The notes below the pieces were generated by a model. The model did no database searches. It was not told where the DNA came from and was given only the letters and a program-made list of their open reading frames with translations. A DNA stretch of 48,896 bases from Candidatus Bathyarchaeota archaeon (GTDB lineage: Archaea; Thermoproteota; Bathyarchaeia; Bathyarchaeales; SOJC01), in the NCBI GenBank assembly GCA_020352645.1, contig CP070683.1, forward strand, positions 571,357 to 620,252, read 5' to 3'. Shown here one piece after another: positions 1-48,896 of the stretch (its first letter is position 1; each line of letters opens with the position of its first letter). Position numbers and translations under genes: made by a program.

Positions 1-125
1 GTTTTCTCAGGTGTTTCGACTTTTTCCGTTTTCTCAGGTGTTTCGACTTTTTCCGTTTTCTCAGGTGTTTCGACTTTTTCCGTTTTCTCAGGTGTTTCGA
101 CTTTTTCCGTTTTCTCAGGTGTTTC
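1..125 (-). repeat. 27-bp perfect tandem repeat
   Basis: Four identical 27-bp units lie at 1-27, 28-54, 55-81 and 82-108, followed by 17 matching bases at 109-125. The array continues past the left edge. The unit is a multiple of three and encodes a 9-residue protein repeat on the minus strand. The copies show no base differences, which points to recent expansion. There are no spacers, so it is not CRISPR. Confidence 0.9.
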
Positions 126-134
126 TTCTGTCAT
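1..134 (-). CDS. N-terminus of an unidentified protein with a 9-residue repeat (partial)
   Basis: Reading leftward from an ATG at 134-132, preceded by a strong Shine-Dalgarno (GGAGGT, about 6 nt upstream), the frame stays open to the window edge. After a short start (MTEETPEKT) it encodes at least four copies of EKVETPEKT, a charged, Pro/Thr-containing low-complexity segment that is probably disordered. It lies about 160 bp downstream of the oxidoreductase gamma subunit on the same strand, so it may be the next gene of that operon. The folded part, if any, is outside the window, so the function is unknown. The strong ribosome site and clean frame make a real gene likely. Confidence 0.6.
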   Translation of the reverse strand, partial: MTEETPEKTEKVETPEKTEKVETPEKTEKVETPEKTEKVETPEK

Positions 135-298
135 GTCTTCTACCTCCTCAATTACTTGAGGACTGTGATTTCTGATGATGGCTTCTGTACGCAAGATGAT
201 GAATGGCTCTTCATAGAATCTCTCCGAGTCTCTTATAGTTTTCTCACGTCTCACCTGCAACAGACAAGTGTGACAAGGCCCGATTCATAAACGACCGC

Positions 299-859
299 CT
301 AACGCTTGGTATATTGCACTCCTTTCTCAAAGGCTTGGATGTTGACATCAACGTATCGAGCTTTCTTTTCAAAGAATTCCTTGAGACCTTCAAGTACGGT
401 TTCTGGTGGGAGGAGCTTTGTTTTGGATATATAGCATCCAAGCATCACCATGTTAGCGGTTTTCGGTTCACCAACTTCGGCAGCGATAGCGTTTGCCGGT
501 GTTGGCATAACCTTTATGTCCTTTCTTTCAACCGACCTAGTGACCAGAGAGCTGTTTAAGAAGAGCATTCCTTCCGGTTCTAGGCGGGGTTCAAAAGCTT
601 CTAGAGAAGGGTTGTTCATAATTATCAGTGCTTTTGGGGAGGTAATTACTGGTGACCCAATTTCCTCGCTCGATATAACCACAGTGCAGTTGGCAGTTCC
701 TCCTCGCATTTCGGGGCCATACGACGGTATCCATGTAACATTTAATCCAGCCTTCATAGCGCTGTAAGCTAGGAGTTTTCCTATGAACATTAGCCCTTGA
801 CCGCCGAAACCAGCCATTATGACGTCAGCGTATAGTCTTTTGCGACCCAGACTTTCCAT
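299..859 (-). CDS. 2-oxoacid:ferredoxin oxidoreductase, gamma subunit (KorC-type)
   Basis: This 186-aa protein belongs to the gamma (catalytic-domain III) family of 2-oxoacid:ferredoxin oxidoreductases, which oxidise 2-oxoacids with CoA and reduce ferredoxin. The family signature GFGGQG is near residues 18-23, followed by SYGPEMRGG around 46-54, typical of the KorC/VorC class. It is the last of four genes (delta, alpha, beta, gamma) transcribed on the minus strand, with only 3 bp after the beta gene, so it is almost certainly co-transcribed and a subunit of the same cytoplasmic complex. The substrate (2-oxoglutarate or branched-chain 2-oxoacid) cannot be settled from sequence. Confidence 0.9.
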   Translation of the reverse strand: MESLGRKRLYADVIMAGFGGQGLMFIGKLLAYSAMKAGLNVTWIPSYGPEMRGGTANCTVVISSEEIGSPVITSPKALIIMNNPSLEAFEPRLEPEGMLFLNSSLVTRSVERKDIKVMPTPANAIAAEVGEPKTANMVMLGCYISKTKLLPPETVLEGLKEFFEKKARYVDVNIQAFEKGVQYTKR

Positions 860-862
860 ACC

Positions 863-1618
863 TCATGTCTCCTCAGGAGTTTTGAACTCGCCGAGTGGAT
901 AGTAAGGAGTCATCTTTTCCTCCACCCATTTCGCTGCATCTTGTGGAGTCATATGCCAGTCTGTAGGGCAGTGTGATAGTATCTCCACCATTGAATAGCC
1001 CAAGCCTTCTAGTTGAGTGTTAAACGCCTTCTTTATGGCTCTCCTTGCCTGCAAAATGTTTCTCGGGCTATTGACACTCACTCGTGCAATATATTTTGCG
1101 CCCTCTAAAGTAGCTAGCAGCTCAGACATTCTGATAGGGTAACCTGCTTGTTCAGCAGATCGTCCCATCGGAGAGGTTGTCGTTTTTTGACCGATCAAAG
1201 TTGTTGGAGCCATCTGTCCGCCTGTCATACCATATATGGCGTTGTTGATGAACATTGTTGTTATCTTTTCTCCTCGAGCAGCTGCGTGGATTGCTTCTGC
1301 TATCCCTATCGAAACAAAGTCTCCGTCGCCTTGATAGGTGAACACTATCAGTTCAGGATGAACCCTTTTGCAGCCTGTTGCAACTGCGGGTGCTCTGCCA
1401 TGTGCTGCTTCATACATATCGATATCAAGATAGTCGTAGAGAAGAACTGAGCATCCTACTGGGGCAACACCTACAGTTTTCTCCTTAATGTCAAGCTCAT
1501 CAATCACTTCAGCTATTAGTCGGGCCACGATTCCATGTCCGCAGCCGGGACAATAGTGAGTTGATACGGAGCGAAGCGTCCGAGGCCTCGTGAACACCTT
1601 TTCCAGTTCTACATGCAT
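863..1618 (-). CDS. 2-oxoacid:ferredoxin oxidoreductase, beta subunit (thiamine-PP binding)
   Basis: A 251-aa beta subunit that binds thiamine pyrophosphate. It has the CPGCGHG motif (C23, C26), the GDGD motif at 97-100 that starts the TPP/Mg site, and the [11 protein letters not shown] segment around 125-135 completing it. The length is at the short end of the KorB family. Its ATG at 1618 is 1 bp past the alpha gene stop, so the two are translationally close. It works with alpha, gamma and delta subunits from the same operon in anaerobic 2-oxoacid oxidation or reductive carboxylation. Confidence 0.92.
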
Positions 1619-1619
1619 T

Positions 1620-2678
1620 TCAAATCGTCCTCTTTGCTAGTGTTTCTGTTTCTTTGACAATTTCATCATAGGTTGGAACCATGCCTCCTGTTCTTCCATA
1701 GAATCTAATCGAGGCTTTGCCGCATACGCCGAGTTTAATGTCTTCAACCATTTGACCAAGACTCATCTCAACAACTAGAAATCTCCCCGCTTTTTCAGCG
1801 AACTTCCTAAAGGTTTCGTATGGAAAAGGGAAGACAGTTATAGGCCTCACTAGTCCAACCTTGATTCCTCTCTCGCGTAGAATCTTGATCGCGGTTTTCG
1901 CGATTCTGGCCACAGTTCCATATGCCGCAATTATGATTTCCGCATCGTCAGTCAAATAAGTTTCAACTCGCACTTCATTCTTCACGATCTCGAGAATCTT
2001 TCTGTTAATAGCAAGATTGTGCTCCTCGAGCTTTTTCGGGTTCAAGTAGAGGCTTTTCACCAGGTTCGTGGGGCGACCTTTTGCACCTGTCAATGCCCAG
2101 TCTTTCTCTGGTAATTTCTGTGGTGTTTTTTCTTTGAATTCTACTGGTTCCATCATCTGGCCTATGTATCCATCTCCTAGAACCATTACTGGGTTTCGAT
2201 ATTTGTCGGCCAAGTCAAAGGCGTCCATTGTAGTTGAAACAGCCTCTTGAACTGTGTGTGGTGCTAGGACTATGATGTGATAGTCGCCGTGGCCTCCGCC
2301 CTTTGTGGCCTGGAAGTAGTCGGATTGAGCAGGTTGTATACCGCCTAGTCCTGGTCCTCCCCTCATTATGTTTACGATTACGCAAGGAAGTTGAGCTCCA
2401 ACGATGTAGGATATGCCTTCTTGCATTAAGCTGATTCCAGGGCTTGATGATGACGTCATAACTCTAGCACCAGCGCCAGCAGCTCCGAAAAGCATGTTTA
2501 TAGCAGCTACTTCGCTTTCTGCTTGAAGATAAACTCCACCGATTTCTGGGAGACGTTTCGACATGTATTCTGGGATCTCGTTTTGTGGAGTGATTGGATA
2601 GCCGAAGAAATGTTTGCAGCCCGCTTGGATTGCTGCTTCTGCTATTGCTTCATTTCCTGTCATGAATTTTCTTTCCAC
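1620..2678 (-). CDS. vorB: 2-oxoacid:ferredoxin oxidoreductase, alpha subunit (KorA/VorB-type)
   Basis: A 352-aa alpha subunit with YPITPQ at 27-32 and the conserved ESEVAAINM and RGGPGLGG segments. Length and sequence style match the subfamily usually annotated VorB (3-methyl-2-oxobutanoate dehydrogenase), but the same family is also called KorA, so the substrate is uncertain. I chose the GTG at 2678 because AGGAGG lies about 9 nt upstream; an ATG five codons later (2663) is the alternative. The GTG overlaps the last base of the delta gene stop, showing translational coupling. It builds the catalytic core with the beta subunit. Confidence 0.9.
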
Positions 2679-2905
2679 TAGTGTTTGCCTCCTGTCTTCT
2701 TCTTGTAAACTTCTATGGCAACATCAGGACATGTAAGAGCACAGAGCGTACATCCGGTGCATTTTCCTTCAGGGTCAATAAACTCCGCAGAATGGTATCC
2801 TTTAGGATTCACCTGGTTGGAAATGCGGATTAGATGAAGAGGGCAAGCATAGACACAAAGCTCACAGCTTTTGCAGGTTTTGTCGTCAATCACGATTCTG
2901 CTCAT
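2678..2905 (-). CDS. 2-oxoacid:ferredoxin oxidoreductase, delta subunit (2[4Fe-4S] ferredoxin)
   Basis: A 75-aa ferredoxin-like subunit with two complete CxxCxxCxxxCP cluster motifs (C11, C14, C17, C21 and C49, C52, C55, C59), so it should carry two [4Fe-4S] clusters that pass electrons from the catalytic subunits to external ferredoxin. It is the first gene of the minus-strand operon delta-alpha-beta-gamma. The start is supported by GAAAGGAGC just upstream of the ATG. It is read divergently from the pyruvate-type operon across a 210-bp gap that must hold both promoters. Confidence 0.92.
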   Translation of the reverse strand: MSRIVIDDKTCKSCELCVYACPLHLIRISNQVNPKGYHSAEFIDPEGKCTGCTLCALTCPDVAIEVYKKKTGGKH

Positions 2906-3064
2906 TTCTTGCTCCTTTCCTCCAGCACGGTGTTTGGATTGGTCACGTTAGCATCTCATGCAAAGCACATTGGAGAGATAAGAAGTATAACAAGAAAGGG
3001 AAAAGTGTTTCGCAAGAACACTTATCAATCAATCTGCAGGCGAGAAAAGCGCACGCGAGAGAAA

Positions 3065-3075
3065 CGTGTATATTC
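3065..3075 (+). promoter_or_regulatory. Candidate TATA box of the POR operon
   Basis: CGTGTATATTC lies about 45 bp upstream of the gamma-subunit ATG, the expected placement for an archaeal TATA box with a short leader. Assigned by eye; no transcription start data. Confidence 0.4.
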
Positions 3076-3115
3076 AACGATTCAAATGTAGAACGAAAGA
3101 TTTGATGGAATCAAA

Positions 3116-3676
3116 ATGTCACAGTTTCAAGAAGTCCGATGGCATGGCAGAGGTGGGCAAGGTGCTTGGACGGCAAGCGAACTTCTGGCAAAAGCTGCAA
3201 TCTTGGAGGGAAAGCATGTTCAGTCATTCCCGGAGTTCGGACCTGAGCGCATGGGGGCCCCTCTTGCAGCCTATACTAGAATTAGTGATCAACCGATCAA
3301 GCTACATTGTTCAATATATACTCCTGGAGTAGTGGTGGTCTTGGATCCCACGTTGCTAAAGACTGTGAAAGTAACTGATGGCCTTATGGATAACGGCGTT
3401 CTGATAGTGAATACTGAAGAAGATCCTAGGGAGCTCAGGGAAAAGCTGGATATTGGATCACGGAAAACTTGGACTGTGGCCGCCACGGACATTGCAATGA
3501 GAATACTGAATGTTCCAATTACAAATACTGCGATGCTTGGCGCTGCAACTCGCGCCGCCGCGCTAGTGAGTCTCGAAAGCATTGAAGAGGTTGTGAGGGA
3601 TCGCTTTCGTAAAGAACTAGCGGAGAGAAACATTGCCGTAATTCGAGAGGCGTATGAGGAGGCGAAGACTGGATGA
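3116..3676 (+). CDS. porG: Pyruvate-type 2-oxoacid:ferredoxin oxidoreductase, gamma subunit
   Basis: A 186-aa gamma subunit with the family signature RWHGRGGQG near residues 8-16 and FPEFGPERMGAP around 39-50, which is typical of the POR/VOR gamma class and distinct from the KorC-type paralog at 299-859. It heads a four-gene operon in the order gamma-delta-alpha-beta, the usual archaeal POR order. The next gene starts inside its stop codon (ATGA overlap at 3673-3676). The complex interconverts pyruvate plus CoA with acetyl-CoA plus CO2 using ferredoxin. Pyruvate is inferred from gene order and subunit lengths. Confidence 0.9.
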   Translation: MSQFQEVRWHGRGGQGAWTASELLAKAAILEGKHVQSFPEFGPERMGAPLAAYTRISDQPIKLHCSIYTPGVVVVLDPTLLKTVKVTDGLMDNGVLIVNTEEDPRELREKLDIGSRKTWTVAATDIAMRILNVPITNTAMLGAATRAAALVSLESIEEVVRDRFRKELAERNIAVIREAYEEAKTG

Positions 3677-3963
3677 CTGAGAAACAAAAGGGCTGGAAAG
3701 AAGTTCCTGTGGCTGGGGTCTGTTGGAAACCAGCCACTGATTATCCGACAGGTGATTGGAGAACCTTCAAGCCAATCCGTGATCCTGAAAAATGCACTAA
3801 GTGTTTGCTTTGTCCAATGATTTGCCCTGATTCAGCCATAGAATGGAACAGGAACACAGAGGATATACAGTTTGACTATGATTTCTGCAAAGGTTGTGGC
3901 ATATGTGCTAACGAATGCCCTGCTGAGGCCATCATAATGACGAGAGAAGAGGAGGAAGCTTGA
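3673..3963 (+). CDS. porD: Pyruvate:ferredoxin oxidoreductase, delta subunit (2[4Fe-4S])
   Basis: A 96-aa delta subunit. The N-terminal ~40 residues include the WRTFKP segment characteristic of PorD. Two CxxCxxCxxxCP motifs follow (C41, C44, C47, C51 and C72, C75, C78, C82) for two [4Fe-4S] clusters. Its ATG overlaps the gamma stop by 4 bp, and its stop overlaps the alpha start, so expression of the three genes is coupled. It conducts electrons from the TPP site to soluble ferredoxin. Confidence 0.92.
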   Translation: MTEKQKGWKEVPVAGVCWKPATDYPTGDWRTFKPIRDPEKCTKCLLCPMICPDSAIEWNRNTEDIQFDYDFCKGCGICANECPAEAIIMTREEEEA

Positions 3964-5195
3964 CCGTGGTGAGTGTTCAGCAGAATGTTCTTGCGCTGAA
4001 TGGCGACGAGGCTGTGGCTCTTGCAGTTAAGCAATCTGATGTGGATGTTGTCGCAGCATACCCCATAACACCTCAAACTATCATAGTGGAAAGGTTTAGC
4101 GAATATGTAGCTGATGGAGAAGTAGACACTGAGTTTGTGTGCACCGAATCAGAGCACAGTGCGCTAACCGCTTGTCTTACAGCTTCGGCAACAGGGGTAA
4201 GGACCTTTACGGCCTCAGCTTCTGCAGGTCTTGCTTTAATGCACGAAATACTTTACGTCACATCGGGCTGCAGAGCACCAGTTGTAATGGCTATAGCCAA
4301 TCGAGCACTGTCCGCTCCGATTAACATACACTGCGATCACTCTGACAGTATGGTCGAAAGAGACAGTGGCTGGATTCAGGTATATGTCGAGAATTCGCAG
4401 GAAGCTTATGACTCAATAATACAAGCTTTCAGAATAGCTGAGAACCCTGAGGTGCTTCTACCGGTTATGGTGTGCCTTGATGCCTTCTTCCTTAGTCACA
4501 CTCTCGAGAATGTCAGAGTGTTATCAGATGACATTGTTCAAGGATTTGTTGGACTCAGAAAGATTCCTCTGGTGGCTAGCCATGAGGGTAAGAAAGTGCC
4601 TTTTAGACTAGATCCTGAGAACCCGATAACAATAGGACCCCTAGATCTTTACGACTACTACTTCGAACATAAGAGACAGCAAGAAGAAGCAATGAACCAC
4701 GCACCTCAAGTAATAAAGCGAGTTCACGATGAATACGCCCAGTTAAGCGGGCGTAGGTACGGAAACGGCTTAATAGAGACATATGAACTGGAAGACGCTG
4801 AAATTGCAGCTGTGTGTGTAGGTTCAACTGCAGGCACCGCCAAAACTGTTGTTGATGAACTACGTGCAAAAGGAGTCAAAGCTGGCCTTCTCCGCCTGCG
4901 AACCTTTAGACCTCTTCCAACAGCAGATGTGAAAGAAGCCTTGGAAAGTGTGCGAGCGATTGCAGTCATGGATAGAAGCAACAGTTTTGGAGGAAATGGA
5001 GGACCAGTGTTCCATGAAATCCGACATATCCTGTATGATTCCAAAACGCACCCACATGTTGTAAACTATATTTATGGTCTTGGTGGAAGAGATATGCCTC
5101 AAAGCCTCATACGAGGTATCTATAGAGACCTTGGAGAAATATCCGAAACCGACCGCGTTGAATCTCGAGTTCACTTTGCAGGAGTTCGCGAATAG
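3960..5195 (+). CDS. porA: Pyruvate:ferredoxin oxidoreductase, alpha subunit
   Basis: About 405-411 aa, the usual PorA length, with YPITPQT at 34-40, the ESEHSALTACL segment, and the conserved IHCDHSDSM stretch. The start is ambiguous. TTG at 3960 overlaps the porD stop but sits only about 4 nt after GAGGAGG; GTG at 3966 or 3969 gives better ribosome-site spacing, and the first conserved residues come later in any case. With PorB it forms the catalytic heart of the complex. It sits 12 bp before porB. Confidence 0.92.
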   Translation: MTVVSVQQNVLALNGDEAVALAVKQSDVDVVAAYPITPQTIIVERFSEYVADGEVDTEFVCTESEHSALTACLTASATGVRTFTASASAGLALMHEILYVTSGCRAPVVMAIANRALSAPINIHCDHSDSMVERDSGWIQVYVENSQEAYDSIIQAFRIAENPEVLLPVMVCLDAFFLSHTLENVRVLSDDIVQGFVGLRKIPLVASHEGKKVPFRLDPENPITIGPLDLYDYYFEHKRQQEEAMNHAPQVIKRVHDEYAQLSGRRYGNGLIETYELEDAEIAAVCVGSTAGTAKTVVDELRAKGVKAGLLRLRTFRPLPTADVKEALESVRAIAVMDRSNSFGGNGGPVFHEIRHILYDSKTHPHVVNYIYGLGGRDMPQSLIRGIYRDLGEISETDRVESRVHFAGVRE

Positions 5196-5207
5196 GAGGA
5201 TGCAGAA

Positions 5208-6173
5208 ATGGCTACAACTTGGAAGTTTACGGCGAAGGAAATTGTGGAGAAACCTGATCTCTTCACCTCAGGGCATCGAGCGTGCGCCGGATGTGGACCA
5301 GCAATTGCTTTGCGACAGATAATGAAAGCTACGCGCGGACCCACAATAGTGACCAATGCAACAGGATGTATGGAAGTTGTTTCCACAATATATCCTTACA
5401 CTGCGTGGAAAGTGCCATGGATTCACACGGCCTTTGAGAACGCTGCTGCAAATGCGTCTGGAATCGCCGCTGCTTTGAAAGCGATGAAAAGAAAGGGAAG
5501 ACTTCAGGAAGATATAGATATAATAGCCTTTGCTGGCGATGGGGGAACATTTGACATTGGGATTCAAGCATTGTCTGGAGCAGCAGAGAGGGGCCACGAT
5601 TTCCTTTATGTTCTCTATGATAACGAGGCATACATGAACACAGGAATACAGCGAAGTGGAGGCACACCTCACGGTGCTTCAACAACTACTTCGCCAGCGG
5701 GGAAAGTGATTCCTGGAAAACGCCAATACAAGAAGGCAATAGCGGACATCATGGTCGCCCATGAAATACCCTATGTCGCAACTGCTTCAATCGCCTATTG
5801 GCAAGACGTGCTGATGAAAACACGAAAAGGATTAGAGGTAGAGGGGCCAGCTTTTCTACATGTTTTAGCACCTTGCCCTCGAGGCTGGCGCTACGATACG
5901 AGCAAAACGATAGAGATCGCTCAGCTAGCCGTGGAAACATGCATTTTCCCATTGTGGGAATCAACAGACGGTCAATGTAGCTTGTCGCCACAGAGCAAGA
6001 TAGTGGCGTTGAAACCAGAGCGCAAGAGACCAGTCAAAGAGTATTTAGAAACGCAGAGGCGCTTCAGACATCTGCTAACACCTGAGTTCGAAAGTGAGAT
6101 TGACAATATCCAGAAGATGACAGATAAGCGCTGGAACAAACTACTGAGAAGATGCAATCTAGTATCGCTGTGA
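5208..6173 (+). CDS. porB: Pyruvate:ferredoxin oxidoreductase, beta subunit
   Basis: A 321-aa TPP-binding subunit. It has CAGCGP (C26, C29), C54 in NATGC, the GDGG motif at 110-113 and the YDNEAYMNTG stretch at 137-146 that completes the TPP/Mg site. The cysteines, with one more in ETCIFPLWE near the C-terminus, match the pattern that holds the proximal [4Fe-4S] cluster in POR beta subunits. AGGAGG lies just upstream of the ATG and overlaps the porA stop region. It ends 7 bp before the convergent DUF2070 gene. Confidence 0.93.
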   Translation: MATTWKFTAKEIVEKPDLFTSGHRACAGCGPAIALRQIMKATRGPTIVTNATGCMEVVSTIYPYTAWKVPWIHTAFENAAANASGIAAALKAMKRKGRLQEDIDIIAFAGDGGTFDIGIQALSGAAERGHDFLYVLYDNEAYMNTGIQRSGGTPHGASTTTSPAGKVIPGKRQYKKAIADIMVAHEIPYVATASIAYWQDVLMKTRKGLEVEGPAFLHVLAPCPRGWRYDTSKTIEIAQLAVETCIFPLWESTDGQCSLSPQSKIVALKPERKRPVKEYLETQRRFRHLLTPEFESEIDNIQKMTDKRWNKLLRRCNLVSL

Positions 6174-6180
6174 CAAGGCA

Positions 6181-7998
6181 CTAAAGAACTATGATCAATG
6201 AAGCCAACAATAGCCACACGAATGAGAAAAGCGGAACAAAGATTCTCTTGGCACGGCGCAATGCTCTGTCTGCCAAGAGCGACATTCCCTTGATCTGCCT
6301 CTCACCAATCACACGAACATCGGCAACTTCGCCTGCGCGCCAAGCCATAGAAGCAGGTTTCATGTTTCGCAATGCTTCTTTTGCTGCAGTCTTGATATAG
6401 TCAATGAGCTTCTCAGCTGGGATTACTTCCCCAATAGGGCGGTATCCACGAGCGTTCAAAACGAGGGCGTTCACCGCATGGGTATCTGTTGTGAGTATTT
6501 CTCCTGCTTCAATCCCCAAATCTTTCAAGCTCTCAAGGATTCTTTCTCGCAGGCCAGAAATCATGTTGTTACCATCGATTGTTACATAGGCACAAACATG
6601 CTCTGCAGTTTCAATCAAGAGCACGCTGAGTCCTCCTAGGCCCATTCCATCTCGCAAACCGAACTCCTTGGGCACTATCTTGGCAGCACCGCCTTTGAAA
6701 GGTGATTGCTCGACGCTACAAGCCTTCTGCAAAGCTTCCAAAGTAGCTTCTTTCAATGCCCCCACTGCCATGCTTACATTGAAAGGTGCGTTAATGCTGT
6801 TGTGGGCGTTGATGATGACCACGTGGTCTAGCCCCTGATTGGATGACTCTTCAAGTATGAAGTCTCCAACCTCCTTCGGGAAATCTTCTGTCGTTTCAGG
6901 CGCTAAGGTTAGAGTGAATACCGCGACCCTTCCGAATACTTGGCAACTTGCTGTCGCAGCCTCTTTTGTGGATCTCATGAAAGGTGTTGCTTTTGATGTG
7001 AAGTTCGAAAACCTCGCTGACTCCAATATTGCGTCTAGCACTCTCTGATTCTGCCGTTGCGAAGAGAGATCAGTTTCATGTCCAAATAGGCCATGCGGTA
7101 CTGCTGCAACACAGCGCAGTTTCTTCTCCAAGGCCTCTTTTATCAAGTAGGGAAGTTGGCTGCTTCCGACGTTTTTGAAGGGCCCCGGATGAAATGAAGA
7201 TACAACTACTATGGATTCCAGACGTTCTCTTGATTTGAGTGCTAGAAGTGAAAAATCAACATTCTTGTCGCTCCCGAACTTCTCAAAAAGAGTCTCAATT
7301 GGAGAGTTTAGATCTTCAATCCAGTTAGCTAGAATGGCTTTTAATGCTTTTGTGGGAGGTATCTCTACGGAGTCAGTCTTAACTCTATCAACCAAGTGAA
7401 TGAACAAGAATGCCGCAGCAGTGGTTATAGGAATGGAAAGGGGCAAGTAGAAGGCTGCAGTTTCATCAAATGTGGGGCTCACTAGACTTGAGACATAGAA
7501 TAGGCTGAAAGAGACAAATATGGGTTGAACTAGTGATGCTCCTACTGACTTCCAACTATTCAAGGATGAGGTTGAAAGGAACACTGTCAAACGAAGAATG
7601 TGCGTGGAAGAGAACCCTATCAAGAAAAAAGTAGCCCAGAGACTCCAAGATCCGAAAAGGAATGTTAAGATGGAGCCTATTGAGCTGAAGCCGAGCCACA
7701 GCAAAATGCAGAACATTGAAACCGCAGCGCAACGCCTAACGTTGTAGATTGGATCAGATCGTGTAAACACCTGTCTCGTAACAAAGTCAGAAATTGTTGA
7801 TAGAAGAAAGAGAAGTAAACTAGACAGCAAGAGAAAGTGCAAGGTGGCATTTGGAAATACAAAGCTGGAGACTAAGCCGCTCAGAACAGAAAGCAAGAGA
7901 GTGATTAGAGTGATTCTTCGGTGAGAGGGCAAACTGAAGAGTGAAGAATAATGCTTCACCGCCCTGTCAATTGAGTATTCCAAACTCTCTGCGGCCAA
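6181..7998 (-). CDS. DUF2070 family integral membrane protein
   Basis: A 605-aa protein. The N-terminal ~210 residues hold several hydrophobic, probably membrane-spanning segments. A large soluble region follows (about 220-570) with conserved-looking HPGPFKNVGSSQLP, NAHNSIN and TTDTHAVN stretches, rich in His/Asp/Asn as in a metal or nucleotide site, and a final hydrophobic segment lies at the C-terminus. This layout and sequence match the archaeal DUF2070 family, whose function is unknown to me. The start is TTG at 7998 with no strong ribosome site, so the N-terminus is uncertain by a few residues. Confidence 0.8.
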   Translation of the reverse strand: MAAESLEYSIDRAVKHYSSLFSLPSHRRITLITLLLSVLSGLVSSFVFPNATLHFLLLSSLLLFLLSTISDFVTRQVFTRSDPIYNVRRCAAVSMFCILLWLGFSSIGSILTFLFGSWSLWATFFLIGFSSTHILRLTVFLSTSSLNSWKSVGASLVQPIFVSFSLFYVSSLVSPTFDETAAFYLPLSIPITTAAAFLFIHLVDRVKTDSVEIPPTKALKAILANWIEDLNSPIETLFEKFGSDKNVDFSLLALKSRERLESIVVVSSFHPGPFKNVGSSQLPYLIKEALEKKLRCVAAVPHGLFGHETDLSSQRQNQRVLDAILESARFSNFTSKATPFMRSTKEAATASCQVFGRVAVFTLTLAPETTEDFPKEVGDFILEESSNQGLDHVVIINAHNSINAPFNVSMAVGALKEATLEALQKACSVEQSPFKGGAAKIVPKEFGLRDGMGLGGLSVLLIETAEHVCAYVTIDGNNMISGLRERILESLKDLGIEAGEILTTDTHAVNALVLNARGYRPIGEVIPAEKLIDYIKTAAKEALRNMKPASMAWRAGEVADVRVIGERQIKGMSLLADRALRRAKRIFVPLFSFVWLLLASLIIVL

Positions 7999-8155
7999 AT
8001 GAGCCGTAACCCCATGTGAATCCCATCAATAATCACTTCAGATATTAAAGTTAGTATAGTTAGAAAAGGTCTACTGAGACTCCGTGTCGAGCGGATAGCC
8101 TTCGACATGAGATAGAGTTTTATCCGAGAAAGAACATAGGAGGAAAAGACTGTTT

Positions 8156-8443
8156 ATGCCAACCAATGCCATCCCACCGCCCTCAATCTTCCACATGCTA
8201 GAGAGGAACATGGGAAAAAGGCTTATGGTAATACTAAGTCAAGCGTATGGTTTTGAGGGAACTCTAACTGCGATAACTCATGACCCACCAGGAATCTGGC
8301 TTTCCGAGGCTGAAGCTGTGATTTTCCGCGCGACTATAGCCAACCCTATACCCCAGATTGCAGGCAGAGAGGAAAGAAGCGAGATATTTGTTAACCTCAA
8401 CTCAGTACAAAGAATAGAAGTCTTGCATGAAGAAGAATCTTAG
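8156..8443 (+). CDS. Sm-like (LSM domain) RNA-binding protein
   Basis: A 95-aa protein whose central part (GKRLMVILSQAYGFEGTL, residues 20-37) reads like an Sm1 motif with the conserved strand and F/Y-x-G-x-L turn. A weaker Sm2-like strand lies near the C-terminus. Sm-like archaeal proteins form rings that bind U-rich RNA; this one has an unusual acidic middle and is a divergent member. AGGAGGA lies about 11 nt upstream of the ATG. Its last 4 bp overlap the end of the convergent Sec61 beta gene (TTAG shared by both stops). Confidence 0.65.
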   Translation: MPTNAIPPPSIFHMLERNMGKRLMVILSQAYGFEGTLTAITHDPPGIWLSEAEAVIFRATIANPIPQIAGREERSEIFVNLNSVQRIEVLHEEES

Positions 8444-8625
8444 AAAAGGCCTCCAAAATAGTAAATCTGCGCGAGTATGCATGTGACTATCAAACTAACA
8501 GCAAGAACGATTATGAGCTCCGGCTTTATCTGAATGCCTTTCGTTTCCTCCTCAAAGAACCTCAGCAAACCTGCACTCGCTGCAGGCATTGGCGCGCCAC
8601 TTTCACGTTTCTTCTTCCGACTCAT
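8440..8625 (-). CDS. secG: Preprotein translocase subunit Sec61 beta (SecG)
   Basis: A 61-aa tail-anchored protein. It has a basic N-terminus (MSRKKKRESGAPMP), the conserved SAGLLRFFEEE region, and one transmembrane helix from about residue 37 to 57. This is the standard archaeal Sec61 beta layout and length. It is the small accessory subunit of the SecY translocation channel. A TATA-like ATCATAAAAC at 8646-8655 lies close upstream, implying a very short leader. Confidence 0.88.
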   Translation of the reverse strand: MSRKKKRESGAPMPAASAGLLRFFEEETKGIQIKPELIIVLAVSLIVTCILAQIYYFGGLF

Positions 8626-8733
8626 ACTAATCCCCGAGCTAAGATATCATAAAACGCTTAGCTAATTAATGTTACGCGTTGAAATTCTGCTAATATGTCA
8701 TATCTCTGCTTGTACCTTTCTGGTGTTTTCAAA

Positions 8734-8743
8734 GCTTTTATGC
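8734..8743 (+). promoter_or_regulatory. Candidate TATA box of glyA
   Basis: GCTTTTATGC lies 37-46 bp upstream of the TTG at 8780. It is inside the longer open frame that begins at an ATG at 8669, and this argues against that upstream start. Assigned by eye. Confidence 0.4.
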
Positions 8744-8779
8744 CAGCAAAGAACTTTCATAGAAACAGAGGTTCAGATA

Positions 8780-10093
8780 TTGTCGAGTCGTGCATCATAT
8801 TTCCAAACTTTGAAACTGCTTGAAGATCATCACAAGTGGTTTCGAGAAAGCATTCCTTTAATCGCAAGTGAGAATGTTTCAAGCCCGGCTGTCCGAGAAG
8901 CTCTAGCAAGTGACTTTGGTCATCGATATGCGGAGGGCTGGCCTGGTGAACGTGTGTACGCTGGATGCACTTACATTGATCAAGTTGAGCTCCTATGCAT
9001 GGATTTGATGAAAAGGCTTTTCAGCGCTGAGTTTGTCGATGTCCGCCCTATTTCCGGGGTAGTCGCAAACCTTGCCCTATACACAGCTTTCACCGAGCCG
9101 GGCGACGTTATGATGGCCCTATCGATCCCTTGCGGAGGCCACATCACAACTGGAAAGAAGCATCTCGGCGGAACGGCGGGAGCCGTTAAAGGTCTAGACG
9201 TGCGATACTTGGCCTTGGACTACAAAGAATTGAATATTGACGTAGACAAAACAAGAGAACGAGTGCGGAAACTGATCCAGAAGGGAGATCCTCCGAAACT
9301 CGTAATGTTTGGAGCCAGCGTGTTTCCATTTCCTCATCCAATAAAGGAGTTGGCCGATATCTTCCATGACGTTGGAGCCACTATTGGATATGATGCTGCG
9401 CATGTGGCTGGCTTAATCGCTGGAGGGATCTTCCAAGATCCTCTCCGAGAAGGAGCTGATGTTGTCAGCCTAAGCACGCACAAGACCCTATTCGGTCCAC
9501 AGCATGGCGGGATAGTCTCATGGGACAAACATTCAGAAGCCATTAAGAAAGCCACATTCCCAGGGATGGTGAGCAATCACCATTTGCATGCACTAGCTGG
9601 AGTGACCGTGGCTTGCGCCGAAATGATGGAGTTTGGGAGAGACTATACTAGGCAGGTCGTCAAGAATGCTCAGGCATTGGCGAAGGCTCTACACGATCGT
9701 GGATTCAACGTGCTAGCAGAACACAAGAATTTTACCGAGTCACAGGTCATTCTCATCGATATAACAAAGCAAGGTGATGGTGGAACCATAGAAGAGATAT
9801 TGGAAAAAGCAAACGTGATCATAAACCGCAATCTCTTGCCTTGGGACATAAAGGAAGGACGCCACTTCATGCATCCAGGCGGGATACGACTTGGGACATC
9901 AGAAGTGACAAGACTTGGAATGAAAGAACCTGAGATGGCTGAGGTAGCCGATTTCATCAAGAGAGTAATCATCAAGAAAGAAGACGTTAGAAGGGTTAAA
10001 GAGGAAGTGGCCGAATTCAGAAAGCGATACCAAAAAGTGCATTACTGCTTTGAGAACGCTACTGATGCATATGAATATGTGAGAATCCGGTAG
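8780..10093 (+). CDS. glyA: Serine hydroxymethyltransferase
   Basis: A PLP enzyme interconverting serine and glycine with a folate or pterin C1 carrier. Family marks are IPLIASENV, GGHITTG, the PLP-lysine segment STHKTLFGPQHGG (K235) and HPGGIRLGTSEVT. From TTG 8780 the protein is 437 aa, close to archaeal GlyA. The frame is open back to an ATG at 8669, but those 37 extra residues are hydrophobic and family-atypical and span a TATA-like box, so I prefer TTG 8780, which has GAGG 8 nt upstream. It stands as a single gene between Sec61 beta and the MazG-like gene. Confidence 0.95.
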   Translation: MSSRASYFQTLKLLEDHHKWFRESIPLIASENVSSPAVREALASDFGHRYAEGWPGERVYAGCTYIDQVELLCMDLMKRLFSAEFVDVRPISGVVANLALYTAFTEPGDVMMALSIPCGGHITTGKKHLGGTAGAVKGLDVRYLALDYKELNIDVDKTRERVRKLIQKGDPPKLVMFGASVFPFPHPIKELADIFHDVGATIGYDAAHVAGLIAGGIFQDPLREGADVVSLSTHKTLFGPQHGGIVSWDKHSEAIKKATFPGMVSNHHLHALAGVTVACAEMMEFGRDYTRQVVKNAQALAKALHDRGFNVLAEHKNFTESQVILIDITKQGDGGTIEEILEKANVIINRNLLPWDIKEGRHFMHPGGIRLGTSEVTRLGMKEPEMAEVADFIKRVIIKKEDVRRVKEEVAEFRKRYQKVHYCFENATDAYEYVRIR

Positions 10094-10163
10094 ACACGAT
10101 AAGGATTCGACTATCATGATTTGAATTGCCCAAACTAAACTTCTTGGACAACAAACTGAGGAA

Positions 10164-10472
10164 ATGACCGTGATCTCTGTTGCTGAATTCCAAGATCTTA
10201 TGAACCGCACTTATTTTGACAAGGATTCTAAAAGAGGACCACATGGAACCTATGAATGGCTGAGGGAAGAAGTGATAGAGCTGGGAGATGCAATGCAAGG
10301 TAAAGATAGACAAGCATTGGAAGATGAGTTTGCTGATGTCTTTGCGTGGCTTACTTCATTGGCCAACATATTAGGAGTAGACTTGGAGCGAGCTGCATTG
10401 AAGAAGTATGCTGACGGCTGTCCGAAATGCCATCTCTCGCCATGCAGATGTGTTTACAGAGAGACCAGCTGA
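10164..10472 (+). CDS. MazG-like nucleotide pyrophosphohydrolase with a C-terminal Cys cluster
   Basis: A 102-aa protein of the all-alpha NTP pyrophosphohydrolase (MazG-like) type. It shows the paired acidic motif EExxE (E35, E36, E39) and ExxD (E55, D58) that bind Mg in the family, which hydrolyses nucleoside triphosphates to monophosphates and often cleans the nucleotide pool. After the helical domain it ends in CPKCHLSPCRC (C86, C89, C94, C96), a likely zinc-binding tail. GAGGAA precedes the ATG. The substrate is unknown. Confidence 0.75.
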   Translation: MTVISVAEFQDLMNRTYFDKDSKRGPHGTYEWLREEVIELGDAMQGKDRQALEDEFADVFAWLTSLANILGVDLERAALKKYADGCPKCHLSPCRCVYRETS

Positions 10473-10477
10473 GTGGC

Positions 10478-10771
10478 CTACAAGCGCTGCTGCCCTTTGC
10501 CACTGAGCTGCCAAGCGTAAGGTTTCTTCTTTCTCCTACGAAGAACTATTCCTTCACGTTCTAGAAGACGCAAATGATGGATAACCACGCCATAGCTTAG
10601 TTGTGAGCTTCGCGCAATATCCATTGCCGTTGAGATTCTTCTTTCAAGAACCCTGAGAATTTTGCTGCGGGAAGCCAACCCTTGTTTCACATTTCTAGTT
10701 TCGCTCAAGTAAGCGTTTGGGTGGAAGGCTAATTTGGCCATAGCCATCAGACATACTCTGCTGTACTTCAT
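10478..10771 (-). CDS. Winged helix-turn-helix DNA-binding protein
   Basis: A 97-aa protein whose residues ~34-90 form an ArsR-like winged helix. The helix-turn-helix is TAMDIARSSQLSYGVVIHHLRLLEREG, followed by a basic wing (RRRKKKPYAW). No metal or ligand-binding residues are obvious. It lies 11 bp downstream of the PolD large-subunit gene on the same strand and is probably co-transcribed with it. Target genes are unknown. Confidence 0.75.
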   Translation of the reverse strand: MKYSRVCLMAMAKLAFHPNAYLSETRNVKQGLASRSKILRVLERRISTAMDIARSSQLSYGVVIHHLRLLEREGIVLRRRKKKPYAWQLSGKGQQRL

Positions 10772-10782
10772 ATAGAAAAGTT

Positions 10783-13700
10783 TTAGGCGAAATCTGCAAG
10801 ACTCACTTGACGAGGCTTCTTACCTTCAAACAATGTGGAAATCTCATCCCTGACCAGCTCTATTCTTTGAAGATAGTATTTCGGGAGCTTATATTTCTCA
10901 ATGAGGAATTGAGCTGCCTCAAGATATTTCTCTATTCCACCCCGGTACACAGTAAGCGATAGTATACCGCCACATTTGGGGCACTTGCCCCTCAATGGTA
11001 TACGGCGAAAGCGTCTGTTACAGAGTCTGCAGCGAAAGCCCTGCGTCGAGAAAGCCCGCAGGTTCCCTGAAATGTCTCTGAGAAAGTGTTTAGTCAATAC
11101 TTTCCAAGCCACTTCTTTTGCGTTTACAGCTTCGATTTTTTCTGCAAGCTCAAGCTGTCCTTTCAGTTTATCTGTCATTTTTCTAAGCTTTTTATACATG
11201 CTTTCACGGTTTCCTAGATTGATGTTCGAAACAGGGACTGTAAAACCGAAGCCTTCAAACTGTGTCTCGGTGCCGAGTCGATCCGCAACCAAATCCACTA
11301 GGTTTCGGGTGTTCACAGAAGAGTTTTGTTTCAGGGTTGCTTTGTAGAACTCTGCTGAATAATGTCTAGATACGTCGAATTCGTGTGCTTGCCGCTGAAC
11401 TTCCAATGGATTCACAACGGGGATTAAGAAGAGTGGAGCATCCATTATGCCTCCTATCTGGGAGGGCAAATATGCTGTTGAGAAATTCAGCAGTGTATCA
11501 AGTGCAAGCATCAATGCGTCTTCATCACCATCACAATCGCGTCGCTTGGCAGAGTGCCAAAGGGGATGAGCGTAGCATACATTGAGTTTGGTGAAACCTG
11601 CCACACGACCTAGAATGCCCGCTGACGTGTGAGGAGCAAGACCTACAATTAGATTTCCGATCAGATCTTTCGGTTCTTTCACGTTGTAGTATTTTGGGAG
11701 CTTGTAAAGCCTCTCGAGAAGTTGATCTATAAACCTTGCAACACGAACAAAATACATCGCACATTTTCGCGGAATAATGACATCTTGCACCTTCAACTCG
11801 CATATTTGCTCTTTGTCGTTCAGAGGCTTATCCTCAATGTCGAAGAAGTAACCAAGCTGCTTCAGTTTGTCTATCGAAGCTTCAACTTCCTCAGGCTTGA
11901 AGTGGGTTAGAGGCGCGTTTGTAGCGTCGAAGCGGATTGTACCGTCCTTGTACACTGAGAGATCTTCTTTCGATCGCAAAATCCCTTTTTCAATGATTTC
12001 GGCACTCTTCTTTTCGTTTGTGAGGCCCTTCACCCCCTTGACCTTTCTCGGTGGTCTCATCTCCAATGCCTGACCGGCTTTGCGGATTTCAGCTTTAAGA
12101 TCGATGGTTTGAGGGGTGAAGCACTTGGTAGGAGCCTTGCAAGAAGGGCAGACATCGACCTCAACCTTTTTACCGCACAGTGGACAGTACTTTTCGAAAG
12201 CTGTTTCGTTGCTACATAACTGACATCTGGCTCCAGAAGCTGGCTTTCCGCACTTTAGGCAGCGTCTTCTCGCCAGTTCCACTCTAATAGGGCCTTTCTG
12301 GGAAGCTGAAATGAGGTCACGTTGTGAGCCTCCAGCTAGTCCTACAGGGAAAAGTAGATGGACCCGAGGCTTCATGTCTCGCCTTTTAGCCTTTTCAGGT
12401 CTACCCATACGTGCTCCCAGGATTGTTGGAGCCTTTGCCCGAATAGTTACGTCTGAAAGAGTATTTAGAGCATCCAGTGAAGACAGAGAGGCGTCAACGT
12501 GACGATCCTGCAAACCAAGGCCTAAGCTTGCGAAAACTGCATGTGCTGGTTCGCCATCTATTATTATCTTACCATCTTCAACACGGTGAGGCAGGCATAA
12601 GCGTTCTAGTATGCTTTTCACTCTTGCGTTTTCGTCAAACCGAATTCTTGAAGCTTGCCCATTGTCCTCTTTCACGCCGCGGCGCTTCAGGATCCACTGC
12701 CGCATTTCCTGCAGTTCTTGAGTCGTGATATGTGTCCAGAAGAAAGTGCAATGCGGGTGCAGAGGGACGCTAAGGAGTTTGGCTATGGTTACTGCTTCTG
12801 CGGCTTTTGGTTTGCACGTGTAAGGGTTGGCCAAGATTGTTTCGAGTCGTTTCTTTGGCATCTTTAGGTGTTTTGCTGCTTCTTCCATGTTGCTTTCAAA
12901 GCACTCAGCTATTCTAAGTTTTAGCTCAGTGCACCACCAATCTTCGGTGTATCCTGAAGGGCGAAGCTCTTTGTTGTTGTATAGGAAATCGCCAAAGCTT
13001 ATGAGTAGGTCGCCTAAGAATAGAATCTTAGCAATCTGATTTTTTATATCATGGATATTCTGGTCTGTGACCCGGGCAACTGAGCCATTCTTAAGCAACA
13101 CCACAGGCGGCTCGATCGTATCGACTGGCATAACGACGCCTCCTTTGCCTGGAAATTCTATCCGAATCTGCGTCCCCCCTGCAAGGAAACGATCAAGGAC
13201 CGTCATAGTCAAAGGATGAATTCCAACTGCGGCCAGTCCGGTGTTTCTTGCTCGACCATAGCGTAGACGGAATCCCCCTCGTTCAGAGGGAAATGAGAAA
13301 ATCGGGCGACCTGCAATAATGTCTTCCATGAAGCCCGCATTGTTTTCTGACTCTCTTGATCCTTCAGTATCTCCTAACTTTTGAAGCCAGTCCCAACCTT
13401 CAATTCCCAGCTTCTTGACTATTGTGGAAACCTTGGCGGCTCGCCCTATTACGCCATCATTCAGCACCCGTAGTGCTCCTCCACGAACACGATTGGTTTC
13501 TACTCGTGGCAGATTGCGAAAAGACTGTACCTCAACCGGGTTTGACTCTGTTCCAGTTACTTCCACGGGCAGTAGTTCCAAAGTCATTCGGAGGTCGTGA
13601 TCGCTAACATGATATTGAAAGCGTCCTACACTTCGTTCAAACAGTCTCATTTCCTCTATGAACCGATTGATCTCCTCTTCTGTGGGCTTGTAACGGTCTA

Positions 13701-14196
13701 ACCCAAGAAGGCGACGTACAAAGTCACCGACGACTAGAGTCAAAGCTTGGTCTGTACCACCAGCTGACCGAATTGGTCCAGCGTAGTATATTGCAAGGTA
13801 ATTCGATTGATCAGAATTGGTCTTTATGGCTATCCTTGCTATTCCCTGCAGAGGGGCTGCGGTGATTCCTTCTGTCAGAATGGCTAGAGCTGTTCGGACG
13901 GCTTGTTCGGCTGCGTCTTTAACTTCCAAGTGGCTGAATTTCCCATAGACAATTTCCTCAGCAATCTTGAAAGCGATTTCTTCACGGGGAAGCTTTTCAC
14001 TGAGTGTTCTAATACTCTCGGCGACTCCAGCAGGACCGACCAGCCCTTCCACGAGTTCGGCAAGATCCCTAGCGACTTTGGATTCGGGTTTCAAGGCAGG
14101 ATCAACACCTTTCCAGCGTGCTTTTGTGGCAATGTCAAAGAGTTCTCTTAACTCACTTTCTAGGGAAGATGTATATCGCTGCTGTTTTTCACTCAT
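10783..14196 (-). CDS. polC: DNA polymerase II (PolD) large subunit DP2
   Basis: About 1137 aa, the catalytic subunit of the archaeal replicative D-family polymerase. Visible family features are the N-terminal AxKARWKGVDP region, YYAGPIRSAGGTDQAL, HPLWHSAKRR, and the active-site motif DCDGDEDA (about 887-894), whose aspartates bind metal in the double-psi beta-barrel core. Several Cys4 zinc knuckles lie mid-protein and near 1056-1077. No intein interrupts it. The frame is open to a TTG at 14289, but family proteins begin near the ATG at 14196, which I chose; CCTTATACATG about 60 bp upstream may be its TATA box. Its partner DP1 is at 16757-18346. Confidence 0.97.
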   Translation of the reverse strand: MSEKQQRYTSSLESELRELFDIATKARWKGVDPALKPESKVARDLAELVEGLVGPAGVAESIRTLSEKLPREEIAFKIAEEIVYGKFSHLEVKDAAEQAVRTALAILTEGITAAPLQGIARIAIKTNSDQSNYLAIYYAGPIRSAGGTDQALTLVVGDFVRRLLGLDRYKPTEEEINRFIEEMRLFERSVGRFQYHVSDHDLRMTLELLPVEVTGTESNPVEVQSFRNLPRVETNRVRGGALRVLNDGVIGRAAKVSTIVKKLGIEGWDWLQKLGDTEGSRESENNAGFMEDIIAGRPIFSFPSERGGFRLRYGRARNTGLAAVGIHPLTMTVLDRFLAGGTQIRIEFPGKGGVVMPVDTIEPPVVLLKNGSVARVTDQNIHDIKNQIAKILFLGDLLISFGDFLYNNKELRPSGYTEDWWCTELKLRIAECFESNMEEAAKHLKMPKKRLETILANPYTCKPKAAEAVTIAKLLSVPLHPHCTFFWTHITTQELQEMRQWILKRRGVKEDNGQASRIRFDENARVKSILERLCLPHRVEDGKIIIDGEPAHAVFASLGLGLQDRHVDASLSSLDALNTLSDVTIRAKAPTILGARMGRPEKAKRRDMKPRVHLLFPVGLAGGSQRDLISASQKGPIRVELARRRCLKCGKPASGARCQLCSNETAFEKYCPLCGKKVEVDVCPSCKAPTKCFTPQTIDLKAEIRKAGQALEMRPPRKVKGVKGLTNEKKSAEIIEKGILRSKEDLSVYKDGTIRFDATNAPLTHFKPEEVEASIDKLKQLGYFFDIEDKPLNDKEQICELKVQDVIIPRKCAMYFVRVARFIDQLLERLYKLPKYYNVKEPKDLIGNLIVGLAPHTSAGILGRVAGFTKLNVCYAHPLWHSAKRRDCDGDEDALMLALDTLLNFSTAYLPSQIGGIMDAPLFLIPVVNPLEVQRQAHEFDVSRHYSAEFYKATLKQNSSVNTRNLVDLVADRLGTETQFEGFGFTVPVSNINLGNRESMYKKLRKMTDKLKGQLELAEKIEAVNAKEVAWKVLTKHFLRDISGNLRAFSTQGFRCRLCNRRFRRIPLRGKCPKCGGILSLTVYRGGIEKYLEAAQFLIEKYKLPKYYLQRIELVRDEISTLFEGKKPRQVSLADFA

Positions 14197-14386
14197 CCGT
14201 AGATGCAAGAAGCTCACACATTCACTGGAATTACCTGTTCGTATTTTGGGTTTTCTAACATGTATAAGGCTAAGGGTCTTGTCATCCAATGTCCAACATG
14301 AACTCGCAGCAAGGAAGATCTCTCACACCTAAAGAATTTTCTAGCTTTCCTTTAGCTGATCTTGCTCGAAGTGAAAAGGGAGCTTT

Positions 14387-15142
14387 TCAAACTAACCCAT
14401 TGTCTCTAACTGTAGTGACAACTTCTCTAAATCCCTCTTTGGCTCCAGTCTCTTCGATTATGTTTCCAGTTACAACTATATCTGCTCCAGAAGTAACTGC
14501 AGCCTCCGCTTGATGGCAGGTACGAATCCCACCTCCAACAATCAGAGGAATTTCTATAACACGCTTCACGGTCTTGATCAGCAATTTTGGAACTGGTTGA
14601 CTGGCTCCAGAGCCAGCTTCCAAATAGACGAATCTCATTCCAAAATACTGGGCTGCCAATGCATGCACTGCGACAAGTTCAGGTTTTGTGTAAGGAATCG
14701 GAACAGCTCTACCTACAATCCCGGCTGTGCCACCTTCTCCCACAATAATGTATCCAAGAGGCAGAGTTTCCAGTTTATACTTCTTGATCATTGGAGCCCC
14801 TAGAACTTGAGCGCCAATTAGGAAATACGGATCAACAGAATTCAGCAGTGACATAAACCAAATTGCATCAGCGTATTTGCTGATTCCAGTCACGTTGTTC
14901 GGAAACAAGATAACCGGAATTTGGACAGATCGTTTAATTGCTTTTACGATGTTATCCAAGTGCGATGTGTTGGTTGAGGTTGATCCGCCCACCATAATAG
15001 CAGCTGTCTTAAATTCCTCAGCCTTTGAAGCAAGTCGAGAGGCAGAAGAGGGTGTAACTTTCTCCGGATCAATGAGAGTGAGATGGATTGCGCCATCGTT
15101 GCGGATGGCGTAATGGAGGTGTTTTTCTACTGGCCCCATCAT
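14387..15142 (-). CDS. Geranylgeranylglyceryl phosphate synthase
   Basis: A 251-aa TIM-barrel prenyltransferase that joins sn-glycerol-1-phosphate to geranylgeranyl diphosphate, the first committed step of archaeal ether lipids. Seen in sequence: HLTLIDPEK near the N-terminus, MVGGST, FVYLEAGSGA, GGGIRT and the ADIVVTGNIIEE phosphate-binding end. Length and motifs match the group II/GGGPS family. It is in a run of minus-strand genes, 13 bp after the Elf1-like gene. A second Met two residues in is an alternative start that changes little. Confidence 0.93.
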   Translation of the reverse strand: MMGPVEKHLHYAIRNDGAIHLTLIDPEKVTPSSASRLASKAEEFKTAAIMVGGSTSTNTSHLDNIVKAIKRSVQIPVILFPNNVTGISKYADAIWFMSLLNSVDPYFLIGAQVLGAPMIKKYKLETLPLGYIIVGEGGTAGIVGRAVPIPYTKPELVAVHALAAQYFGMRFVYLEAGSGASQPVPKLLIKTVKRVIEIPLIVGGGIRTCHQAEAAVTSGADIVVTGNIIEETGAKEGFREVVTTVRDNGLV

Positions 15143-15155
15143 GGTTAATCATCCG

Positions 15156-15425
15156 CTAAGAAGCTGCCGCAGCTTCGGAGGATTTGGCAGTTCTCAACTC
15201 GCTGTAATATCTGTCAGTAAACTTGCAGTAAACGTCTATTTCTTTGTCAGTCTGTTTAAAAGAAAGCTGGTTGGTCAAACTGCAACCACCGCAATGCACT
15301 GTAGCCTTTTCGTCCTCTTTCACGAACTCAACTCGCACGGCTTCTTTCCCACATCGAGGGCAGAGGAAAACCTGTGGCAATCTTCTCTTCGGAATGCGCA
15401 CAACCTTTCTCCGCCGCCTTCCCAA
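15156..15425 (-). CDS. Elf1-like transcription elongation factor (zinc ribbon)
   Basis: An 89-aa protein with a very basic N-terminus ([15 protein letters not shown]) followed by a Cys4 zinc ribbon (CPRCG about 22-26 and CGGC about 45-48). This matches archaeal homologs of eukaryotic Elf1, which binds RNA polymerase during elongation. It starts with TTG at 15425 after GAGGG; no ATG is available in frame. A TATA-like TATTTAAG lies about 40 bp upstream. It is probably the first gene of an operon with GGGP synthase. Confidence 0.82.
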
Positions 15426-15544
15426 AGGATACCCTCTTATCTTTATTTTCTATGTTGTCATTGCTTAAATACTTAGTTTAACTTCTGAAAACCAATGCTC
15501 TGAGGTTTCTCGTCCCCAACAAGCATCCTCAGGAGTAACAGTCT

Positions 15545-16525
15545 TTAGAGCTCAATCGGCATCACTAAATCTGCAATGTCCACGCTATGACCGAAGATTC
15601 TATGAATAGATGATGCAGTTGTTATAATGTATGGAACGATCTCTGCAGGCTCGTTTTTCGCTGCGAGTTCTATGTCATGCAGCATTCTGTCCATCTCTGC
15701 CCGTTCACCCCGGACTTTCTCCGCCAACACAACACTGCGCCCGAAGAAGGATCTTAATGAGTCTTCCTGTGCGTCATAAGTTGAAGAATGAAATTTCGCG
15801 ACTAATTGGGAGGTTTCTCTAGAAATCCGAGTGCTTTTCAAAGCCAAAGCCTTCAAGGCGATTTCCACGGCTCGATCGCCTATTGTTTCAACTAGGCTTG
15901 CACACATACGATAATCAAGACAATCAATAGACCGTATTCTTAGTTCTTCGCCTAATCTGGGGTTCTGTATAATTGTCCGTAAGATTCGCACAAGAAGAAA
16001 ATACAGCCTGTTTACTTCATCATCGCGAGCTATTACGTTCTTGGCAATATGCACGTCGCCATCTATAAATGCGGTCACAGCATCGCGGTGCATGCTAGCA
16101 GCAATATTGTACTCACGCCTCAGAATCTTCTCAGGTGGGAAGGCAGCGGGTTCCAATAAACACTGTAGCACGATGCTGGCGTAATCTTCTTCTACAATCT
16201 CCAAACCAACAAGACGCCCAGAAGCCTTCTTGATCAGTGATCGCTCCTCGGGAGAAATTCTATCCTTTGCAACAACACGAATTATATCGAATCCCAGCAA
16301 GTATCTGCCCATTATTTCTCGATCTAAGTAAGACGAAGGCTTTAAGACAACGCCTAGCGGTTCACGCTTGACGTTATATTCCGGATCGAGGCATAAGCGA
16401 CCATCAACTGATTGCGAAATCGCTAGAACAGTGCCTTTGCTCAATCCCGCCTGTTCAGCCCAATCCTTGGGCAAGGAGACGAAAAACGTCCCGCTATGAG
16501 TACGTTGAACTCTACGAAGTTCCAT
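15545..16525 (-). CDS. PhoU-like regulator with an N-terminal AbrB/SpoVT domain
   Basis: A 326-aa protein. Residues 1-50 form an AbrB/MazE-type swapped-hairpin DNA-binding domain (RRVQRTHSGTFFVSLPKDWA). The remainder is two helical PhoU-like repeats (about 120-215 and 220-326), with conserved DYRMCASLVETIGDRA in the first. Archaeal proteins of this type are annotated as phosphate uptake regulators, but no phosphate transporter is nearby. It has its own probable promoter at 16571-16580. Confidence 0.82.
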   Translation of the reverse strand: MELRRVQRTHSGTFFVSLPKDWAEQAGLSKGTVLAISQSVDGRLCLDPEYNVKREPLGVVLKPSSYLDREIMGRYLLGFDIIRVVAKDRISPEERSLIKKASGRLVGLEIVEEDYASIVLQCLLEPAAFPPEKILRREYNIAASMHRDAVTAFIDGDVHIAKNVIARDDEVNRLYFLLVRILRTIIQNPRLGEELRIRSIDCLDYRMCASLVETIGDRAVEIALKALALKSTRISRETSQLVAKFHSSTYDAQEDSLRSFFGRSVVLAEKVRGERAEMDRMLHDIELAAKNEPAEIVPYIITTASSIHRIFGHSVDIADLVMPIEL

Positions 16526-16570
16526 CTTCTCACATCAAACTCGGAATTCGAGGTCTAGAACATTGCTATC

Positions 16571-16580
16571 ATATATAAAT
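16571..16580. promoter_or_regulatory. Symmetric TATA box between PhoU-like gene and polB
   Basis: ATATATAAAT reads as a good archaeal TATA box on either strand. It is about 48 bp from the PhoU-like start (minus). In the plus direction it would give the PolD small-subunit gene an unusually long leader of about 155 nt. Confidence 0.5.
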
Positions 16581-16613
16581 GTAGATGGAGGCCACAGATC
16601 TTAAGAGAAGTAT

Positions 16614-16647
16614 CTTGGCTTTTTCCATTCGGAGAACCGAAGCCAAG
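16614..16647 (+). other. Hairpin in the leader of polB
   Basis: CTTGGCTT (16614-16621) is complementary to AAGCCAAG (16640-16647). Inside the loop TTCGG (16628-16632) can pair with CCGAA (16637-16641) around an AGAA tetraloop. The two pairings share two bases, so either a long hairpin with a bulge or an 8-bp stem is possible. It lies about 110 bp before polB in a non-coding stretch. Role unknown. Confidence 0.5.
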
Positions 16648-16756
16648 AGGCTAGGGAGATGTATCCAACATTTACCGAAAAGGTACTTAGCATAGAAGGC
16701 TAAAGTATAGAGAGGATTCAAGCAGCGCTGAAAACGAACAGGGAAAGGAATATGTT

Positions 16757-18346
16757 GTGACGCCGACCGGCAATCAACTGGAGCTCAAGAGAGAGCGGGA
16801 TTGTGAGAGAGAAGTTCGGATCGCACTGTCTTCTTCCCTTAGCGCAGGTTTTCATATCGACGTTGAAGCATTCAACTTTCTCACGTTGATATCCAAAACG
16901 CAAAGCCCCGCTAAGCTTATAGAAGCAACTTTGAGCAAACTTCAAAAGCTTGAAGATAGTCCACTTTTCATTAGTAGAGATATTCTTGAAGAAACAGCAG
17001 AGGAGATATTTCCAGAGAAAGAAGAATCGAATGTACTTACCAAAGCCTCCGCTTCACGCGAGTCCCTAACAGGCAAACTGAAGAACGCTTTCATTCCAAG
17101 AGCAAGGGACATCCAGAAGGATGTAGTCGTTTTAGAAGACCCAACAACGAAGACTTGTTCAACAGGATCAATCGATGAGTATCTAGCTTGTTTCAAAGAC
17201 AGATTCCAACGAATGACTCGGCTGCTTCGGCGTAGAATGGATTCCCGCGATGCCATGACGATTAAAGACGCCTTCAGAGCAGCTCCTAAGACGAAAGTCA
17301 AGATAATCGCTATGGTGACTGAGAAACGTGAATCGCATCACGGAGTCTTTTTAAGAGTTGAAGACCTGCAATCGAGTACAACAGTGTTGATCCCAAGAAA
17401 CTCATCAAGAGAGCTACGTGAGCAGGCAAGGCTTCTATTGCCTGACCAAGTGATATGCTTGAGCTTAACAAAGAGCAGAAGAGGTTTGTTGATTGCTCAA
17501 GAACTCTTTTTCCCAGATATCCCTCGTAGAAAGCCTGCTGGAGCAAAAGAAGAAGTCTATGCTGCGTTAATATCTGATCTCCACGTGGGAAGCAGAGAGT
17601 GCATGGAGAGTGAATTCGCGCGATTTCTGCTATGGCTCAATGGAAAATACGGGAACAAGGACCTGAGAGATGTCGCTGGTCTGGTGAAATACGTCGTCAT
17701 TGCTGGTGATGTTGTAGATGGTATTGGCATTTATCCAAACCAAGTTGACGAACTGGAGGTACTTGATGTTTTTGAGCAGTATAAGAAAGCTGCAGGATTT
17801 ATTGAGCAGATACCGGATTACATTGAGGTTATTGTTATTCCTGGAAACCACGACGCATCTAGGAAAGCCTTGCCACAGCCTGCATTACCAAAAGATTATG
17901 CTGAGCCATTGTTCGAAAAGCGAGATATCATCTCGTTGGGAAACCCGTCAACTATAAGCCTCCACGGTGTGGAATGTCTTGTCTATCATGGGCGAAGTTT
18001 GGATGATGTATTGGCAACCGCTGCGGACATGGATTTTCATTCGCCTGAAAGGGCGATGCGCTTAATGTTGAGAAGTAGACATTTGGCACCGTCGTATGGT
18101 CAACGCACATTGATTGCTCCCGAAAGCAGAGACTTTCTCGTCATAGAGCGTATCCCAGATATTCTCCACGCAGGTCATGTGCACGTAATGAAACATTGCT
18201 TCTACAATGGAACCCTGCTGGTAAACTCTGGCGCTTGGCAAGGGCAAACAAGCTATCAAAGGAATTTAGGGCTAGAACCCACGCCGGGCATTGTTCCAGT
18301 AGTAAATCTTAAAACCCTTGCGGTCACACCAATTGACTTCACGTAA
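16757..18346 (+). CDS. polB: DNA polymerase II (PolD) small subunit DP1 (proofreading exonuclease)
   Basis: A 529-aa subunit with an N-terminal helical and linker part (1-170), an OB-fold region (about 180-255), and a C-terminal calcineurin-like phosphoesterase. Metal-site motifs are intact: SDLHVGS (D274, H276), AGDVVDG (D318), PGNHD (N364, H365), and GHVHV near 470, so it should be an active 3'-5' exonuclease. It starts with GTG 16757 after GGAAAGGAA. Its 3' end overlaps the convergent orc1/cdc6 gene by 8 bp. Together with DP2 it forms the replicative polymerase. Confidence 0.96.
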   Translation: MTPTGNQLELKRERDCEREVRIALSSSLSAGFHIDVEAFNFLTLISKTQSPAKLIEATLSKLQKLEDSPLFISRDILEETAEEIFPEKEESNVLTKASASRESLTGKLKNAFIPRARDIQKDVVVLEDPTTKTCSTGSIDEYLACFKDRFQRMTRLLRRRMDSRDAMTIKDAFRAAPKTKVKIIAMVTEKRESHHGVFLRVEDLQSSTTVLIPRNSSRELREQARLLLPDQVICLSLTKSRRGLLIAQELFFPDIPRRKPAGAKEEVYAALISDLHVGSRECMESEFARFLLWLNGKYGNKDLRDVAGLVKYVVIAGDVVDGIGIYPNQVDELEVLDVFEQYKKAAGFIEQIPDYIEVIVIPGNHDASRKALPQPALPKDYAEPLFEKRDIISLGNPSTISLHGVECLVYHGRSLDDVLATAADMDFHSPERAMRLMLRSRHLAPSYGQRTLIAPESRDFLVIERIPDILHAGHVHVMKHCFYNGTLLVNSGAWQGQTSYQRNLGLEPTPGIVPVVNLKTLAVTPIDFT

Positions 18347-19592
18347 GCTTGGTTGGCTTCAGCTTCAAACATGTGGGGGTGAAACCGTTCAGTTGTCCCA
18401 AATGGTTATCTTTAGAATATGCCTCTTTCAAGGCTCTCCGTGATATTGCTAGGCTTGTCTTCTTTGTTCTTCCATAACGACCTCTACTTATGACTGTTGA
18501 GTTCAACAATCCAATTGAGTCAAGTTCACTTATGAGAGTACTCACCCGCCTTTGCGTTAGGGCTGAGATTCCCAGTTCTCCGCAGATCTCACTGTAAACT
18601 TGATATATATCACCTGTTATGGAACTGAAAATACCTGCCTTTCTGATCAAGTGCACACTGTGAAGAGCAAGCTTTGAATGAATGGTCAAGTTTCTTATAG
18701 CCTCAATCACTCTATCGTGTTCTATTCTTCTTTCGGCTTCCCTAACATGCTCTTCAGTGATTCCCTCTGCGTTCTTCCTTTCAGCCACTTCACCTGCCAC
18801 TCGCAGCAAGTCGAGTGCTCGCCTTGCATCCCCATGCTGACTTGCAGCCAAAGCAGCACACAAGCTGAGAGCGCCATCATGGAGTTTGCCATTGGAAAAT
18901 GCTAGATCCGCCCTTTCACTTAGAATATCTTGAAGTTCAGATGCATTATAGGGGTTGAACAATACCTCTTCTTCACTCAAACTGCTCAATACACGAGATT
19001 CAAGCAATTCACGAAATCGCAAATCATTTGAGATTCCAACGATGGAAACTGCGCTGCCATCAAGCGACTCGTTTACGCGAGTTAGTTCATATAGAAGCAC
19101 GTTGCCTCTGGTTTTGATCATCTCATCAAGCTCATCCAACACAACTATCAGCGAAATCTGTAGGTTCTCTAATCCATCTTTGAGTCTATCAAAAACCTCA
19201 CCCACAGCGAGCCCAGTGAAAGGTACATGTATGTTTAGGGCATCACATATTTTCTTAAATGCTCTATATTCTGTACCCACCAGTCTACAGTTTACGTACG
19301 CCGTTCTAACGCATGCGCCAACCTCAGCAGCTTTTTGAACTAGCCGCTGCAAAACAAACTTTATGACCGCGGTTTTCCCTGTACCCGTCTCACCATAAAT
19401 GAATATGTTTGAGCACCTATTCTCTCTTAAGAGCGGTGCAACTACCATTCCCACATTCTTTACCTGTTCTTCACGGTGAGGCAGTCTTCCAGGGAGATAT
19501 TCATGGCGGAGTACATCCCTATCCTTAAAGACACCGGCATCATTCAGGAACCTTTCAAACACATCATTAAGAGTATCCACTTCTCCTTGCAT
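18339..19592 (-). CDS. cdc6: Orc1/Cdc6 replication initiator
   Basis: About 417 aa from the ATG at 19592, chosen because GGGAGGGAAGG lies just upstream; an extra open frame to 19661 lacks this. It is an AAA+ ATPase with Walker A GETGTGKT (67-74), Walker B VVLDELDEM, a sensor region near GISNDLRF and arginine-rich HGDARRALDLLR. A C-terminal winged helix (about 300-400) binds origin DNA. It is read away from a ~770-bp non-coding stretch with ORB-like elements, the typical archaeal initiator-next-to-origin arrangement. Confidence 0.95.
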   Translation of the reverse strand: MQGEVDTLNDVFERFLNDAGVFKDRDVLRHEYLPGRLPHREEQVKNVGMVVAPLLRENRCSNIFIYGETGTGKTAVIKFVLQRLVQKAAEVGACVRTAYVNCRLVGTEYRAFKKICDALNIHVPFTGLAVGEVFDRLKDGLENLQISLIVVLDELDEMIKTRGNVLLYELTRVNESLDGSAVSIVGISNDLRFRELLESRVLSSLSEEEVLFNPYNASELQDILSERADLAFSNGKLHDGALSLCAALAASQHGDARRALDLLRVAGEVAERKNAEGITEEHVREAERRIEHDRVIEAIRNLTIHSKLALHSVHLIRKAGIFSSITGDIYQVYSEICGELGISALTQRRVSTLISELDSIGLLNSTVISRGRYGRTKKTSLAISRRALKEAYSKDNHLGQLNGFTPTCLKLKPTKLT

Positions 19593-19784
19593 AACAGACC
19601 TTCCCTCCCTTTCAGCAAATGCAGTTGCAGCCGCTAAGTTCAAGTGCCAACAGATAAGCACTCTTCTACAAAAAAATAGAGAGCTGCTCTAGAGCACGAA
19701 AGAAGTCCCTCTGGTGTCTCACTCTTACACACATTTCTCGTCTGTGGACCCAATGAAACGTTATCATAGTCTGAAGTGCACTCT

Positions 19785-19810
19785 GGGACACCCCTTCATT
19801 TCTCGTAGAA
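19785..19810 (-). promoter_or_regulatory. ORB-like element A
   Basis: On the minus strand this reads GAGAAATGAAGGGGTGTCC, close to the archaeal ORB core GGAAACnAAGGGGGT. It faces away from elements B and C. Confidence 0.55.
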
Positions 19811-20008
19811 TCCCCAGAAAAGGGTTAGTAAAATGTAGGATTCTTTCTGGCTAGAAAGAATATACCCTGATTGGTTTGTGGTTAAAGCACTTTTAACTAC
19901 ATCCATCGAAATTTCTTAACTAAAAGATACTCTATGATTGACAAAATACAGCTAATCAGATTTTCATGGAGCAAAACCTCGCCCAATTGCGGGCGGGCAT
20001 GTAGCTTC

Positions 20009-20034
20009 TTTCATCGGAAATCAAGGGGGGAAGG
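20009..20034 (+). promoter_or_regulatory. ORB-like element B
   Basis: The plus strand reads TCGGAAATCAAGGGGGG, sharing GAAATnAAGGGG with element A in the opposite orientation. It directly follows a short GC-rich palindrome (GCCCAATTGCGGGC, 19981-19994). Confidence 0.55.
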
Positions 20035-20042
20035 AAGAAGCC

Positions 20043-20075
20043 AAGTTCACAGCGATGTGAAAAGACCGTGAACTT
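20043..20075. repeat. Inverted repeat in the candidate origin
   Basis: AAGTTCAC (20043-20050) and GTGAACTT (20068-20075) are exact inverted copies separated by 17 bases. They lie between ORB-like elements B and C. Confidence 0.7.
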
Positions 20076-20147
20076 AAGCGTTTTCATGGAATTTCGACTT
20101 GATTAATCGCCGATTCTTGTATTCTATGTGGCTATTTTGGGTGAAGA

Positions 20148-20174
20148 GGACACCCCCTTGTTTCCTCTGGAGAT
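20148..20174 (-). promoter_or_regulatory. ORB-like element C
   Basis: On the minus strand this reads CCAGAGGAAACAAGGGGG followed by TGTCC, the best match of the three to the archaeal ORB consensus (CCAGTGGAAACnAAGGGGGT). It shares the TGTCC extension with element A. Confidence 0.6.
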
Positions 20175-20365
20175 TAGAAGATGTTTCATCAACATCCCGC
20201 ATTCAGTGGCAGGACGATATGTGAACCCTGTTAAACCAGAGAGAGTGAGAAAATCAACGCTAAAGATTTTTTAAGCCCATTTCAACCCTCTTTTTCAAGA
20301 TTCCATTTCTCAAAACAACTATAACTTGTGAAAGCTAACGTGAATGTAATGCACAGATGGTATAA

Positions 20366-20785
20366 ATGGCCGTGAAGAAGATTAAAGCGGAGATTTTCGA
20401 CGGTGATGGAAATCGTTACACAATATCACTAGAAGGCAAAGTTTCAAGGAGGGCAGCCCTGCGATTGCTGGATCTCATTGAACTATTAGGAGGGATGCCT
20501 GATGAAGCGGAGCCACAATCTTGTCTGACTGGATCCTCGAAGTTTGACAAGACCATGTTTGTCGTAGAGAAACACTTCCCTTTTGCATGGTTCACTTCAA
20601 AAGAGATCCTTGAAACATACGAGCAAGACTTCAAAGAGAAGATTTCTCTCAGTACGATATCAACATACCTGGGTAGGATGGCTGACCGTGGATTCTTGAC
20701 GAAAGGAGGACACTCTAACAACAAGAAGTATAAAGCAGTGACAGGAGTAGCGCAAAACGTGCTAACAAATGACGAAAATGGATAA
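20366..20785 (+). CDS. Uncharacterised protein with a C-terminal winged helix
   Basis: A 139-aa protein not assigned to a named family. Residues 1-40 form a short beta/alpha region (KKIKAEIFDGDGNRYTISLE). About 65-130 resembles a winged helix-turn-helix, with SLSTISTYLGRMADRGFL as recognition helix and a basic wing (KGGHSNNKKYKA). It is the first gene on the right of the candidate origin, just before nurA-herA on the same strand, so it may be a DNA-binding partner of replication or repair genes. A TATA-like AACTATAACT lies about 45 bp upstream. Confidence 0.7.
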   Translation: MAVKKIKAEIFDGDGNRYTISLEGKVSRRAALRLLDLIELLGGMPDEAEPQSCLTGSSKFDKTMFVVEKHFPFAWFTSKEILETYEQDFKEKISLSTISTYLGRMADRGFLTKGGHSNNKKYKAVTGVAQNVLTNDENG

Positions 20786-20861
20786 AAGAAAGTGACGCAA
20801 AAGCATTTACACTGCGGCCTTTTATCTCAACCTCCCAGCTAGTTGTGGAGAAGCTGAAGGA

Positions 20862-21848
20862 ATGAATAGCGACACTAAAAGTGCTCTCACCGAAATGACG
20901 CGAATATTGACAAGCTATGCTCAAGGAGGGCCCGCTATAAGCATTAAAGAGGTGAAAGACGAACTAACTGTAGCTTTGGCACCTTCCTTGGCCAACATAA
21001 TCAGACTTCCAAAACCAAAGAGTTGTAGCGCCCGCTTTTTTGCAGTGGACTGCTCAACTAGAACGTTAAAGAGAGCAAACAATTGGGGAATATACCTGCT
21101 ACGCACTTCCTATGCAACTGTCGAAGAGAAGAATGTAGATTGGAGCTTCAGGGAGAGAATCCGGACAATACAGGGAGATCCGTATGTGCGTCGCAAGGTT
21201 CTTCAGGAAACGCGGCTTCAAATGGAGAGTGAAATGGCACTCGATCTAGTCAACCTAGCAGACGAAAACGACTACATTCTTCTGGATGGAGCCAGCTACT
21301 TTGGCGGAGGGAGTAGGTTTAACACAGTATTATACGAGAAATGTAAAGAAAAAAGCATAAATCTTCTTGCAGTCAGCAAGCAATCACCAAAGCTTCACGA
21401 CGAGAAAGGAAGGGACCTCATCGCTGCGACGTACATGCTAGCGCCTAGGGAATGCTGGATCTATTATCCGGTCAAAAAGGCCAACATTCATGAGCATCTC
21501 TACGGTGACATCTCAATAGTCAAGCTGTGCGTAGATAGTCCTCGAGCTTTTAGGTGCGACATAATGAGATACCTAGCTCACTGTGATATACCCGAGTTGA
21601 TTTCGCCGCTTTGCGCAATTTCAGAAGACCCTAGGTGTTTGGGTTATCCTGTCGCCCTCTGGTTAGCGCACGATTTCTCCGGAGTTTCTGAAGCAAAACT
21701 CCTTGAATATCACACTCAAGTCGAAGAGGAATTGGCTAGAGCAGGATTGCTCGATCTAATTCGCCAAGAAGAGCTGGCGTGTAGTTTCGCTGGTGAAGTC
21801 CATGGGGTGCGACACCTATTTAGCTGGGAGTTGATTGACAATGTCTGA
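20862..21848 (+). CDS. nurA: NurA-family 5'-3' nuclease
   Basis: A 328-aa protein of the NurA family, which resects DNA ends together with the HerA translocase in archaeal recombination repair. The expected metal-binding acids are present: D63 in FAVDCS, glutamates near 122-124, D142 in LLDGASYF, and a His (about 318) in the C-terminal VRHLFSWE. It overlaps the start of herA by 8 bp, so the two products are made together. Mre11 and Rad50, often in the same cluster, are not in this window. Confidence 0.88.
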   Translation: MNSDTKSALTEMTRILTSYAQGGPAISIKEVKDELTVALAPSLANIIRLPKPKSCSARFFAVDCSTRTLKRANNWGIYLLRTSYATVEEKNVDWSFRERIRTIQGDPYVRRKVLQETRLQMESEMALDLVNLADENDYILLDGASYFGGGSRFNTVLYEKCKEKSINLLAVSKQSPKLHDEKGRDLIAATYMLAPRECWIYYPVKKANIHEHLYGDISIVKLCVDSPRAFRCDIMRYLAHCDIPELISPLCAISEDPRCLGYPVALWLAHDFSGVSEAKLLEYHTQVEEELARAGLLDLIRQEELACSFAGEVHGVRHLFSWELIDNV

Positions 21849-23379
21849 CAATTTGGGCTCAGTATGTGATGTGCAGGGAGACAAAGTTTCTTTTTTTCTA
21901 AAGAAAGACTTGCATCTCTCATTCGGCCAGATAGTTAAGATAGACTCGAATGGGAGCGACTTTTATGCTCGCGTTGTAAATGCGCAGAGCAAATCCACTT
22001 TGGACACTGGGGAACAACTTCGCGAAGCAGATGGGAAAGAAGCTTTCGGTCCATACTCTTCCTACAAAAGCGTAGAAGCAATGCTTTTTCTTGAGAGCAA
22101 GGCTGGAAGGGTGCGATCTCCAATTTTCAATCCCAACTACATGGACACGGTCTACCCGATGAACGCTGAGGACGCAAAGATGTTGAGACTTGCAGGAGAA
22201 CTCGAAATCGGCAACCTGCGCTCTGGGGGAGAGACCCTTGGATCAGTAGGCGTAGACATCAATGCAATACCTCGTATGATGGGAATGTTTGGAATGACAG
22301 GATCAGGTAAGACTAATGCGGAACTGATGATTAATGCACATATAATCGACAACAGCCCAAGAACCGCAGGTCTGATCTTCGATTTCGCGGGGCAATTGCT
22401 AGAAGGGAAGGAACTCGGGAACAAAGGGTTGTGCAACCACCCGCTCTTTCACAGCAAAGTGAGTTTCTATAGTACGAAAGAGGAAAAAATGCGTGTTGGA
22501 CTTCGAACACTCCAGCCTTGGAAACTGAGAAATCTGTATTCCGATATTACTGATCCCCAATATCGACTGGCTCAGAAACTTCATAGAAGATTCGGGGATG
22601 AATGGATCGAGAAAACATGTGAAAAGTACGAACTAAGCGGGCCAAGCGGTGTGGCAGAAACGGTGCCAGCTCACAAAGGAACAATCAATGCGTTACTGCA
22701 AAAACTAACACACTTAGATCCAAGGCTTTTTCCACCATCGAAATACAGTTTCATCGACCAAGTTACCAAAGACATTACCCAAGGCGTCACCTGCCTCGTT
22801 GACATTTCAGGTGTCACTGTTGAAGAACAGCGCCACATTGTCTGCCTTACTGCGTCAGGCGTTTCAAACTATTATAAACGGAGTTGGGAATCTGACTATG
22901 AACGATGGCTGAAGCTTCCAACATTGCTCATAACCTTGGAGGAAGCTCATGAGTTTCTTGACCCCACAAGAGAGAGAACGATTTTCTCCGATATTGCTCT
23001 AACCTATAGAAAATATCGTGTCGGGATTAATGCTGTGACTCCTCGTCCTTCGCGAGTTAATCCGGATGTGTTTGCAGAACTGTGGACCAAGTTGGTCATG
23101 AAGACAGAGCTGAAAGCCGACAGAGATTTCCTCACAAGGAACACTCCATATCTCGAATATAGCGATACTGAAATAAAGATGCTTGATATTGGTGAAGCAC
23201 TGCTGATATCAGAGCCGAAGATACGCTTTGCGGTGCCTGTGAAAGTGAAGCATTACCCAGGGTATTTGGCGAATAGAGAGACGGCTGACTATGATCTCCC
23301 GCAATCAGATCTTCTTGAGAAACTGGATAAAAGACTGAAGAAGTTGCAACATGCGAATGAGGATTCAGGCATCACTTGA
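21841..23379 (+). CDS. herA: HerA-family DNA translocase ATPase
   Basis: A 512-aa hexameric FtsK/HerA-type ATPase. An N-terminal beta-rich HAS-barrel region (1-90) is followed by Walker A GMTGSGKT (151-158) and Walker B TLLITLEEAHEF (361-372), then the conserved C-terminal RKYRVGINAVTPRPSRVNPDV region. I prefer ATG 21841 over an in-frame TTG at 21835 because GGGAG sits about 10 nt before it. It moves DNA through the ring to feed NurA. It is the last plus-strand gene here and converges with a coiled-coil gene. Confidence 0.92.
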   Translation: MSDNLGSVCDVQGDKVSFFLKKDLHLSFGQIVKIDSNGSDFYARVVNAQSKSTLDTGEQLREADGKEAFGPYSSYKSVEAMLFLESKAGRVRSPIFNPNYMDTVYPMNAEDAKMLRLAGELEIGNLRSGGETLGSVGVDINAIPRMMGMFGMTGSGKTNAELMINAHIIDNSPRTAGLIFDFAGQLLEGKELGNKGLCNHPLFHSKVSFYSTKEEKMRVGLRTLQPWKLRNLYSDITDPQYRLAQKLHRRFGDEWIEKTCEKYELSGPSGVAETVPAHKGTINALLQKLTHLDPRLFPPSKYSFIDQVTKDITQGVTCLVDISGVTVEEQRHIVCLTASGVSNYYKRSWESDYERWLKLPTLLITLEEAHEFLDPTRERTIFSDIALTYRKYRVGINAVTPRPSRVNPDVFAELWTKLVMKTELKADRDFLTRNTPYLEYSDTEIKMLDIGEALLISEPKIRFAVPVKVKHYPGYLANRETADYDLPQSDLLEKLDKRLKKLQHANEDSGIT

Positions 23380-23461
23380 CGCTCTTGAAGTTTTCTTCAG
23401 GAGCTTCTGCATCTCTTCCTTAAGGCGGTATGTGAACGGAGTTTTCCCAACTCTACGCTCT
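23365..23461 (-). other. Out-of-frame continuation of the coiled-coil/winged-helix gene
   Basis: Immediately beyond the stop region of the gene at 23453-24076, the +1 frame encodes ERRVGKTPFTYRLKEEMQKL and ends at a TGA at 23365-23367. This is the wing and final helix expected to finish the winged helix whose recognition helix ends in LMKKLYEKGY. One base around 23461 (sequence TCTAGAG on the minus strand) separates the frames. It overlaps the end of herA by 15 bp. Confidence 0.6.
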
Positions 23462-24076
23462 AGAATAGCCCTTTTCATAGAGTTTTTTCATCAAACGAGC
23501 AGTGTGCTCTCGGCTGAGACCTGTTCGATCCCTTATCTGCGGGGCTGTCTTTTCTCCTTCTAAGGCTAGGAATTCAAGGACGGTAAGTTCAGTTTCTGTT
23601 AAGAATGCTAAAGCTCTGTCCCGCCTTATTGGGATGGCGGTCTCGATTTCTGTTTCGGTTTCCTTCTGTTTGGTGAGCTGATTCTCAAGTTCCACGATCT
23701 TCTGGGTCAGAGTGTCCTTCATCGAATTTACGTCGTTCAAGTTTCTTTCTAACGCATCGATGCGGGTCGCTGCAGTTCTTAGGTTTGAGAGAGAGTCAAC
23801 TTTTCCTGCAAACGTTCGAAGGCGTCCTTTGTGTTCCTCCAACACTTCAGTAAGGTCTCTTTGTCTGCCTGAAAGAGCCTCGAACTTGCTCAGGAAGGCC
23901 TCGAGTTGATCTCCTTGCTTCTCAACTTGCCTATTGAAACTTAGAATGATATCTTTGAGCGCGTTTTTTGCCTGTAAATACCTCTTCTGAGCATCTCTGA
24001 TTCGTCTAGCATACAAGATTGAGAAAGCCAAAGTGAGTATCGACAATCCACTCAGCAAAACGAAAGATTCGAGCAT
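23453..24076 (-). CDS. Membrane-anchored coiled-coil protein with a C-terminal winged helix (apparent frameshift)
   Basis: As read it is 207 aa. An N-terminal transmembrane helix (about 5-24) is followed by a long coiled coil (about 30-145, with heptad-like DALERNLNDVNSMKDTLTQK) and then a MarR-like helix-turn-helix (TETELTVLEFL to LMKKLYEKGY). The frame stops at 23453 with SRA, cutting the winged helix before its wing. The missing part is encoded in the +1 frame (23365-23461). Either the assembly has a one-base error, the gene is newly broken, or a programmed frameshift is used. It sits tail to tail with herA. Function unknown. Confidence 0.7.
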   Translation of the reverse strand: MLESFVLLSGLSILTLAFSILYARRIRDAQKRYLQAKNALKDIILSFNRQVEKQGDQLEAFLSKFEALSGRQRDLTEVLEEHKGRLRTFAGKVDSLSNLRTAATRIDALERNLNDVNSMKDTLTQKIVELENQLTKQKETETEIETAIPIRRDRALAFLTETELTVLEFLALEGEKTAPQIRDRTGLSREHTARLMKKLYEKGYSRA

Positions 24077-24189
24077 CGTTGATCAACCGTGACTTGAACG
24101 TGATATTGATGTGACTTGCAGTGTGTCACAACCCGAATCACACTATTGATGGCAAACAGACTTAAATTTTGCTGTCGTGGATGTGTAAA

Positions 24190-24201
24190 TGTGACGTCAC
24201 A
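24190..24201. promoter_or_regulatory. Palindrome TGTGACGTCACA
   Basis: A perfect 12-bp palindrome in the ~270-bp gap upstream of the coiled-coil/winged-helix gene, about 115 bp before its start. A related GTGTG...CACAC arrangement is at 24121-24143. It could be an operator; the binding protein is unknown. Confidence 0.45.
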
Positions 24202-24339
24202 AATCACACATAGGCGGCTTCAGTTGATCGCTGGAAGTTAGGTATGCTACTAAATGTTCTTATTTTGGTTTTTAACCATTTTTTGGCCTTCTCGGATTCA
24301 CAGTGTTTGGGTTCTTATGTTTCGCGATGCGGCGTGACG

Positions 24340-24351
24340 TGTGACATCACG
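24340..24351. promoter_or_regulatory. Near-palindrome TGTGACATCACG
   Basis: It overlaps the stop codon of the 159-aa gene and lies on the upstream side of the coiled-coil gene. It differs from the perfect copy at 24190 at two of 12 positions. Confidence 0.4.
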
Positions 24352-24826
24352 AATCTGTGATCCATGGCTTTGACAACTGGGTGAGAACAGATTCAAGCTC
24401 TTCGCGAAGCAGACTCAGTATCTGCTTTTTTTCCTTCGTGCTTTGACGGTTGTTAAAGAGATCCTTATAGATTTGCGTATACTCCCTTAGTTTGTTCGCT
24501 GCCTCGTTATATGGTGCAAGATTCGGGTTTTCTAGAATACCGAAATAGCCAAGGAGAAGAAGTGTGTAGATAGACCGGATGATGTTAGTCTTTGCTTGTC
24601 TTAGAGTCCTATTGAAGGAACCGCGGCTTATTGGTGCCTTGTTTCGACGTAAATTGGCCTTTTCCTCATATTTCAACTTGTTTGGAGCCAAGTTCTCGGC
24701 TAAAACGTCTATTAGAAGCGTTTCCAGCTGTGTTATTGTCAGATTGCTGTTCTCCGCTAACTTGAGTACTAACGGGTCTTCTAGAGAGCGTTTAAGCCAA
24801 TTGTGAACTTCTTCTCTGAAACTCAT
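24347..24826 (-). CDS. Uncharacterised 159-aa alpha-helical protein
   Basis: I do not recognise the family. The predicted product is almost all helical and highly charged. A possible helix-turn-helix sits around APISRGSFNRTLRQAKTNI (64-82), followed by a hydrophobic helix (RSIYTLLLLGYFG, 84-96) and a basic C-terminal helix pair. It could bind DNA or RNA. It is divergent from the aminotransferase gene, the two starts being about 160 bp apart, and the coiled-coil/winged-helix gene follows it on the same strand after a gap with palindromes. Confidence 0.6.
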   Translation of the reverse strand: MSFREEVHNWLKRSLEDPLVLKLAENSNLTITQLETLLIDVLAENLAPNKLKYEEKANLRRNKAPISRGSFNRTLRQAKTNIIRSIYTLLLLGYFGILENPNLAPYNEAANKLREYTQIYKDLFNNRQSTKEKKQILSLLREELESVLTQLSKPWITDS

Positions 24827-24941
24827 AATCTTCCCCCATTCTTAGCTTCGTATGGATACAACTCTGTATACAGGCTAGCTGAAGTTTATTCCACTATGAA
24901 CTTAAGAGTTGTGGCTGATTTTGGAGGTTCTTTAAAGCAAA

Positions 24942-24950
24942 CATTTTATG
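24942..24950 (+). promoter_or_regulatory. Candidate TATA box of the aminotransferase gene
   Basis: CATTTTATG lies 39-47 bp upstream of the ATG at 24989. It supports that start over in-frame starts further upstream (24803, 24953). Confidence 0.4.
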
Positions 24951-24988
24951 TCATGAGAATAAACAGATTCGAGGAGAAAAACTTGCAG

Positions 24989-26161
24989 ATGCACAGAAAG
25001 AGAGCGGACCGACTAAGAAACATCAAAGCTTCTGGTATCCGGCGGCTTTTTTCGCTGGTTCAGAGCATGCCTGACTTGATAAGTCTTGGCCTGGGAGAAC
25101 CCGACTTCACCCCACCAACGCACGTGCTTGAAGCTGCTAAACAAGCACTTGATGAGGGAAAAACCCATTATCCCCCTACAAATGGCATTCATGAATTGCG
25201 AGAAGCGTTGGCGAAGAAGTTCACTCGTGAATATGGTCTCTTTTTCAATCCAGACAGTGAAATCCTAGTAACAGTAGGCGCGACCCAAGCTGTGTTCATT
25301 GCTCTCTTAGCTTTCGTGAATCCAGGCGATGAGGTGATCATTCAAGATCCTGGCTTTGTTTGCTACGAACCGGCTGTTTTGCTTGCAGGAGCAACCCCTA
25401 TATCAGTGCCAACGCTGAAAAGTGACGGTTTCAAGCCTGACATTAATGCTGTGACATCACTCCTCACAGATAAGTCACGTGCAATCATAATCAACTCCCC
25501 CAATAATCCTACTGGATCCGTGTTGAGCTATGACGAATTGTCAGAATTGTCCAAACTTGCAGTAGAAAATGACCTGATCGTTGTTTCTGACGAAGTCTAC
25601 GAGAAAATAACATACGACAATGTGAAGCATCATTGCCTAGCCACTTTTCCAGGTATGCGGGAACGCACAGTGGTTGTAAACTCTTTTTCGAAGACCTATG
25701 CAATGACAGGTTTTCGAGTTGGATATGCCTTAGGACCAGAGGAATTGATCTCCTCAATGCTTCTTGTTCAGCAATTTTCGGTTGCTTGCGTCGATGGGCC
25801 AGCTCAATATGCAGCCACGGCGGCTCTAGATGGACCACAGGGCTTCGTAAGAGAAATGGTTTCTCATTTCGATAAAAGACGTAAATTGGTCTTCAAGCGC
25901 TTGAATGAAATAGCGGGATTCAACTGCTCACTCCCCAAAGGTGCTTTCTACGCTTTTCCTGACATTAACGACTTTGGGATATCGTCAGCTGATTTCTCAG
26001 AGTTTCTCCTGAAGGAAGCAAGAGTGATTGTGACAGATGGAGCCTCTTTCGGAAAGCATGGCGAAGGGTTTGTGCGATTGTCATTTGCCACCGCTTTTGA
26101 AAAGATAAAAGAGGCCTTGGATCGAATAGAGAGAACTGTCAACAAGATGCAGAGACCCTGA
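24989..26161 (+). CDS. Class I/II pyridoxal-phosphate aminotransferase (AspC-like)
   Basis: About 390 aa from ATG 24989. The frame is open back to 24803, but GAGGAG at 24971-24976 and a TATA-like box upstream favour this ATG or the TTG at 24983. Fold-type I marks are SLGLGEPDF, YPPTNG, PNNPTG (171-176), D201 in VVSDEVYE and the PLP lysine K235 in NSFSKTYAMTGFRVGY. This subgroup contains aspartate and aromatic or broad amino-acid aminotransferases, so the substrate is uncertain. It converges with the nitrilase gene across 82 bp that contain three palindrome copies. Confidence 0.9.
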   Translation: MHRKRADRLRNIKASGIRRLFSLVQSMPDLISLGLGEPDFTPPTHVLEAAKQALDEGKTHYPPTNGIHELREALAKKFTREYGLFFNPDSEILVTVGATQAVFIALLAFVNPGDEVIIQDPGFVCYEPAVLLAGATPISVPTLKSDGFKPDINAVTSLLTDKSRAIIINSPNNPTGSVLSYDELSELSKLAVENDLIVVSDEVYEKITYDNVKHHCLATFPGMRERTVVVNSFSKTYAMTGFRVGYALGPEELISSMLLVQQFSVACVDGPAQYAATAALDGPQGFVREMVSHFDKRRKLVFKRLNEIAGFNCSLPKGAFYAFPDINDFGISSADFSEFLLKEARVIVTDGASFGKHGEGFVRLSFATAFEKIKEALDRIERTVNKMQRP

Positions 26162-26200
26162 AAAGCACACATTCTGTATGTCATCGTCTGCGTATGTCAC

Positions 26201-26248
26201 AATGATATCACAAGAGCTGTGATGTCGCGTGATTCCTGTGATATCACA
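26201..26248. repeat. Cluster of three TGTGAYRTCACA-type palindromes
   Basis: AATGATATCACA (26201-26212), TGTGATGTCGCG (26218-26229) and the perfect TGTGATATCACA (26237-26248) are spaced 17 and 19 bp apart. They fill the gap between two convergent genes, and the last overlaps the nitrilase stop codon, so a promoter operator is not an obvious reading. Confidence 0.6.
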
Positions 26249-27059
26249 GTTTCTCTGAAAGATCTTTCAGTAAACTGTAGAATTCCGGCCTCAAATCGCG
26301 AAGTGTAGGCACAGAAATCTCCACTGGTCCTATGTCGCTGAAGCTAATCACTGCAAACGCGAGATCTTCTTCGTTATACTTGGATTGAGCGAGTACTTTG
26401 CCATTCGGGGATATAAGGCGACTTCCTCCCCAGAACTGTAAGCCGTTTTCTATTCCAACAAGGTTCACGTATGCCAAGAAGCATGTGTTTTCCATTGCCC
26501 TTGCCAACGTAAGGGTCTCGAAGAATCTTTTTCTTGTTACTGGAGAGGCTGAGATACAAATTATGAATCTTGCTCCTTGCAAACGTAGTGCACGCGTGGT
26601 TTCAGGAAAGAAGATGTCATAGCAGATGATTATGCCGAGCTTTCCTAAGGCGGTTTCGAATACGGGTGCTTCATATCCTTCTCGGTAATATCTCTTCTCT
26701 TCGAATACGCTGTGCGTTGGTAGATGCGTTTTTCTGTATTTTCCAATGTAGCCCTCTGGGCCCACTAGCACAGCTGTATTGTAAAGTACGCCCTTTCCCT
26801 TTTCACTTTGTTCTACCATACCGAAAATTATGTGGAGATCTTCCTTTCTAGCGATCTCCTCAATCCTGATTGTGGAAGGTCCTGGGACTTCTTCAGCTAG
26901 TTCAAACACGCGGTCGCGTATTGTGTAGCCCGTTAGAGCCATCTCTGGAAAGATGATAATGTCAGTTTTCTGCTTTCTAGCTGCCTCAGCGTGCTCTGCG
27001 ATTTTGCGAATATTGTGTTTTTTTTCTCCGATTTTGCACGGGAACTGAGCGAGATCTAC
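26244..27059 (-). CDS. Nitrilase-superfamily amidohydrolase, start codon missing (in-frame TAG)
   Basis: The Glu-Lys-Cys triad is all encoded: Glu in IIIFPEMALTGY, Lys in GKYRKTHL, Cys in IIICYDIFFPE. The first ATG (26942) lies just after the Glu codon, so starting there would remove the catalytic Glu and about 38 conserved residues (VDLAQFPCKIGEKKHNI and on). That upstream part is intact and in frame from 27059, but no ATG, GTG or TTG lies between it and a TAG at 27060-27062. Five codons before the TAG is an ATG (27077), 17 bp after the nadE stop. Wording such as NLVG and GGSRLI resembles the glutaminase domain of NAD synthetases. Confidence 0.75.
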   Translation of the reverse strand, partial: VDLAQFPCKIGEKKHNIRKIAEHAEAARKQKTDIIIFPEMALTGYTIRDRVFELAEEVPGPSTIRIEEIARKEDLHIIFGMVEQSEKGKGVLYNTAVLVGPEGYIGKYRKTHLPTHSVFEEKRYYREGYEAPVFETALGKLGIIICYDIFFPETTRALRLQGARFIICISASPVTRKRFFETLTLARAMENTCFLAYVNLVGIENGLQFWGGSRLISPNGKVLAQSKYNEEDLAFAVISFSDIGPVEISVPTLRDLRPEFYSLLKDLSEKL

Positions 27060-27094
27060 CTAGAAACCTTCGAACATGAATTTTTCTAACTAGA

Positions 27095-27934
27095 TTATCT
27101 ATTTCGGGATAGTCTGAAATCATTGGTTACTGTCCTGAATTCGAGTTTGCAAGTTAATGGCATTTGTCTCTTGTGTTCTGTCTGGAGCCATCGCTTCTTC
27201 ACACCTTCTACAGTTTGCGTTGTAAGATCAAGTTGATCTGCTATTGTCTGGCAATCCATGAAATGCTCAAAACCATAAAGGATCAGATCTAAGACTTCGT
27301 ATTTTAAGCCTAGTTCAGATTCCGCTGTCTGTCCTGGCCAGAGAGCTGGAGTAGGCGATTTCTTAATTATCTCGAGAGGTATTTCCAAGTGCAGAGCAAG
27401 CTGACTAACTTGGGTCTTATAGAGATCCATGATAGGAGCGATGTCTGCCGAAGCGTCCCCCCACTTGGTGAAATATCCTAACATAGCTTCACTCTTATCG
27501 CTGCTTCCAACCACAATCAGTCTTTTGTTATTGGCATAATAGTACCAGATAAGCATACGAATTCGAGCTTTCAGATTGCCTCGACTGAGTATATCCTTTG
27601 ATTCATAATCTGGGATTGCTTTGTACAGCGCGTGGAGCGAATCTGTGATGTCAACTTTCTTCATCAGGAATCCAAACTTCTCAGCGAGGAGTCTAGCATG
27701 CTCCTCGTCGGTTTCTGTGTAGGTTTCTCTTTCCGGCATAAACAAGGCTTGGACTTTCTTGGCGCCTAACGACCTGCTACAGAGCGCAGCGGTTGTTGCG
27801 CTATCAAGTCCTCCAGAGACTCCTAGCACTACACCTTCCGCGCCAACTTTGCGTGTATAATCTTTGACGAATCTGGATATTCTCTGTTCAGTAGCTGATG
27901 GATTGATCTGGAGTGATTCCTTGGTGAGACGCAT
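27095..27934 (-). CDS. nadE: NAD+ synthetase
   Basis: A 279-aa N-type ATP pyrophosphatase that amidates nicotinic acid adenine dinucleotide to NAD+. The PP-loop SGGLDS is at 40-45. Also seen are VVGSSDKSEAMLGYFTKWGD (substrate loop) and SPTPALWPGQTAESELG with the C-terminal KRQMPLTCK segment. Like most archaeal NadE it lacks a fused glutaminase domain. The next gene on the same strand is a nitrilase-family protein that could supply ammonia. GCTTTTATGT at 27964-27973 read on the minus strand (ACATAAAAGC) may be the TATA box. Confidence 0.94.
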   Translation of the reverse strand: MRLTKESLQINPSATEQRISRFVKDYTRKVGAEGVVLGVSGGLDSATTAALCSRSLGAKKVQALFMPERETYTETDEEHARLLAEKFGFLMKKVDITDSLHALYKAIPDYESKDILSRGNLKARIRMLIWYYYANNKRLIVVGSSDKSEAMLGYFTKWGDASADIAPIMDLYKTQVSQLALHLEIPLEIIKKSPTPALWPGQTAESELGLKYEVLDLILYGFEHFMDCQTIADQLDLTTQTVEGVKKRWLQTEHKRQMPLTCKLEFRTVTNDFRLSRNR

Positions 27935-28071
27935 TTGAACTCACTTTATCTGTCTGTTACCGTGCTTTTATGTTTGTGCGAACCAAATCGCCCTTGGATC
28001 TGTTGAGGCATACAACTCCACATCATATGTTGATTCTGATTGGGAGAAATCAAAGAACTGGATAGGGAAAA

Positions 28072-28083
28072 TGCTTTTAGTTA
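28072..28083 (+). promoter_or_regulatory. Candidate promoter of tRNA-Ser
   Basis: TGCTTTTAGTTA lies 28-39 bp upstream of the tRNA 5' end, the expected TATA position. Assigned by eye. Confidence 0.4.
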
Positions 28084-28110
28084 TGGAAACTCACTGCCTT
28101 GTCAGTAGGG

Positions 28111-28224
28111 GCCAGGGTGGCAGAGCGGTAATGCGCCGGCCTCGAGATCCAATTAGCTAGGAAAAGGGCCAGTCAGCCGGTGGGCGGTTCGCCCTCAAGG
28201 GTTCAAATCCCTTCCCTGGCGCCA
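28111..28224 (+). tRNA. tRNA-Ser(CGA) with a 28-nt intron
   Basis: The acceptor stem is GCCAGGG/CCCTGGC with discriminator G and encoded CCA. The D arm has 3 pairs. The anticodon stem CCGGC (28136-28140) pairs with GCCGG (28176-28180), and the anticodon CGA is at 28143-28145. A long variable arm (GGGCG/CGCCC) precedes the T arm (AAGGG, loop TTCAAAT, CCCTT). The long variable arm, short D stem and G discriminator indicate serine. An intron at 28147-28174 sits after position 37, the classic archaeal site; CTCG/CCAG (one C-C mismatch) with flanking 3-nt bulges and an inner UCC/GGG helix form a bulge-helix-bulge for the splicing endonuclease. Confidence 0.9.
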
Positions 28225-28225
28225 C

Positions 28226-28243
28226 CTGACCCTTCGCGGTCAG
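28226..28243 (+). terminator. Short hairpin after tRNA-Ser
   Basis: CTGACC (28226-28231) and GGTCAG (28238-28243) form a 6-bp stem around CTTCGC, starting 2 nt after the tRNA CCA. There is no T run after it, so it may be a 3' trailer structure rather than a terminator. The rest of the gap up to 28336 shows nothing I can name. Confidence 0.35.
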
Positions 28244-28336
28244 ATGACGAGTTTCTAGTTACCAAGGTAGTGCTCGATTTGGTTTCTGAGGAAACTGAAA
28301 AAAGACTCCTCCGAAAGGGCTGACATGGCTCGGGAA

Positions 28337-28346
28337 TTCTTATAAG
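28337..28346 (+). promoter_or_regulatory. Candidate TATA box of the HtrA-like gene
   Basis: TTCTTATAAG lies about 50 bp upstream of the TTG start at 28394. Confidence 0.45.
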
Positions 28347-28393
28347 GAGTTGCGAAATTAGCAAGATGAGAGCTTTGAAAGGAGATTGATAAT

Positions 28394-29560
28394 TTGTCCA
28401 ACGAATTGAAGCCTTACACTAGCAACCTTTCCCTCACAACAGTGATTGTGATTGCGGTAATAGTCATAGCTAGTCTTGCGGGAAATATCTATACTTACCA
28501 GATTTTCTCAAGTACTGTACGAAGCTTGGAAAACAATGTTGGAACCTTTCAAAACCAGATCGCCGCATTGACAGAAGCCCTGAAAAGCTACAACCAAACT
28601 GGCACAGGCAACATCTCACTTAGCGAGCTCTATGAAAACGTGAAGGACTCCATTGTTCTGATTCGTGGGCAAACATCTCTAGGGGAAATCTCAGGCTCCG
28701 GCTTCATTTACAATTATTCAGGTCCCACGTTCTCAGGACCAGTTATAATCACAAACTATCACGTGGTTCGTGGTACGACAAGTCGTTCAATAACTCTCAT
28801 GGACGGCAAAGCGTATTCGGTCCGCATACTTGGCTCAGATGCATATGTTGATCTTGCAGTACTTTTCGCCGATGATATGCCTTCTGATGGGTTCAAATCA
28901 CTTCCCATTGTAAGCTCATCTCTCCTTAACATAGGCGATTTTGTGATTGCAATAGGTAATCCCTACGAATTGATAGGCTCTATGACAACTGGCATAATTA
29001 GCCAGCTTGGACGGGCGATTCCTGAAGAACTGGCAGGTGGATTCTCAATTGCAAACGTAATACAAATAAGTGCTCCGCTCAACCCAGGTAATTCCGGCGG
29101 GCCATTGTTGAACAGCAAGGGTCAAGTCGTAGGCGTGACTTTTGCGATAATTGAGAATTCGACCGGAGTGGGATTTGCCATACCATCGGACACTATCCTT
29201 CGCGAAATCTCTTGGCTTGTGAACAATGATGTTTACCCCCACTCTTGGATTGGTGTGAGCGGGACAGATGTGACCTATGAAATCGCGCAAGAGAAGGGTG
29301 CTTCCAAGACTTTTGGTTGGTTAATAGTAAGTGTGTCTGATAATGGCCCAGCAAAAAAGGCTGGTCTGCAGCCTCAGGACATCATTCTCGCAATAAACAA
29401 CACAATGATAGTTAATGGTGACGATATCTCAAGTTATCTTGAAGAAGAAACCTCACCTGGAGATGTAATTATGATAACTGTGGAACGCGAGGTCCTTTTT
29501 GTACGCTCAGAGATAATTCTTCCTTTAGAGCTTGAGCCTAGACCTCCACCTCCAGCGTAG
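28394..29560 (+). CDS. HtrA/DegP-like membrane-anchored serine protease
   Basis: A 388-aa protein. One N-terminal transmembrane helix (about 13-35) is followed by a short coiled coil (40-65), a trypsin-like protease domain with an intact triad H123 (TNYHVV), D153 (YVDLAV) and S234 (PGNSGGP), and one C-terminal PDZ domain (about 285-375). The protease probably faces outside the cell and degrades misfolded envelope proteins. TTG 28394 is preceded by AAAGGAGAT at good spacing. The C-terminus ends in a proline-rich tail (PRPPPPA). It stands alone. Confidence 0.93.
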   Translation: MSNELKPYTSNLSLTTVIVIAVIVIASLAGNIYTYQIFSSTVRSLENNVGTFQNQIAALTEALKSYNQTGTGNISLSELYENVKDSIVLIRGQTSLGEISGSGFIYNYSGPTFSGPVIITNYHVVRGTTSRSITLMDGKAYSVRILGSDAYVDLAVLFADDMPSDGFKSLPIVSSSLLNIGDFVIAIGNPYELIGSMTTGIISQLGRAIPEELAGGFSIANVIQISAPLNPGNSGGPLLNSKGQVVGVTFAIIENSTGVGFAIPSDTILREISWLVNNDVYPHSWIGVSGTDVTYEIAQEKGASKTFGWLIVSVSDNGPAKKAGLQPQDIILAINNTMIVNGDDISSYLEEETSPGDVIMITVEREVLFVRSEIILPLELEPRPPPPA

Positions 29561-29640
29561 TTTCGGCTATTCAACATTGTGTCGTTTGGCGAAAACTATT
29601 CTATGTAAGACTGTGGAATCTATTTGGAGTAGGTTTGATC

Positions 29641-30180
29641 TCACACTATGGACCTGCCCGATGGCTTTCTTTTGAGCTCTGTTCCACACATTCTGCAGTG
29701 ACAGGCACTGTAATCTGCAGGATACTTGGCATAGCAGCCTGGACAGTACATAACCCAGTGGAATTTGTAGCGTATTCCAAATGTGACCACAGGGGCGAAC
29801 TTGATCCCAAGTTGATTAGCCACATTCTGTATCGAGTAGTCATCTGTGACTATTCGCGGTATACAGCCAATGTCTTTCAACTCTAAAGCCAGAGCCAAAA
29901 CATGCCGGTCTGCTTTCGAGAGAAAAAGTAGATCGCCTACTGCTTTCGACGATGTCTTGATCTTTTCTATGAATTCTGGCTTTGGCTCCCTGATTTCTAG
30001 CTTGCCATTTTCGATAGCTGTGTCAAACCTCGTTCTGGATAGTGAATTCATGGAAAGCTCGTTTCTCACCTCAGGCACCGAGAATTGGGGGACCATAACT
30101 GCAAATGGATCGAAACCGGATATGAAAGCAGACGTGTCTAATATGATTGTTTCTCGGAGTTTGTCCACCTTCAGCATCAT
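29641..30180 (-). CDS. nob1: Ribosome maturation endonuclease Nob1 (PIN domain plus zinc ribbon)
   Basis: A 179-aa protein. An N-terminal PIN nuclease domain carries the acidic residues D15 (LDTSAF), E37 (VPEVRNEL), D91 (SKADRHVL) and D113/D114 (VTDDYS). A C-terminal zinc ribbon follows (C146, C149, C162, C165). This two-domain order is that of Nob1, which cuts the 3' end of 16S rRNA during small-subunit maturation. Its start overlaps the NAD kinase stop by 4 bp, so they form an operon. Confidence 0.92.
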   Translation of the reverse strand: MMLKVDKLRETIILDTSAFISGFDPFAVMVPQFSVPEVRNELSMNSLSRTRFDTAIENGKLEIREPKPEFIEKIKTSSKAVGDLLFLSKADRHVLALALELKDIGCIPRIVTDDYSIQNVANQLGIKFAPVVTFGIRYKFHWVMYCPGCYAKYPADYSACHCRMCGTELKRKPSGRSIV

Positions 30181-31022
30181 CTTTCCTTCGGATATAGCAA
30201 TCTACTCTTGAGACGTCCGTAGAATTCTTTTCTGAAGCGAATGAAAGAGGTTGTGTTTCTAGATCTTGTGATGACCACTTCTTGTTGACTCGGATCTTGT
30301 AACGTCTCTTTGTAATACCCATCAACTACAACTAGTGGTGAGTTAGGCTTCTCTATTTCCACAGTAAGTATAGAACTCTCAGGAAAGACTATTGGCGGAA
30401 AAGGCGTTAGTGGACACACAGGCGTTATCACAAAGACGTCAGTTTCAGGATCCAACACAGGTCCACCAGCGGCTAATGAATAGCCTGTTGAGCCCGTCGG
30501 TGACGCCACTAGAACTCCATCAGCTTGGACGTCAAGTATGCGGGCTCCATCTTTCCAAAGATTTGCGTATAGAAGTTTGACAGGGGCACCTGCAGATATA
30601 AAGACTTCATTCAAAGCATCCGGCACTTGGCGATTTCCAACGCTCACAGCTAGTTTCTTGCAGGTTTCCACTATAAACGTCCCATTCAAGCATCTCTTCA
30701 ATGCTTTCAAGGCACATTCAGGAGCTACTTCAGCTAGGAATCCCCTTTCACCCATGTTAATCGCGAGTATTGGAGGCTCGGGCTTTGGGATCTGAATACA
30801 AGTTCTCAGTATTGTTCCATCGCCCCCCACAGTAATGATGAAGTCTACATTCCAGTCTTCAAGAGGTGATGTTGCAGCTTCTGCGTCAATGTGAGGTCCG
30901 ATTCCAGGATCCAATACTATATCGAGTTCCTTCTCTCTGAGATAACTCAGCAGTTTCATGATAAGCTTAAAGGCTGCCTTCTTGTCGTTTCGAGCAGTCA
31001 GCCCTACGCTTCTGAAAGTCAT
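30177..31022 (-). CDS. nadK: NAD kinase
   Basis: A 281-aa ATP- or polyphosphate-dependent NAD kinase, making NADP. The family motif GGDGT is at 66-70. The NE motif is in DALNEVFI, and the glycine-rich substrate loop is SPTGSTGYSLAAGGP. It is first of a two-gene operon with nob1. Its promoter is probably at 31076-31087. NadE, the enzyme making its substrate NAD+, is encoded 2.2 kb away. Confidence 0.94.
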   Translation of the reverse strand: MTFRSVGLTARNDKKAAFKLIMKLLSYLREKELDIVLDPGIGPHIDAEAATSPLEDWNVDFIITVGGDGTILRTCIQIPKPEPPILAINMGERGFLAEVAPECALKALKRCLNGTFIVETCKKLAVSVGNRQVPDALNEVFISAGAPVKLLYANLWKDGARILDVQADGVLVASPTGSTGYSLAAGGPVLDPETDVFVITPVCPLTPFPPIVFPESSILTVEIEKPNSPLVVVDGYYKETLQDPSQQEVVITRSRNTTSFIRFRKEFYGRLKSRLLYPKER

Positions 31023-31075
31023 TATGATCGCATCTGCAAATGTTAGTGGTCAAATCTATTGTCTTAAGGAATGAC

Positions 31076-31087
31076 CTATTTATATGT
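31076..31087 (-). promoter_or_regulatory. Candidate TATA box of the nadK-nob1 operon
   Basis: The minus strand reads ACATATAAATAG about 55 bp upstream of the NAD kinase start, a good archaeal TATA match. Confidence 0.5.
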
Positions 31088-31169
31088 AATTTCTAAGATC
31101 GGAAACTCCTCGTCCGTGTGGGCCAACGTCTTGACGCCACTAAAGCATCTCTTCTGGCATCATGCAAAT

Positions 31170-31179
31170 CTATTTATTG
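31170..31179 (+). promoter_or_regulatory. Candidate TATA box of the aIF5A gene
   Basis: CTATTTATTG lies 39-48 bp upstream of the ATG at 31218. That distance implies a short leader for an aIF5A-deoxyhypusine synthase operon. Confidence 0.45.
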
Positions 31180-31217
31180 CAGTCTTTTAAAGAGCTGTAT
31201 GATTGAGCGTTGAGACG

Positions 31218-31613
31218 ATGAGCAAACCTGCTGATGTAGGAAGCCTGCGTGTCGGTGGATATGTGATAGTTGACGATAAGCCTTGTCGTGTTGCAAGTCT
31301 TACAAAGTCCAAACCAGGAAAGCATGGGGCAGCCAAAGCAAGAGTTGTGGCCATAGGCGTCTTTGATGGGGCGAAGAAAACCTTCGTTAAACCAGTCAAC
31401 GCCCAAATAGAGGTTCCCATGATTGAAAAGAGAACAGGTCAGGTAATCGCTCTGCTGGAAAGCTCTGTCCAATTGATGGATTTGGAAAACTATGAGGTAT
31501 CTGAGACTGCTTACCCTGATAATGTGGAGCTGAAGCAAAAATTAGGGTCTGGAGTAGAGGTGGAATACTGGAGAATCTTGGGAAGAACGAAGATCATGCG
31601 CACGAAAGGCTAA
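31218..31613 (+). CDS. eif5a: Translation initiation factor aIF5A
   Basis: A 131-aa factor from ATG 31218 (an in-frame TTG at 31203 is a less family-like start). It has the N-terminal SH3-like domain with the hypusine loop SKPGKHG, K35 being the residue to be modified, and a C-terminal OB fold. It helps ribosomes through difficult peptide bonds. The enzyme that modifies K35, deoxyhypusine synthase, is encoded 34 bp downstream on the same strand, a direct functional pairing. Confidence 0.95.
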   Translation: MSKPADVGSLRVGGYVIVDDKPCRVASLTKSKPGKHGAAKARVVAIGVFDGAKKTFVKPVNAQIEVPMIEKRTGQVIALLESSVQLMDLENYEVSETAYPDNVELKQKLGSGVEVEYWRILGRTKIMRTKG

Positions 31614-31647
31614 TTCTGCAATATATGCGCACGCTTTTTCCAAGAAG

Positions 31648-32580
31648 TTGAGACTATTGAAGAATGTGAGACATATTCGACTCAGACGTGGAATGACGGT
31701 TACCCAGCTAGTTGAGGAAATGGATGCTTGTGAAGTTTTAGGAGCTGGAAAAATAGGGAAGGCCGCACGGCTACTAACAAGGATGTTCAAAGACCCAGAT
31801 TTCACAGTTTTCTTAACCCTCGCCGGCGCTCTCGTACCAGGTGGGCTTAAGAGTATAGTTGTTGACTTGATCGCTGCAGGGCATGTTAATGTAGTTGTGA
31901 CCACTGGGGCTAATATGGTGCACGACATTGTTGAGACGTTGGGGTACAAGCACAAGGTGGGCACTTTCAGAGCTATGGATGAGCAGTTAGTCAAGAGAGA
32001 CGTAGGGCGTATAGGTGACATATACATTGAACACAAAGCTTTCAGGAGCCTCGAAAAATGGATGCGCGACGTCCTCGGAAGCATTGGAAAGCAGAAGCTT
32101 CAGCGAATATCGCCTTCAGATCTCTTGCTGGAGATTGGAAGGCGCATAGAAGACAAAGACTCAATTTTGGCGATCGCAGCAGAAGCAGATGCGCCAATAA
32201 TCTGCCCTGGATTGGTGGATTCAATTGCAGGATTTCAGCTTTGGCTTTGTAGACAAGAAAGTGAAATCGTCCTTGATCCGCTTGGAGATATTTCCAAGCT
32301 CGTAGACAAGGTGTACGAAGCAAAGAAAACGGGAATCATCATCTTAGGTGGTGGATTGCCGAAGCATTTTGCTTTGTTTGCAAACACTTTTAGGGAAGGA
32401 GTGGACGTAGCGGTTCAAATCACCATGGATAGACCTGAGCCTGGTGGATTGAGCGGTGCCTCTTTGGAAGAAGCTGTCAGCTGGCGTAAAGTAAAATCTG
32501 AAAGAGATACAGTGACTGTGGTCTGCGACGCAACCATAGCATTTCCTCTGGTCATTGCAGCCGTTCTGGAACGGCTCTAG
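31648..32580 (+). CDS. dys: Deoxyhypusine synthase
   Basis: A 310-aa NAD-dependent enzyme that moves the aminobutyl group of spermidine to the aIF5A lysine. Seen are the LTLAGALVPGGLK and VTTGANMVHD segments, PIICPGLVDS, and the C-terminal SGASLEEAVSWRKV, whose lysine (about K281) matches the reaction intermediate lysine of the family. TTG 31648 is the probable start; a TTG three codons on is an alternative. It converges with a small membrane-protein gene, overlapping by 4 bp. Confidence 0.95.
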   Translation: MRLLKNVRHIRLRRGMTVTQLVEEMDACEVLGAGKIGKAARLLTRMFKDPDFTVFLTLAGALVPGGLKSIVVDLIAAGHVNVVVTTGANMVHDIVETLGYKHKVGTFRAMDEQLVKRDVGRIGDIYIEHKAFRSLEKWMRDVLGSIGKQKLQRISPSDLLLEIGRRIEDKDSILAIAAEADAPIICPGLVDSIAGFQLWLCRQESEIVLDPLGDISKLVDKVYEAKKTGIIILGGGLPKHFALFANTFREGVDVAVQITMDRPEPGGLSGASLEEAVSWRKVKSERDTVTVVCDATIAFPLVIAAVLERL

Positions 32581-32795
32581 CTCTCCCACCAATCCCAGCC
32601 AGCCTTGTCAAATGCTAGATATAGTATTGCGAGGGTAATACCCCAAAGAAATGCGGTCACGGCGTAGCTTAGTGGGGAATCAAGCTGATTCAAGGACGTC
32701 CATGCTGTGATGCCGTAGACTCCAACTAATATGAATATAAAGATGAAAAAATAGATAGCGCTCTTTAAGGTCAACTTACCAGATCTCCTATTCAA
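32577..32795 (-). CDS. Small membrane protein of unknown function
   Basis: A 72-aa protein with two hydrophobic helices (about 11-31 and 42-61) joined by a short loop and ending in an acidic, tryptophan-rich tail (KAGWDWWES). No family recognised. It begins with TTG. The stop overlaps the convergent deoxyhypusine synthase gene by 4 bp. The 137 bp upstream hold nothing I can name. Confidence 0.6.
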   Translation of the reverse strand: MNRRSGKLTLKSAIYFFIFIFILVGVYGITAWTSLNQLDSPLSYAVTAFLWGITLAILYLAFDKAGWDWWES

Positions 32796-32932
32796 GAATC
32801 TAGGATTTGCTTGTTAAGATTTTCCATTGTTTCAATTAGAATAATGCAAAAGGTTGACCTTAGGCTATCCATGCATACTCATCGCTGTTTGAATCTAGCG
32901 TTAGTAATGTGGGGAATCAGCTGCATCCTTAA

Positions 32933-33370
32933 CTAAGTTACTTCTATCTCGAATCCTCTCTTTCTAGGTATTCTAATCTCTAAGAAACCTTTCTTGAGTC
33001 TCTTTTCAATCTTCGAGATATCTACAGGTACGGGAATCTCTACGTGGCAGCTGAATGTAGAGAATTCTCCTTTTTGGCGTTGTATTCCTAGATCTTCGCA
33101 ACATATTCTGCGATTGATTCTGGCGCTTATCTCAATGGTTCTTTTGTCTAAAGGATCAATCTTTATTGAATCTGGGTCTGAGAATGGTAAGTCCGCTGTG
33201 ACGACTACTTCGCTTCGTGTAACGGAAACTTCGCATAGTGGCTCGATTGTATGCGTGTTTATGTTCCAGCTTGGGCGTTCAGTTGGTAGTAGTTTTTCTG
33301 CGAGTGACTCCATCTCCTCAATATACTCATTGATTAAGTCAAGAATCGATCGTCTTTTCCTAATTGACAT
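32933..33370 (-). CDS. hsp20: Small heat-shock protein (Hsp20/alpha-crystallin family)
   Basis: About 145 aa from ATG 33370, chosen because GGAGG lies about 10 nt before it; the in-frame ATG at 33394 is inside the previous gene. An N-terminal helical part is followed by an alpha-crystallin domain (about 50-140), including VVVTADLPFSDPDSIKI and KKGFLEIRIPRK. This is a divergent member: the usual C-terminal I-x-I anchor may be the final FEIEV. Such proteins hold unfolding proteins as oligomeric chaperones. It lies 16 bp after the PAC2-family gene. Confidence 0.85.
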   Translation of the reverse strand: MSIRKRRSILDLINEYIEEMESLAEKLLPTERPSWNINTHTIEPLCEVSVTRSEVVVTADLPFSDPDSIKIDPLDKRTIEISARINRRICCEDLGIQRQKGEFSTFSCHVEIPVPVDISKIEKRLKKGFLEIRIPRKRGFEIEVT

Positions 33371-33386
33371 GTTTTCATCTGCCTCC

Positions 33387-34133
33387 TTACACATAAAGCG
33401 GCAAGTCGTATTCTTGTTCCTTCTTCATTTTGCTCAGCTCTTGCTGGGTACGTCTCATTACGTCCTTTGCACGAAGTCTAATTTCCTCACCTTTCTCGAA
33501 AAGCTTTGAAACATCAACAGTTATTCCTGTAATTACTGCAAACTGCTTCAACGCTGCCGCGGAAGCCTCTGGATCAGGGTAATTGTAGAAGGATTGGGCG
33601 AGCAAGGCAATTGCAGGGATGTCGCGTTCAGCACAGTAACGCATAATCAATGCTTGAGGACCAACCATATATCCTTCTTTCAAAGCGGTTGTGCCCTTCT
33701 GCTCCAGCAGCTTAATCATAGCTTGGCTTGATCCTGCGCCAAACACCTTTGGTTCCGCAATATCTTGGCGGTTCTGCACCGGCATACCACCAATTGGAAT
33801 AATCATCCTGACTTTCTTTTCTTTTCCCCAGTCGATTAGTCCACGCATGAGATGTTGGATGCCCTTCGCCGGTATTGCAGCCTCCGAAACTGCGACCAGC
33901 AGATCCTTTCCACCAAGTATACGCATTGGTGCACGAGGTAATCCCTTATGCAAAACAACAATTGGAGGCAGCAAATCTGAATCGATGTAAGCTACTTCCT
34001 CCAAATTGAGTTCCGAGATAACATGTGAAGCGGCCAAGACCCCAACAAGGCCCACGTCAGGAAATCCGCAAAGCATAGTGGCTCCTAGAGGAACATGGAT
34101 AGCTTCTTTTTCCACGAAGGTTAATGATGTCAA
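33387..34133 (-). CDS. PAC2-family protein (proteasome assembly chaperone-like)
   Basis: A 248-aa protein with an N-terminal CGFPDVGLVGVLAASHVI segment and GGMPVQNR, typical of the archaeal PAC2 family related to proteasome assembly chaperone 2. A helical, charged tail (210-248) follows. The start is TTG 34133, with AGGAGG about 10 nt before. It precedes the Hsp20 gene on the same strand, so the pair may be a protein-quality operon. No proteasome gene is in the window, so its role is inferred only. Confidence 0.85.
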   Translation of the reverse strand: MTSLTFVEKEAIHVPLGATMLCGFPDVGLVGVLAASHVISELNLEEVAYIDSDLLPPIVVLHKGLPRAPMRILGGKDLLVAVSEAAIPAKGIQHLMRGLIDWGKEKKVRMIIPIGGMPVQNRQDIAEPKVFGAGSSQAMIKLLEQKGTTALKEGYMVGPQALIMRYCAERDIPAIALLAQSFYNYPDPEASAAALKQFAVITGITVDVSKLFEKGEEIRLRAKDVMRRTQQELSKMKKEQEYDLPLYV

Positions 34134-34200
34134 TAAGATTATTCCTCCTGCTCTAAGTCATCGAGGGGTGAGCACAAAAGGGTTTTGGTGAATCCAAATC

Positions 34201-34209
34201 CTATTTAAG
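34201..34209 (+). promoter_or_regulatory. Candidate TATA box of the srp54 operon
   Basis: CTATTTAAG lies 34-42 bp upstream of ATG 34243. This would start a run of seven same-strand genes ending at 39618. Confidence 0.45.
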
Positions 34210-34242
34210 ACTGATGGAAGCTTTAAGGATAGAGTGAAGGCT

Positions 34243-35586
34243 ATGGTGCTGGAACGTCTCGGCTCTTCAATCTACACTGCATTGAAGAAAGTTTTCAAAG
34301 CGGCAGTTGTAGATGAAGCAATCGTCAAGGAATTAGCCCGTGACATCCAGCGGGCACTTCTCCAAGCAGATGTAAACGTGAAACTTGTACTGGACATTTC
34401 AAAGAGAATTGAAGACAGAACCTTGAAAGAAGAGCTTCCACCCGGAATATCTCGGAAGGAACACGTTGTCAAAGTTGTTTACCAGGAGATAACAAGATTT
34501 CTAGGAGAAAAACAAGTACAACTCAAGGTTGAGCTTGGCAAACGTCGAGTCGTGATGCTTGTTGGTATCCAAGGCTCTGGAAAAACCACAGCCTCCGCAA
34601 AACTTGCTCGCTTCTTGCAGAAGAGAGGATTTAAACCGGCTTTAGTGTGTGTCGACACTTTCAGACCTGGGGCTCTTGATCAGCTTAAGCAGCTAGCAGC
34701 TCAGATAAACGTTCCACTCTACGGTGAACTCGACTCAAAAGACGCAATTGGAATTGCCCAGCGAGGACTTATGAAGTTTGAAAGTCAAGATGTCGTTCTA
34801 ATCGATACATCAGGGCGTCATAAGGACGAAAAGGAACTTATAGAAGAGATGAAGCAGCTTGAAAAGGCGATAAAACCTGACGAGATAATGCTTGTAATTG
34901 ATGGAACAATAGGACAACAGGCTGAACTTCAAGCAAGAGCGTTCAATGAAGCCACACCAATAGGTTCAATTCTTGTGACGAAACTGGATGGCTCAGCACG
35001 AGGAGGCGGCGCACTATCAGCTGTTGCCGCTACAGGGTCCCCGATCAAATTCGTAGGTGTAGGTGAAAGAATTAGAGACATCGAACCCTTTGTTCCTTCA
35101 AGATTTGTAGGTCGTCTTCTTGGAATGGGGGATTTGGAAAGCCTGATAGAAAAGGTTCGCGACGCTGAAATAAAGATCCCACAGAAGAAAGCCAAGCAGA
35201 TATTGAGCGGCAAATTCACGCTAACCGACATGTATGAACAATTCGAGGCAATGAAAGGCATGGGGCCATTCAAGCGCTTGCTGAAGCTGCTGCCTGGAAT
35301 GTCCTACAACATACCTGACGACATGATTGAAACAGCCCAGGGCAGGCTGGAGAAGTGGCGGGTAATAATCCAATCAATGACTCCAAAAGAACGAGAAAAC
35401 CCTAAAACCTTCTCTTCCTCTCGGATACGCCGTGTAGCAAGAGGTTCAGGCACTTCAGAAAAAGAAGTCAAGGAACTGCTTCAGCAACATACAATGATGA
35501 GGCGAATGATGAAACAGCTGCGACGAAAGAAGATTCCGTTCTTGGCCGGGAAGCAATTCCCAAAGGAGTTTAGGCAGGCTGCGTAA
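34243..35586 (+). CDS. srp54: Signal recognition particle GTPase SRP54
   Basis: A 447-aa protein from ATG 34243, which gives the family start MVLERLGSS; the GTG 9 bp earlier is less likely. It has an N domain (1-90), a G domain with the P-loop GIQGSGKT (108-115), DTSGRH and TKLDGSARGGGA, and a methionine-rich M domain (MMRRMMKQL) that binds signal peptides and 7S RNA. It targets membrane and secreted proteins to SecY. It leads a cluster of translation genes. Confidence 0.97.
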   Translation: MVLERLGSSIYTALKKVFKAAVVDEAIVKELARDIQRALLQADVNVKLVLDISKRIEDRTLKEELPPGISRKEHVVKVVYQEITRFLGEKQVQLKVELGKRRVVMLVGIQGSGKTTASAKLARFLQKRGFKPALVCVDTFRPGALDQLKQLAAQINVPLYGELDSKDAIGIAQRGLMKFESQDVVLIDTSGRHKDEKELIEEMKQLEKAIKPDEIMLVIDGTIGQQAELQARAFNEATPIGSILVTKLDGSARGGGALSAVAATGSPIKFVGVGERIRDIEPFVPSRFVGRLLGMGDLESLIEKVRDAEIKIPQKKAKQILSGKFTLTDMYEQFEAMKGMGPFKRLLKLLPGMSYNIPDDMIETAQGRLEKWRVIIQSMTPKERENPKTFSSSRIRRVARGSGTSEKEVKELLQQHTMMRRMMKQLRRKKIPFLAGKQFPKEFRQAA

Positions 35587-35589
35587 CTG

Positions 35590-36918
35590 ATGAGCATTCT
35601 CGAGAAAGCCTTGAACATGCTTACAACACACCCTCTGTGTGACGATTGCTTGGGGAGGCAGTTTGCTCTTCTGGGGCACGGTGTTGAGAACCGGAAAAGA
35701 GGGGAAACAATAAAGCTGCTATTAACTATGGAAGCAAACGACACTCTCCTTCGCAACGATGAAGCGGGTGAAGACATTCTGAGAAAGATTGCTGGCCACG
35801 GCTCTTTTGAAATGGCCCATAAGATTCTCACGAGGTTCGGAAGAAAAGCGCCATCAAAAAGGCGATGCTATCTTTGCGAGGGGAAGTGCAAGAGTGTGAT
35901 TGGACTTGCAAAGAAAGCAGTTGGTGAAACCAAGAACCACGAGTTTTCCACGTTTCTAGTCGGCATAGAGTTGCCCCTTGAAATCGCAGAAAGAGAAGAT
36001 GAGTTCAAGGCACGCTTCGAAGTCTCGAGTGGAGAAAGCATCAAAAGCCAGATGAGCCGTGTCATTGGGAAGAAGATTGAAAGAACCACTGGTAAGTCGG
36101 TCGACTTCAAGAAGCCTGATGTAGCTTTGATAATCAACCCTTTTACGAGTGATTTCAAGCTGCAAATCAACCCCCTATACATTTCAGGTAGATACCGAAA
36201 ACTTGTAAGAGGGATACCCCAATCAAGATGGCTTTGCAGAGAATGCGACGGGCGAGGATGCGGGAGCTGCAATTGGACAGGTAAGAGATTCCAAGAATCC
36301 GTCGAAGAACTCATAGGTAAACCGATACAAAAGACATTGGATGGCGAAGAAATCGCTTTCCATGGCGCTGGAAGAGAGGATGTTGACGTACGTATGCTTG
36401 GGTCAGGACGACCTTTTGTCTTAGAGGTCAAACGGCCTAGAAAGCGATGGATTGATTTGGAGAAACTTGAAAGAACAATAAACCGAGTAGCAAAGGGAAA
36501 AGTTGCAGTAAGTGAACTTCGCTTTGCCGACAAAGACTTAGTAAGACAGCTCAAGAAGGCGGAATCAGCTGAGAAATCCTATCGGGTCTTGATAGAGTTT
36601 GAACGCGATGTTGCTAATGAAGAGCTTAAGAAGGTAGAAGAAATCTTATCGCACACTATTATACACCAGCAAACGCCCAAACGTGTTCTACATCGTCGAG
36701 CTGATTTGATACGAGAAAAGTACATATATAAGGCGGAAGTAAAGAAGGTGTCACCAAACTACGCGGAAATGCAAATTCACTGTCAAGGAGGCCTTTACAT
36801 AAAAGAACTTGTCACTGGAGATGAGGGTCGAACTCACCCCAGTGTCTCAGAAATTCTTACCATGAATGCCAAACCTATGGAACTAGATGTTCTGAAAGTA
36901 ATCGCAGGTGTGAACTAG
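35590..36918 (+). CDS. pus10: tRNA pseudouridine synthase Pus10
   Basis: A 442-aa enzyme that makes pseudouridine 54 and 55 in the tRNA T loop. The N-terminal THUMP-like region has zinc cysteines (C17, C20, C93, C96). The catalytic motif GREDVDVRMLG is near 261-271, and the protein ends with the family-typical HCQGGLYIKELVTGDEGRT. An extra CxxC pair lies at CRECDGRGCGSC (216-227). It sits 3 bp after srp54, and its stop overlaps the L21e start. Confidence 0.95.
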   Translation: MSILEKALNMLTTHPLCDDCLGRQFALLGHGVENRKRGETIKLLLTMEANDTLLRNDEAGEDILRKIAGHGSFEMAHKILTRFGRKAPSKRRCYLCEGKCKSVIGLAKKAVGETKNHEFSTFLVGIELPLEIAEREDEFKARFEVSSGESIKSQMSRVIGKKIERTTGKSVDFKKPDVALIINPFTSDFKLQINPLYISGRYRKLVRGIPQSRWLCRECDGRGCGSCNWTGKRFQESVEELIGKPIQKTLDGEEIAFHGAGREDVDVRMLGSGRPFVLEVKRPRKRWIDLEKLERTINRVAKGKVAVSELRFADKDLVRQLKKAESAEKSYRVLIEFERDVANEELKKVEEILSHTIIHQQTPKRVLHRRADLIREKYIYKAEVKKVSPNYAEMQIHCQGGLYIKELVTGDEGRTHPSVSEILTMNAKPMELDVLKVIAGVN

Positions 36919-37208
36919 TGAAGTCGAGAGGCTATCGTCGCAAAACTCGTTCACTTCTAAGAAGAAACGTGAGGGAAAGAGGCAAGACCGGTCTAAGCAA
37001 GCTACTTCAGCAATACAACCCAGGCGATCGTGTCCTCGTTAAACTGAACCCAAGTATTCACAAAGGAATGCCTCATCGCCGCTTTCACGGAAAAGTGGGT
37101 ATAATAGAAAGTACAAGAGGGCAGGCATATATTGTGAATGTCACACAGGGCAAGGCTGTGAAAGAAATAATCGTTCGACCTGAACATCTTGAACCTTTCC
37201 AAGCCTAG
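36918..37208 (+). CDS. rpl21e: Ribosomal protein L21e
   Basis: A 96-aa large-subunit protein with the highly basic N-terminus (KSRGYRRKTRSLLRRNVRERGK) and the conserved PHRRFHGKVGII and VRPEHL segments. The GTG start shares one base with the pus10 TAG, so translation is coupled. This position between pus10 and rpoF is common in archaea. Confidence 0.96.
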   Translation: MKSRGYRRKTRSLLRRNVRERGKTGLSKLLQQYNPGDRVLVKLNPSIHKGMPHRRFHGKVGIIESTRGQAYIVNVTQGKAVKEIIVRPEHLEPFQA

Positions 37209-37225
37209 TTTGTGAGGCGAGGGAG

Positions 37226-37567
37226 ATGCCCAGAAAAGCGTTAGAAGAAAAATTGCTAACTGTACCTGAAGTGAAAAAGCTACTAGAGAGCCTTGGAGAG
37301 GAAAATCTTGATCAGTTTCAGAGACGCGCGCTTGATTATTCCTCCAAATTCGCCAGAGTGGAAGCGAAGACTGCAAAGAAACTTGTGAAGAAATTAGTGA
37401 AGGACTTTAAACTCGAAAAGAAAGATGCTGTCCAGCTCGTCAACTGTATGCCAGAAAGCATCGAGGAGACACGTGTTTTCTTGGCCGGTGGTCGAAAGAT
37501 TGTTGAAACTCAGAAGTTAGAAAACATTCTATCATTCTTGAACGAGAATCGAAAAAAGGAAAAGTAG
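37226..37567 (+). CDS. rpoF: DNA-directed RNA polymerase subunit F (Rpb4-like)
   Basis: A 113-aa alpha-helical protein with the HRDC-like C-terminal fold of Rpo4. It forms the polymerase stalk together with Rpo7 (encoded elsewhere). Residues KFARVEAKTAKKLVKKLV and DAVQLVNCMPESIEETR are typical. Its place right after L21e is the usual archaeal order. The 51-bp gap behind it contains a 14-bp palindrome (37578-37591). Confidence 0.92.
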   Translation: MPRKALEEKLLTVPEVKKLLESLGEENLDQFQRRALDYSSKFARVEAKTAKKLVKKLVKDFKLEKKDAVQLVNCMPESIEETRVFLAGGRKIVETQKLENILSFLNENRKKEK

Positions 37568-37577
37568 CCACAACATA

Positions 37578-37591
37578 ATAACATGTTATTT
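37578..37591. promoter_or_regulatory. 14-bp palindrome AATAACATGTTATT
   Basis: A perfect inverted repeat in the only noticeable gap (51 bp) of the srp54-ksgA run, between rpoF and the DUF655 gene. It may be an internal promoter or operator, or chance. Confidence 0.3.
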
Positions 37592-37618
37592 CGCTAAAAA
37601 GGGGCGAGTAGTCAGAGT

Positions 37619-38173
37619 ATGGAGAAGAGATACGAAGAGCACGCTTACGTATTGGATTTTCTACCCTACGGACGTCCGGGATCTAGGCCAAGCTACCGAG
37701 CAGGGGCTATTATCCAGGTTGTGGGCGAATACTTCTTCACATTGCTCGAAGCGATAGTGAAAGAAGGTCTAGTTCTCAAGCCTCATGATCGAGTCTATGT
37801 TGGTAAGGAAAAAAGGGATGTGATTACCTACATAGCAGGCAGGGTCAGCTTTGAAGAGTTGACAGCGAATGCAAAAATGGAATTGCCCAACCTAATAGAG
37901 AAAATCGTTTCAGTTCGGGAACGCTGGTTCATAAACTTCTTCAATACTGCTCAAGCGATGACTCCTCGGATGCACGCTATGGAACTAATCCCAGGAATCG
38001 GCAAGAAGTATATGTGGCAGATAATAAACGAACGTGAAAGAAGACCCTTTGACAATCTTAAGGATTTGCAGCAGCGAACAAACATTCCTGACCCAGTTAA
38101 ACTGATTGCCAAAAGGGTTCTTGAAGAGCTTTCGGAGGAAAGCAAGTACCGCATATTCACGAGGGCACCTTAG
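37619..38173 (+). CDS. DUF655 family protein (helix-hairpin-helix)
   Basis: A 184-aa protein. An N-terminal OB-like part (AYVLDFLPYGRPG, DRVYVGKEKRDVI) is followed by a helix-hairpin-helix (about 122-160: HAMELIPGIGKKYMWQIINER), consistent with nucleic-acid binding. This matches archaeal DUF655, regularly found between rpoF and ksgA and thought to act in RNA or ribosome biogenesis. The precise function is unknown to me. Confidence 0.9.
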   Translation: MEKRYEEHAYVLDFLPYGRPGSRPSYRAGAIIQVVGEYFFTLLEAIVKEGLVLKPHDRVYVGKEKRDVITYIAGRVSFEELTANAKMELPNLIEKIVSVRERWFINFFNTAQAMTPRMHAMELIPGIGKKYMWQIINERERRPFDNLKDLQQRTNIPDPVKLIAKRVLEELSEESKYRIFTRAP

Positions 38174-38183
38174 TGACGCTCAG

Positions 38184-39002
38184 ATGAACCTTTATCAAAA
38201 GGCAAAGGAAATTGCCCGCGTCAATGGAATCCGCTTGAAGAAGCGGATGGGTCAACACTTCATGATCGATGGTCATGTTTTGGAATATCTGGTTTCACAT
38301 GCGGCCATCAAGGAATCAGATACTGTCTTGGAAATCGGAGCAGGCTTTGGCTTTCTCACTCGCCTTCTCGCACAGAAAACACGCAGAGTAGTGGCTGTTG
38401 AAATTGACTCTCGAATCATGAAAGCCCTGCAGTGTGAGTTGAGTGATCTAAGCAATGTAGACTTCATAGAGGCAGATTTTTTCAATGTTAGATTGCCGCG
38501 ATTTAACAAAGTCGTTTCGAATCCCCCGTTCCAGGCATCATCTCCATTGATTTTCAGGCTTCTGGAAGAGGATTTTGACCTAGCTGTGTTGACTCTCCAA
38601 GAGGATTTCGCTAGACGACTCAATGCTGTTGTTGGAAGCAAGGATTATGGTCGCTTAACAGTTTCCACGTATTACTCATATAGAGTTGAGCTTCTTGACA
38701 GTGTATCTAGAGAAGCCTTTTATCCACAGCCTCGTGTAGATGCGCTAATCGTTCGGCTAAAGCCTCGAGATAAGCCCCCGCTCAGCATCACAAACGATCA
38801 GATTTTCAAAGAGGTTGTGCGGATCTTGTTTTCTCAGAGAAACAGGAAAGTTCGCAAAGCATTAAGACCTTTTCTTCGCAGATATGGGTCAAAGCAAGAA
38901 AAGATGTTGAAAGAAAGCGATGCGCTACCTTTCTGTGAGAAAAGAGTTCGGGAGCTGACACCTGAAGACTTTGGAGTGCTTGCAAATGCGCTCTCGAAAT
39001 AG
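38184..39002 (+). CDS. ksgA: 16S rRNA dimethyladenosine transferase KsgA/Dim1
   Basis: A 272-aa SAM-dependent enzyme that dimethylates two adjacent adenines near the 3' end of 16S rRNA. Motifs are KRMGQHFMID (KsgA start), EIGAGFG (SAM binding) and the catalytic SNPPFQ. I chose ATG 38184, 10 bp after the DUF655 stop; an open frame to 38106 overlaps DUF655 and is not family-like. Its end overlaps the following methyltransferase gene by 17 bp. Confidence 0.95.
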   Translation: MNLYQKAKEIARVNGIRLKKRMGQHFMIDGHVLEYLVSHAAIKESDTVLEIGAGFGFLTRLLAQKTRRVVAVEIDSRIMKALQCELSDLSNVDFIEADFFNVRLPRFNKVVSNPPFQASSPLIFRLLEEDFDLAVLTLQEDFARRLNAVVGSKDYGRLTVSTYYSYRVELLDSVSREAFYPQPRVDALIVRLKPRDKPPLSITNDQIFKEVVRILFSQRNRKVRKALRPFLRRYGSKQEKMLKESDALPFCEKRVRELTPEDFGVLANALSK

Positions 39003-39618
39003 CGTATTCTGTTATGAGGGGTACTCTTTCGTCGTTTTCAAAGAAGTTTACAAACCTGCGGAAGATACTTTGCTCCTAGCTCGAAACTTGGTCGTCAGAA
39101 GGGGCGAGTGCGTCTTAGATATGGGCACCGGCTGCGGCATCTTGGCAGTTGTGACTGCAGAAATGGCAGCTAGAGTAGTTGCTGTTGACATTAATCCATA
39201 TGCTGTGGTTTGCACAAAGAAGAACGCAGATTTGAATGGACTCCGACCGAAGATCGAAGTCCTCTTAGGAGATCTATTCAGCCCTTTGGATTCTTCTAGG
39301 AAATTCGATCTGATCCTATTCAATTCCCCCTATTTGCCCGTTGAAGAAGATGAAGGAGGAAGCTGGATTGAAAAGGCTTGGGCCGGAGGAGAGACAGGAC
39401 GGAAAATCATAGATCGCTTCATTGAAGAAGTTCCAGAACATATATCACAAGAAGGTCGTATCTTGCTAGTGCAATCAAATCTTTCAAATGTGAGAACAAC
39501 ACTGGATTTTCTCGATCAGAGCAAGCTTCAGGCAGCAGTAGTTGATAAAGAGAAGTTGAATTTTGAAGAGATTGTGTTGATTGAAGCCAAGAAGCAGCCT
39601 GAAGGTGCGTGCACTTGA
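38986..39618 (+). CDS. HemK2/Mtq2-like methyltransferase
   Basis: A 210-aa Rossmann-fold methyltransferase with VYKPAEDTLLLA (family start), DMGTGCGILAV (SAM binding) and the NSPYLP catalytic loop, a variant of NPPY. The archaeal members pair with Trm112 and methylate glutamine in release factor aRF1 or other proteins. ATG 38986 is preferred over a TTG five codons earlier. It is the last gene of the plus-strand cluster. Confidence 0.88.
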   Translation: MRSRNSVFCYEGYSFVVFKEVYKPAEDTLLLARNLVVRRGECVLDMGTGCGILAVVTAEMAARVVAVDINPYAVVCTKKNADLNGLRPKIEVLLGDLFSPLDSSRKFDLILFNSPYLPVEEDEGGSWIEKAWAGGETGRKIIDRFIEEVPEHISQEGRILLVQSNLSNVRTTLDFLDQSKLQAAVVDKEKLNFEEIVLIEAKKQPEGACT

Positions 39619-39699
39619 TTCGTTATGCGTCTGGTCTTAGTCCTTCCAGAGGATTCGAAACTCCTCTATTTATTCGCCCGGAATTGCCGCGTTAGAACG

Positions 39700-39852
39700 C
39701 TAATGTTCTCTCTTTTTCTTATAGCGATCAGCACAAGCAGAACAGCAAAATAGGTGCTCCTCGCCATTGACTACGCGTCTGATCACGGCAAAGCTGCATT
39801 TCTCACTAGATAGTTTTTCATTACAGACCTCGCATTTGACGAATTTGGTCAT
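39700..39852 (-). CDS. 50-aa Cys-rich (TRASH-like) small protein
   Basis: A short gene easily missed by length cutoffs. The ATG at 39852-39850 overlaps the iscU stop (ATGA), with GGAGGT about 6 nt upstream, and the product is 50 aa. It has CEVC (C7, C10) and FCCSAC (C36, C37, C40) with a basic end (YKKKREH), the spacing of TRASH/zinc-ribbon metal-binding peptides. As the last gene after iscS-iscU it may carry metal or sulfur for cluster building, or sense iron. That role is inference. Confidence 0.72.
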   Translation of the reverse strand: MTKFVKCEVCNEKLSSEKCSFAVIRRVVNGEEHLFCCSACADRYKKKREH

Positions 39853-40226
39853 CTATCTACCTCCTTGTTCTTCCTGTAGGCTTCAATAGCTGCATGCAGT
39901 GCATCTGCTGCTAAGTTTGAGCAGTGCATCTTTATTGGCGGAAGACCGCCTAGACTATCTGCTACATCTTTACGAGTTATTTTCATAGCCTCATCTAAGG
40001 TTTTGCCCTTGGCAAGCTCAGTAATCATGCTACTGGTAGCGACTGCTGCACCGCAGCCAAAGGTTTTGAATCTAATGTCCGCTATCCGGTTCTCTTCGAC
40101 CTTGATGTAGATAGTCATCATGTCACCGCAGACGGGGTTCCCCACTGAGCCAACGCCATCAGCATCTGGAATTTCGCCGACATTTCGAGGGTTCCTAAAG
40201 TGTTCCATGACCTTCTCGCTATACAC
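39849..40226 (-). CDS. iscU: Iron-sulfur cluster scaffold IscU
   Basis: A 125-aa scaffold on which Fe-S clusters are assembled. All ligand residues are present: C33 and D35 (VCGD), C58 (FGCGA), H101 and C102 (KMHC). The start is GTG 40226, inside the last codons of iscS (8-bp overlap), and the stop overlaps the start of a Cys-rich peptide gene. It receives sulfur from, or shares cluster ligands with, the adjacent IscS. Confidence 0.95.
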   Translation of the reverse strand: MYSEKVMEHFRNPRNVGEIPDADGVGSVGNPVCGDMMTIYIKVEENRIADIRFKTFGCGAAVATSSMITELAKGKTLDEAMKITRKDVADSLGGLPPIKMHCSNLAADALHAAIEAYRKNKEVDR

Positions 40227-41400
40227 TTCCAGTCAACTCTTTCGGAGTCAATGGTGACAATGCACGCAGTCTTTTAACTATATCGGGAAGCAAATCAACT
40301 ACATAGTCAACGTCTTCTTCAGCGTTCTGCGTGCCAAGTGTAAAGAGCAGTGATCCGTGTGCTTCTTCGTGTTTTAATCCGATGGCTCGGAGCACATGGG
40401 AAGGCTCCAATGTTTTAGCTGTACACGCAGACCCTGAAGATGCTGCTACTCCTGCCATGTCCAGATTGAGAAGCATCGACTCGCCCTCAATGAAGCTGAA
40501 CCTTACAGCGACGTTGTTCGGTAGCCTCTGGGAAGGATGGCCGTTCAGAAACGAATATGGTATATTGCTTAGCAGACCTTTTATGAGTCTATCTCGCATT
40601 CTCTTCAGTTTTGTAATCCTATCTCCTATCTCCAGATTCGTAAGACTGGCTGCTTTGCCCATGCCGACAATGCCTGGCACGTTCTCTGTGCCTGATCTCA
40701 TTCCACGTTCTTGTCCTCCTCCGAAAATGAGCGGTTGCAAACGTGTGCCTTTCTTACTATATAAGGCTCCGACCCCTTTTGGTCCGCCGATTTCATTTGA
40801 AGACAGAGTCATTAGGTCAGCACCTGCCTTGCGAACATCAATTGGGAACTGTCCTATTGCTGCGGTGGCGTCGACATGCAGGCACGCGTTTCTTGCGTGG
40901 ACAATCTCGCTTGCTTCTTTTATCGGCTCAATAGTGCCAATTTCCCCGTTGGCATACATGATTGAAACGAGGATGGTTTCATCAGTTAACTCTGTTTCGA
41001 GAGCTTTCAAGTCCACGATCCCATGCTTGTCAACTGGAAGGTATGATATTTTGAACCCTTGCTTCGTCAAATGCTTGCACACATTGATCACAGACATGTG
41101 CTCTATGGTGGTTGTTATGATGTGCCTACCTTTGTCGTGGTTTCTTGCTGCGAAGCCTCTAATTGCCCAATTGTTGCTCTCCGTTGCGCATGAAGTGAAG
41201 AAAATCTCTTCGCTTTCTTCTGCACGTATCAATGATGCAACGCTAGAACGGGCATCTTTCAAGCCTTCCTTTGCTTCTTGGGCAAAAGAGTGCGCGGATG
41301 AGGGATTACCATATGTGGCTTCAAGGAAGGGGTGCATGGCGGAAACTACACGTCGGTCCACCGGTGCCCCTGCAGTGTGATCCATGTAGATCTTTCTCAC
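40219..41400 (-). CDS. iscS: IscS/NifS-like protein lacking the PLP-binding lysine
   Basis: A 393-aa protein of the cysteine desulfurase family. The overall fold signature is clear (MDHTAGAPVD, ERGMRSGTENVPGIVGMG, SSGSACTAKTLEPSHVL with the sulfur-carrying C326; H101 and D177 kept). However, the PLP Schiff-base position reads SSNEIGGPKG: N202-E203 (codons 40792-40797) replace the invariant His-Lys. The stacking Gln after D177 is Ala, and the second Asn of NNEIG is Gly. It therefore should not bind PLP normally or desulfurate cysteine. The loop Cys is intact and may still serve IscU, as proposed for a similar Archaeoglobus IscS. Starts with GTG. Confidence 0.93.
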   Translation of the reverse strand: MRKIYMDHTAGAPVDRRVVSAMHPFLEATYGNPSSAHSFAQEAKEGLKDARSSVASLIRAEESEEIFFTSCATESNNWAIRGFAARNHDKGRHIITTTIEHMSVINVCKHLTKQGFKISYLPVDKHGIVDLKALETELTDETILVSIMYANGEIGTIEPIKEASEIVHARNACLHVDATAAIGQFPIDVRKAGADLMTLSSNEIGGPKGVGALYSKKGTRLQPLIFGGGQERGMRSGTENVPGIVGMGKAASLTNLEIGDRITKLKRMRDRLIKGLLSNIPYSFLNGHPSQRLPNNVAVRFSFIEGESMLLNLDMAGVAASSGSACTAKTLEPSHVLRAIGLKHEEAHGSLLFTLGTQNAEEDVDYVVDLLPDIVKRLRALSPLTPKELTGSV

Positions 41401-41412
41401 GTGAGCCTCTCC

Positions 41413-41721
41413 TCATTTGGATTTCTTGATCAAGAAGCGGAGTTTAGCTCCATTCTTTTTCATCTCTAAAATTTCGTAGCCAAACCGTCTTGTTAAGCTT
41501 TGGATGTCTCTTTCTGCTGCAGGATCATCAGCCCAGACTTCTAGGATTTCGCCAGGTTTCATCCTGTCTAGCTCCATACGTGTTCTGTATACGGGCTCCG
41601 GGCAAAAGAGTCCAAGGCAGTCCAATGTTCTATCAGGTTTCTTTAGCTTTGCCAACTTAACTCCCAAAGTCTTCTGTTTCAAGCTTGAGAAAAAGCTTGC
41701 TATCAGATCAGGAATTGTCAA
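41413..41721 (-). CDS. TusA/SirA-like sulfur carrier protein
   Basis: A 102-aa protein. An N-terminal basic helix (1-30) precedes a TusA-like domain: DCLGLFCPEPVYRTRMELDRM with the CPEP motif (C40) that carries persulfide, then GEILEVWADDPAAERDI. It starts with TTG and lies 12 bp before iscS on the same strand, so it is likely co-expressed with iscS and iscU. It could deliver or receive sulfur in place of a missing desulfurase step. Confidence 0.88.
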   Translation of the reverse strand: MTIPDLIASFFSSLKQKTLGVKLAKLKKPDRTLDCLGLFCPEPVYRTRMELDRMKPGEILEVWADDPAAERDIQSLTRRFGYEILEMKKNGAKLRFLIKKSK

Positions 41722-41730
41722 GAAACACGT

Positions 41731-42309
41731 CTAGGATTGCCCTTTAGCTAAGTCTTCTTTTGGCTCTATTTCAACAGCGATGCCACGTTTTATGAAAGTT
41801 TTGGCGTTATCAGCTGGTAATGTTGCAACGTCTTCAGGGGAAAAGGGGCCATAGATTTTTAAGTCTGCACCGGCAATCGCTGGAACTTCGTTTAGGAACC
41901 GTAGGAGAACTCTGCTCTGCAGTCTTCCTCTCCTTGGTTTGCTTTCATAGAGTTTTCCTTGGATGGATGTTCTCAGAAAGCGGTTGAATTCTTCGACTGA
42001 AGAAACAATGCCTTGAATTATCCTTTCTTCTTCAGGGGTAGCTGCTCCCGTCTTGAGAGGTTTCTCAGCTGTTGTAGCCTGGACTATCTTCTTGAATCGA
42101 AGCTCAACTATTTCCGTCATCAGTCGTTTGGTGGTTGACAACTCGCGTGCAATCAGCTTTGCTTTCACAGACTTCGGGTCGAGCATTCGTCCTTCTTGCT
42201 TTGTTCGATCTATGTATTCCACGGAGCTGGTGTAGAAATTTTCGGGCAGTTTCTGTAGTTCCGTGTTTTGTTTCTCTTTTTTCCAAGCGCTGTATAATGT
42301 GTCATACAT
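41731..42309 (-). CDS. GINS complex subunit (Gins51/15-like)
   Basis: A 192-aa protein with a long helical A domain first (1-125, including LPENFYTSSVEYI) and a small beta-rich B domain at the C-terminus (VPAIAGADLKIYGPFSPEDVATLP). This A-B order is that of the Gins51/Sld5-Psf1 type. GINS links the MCM helicase to primase and polymerase at the fork. It overlaps the primase small-subunit gene by 8 bp, an arrangement common in archaea. Confidence 0.88.
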   Translation of the reverse strand: MYDTLYSAWKKEKQNTELQKLPENFYTSSVEYIDRTKQEGRMLDPKSVKAKLIARELSTTKRLMTEIVELRFKKIVQATTAEKPLKTGAATPEEERIIQGIVSSVEEFNRFLRTSIQGKLYESKPRRGRLQSRVLLRFLNEVPAIAGADLKIYGPFSPEDVATLPADNAKTFIKRGIAVEIEPKEDLAKGQS

Positions 42310-43537
42310 TGGGTTTCACAGCCTGTACTGCTCCTTTGCACGCTAGAAACAGTGCTGCTGCAGTGGGTAATAAAATGTTGCGAGAGTTGTTGAATGGTCC
42401 ATAGGATTCATTTCCAATTCTGAATTTTGGTGATCTAATAATATCCACACTTACGTCACCCTTTCTGAAGGCCACAGCTTCATTCAGAGGATCGAAGTGG
42501 TCCAAGCCGTTGATGGTCGATTCGAATTTTAACAGGCCAGTTTTTCCATGTAAGCTTCCAGGCAGTCTAATGAGTCGATGTACGTCTGTCGTGACTACCG
42601 TGTCGACTTTCGCCGATTGAATCTCCGCGACTTTTTGTATGATTTTTCTCCAGTTCTTGACTCCAACACCTTTGATTTTCAGCCATCTGTAGCTCTCTAT
42701 GTTGTCTAGGAGTGTCTTCCTGTTGTTCACGATGTGATCGACAGCATTCTTTCCTAACTCCATCATACTGCCATCAGCTTTTGTTGCTTTCGTGAGGAAG
42801 TCAATGGTTCCCTTTGTGATGCGTGGTTTCCAACCTGCGTCGCCAGAATTCCCTTCAAGGATGAGTTTGTCTCCCTCGATGATTCTATGAAGGCTCTCTT
42901 GGAATCCTAGTCCAATAACATAATCGACAATTTCCTTCCGAATCGTGGAATCTAGTGGATGAACTTGTTCGTTTTCGATATGGACATGATAGCCTCGATT
43001 TCCGCTGAAAAATAGTTTGATCTCACTTTTTTGGAAGCCAAAATCTTTCATCAGCATGTCCACCAGCTTGAATGTTTCTTTCTTCGCGGATTCTAAGCAC
43101 TCTTCACACATCCATGTTTCGACATCAAACTTCGCTTCGCTACAAACTGGACATTTCTGAGGAGAACGACCTCTGCCAGCAAAGCCGCAACTGCAGCATG
43201 CCCATATATCATGAACTTTGCCGCAGGGTGTCAGGATGTGATCTGCATCAATGTCGAAAATCAAGTCTGCTCCGACCCAGCCTTTTTCTCCCATTTCTGC
43301 TTCGGGGTTTTCGTAGTAGGCGCTTGAGTAATATGCATCTGACGGAATTGCTTCTAGAAAGAAGGATCTTAGATCGTTTCTGGTTTTGAATTTCTTGTGT
43401 CTGATCATTATTGTTCTATTGGATATTAGGAAGCCGAACTCCCGACTTTCGATGTTTGAAGGTGCTTGTAGATGTGAAGAATCTCTCTTATAGTATTCCG
43501 TGAATTGTTTGGAGACGAAATCTGATGGTAGATCCAA
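42302..43537 (-). CDS. priS: DNA primase small (catalytic) subunit PriS
   Basis: A 411-aa archaeo-eukaryotic primase catalytic subunit. The metal-binding DxD is at D95/D97 (LIFDIDAD). A Cys-rich insertion (C105 to C147, with several CxxC pairs) is the zinc region. SGNRGYHVHI carries the catalytic His region, and VHRLIRLPGSLHGKTG closes the site. TTG 43537 is the start, with CTATTTATTA (43568-43577 on minus) as likely TATA box. It heads a minus-strand run priS-GINS-tusA-like-iscS-iscU. Confidence 0.95.
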   Translation of the reverse strand: MDLPSDFVSKQFTEYYKRDSSHLQAPSNIESREFGFLISNRTIMIRHKKFKTRNDLRSFFLEAIPSDAYYSSAYYENPEAEMGEKGWVGADLIFDIDADHILTPCGKVHDIWACCSCGFAGRGRSPQKCPVCSEAKFDVETWMCEECLESAKKETFKLVDMLMKDFGFQKSEIKLFFSGNRGYHVHIENEQVHPLDSTIRKEIVDYVIGLGFQESLHRIIEGDKLILEGNSGDAGWKPRITKGTIDFLTKATKADGSMMELGKNAVDHIVNNRKTLLDNIESYRWLKIKGVGVKNWRKIIQKVAEIQSAKVDTVVTTDVHRLIRLPGSLHGKTGLLKFESTINGLDHFDPLNEAVAFRKGDVSVDIIRSPKFRIGNESYGPFNNSRNILLPTAAALFLACKGAVQAVKPNV

Positions 43538-43567
43538 GAGGCTTCTTTCTTACAGAAGTATCAGTCC

Positions 43568-43577
43568 TAATAAATAG
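43568..43577 (-). promoter_or_regulatory. Candidate TATA box of the priS operon
   Basis: The minus strand reads CTATTTATTA 31-40 bp upstream of the primase start. Confidence 0.45.
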
Positions 43578-43607
43578 TTCCTGTAACGACTCAGAGGCAG
43601 CATTCTT

Positions 43608-43618
43608 CTTATAAGTTT
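43608..43618 (+). promoter_or_regulatory. Candidate TATA box of the glycosylation genes
   Basis: CTTATAAGTTT lies about 45 bp upstream of the GT2 gene start (43660) and diverges from the priS promoter. Confidence 0.45.
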
Positions 43619-43659
43619 AAACCTTCAATATCGTCGATTACCAAGACTGGGGAAAGCTT

Positions 43660-44664
43660 TTGGAAAAGCATGTGCCTTCTGTGACGATACTGATCCTCAA
43701 TTTCAATGGCAGGAGGCATTTGGCTGAAAATCTTGAATCTGTGTTGGCGACAGATTACAGCAACTTCGAGGTCATTGTGGTTGATAATAACTCCTCTGAT
43801 GGATCCGTTGAGTTCTTAAATGAGAAATACCCTGATGTCAGGGTTCTTAGGTACAACCGAAACTATGGCTTTTCTAGGGCCTACAACAAAGCTTTGAGCT
43901 CCGTCAATACAGAGTATTTCGCGCTGTTGAACAATGATGTGTCCGTGGAGCCAGGTTGGCTTGCCACTCTAATCTCTTATGTTGAAAAGGATAGGGTTGC
44001 TGCTTTAACTCCCAAAATGCTGCTGCTTCGTGACAGAAGAAGAATAAACGCGGCAGGAGGAAATTGTGATGTATACGGCACAGGATGGAATCGTGGCAAT
44101 AGTGAAACCGACCGGGGGCAGTATGATAAGTCGGAAGAGACTTTCTACGGCAATGGCGGCGCATTACTCATAAGAAAGCAGGTCTGGCAGGAGGTGGGGA
44201 CATTCGATGAACACTATTTCATGTATGGGGAAGATCTCGACTGGTGTTGGCGTGCAAGATTAAGAGGATACAGGATTATCTATGTCCCTGAGTCGAGGGT
44301 CTATCACAGCTGGCTTGGTTCCAAAGGTCACATATTCTATTTTCTTGAAAGGCATTGGCTTTCCAATGTTCTCAAGAACTACACTCTGCAGACACTCTTC
44401 AAGATAATGCCGAGATACATCATCATAAAACTACTAAAGATGATTTGGGTTTTCAAGAATGCGAAACCTGACAACAAGTTTTTTGTCCCTAAAGCGATAT
44501 TGTGGAACCTAAAGCACCTTAAGAAGACGTGGGAAAAGAGGGTGAAAGTCCAAAACTTAAGGGATGTATCTGACAGCCACATACAACGTCTTATGTTCAA
44601 GAAGAGTTTTGAGTTGCTTCTTCGCTTCGGTAACTTAAGCCATCCGGCTCTTGAGAAAGTGTGA
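43660..44664 (+). CDS. Glycosyltransferase family 2
   Basis: A 334-aa GT-A enzyme with the family opening ILILNFNGRRHL, VVDNNSSDGS, the metal-binding LNNDVSVEPGW and the later GEDLDWCWRARLRGY. The C-terminal ~100 residues are basic and partly hydrophobic and may associate with the membrane. Rhamnosyltransferase-like proteins have this pattern, but the sugar is not predictable. TTG start. It leads a plus-strand set of three envelope glycosylation genes. Confidence 0.9.
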   Translation: MEKHVPSVTILILNFNGRRHLAENLESVLATDYSNFEVIVVDNNSSDGSVEFLNEKYPDVRVLRYNRNYGFSRAYNKALSSVNTEYFALLNNDVSVEPGWLATLISYVEKDRVAALTPKMLLLRDRRRINAAGGNCDVYGTGWNRGNSETDRGQYDKSEETFYGNGGALLIRKQVWQEVGTFDEHYFMYGEDLDWCWRARLRGYRIIYVPESRVYHSWLGSKGHIFYFLERHWLSNVLKNYTLQTLFKIMPRYIIIKLLKMIWVFKNAKPDNKFFVPKAILWNLKHLKKTWEKRVKVQNLRDVSDSHIQRLMFKKSFELLLRFGNLSHPALEKV

Positions 44665-44679
44665 GAGGTTCATGCACAA

Positions 44680-46620
44680 GTGCAAGGCCATGATTTCTTC
44701 AGGAAAATGAAAGCTAAGATCACATCCAGCTTTCGGGAACACTTTCTACTACACATAATGGTTGTCGCATACATAGTCATTCTGGCTTCATTTTCCTTGA
44801 TGCGACACTATGCATTTATGTCTTCAGCTTGGGATCTAGGGATTTTCAATCAGGCTTTTCATACTACAACTAATGAGGGGCGATTCTTCTACTACACAGT
44901 TGAGCTTTATGCAAATCCCAAAGGAAACTTATTTGGGGTTCACTTTAGTCCAATACTGCTATTCCTTTTGCCCTTTTACGCTATTTTCAATGGCGCAGAA
45001 ACTCTGCTCATTCTTCAAACAATCGCTTTGGCCATTGGTGTGTATCCTCTTTTCTTTTTGGCTAGAGATACGATGAGACTCAAGTCCATGGCTCTGATTT
45101 TCTCGCTACTATACCTAACATTTCCACACACTCTTGGTGTGAACCTCTTTGACTTTCACCCGGATGCTTTCTTTGTTCCCTTGACATTGTTTTCTCTATA
45201 TTTCTTCTACAAGAGAAGCTGGATCAAGTACTTCGTGTTTATGATTTTGGCTTTTCTCACAAAGGAATTCGCTTCCTTGCCCTTTTGTTTTTTCGGGTTT
45301 GCAGGATTGTGGTTCGAGAGAGGGCAGCTTTCTGGCGTGATTCGGAGGAAAGCCGCTGTCAACAAACGTGTATGGGCTCTCCTAGCTACAATACTTATAG
45401 GAGTCGTTTGGTTCTTCTCCGCTAACACTCTAACTTACTTTTTGGGTAAGGATGCCTCGTCTGGCTTTGTTGAAGGTTCTCCTTGGGCCATTTTAGGTGG
45501 TTATCCTCTTGATCCTTCGATTCTCGGATCAGTAGCAAGCCTAAACTATGTAGGCGCATTGGAGTACGATTTTGAGCTGAAGCTCCTTTACTTCTTCACA
45601 ATTATAGGACCTTTTGCTTTCTTACCAATGCTTAAGTTGAGCTATTTTCTGCCAACTATTGTTTGGATTTTTCCAAGTTTTCTATCAAATTACGCCCCAT
45701 ACTATGCGTTGGGCTACCATTATTCTGCATTTTTCATTCCTTTTGTGGCTGTCAGTGCAATTCTAGGATATGGGAATTTTGTTTCTTCAATGAAAGTGTC
45801 AGGATTGAAAGCCTATAGCATCTTGCGAAAGCTTCTGATTTGCAGCCTCTTGCTGTCTTTAAGTATTGGCCTGACTTTACAGGCTCTAACTGCTGGCGTA
45901 AGCCTCTCGGTCATCTCAGATCACGATAGATCAGTCTATAAGACACTGGCCTTTCTACCTAGAAATGCATCTGTAGTAACTCAGTTTGACATTTTTCCTC
46001 ACCTATCAGATAAGATGAACGCATTTGTGATACCTCCCCGCTTCGAGGCTTTTGAAGAAGCGGCTTATTACAGCTATGTTGAAGCGCTTTTCAACGGCAG
46101 CAGCGAATATGTTCTAGTCGACATAAATCCAGACTTCCGTGTTGACAGCCATAGAGAAGTCAGCGCAGTAGCTCTTGCCGAAATTCAAAGGACAGGTCGT
46201 TATGGACGGTTAGTGTTCCTTGATGGGGTAGTCCTCTACAAACTCGACTACTTAGGTCCAGTGAAGCTTCACAGTCCATTAGGGCTGGTTCAGGAGTTTA
46301 GGCCCTTCCGTCGAATAGATTATGCTGAGAACGTTCTCTTTGAACAGGCTTTACCGATAGGTGTCTACAAAACAACTATAGCTTTTGAATTGGGCGAAAA
46401 GACTGAGGGAAAGCTATGCACTCTTAGGATTGAGCAAGGTGAAGACACACTAGCAATGAAGGAGGTTGTGGCTGAAACGAGCGATCCAACTACTTGGGAA
46501 AGTGCGAGTTTGTCTTTCACAGTAACTAGCCAGATGAAAGAACTTAGGTTCATCATTACTGAGAGCGCAAAAACTGTGGACCTTTATATCCAAAGTATGG
46601 AGATTACCCAATCAAACTGA
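44680..46620 (+). CDS. DUF2079 family polytopic membrane protein
   Basis: A 646-aa protein with about 10 transmembrane helices spread over residues 25-430 and a soluble C-terminal part (about 440-646) that ends in a beta-rich domain. Conserved features include SAWDLGIFNQAF and GVHFSPILLFLLPFY, typical of DUF2079, a family distantly related to lipid-linked-sugar glycosyltransferases (GT-C fold). It starts with GTG 44680, 15 bp after the GT2 gene. It may transfer a sugar from a lipid carrier outside the membrane. Confidence 0.82.
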   Translation: MQGHDFFRKMKAKITSSFREHFLLHIMVVAYIVILASFSLMRHYAFMSSAWDLGIFNQAFHTTTNEGRFFYYTVELYANPKGNLFGVHFSPILLFLLPFYAIFNGAETLLILQTIALAIGVYPLFFLARDTMRLKSMALIFSLLYLTFPHTLGVNLFDFHPDAFFVPLTLFSLYFFYKRSWIKYFVFMILAFLTKEFASLPFCFFGFAGLWFERGQLSGVIRRKAAVNKRVWALLATILIGVVWFFSANTLTYFLGKDASSGFVEGSPWAILGGYPLDPSILGSVASLNYVGALEYDFELKLLYFFTIIGPFAFLPMLKLSYFLPTIVWIFPSFLSNYAPYYALGYHYSAFFIPFVAVSAILGYGNFVSSMKVSGLKAYSILRKLLICSLLLSLSIGLTLQALTAGVSLSVISDHDRSVYKTLAFLPRNASVVTQFDIFPHLSDKMNAFVIPPRFEAFEEAAYYSYVEALFNGSSEYVLVDINPDFRVDSHREVSAVALAEIQRTGRYGRLVFLDGVVLYKLDYLGPVKLHSPLGLVQEFRPFRRIDYAENVLFEQALPIGVYKTTIAFELGEKTEGKLCTLRIEQGEDTLAMKEVVAETSDPTTWESASLSFTVTSQMKELRFIITESAKTVDLYIQSMEITQSN

Positions 46621-46634
46621 TTGGAAACAGTGCT

Positions 46635-47771
46635 TTGAATGGGATGGTTACACTGAAGATTGCAATGCTCACTGAAAGTATGCTTATCGGATATGGAATC
46701 AGTGAAGTCGCAGATCTACTTTCAAAGGAAATGGTTGATCTTGGTCATGAAGTCACAATGATAACGGGGAGAACGGAGCTGCCTCTGAATGGATACAAGG
46801 TGGCAAAGCTAGATCTTCCTTCATTACGTCTTTTCAATGACTATTGGAGCTCTCATTTCGCTACAGATCTACGGTTAGCTATACCGGCGATGAGAGCTTT
46901 GAAGGACTTCGATATTCTGATAACGTTTGATCCCATGCATCTTGTGGGGGCATTGGCGAAGGTAGTTTTGAAGCTGCCTGTAATCATGTATTATTTCGGG
47001 ATTCCTCCAATAGCTGTTCTCAGCTCACTGTCACGGAGAACTGAGGCCCTAAGGCAGAGGCTTTTCTGGCACTCATCCTTCAGGTTTGCTGATTATCTGA
47101 TGACTAATAGCGAGCACTCAAAGGGCTTGCTTCCAAGGAATTTGTCAGAGAAAGCTGTAGTGAATTATCACGGCATTGATCACTTAACTTCGAAAATTGA
47201 CAACGTACATCAAGACAAGTTCAAGAAAGACCTCATGGTTTCGGAGAAGAAGCTTATACTTTCAATTGGCAGATTCTCCACACCATATAAAGGGATGAGA
47301 GATATAATTGAGATTTCGAGAAAACTGAATGCTAGAAGAAAAGACGTAGCTTTTGTTCTGCTGGGACGAAACTCCTCTGCTGGATCATTTGAAACTCCAA
47401 GAAGTGTTAGGATCATGACTAATGTTCCGAGAAAGTTCTTAACAGAATGTTTGGCGTCTTGCGACATCTACTGTTCGACATCATTTTGGGAAGGCTTCAA
47501 CATGCCTCTCGTCGCGGCTGAAGCAAATGGAAAACCAGTTGTTGCATTCAATGTTGGCGCGCATTCAGAGGTAGTTGCTAATGGTGAAACTGGCTTCCTT
47601 GTTGGGACATTCAGAGAGTTTGAAGATCGTTTGGAAGCGTTGATTGAGGATGACGCTATGAGAAAGAGAATGGGAGAAAGAGCTCTTCAGCGTGCAAGCA
47701 TCTTCAACTGGAAGACCTGTGGGAAGCGAGTGGATAAACTAATAAAAAAAGCTGCATCCTCAAATGCATGA
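46635..47771 (+). CDS. Glycosyltransferase family 4 (GT-B)
   Basis: A 378-aa GT-B enzyme. An N-terminal Rossmann domain (about 8-180) and a C-terminal nucleotide-sugar domain contain LSIGRFSTPYKGMRDII and the donor-site E-x7-E region (STSFWEGFNMPLVAAEANGKP). GT4 members use nucleotide sugars to extend glycans or lipids. TTG start, 14 bp after the DUF2079 gene, so it is probably in the same operon. Acceptor unknown. Confidence 0.9.
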   Translation: MNGMVTLKIAMLTESMLIGYGISEVADLLSKEMVDLGHEVTMITGRTELPLNGYKVAKLDLPSLRLFNDYWSSHFATDLRLAIPAMRALKDFDILITFDPMHLVGALAKVVLKLPVIMYYFGIPPIAVLSSLSRRTEALRQRLFWHSSFRFADYLMTNSEHSKGLLPRNLSEKAVVNYHGIDHLTSKIDNVHQDKFKKDLMVSEKKLILSIGRFSTPYKGMRDIIEISRKLNARRKDVAFVLLGRNSSAGSFETPRSVRIMTNVPRKFLTECLASCDIYCSTSFWEGFNMPLVAAEANGKPVVAFNVGAHSEVVANGETGFLVGTFREFEDRLEALIEDDAMRKRMGERALQRASIFNWKTCGKRVDKLIKKAASSNA

Positions 47772-47812
47772 TGTTGATCCAGCAAAACTCCTTCAGGTAT
47801 CACAGCTTTCTC

Positions 47813-48634
47813 TCAAGGCTGATTGCGGAATGGTAGGTTTGTCTTGACGATATATGAAAGGAATCCTTGAAATTCAGCTCGCGTAAGCTTTGACTTGCCT
47901 TTCTTTCTGTTTTCGAACTTTATAGGAACTTCGTCTAATGCAAACCCTCTCATCCAAGCTTGCTTCACAGTTTCTATTTGTATTTCATATGTTTGGCTGT
48001 GAAGGCAGCCGATTACATTTTCTATATACTCTTTGGAGTAGACTCTGAAACCGCTTGTGCAATCGTGGATTCTCATTCCAACCATCGCGGAAGCAATGAG
48101 GTTGGCGGCTCGACTGATTATCTGTCTAAGGATGTGCCATCCGACGATCTTGCCACCTTGAGAGTAGCGACTTCCAATGACAAGATCATAACCTCTCTCA
48201 GCAGTTGCAATGAGATTAGGTATGCTTTTCGGGTCGTGGGAGTAGTCCGCGTCCATCGTGATTATGTGTTCAGGGGGATCTTTCAAAGAGAGAACTGCTC
48301 TGAACCCATCTGTGATAGCCGTTCCAAGTCCAAGTTTCGATGGTCTTTTCAGAAGCAGGATTTTGTTGTACTCTCCCGCCAACTTTTCTACTACCTTAGC
48401 CGTTCCATCAGGGCTGGAATCATCTATAACCATTATTAAGGCATCGCTTCTAACACTCTTGATTTCACGAATCAAGCTTTCTATGTTATCGACTTCACAG
48501 TATGTTGGAAGTATTATTCCAAGGGATCTTTTCGACCGTGCTACGGTGTTGGCACTGGAACAGTTCATATCTTTCGGGTTTCCTGACTCTGAGAGAGTGA
48601 ATTTCTCCACTTTGAAAGCCAACTGGTGCAGCAT
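47813..48634 (-). CDS. Dolichyl-phosphate mannose synthase-like glycosyltransferase (GT2)
   Basis: A 273-aa GT-A enzyme resembling DPM1, which charges a polyprenyl phosphate with a hexose. Motifs are IILPTYCEVDNIESLI, IDDSSPDGTAKVV and the DxD region MDADYSHDP, then GSRYSQGG. It lacks the C-terminal transmembrane helices some relatives have. The first 37 residues are outside the domain. ATG 48634 is supported by a TATA-like box about 38 bp upstream, but an ATG at 48568 is possible. It converges with the GT4 gene and could supply lipid-linked sugar to the DUF2079 protein. Confidence 0.9.
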   Translation of the reverse strand: MLHQLAFKVEKFTLSESGNPKDMNCSSANTVARSKRSLGIILPTYCEVDNIESLIREIKSVRSDALIMVIDDSSPDGTAKVVEKLAGEYNKILLLKRPSKLGLGTAITDGFRAVLSLKDPPEHIITMDADYSHDPKSIPNLIATAERGYDLVIGSRYSQGGKIVGWHILRQIISRAANLIASAMVGMRIHDCTSGFRVYSKEYIENVIGCLHSQTYEIQIETVKQAWMRGFALDEVPIKFENRKKGKSKLTRAEFQGFLSYIVKTNLPFRNQP

Positions 48635-48667
48635 TGCTTCTATGGGGAAACCATTTCCGCGTTTGGC

Positions 48668-48677
48668 CTTTATAAGT
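48668..48677 (-). promoter_or_regulatory. Candidate TATA box of the DPM1-like gene
   Basis: The minus strand reads ACTTATAAAG, 34-43 bp before ATG 48634, consistent with a leader of about a dozen bases. The remaining sequence to the right window edge (48678-48896) shows no gene I can support. Confidence 0.5.
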
Positions 48678-48896
48678 GTTTAAGCGATATTGGAGTCTAC
48701 ACACGAAATATCTCACAAAGTGTTTCCATTGCCAAACAAGGAAACTCATCACTTACACTCTTCAAATGGAGACATCTCCACTATACCCGGAGCTACCTCA
48801 CTGCATACGCAGATATATGCATAGAGTTTTGTGAAGTTGGCACAGAGACTCATTCCTTGGCATTCAAGCCATACTGAGACTGTGTTCTATGAGTAA

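Follow-up and report, generated by a model that had tools for sequence, protein, structure and literature searches.

Archaeal replication origins have a published mark: repeats of the origin recognition box (ORB) that are sited at the orc1 gene and flank AT-rich DNA (PMC4010727, PMC4164010). In Sulfolobus oriC1, ORB2 and ORB3 are arranged around the unwinding element (PMC12141716). At euryarchaeal origins, the pairing of orc1 with the gene of the DNA polymerase D (PolD) small subunit is known (PMC2643942), and the accessory elements of haloarchaeal oriC1 consist of a G-rich repeat inside the ORBs and a downstream ORB cluster (PMC4010727). Ori-Finder 2 gives the common ORB motif as TCCA[CG]T[TG]GAAA[TC][GA]AAGGGGT and reports a GGGGT string in Methanomicrobia and Sulfolobaceae, as opposed to Thermococcaceae (PMC4164010). 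Bathyarchaeia are a large archaeal class whose members are mostly uncultured; in the open-access literature that we searched, judged by title and abstract, no mapped origin was found for them.

The locus described here is part of a Bathyarchaeia genome of 1.68 Mb (single contig, 91% complete); the window, which is the whole stretch of 48,896 nucleotides that was analysed, corresponds to positions 571357-620252 of this contig. Judged by its sequence, the gene-free region between orc1/cdc6 and a divergent winged-helix gene is very probably a chromosomal replication origin of the Orc1-1/ORB type, and the proposal of the initial annotation that the region is a candidate origin is thus supported. 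As to its kind, the putative origin is a familiar one, an Orc1-1-type oriC: its ORB trio is conserved and has no further matches in the genome, and ORBs A and B stand in inverted orientation on either side of the stability minimum, as in Sulfolobus oriC1. All features are listed in Table 1.

The likeness to Sulfolobus oriC1 comprises three ORBs beside orc1-1, two of them inverted and flanking an AT-rich segment (PMC12141716), and extends to the initiator: the closest solved structure to the Orc1 protein is 2qby_A (S. solfataricus Orc1-1; E 1e-110), with 2v1u_A (A. pernix ORC1) also close. Unlike Sulfolobus oriC1, the locus has a rigid array of TTCACA hexamers around its third ORB, is flanked by the PolD genes and by a winged-helix/NurA/HerA cluster, and is the one ORB cluster of its genome. 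With the oriC of Pyrococcus and other Euryarchaeota it shares a single cdc6-linked origin beside DP1, with DP2 nearby (PMC2643942, PMC4010727), but here DP1 is convergent with orc1, the ORBs have the GGGGT string, and Thermococcus loci are devoid of the TTCACA array. Haloarchaeal oriC1 resembles it in having an accessory sequence near the ORBs that tunes the origin (PMC4010727), but the sequence (TTCACA) and its fixed arrangement are different here.

Table 1. Features of the putative replication origin and its surroundings (positions are those of the window)
Feature	Position	Strand	Remarks
DNA polymerase D large subunit (DP2)	10783..14289	-	NF003103 and TIGR00354 above cut-offs
DNA polymerase D small subunit (DP1)	16757..18346	+	NF003118 above cut-off; convergent with orc1
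orc1/cdc6 initiator gene, Orc1-1 type	18339..19592	-	417 aa; Pfam Cdc6_lid, Cdc6_C; TIGR02928
Gene-free region, putative origin	19593..20365		773 bp, between orc1/cdc6 and winged-helix gene, divergent
Weak fourth ORB-like element	19628..19649	-	-57 of orc1, inside probable core promoter
ORB A	19789..19810	-	22-mer GAAATGAAGGGG (TTCTACGAGAAATGAAGGGGTG); place and orientation as in relatives
AT-richer segment, candidate duplex unwinding element	19811..20008		between inverted ORBs A and B; minimum stability centred 19927
ORB B	20009..20030	+	22-mer GAAATCAAGGGG (TTTCATCGGAAATCAAGGGGGG); inverted relative to A
Opposite-strand TTCACA	20046..20051	+	faces +111 site (TTCACA-n4-TGTGAA)
TTCACA array site	20056..20061	-	+111 from ORB C
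Array site TTCACG (TTCAC)	20067..20072	-	+100 from ORB C
Array site TTCACC (TTCAC)	20140..20145	-	+27 from ORB C
ORB C	20151..20172	-	22-mer GAAACAAGGGG (CTCCAGAGGAAACAAGGGGGTG); strongest of three, 20 bits
TTCACA array site	20220..20225	-	-53 from ORB C
Degenerate array site TTAACA	20229..20234	-	-62 from ORB C
TTCACA array site	20327..20332	-	-160 from ORB C
Array site TTCACG (TTCAC)	20339..20344	-	-172 from ORB C
Origin-linked winged-helix protein gene	20366..20785	+	139 aa, single copy; candidate TTCACA-array binder
NurA-like nuclease gene	20862..21848	+	PF09376; only NurA found in genome
HerA-like ATPase gene	21835..23379	+	PF01935

The region itself has no ORF of at least 80 aa, and Rfam has no match across 18300-21500. 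It ends at the orc1 start codon (ATG at 19592), a start position common to relatives. Named records with related Orc1 proteins (53-70% identity, from a contig scan with alignment) are mostly from Bathyarchaeota. One Orc1/Cdc6 copy was found in this genome; a second was found neither here nor in the relative G005, while most relatives have a second, distant Orc1/Cdc6 with about 28% identity. Archaeal nurA and herA genes are known to cluster with rad50 and mre11; here, the NurA-HerA pair (20862-23379, plus strand) adjoins the origin.

The three G-run elements in mixed orientation that the initial annotation had seen upstream of orc1 are real: the pattern GRAANNAAGGGG has nine sites in the entire genome, and three of these nine are within the gap (Poisson P ~1e-8). 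The true ORB element is longer than this G-run core and consists of a dyad plus the G-string (TTCCAGTGGAAAnnNAGGGGT). The TGTCC extension described for two of the elements is present on A and C, and this tail is peculiar to this genome. With up to three mismatches, the common ORB motif of Ori-Finder 2 (PMC4164010) matches the window at A and C alone (three and two mismatches, respectively; 0.03 matches expected), B being too degenerate for a match at three; relatives of this genome have close matches to this motif. Judged by sequence, all three elements are origin recognition boxes.

A sequence-only ORB model of 30 positions was built from 66 aligned ORBs of 22 relatives, leaving this genome out. 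Run over this genome, it recovers exactly three matches with E <= 10, namely A, B and C (with rough E-values, and with scores for 150 of the 576 first-look candidates); A and B score only 12.6-12.7 bits each. The best matches to the model in a further nine genomes, two of which (G055 and G060) come from outside the training set, are likewise the trio at orc1, and there is no comparable ORB cluster near the second Orc1 of these genomes in the same search. This suggests, at the level of sequence, one ORB-type origin per chromosome. The motif that the initial annotation had proposed to look for at other orc1/cdc6 loci is present there rather than absent: across the 29 loci whose flank is long enough (the present one is among them), the trio recurs without exception, always ordered +/-/+ in the sense of orc1 and usually located at about -550, -390 and -200 relative to orc1, and most named Bathyarchaeota loci have a matching arrangement. 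The weak fourth element is degenerate in this genome and better preserved in family members (the model has weak matches there in G005 and G002). One contig with a Bathyarchaeia-type orc1 and ORBs (L044, QNCD01000150.1) is labelled as Omnitrophota bacterium, probably as a result of a binning error.

The segment between A and B had been called AT-rich: its AT content is modest (63%), yet the 80-bp stability minimum of the entire window is located here. This minimum lies between the inverted boxes A and B; the A-B interval contains the minimum in 21 of 23 loci.

Strand asymmetry gives an equivocal picture and is neither proof nor refutation of an origin. Skew was calculated from sampled stretches that cover 58% of this genome and about 20% of three relatives. 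In this genome (at 58%), the cumulative GC minimum is at ~168 kb and the GGGT minimum at ~462 kb, the GC3 lead-lag contrast, which peaks at ~200 kb, is close to zero at the locus, and the TA3 contrast peaks at ~520 kb; the locus is at 591 kb. Scans of GC, GC3, TA3, GGGT and gene orientation in the sampled parts of this genome and of G002 and G003 have no common origin position. The skew analysis suggested in the initial annotation is equivocal for this genome, where the measures disagree with one another. In one complete relative, G024 (sampled), gene orientation agrees with an origin at orc1: the bias in coding strand switches at this gene (61% leading; block-permutation P 0.007 with the site fixed and 0.097 in a free scan).

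Three features of the locus go beyond the initial annotation: an array of TTCACA sites, a winged-helix neighbour that is conserved and, in the promoter of orc1, the weak fourth box. TTCACA is the top over-represented hexamer of orc1-upstream regions (115 observed, 14.2 expected, z 27); the ORB core AGGGGT ranks below it (63 observed versus 5.9 expected). In 39 Bathyarchaeia loci it recurs at seven constant distances, counted from the first base of ORB C: -174, -159, -63, -53, +27, +100 and +111; 168 of 198 sites are in orc1 sense. On average, 5.8 of the seven places match in at least five of six bases, compared to 0.88 for random offsets; a tolerance of 2 bp was allowed, and the 39 loci that were scored, this one among them, are also those from which the offsets were derived. 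In this genome all seven places are present, as 5/6 or 6/6 matches, and TTCACA is mostly outside the A-B segment; across the genome, the background density of the hexamer is 0.62 per 760 bp. The start codon of the winged-helix gene is at a variable distance from ORB C, with a spread of about 70 bp (~167 to 240 bp), and the array is therefore tied to ORB C and not to this start codon. Tandem TTCACA pairs alone are not origin-specific: genome-wide in eight genomes, 8 of 23 are at origins. TTCACA is dense at the origins of Caldarchaeum-like genomes and Calditenuaceae as well, and near zero at the orc1 loci of Thermococcus, Archaeoglobi and most methanogens. Our literature search found no description of a rigid TTCACA array at origins, and, judged by title, only unrelated works for TTCACA in the archaeal literature.

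The winged-helix gene is next to the origin in almost every Bathyarchaeia locus that has flank, and there is one copy per genome. The protein has no Pfam family above threshold; its fold is predicted to comprise a beta-hairpin, a helix and a winged helix (pLDDT 78), and a comparison of this fold with solved structures gave no PDB match below 1e-3. An identity with WhiP/Cdt1 was considered but not accepted: one winged helix is predicted, and the C-terminus of Cdt1 was found at rank 25 with an E-value of 8.5e-3, which is not significant. In three lineages with orc1 elsewhere (L152, L153 and L155), the outer TTCACA pair has stayed at the winged-helix gene, in two of the three together with an ORB. 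In L152 and L155 the ORB at the winged-helix gene is ORB C, orc1 is kilobases away and the other ORBs are near the PolD small-subunit gene: these two lineages have a rearranged origin region.

The sequence shows which elements are present, where and in which orientation they stand, how well they are conserved and how specific they are genome-wide; from this we infer how the origin may be bound, melted and fired. Orc1 from the adjoining gene would bind all three ORBs. Of these, A and B point towards each other from either side of the least stable DNA, where the duplex would be melted and MCM loaded. Box C and the fixed TTCACA array would act as a second module, to which Orc1 and another protein would probably bind together, and via the weak ORB in its promoter, orc1 would probably be autoregulated.

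The boxes could instead be Orc1 operators, regulating orc1 and the divergent winged-helix-nurA-herA genes, with a chromosome that starts replication elsewhere or is origin-free. The skew of this genome, which has no peak at the locus, is in line with this, as are the weak ORB in the orc1 promoter and the example of Thermococcus kodakarensis, for which replication without Cdc6 or origin has been published (PMC5663688). Against it stand the lack of other ORBs in the genome in the model search, the inverted pair around the least stable DNA in 21 of 23 loci and the flip in gene orientation at the locus of G024, and the siting of the repeats at orc1 around AT-rich DNA is itself the published sign of an origin (PMC4010727, PMC4164010). 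We thus regard the operator explanation as highly improbable.

For the TTCACA array, the choice is less clear. The adjacent winged-helix protein is our first candidate for its binder, although we put this forward tentatively. The array may be only an operator by which the winged-helix gene regulates itself, with no replication role, and this is a real possibility, albeit short of probable: the outer pair is just upstream of the winged-helix start and is retained there in the three lineages with a distant orc1. Against this, the array spans ~300 bp to beyond ORB C with offsets fixed to this box, while the distance to the start codon varies, and Caldarchaeum-like genomes and Calditenuaceae have TTCACA at the origin, not at the winged-helix gene. 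In Caldarchaeum-like genomes, this gene is found elsewhere and its promoter has no TTCACA enrichment; TTCACA as an autoregulatory site in every lineage was accordingly rejected. The imperfect linkage between gene and hexamer counts against the winged-helix protein as binder and also fits a further explanation, that the sites bind an abundant nucleoid protein instead, acting like UBP at ucm, an 11-bp element in the unwinding segment of Sulfolobales origins (precedent in PMC12141716). We consider this possible but rather unlikely: full-length winged-helix homologues are present in all TTCACA-rich groups tested, and in the Thermococcus and Archaeoglobus genomes tested, neither a homologue nor TTCACA enrichment was found. 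Returning to the winged-helix protein as binder, origins of Bathyarchaeia might use it as a second factor on a rigid TTCACA array around one ORB, a two-protein origin code that Caldarchaeum-like genomes would have in a looser form; this, too, is a doubtful proposal at present.

The origin coordinates allow direct tests in this archaeal class: growth-rate estimates from read depth, ori plasmids and footprinting of Orc1. The TTCACA array, in turn, points to an undescribed second origin-binding activity, for which there is a concrete gene candidate.
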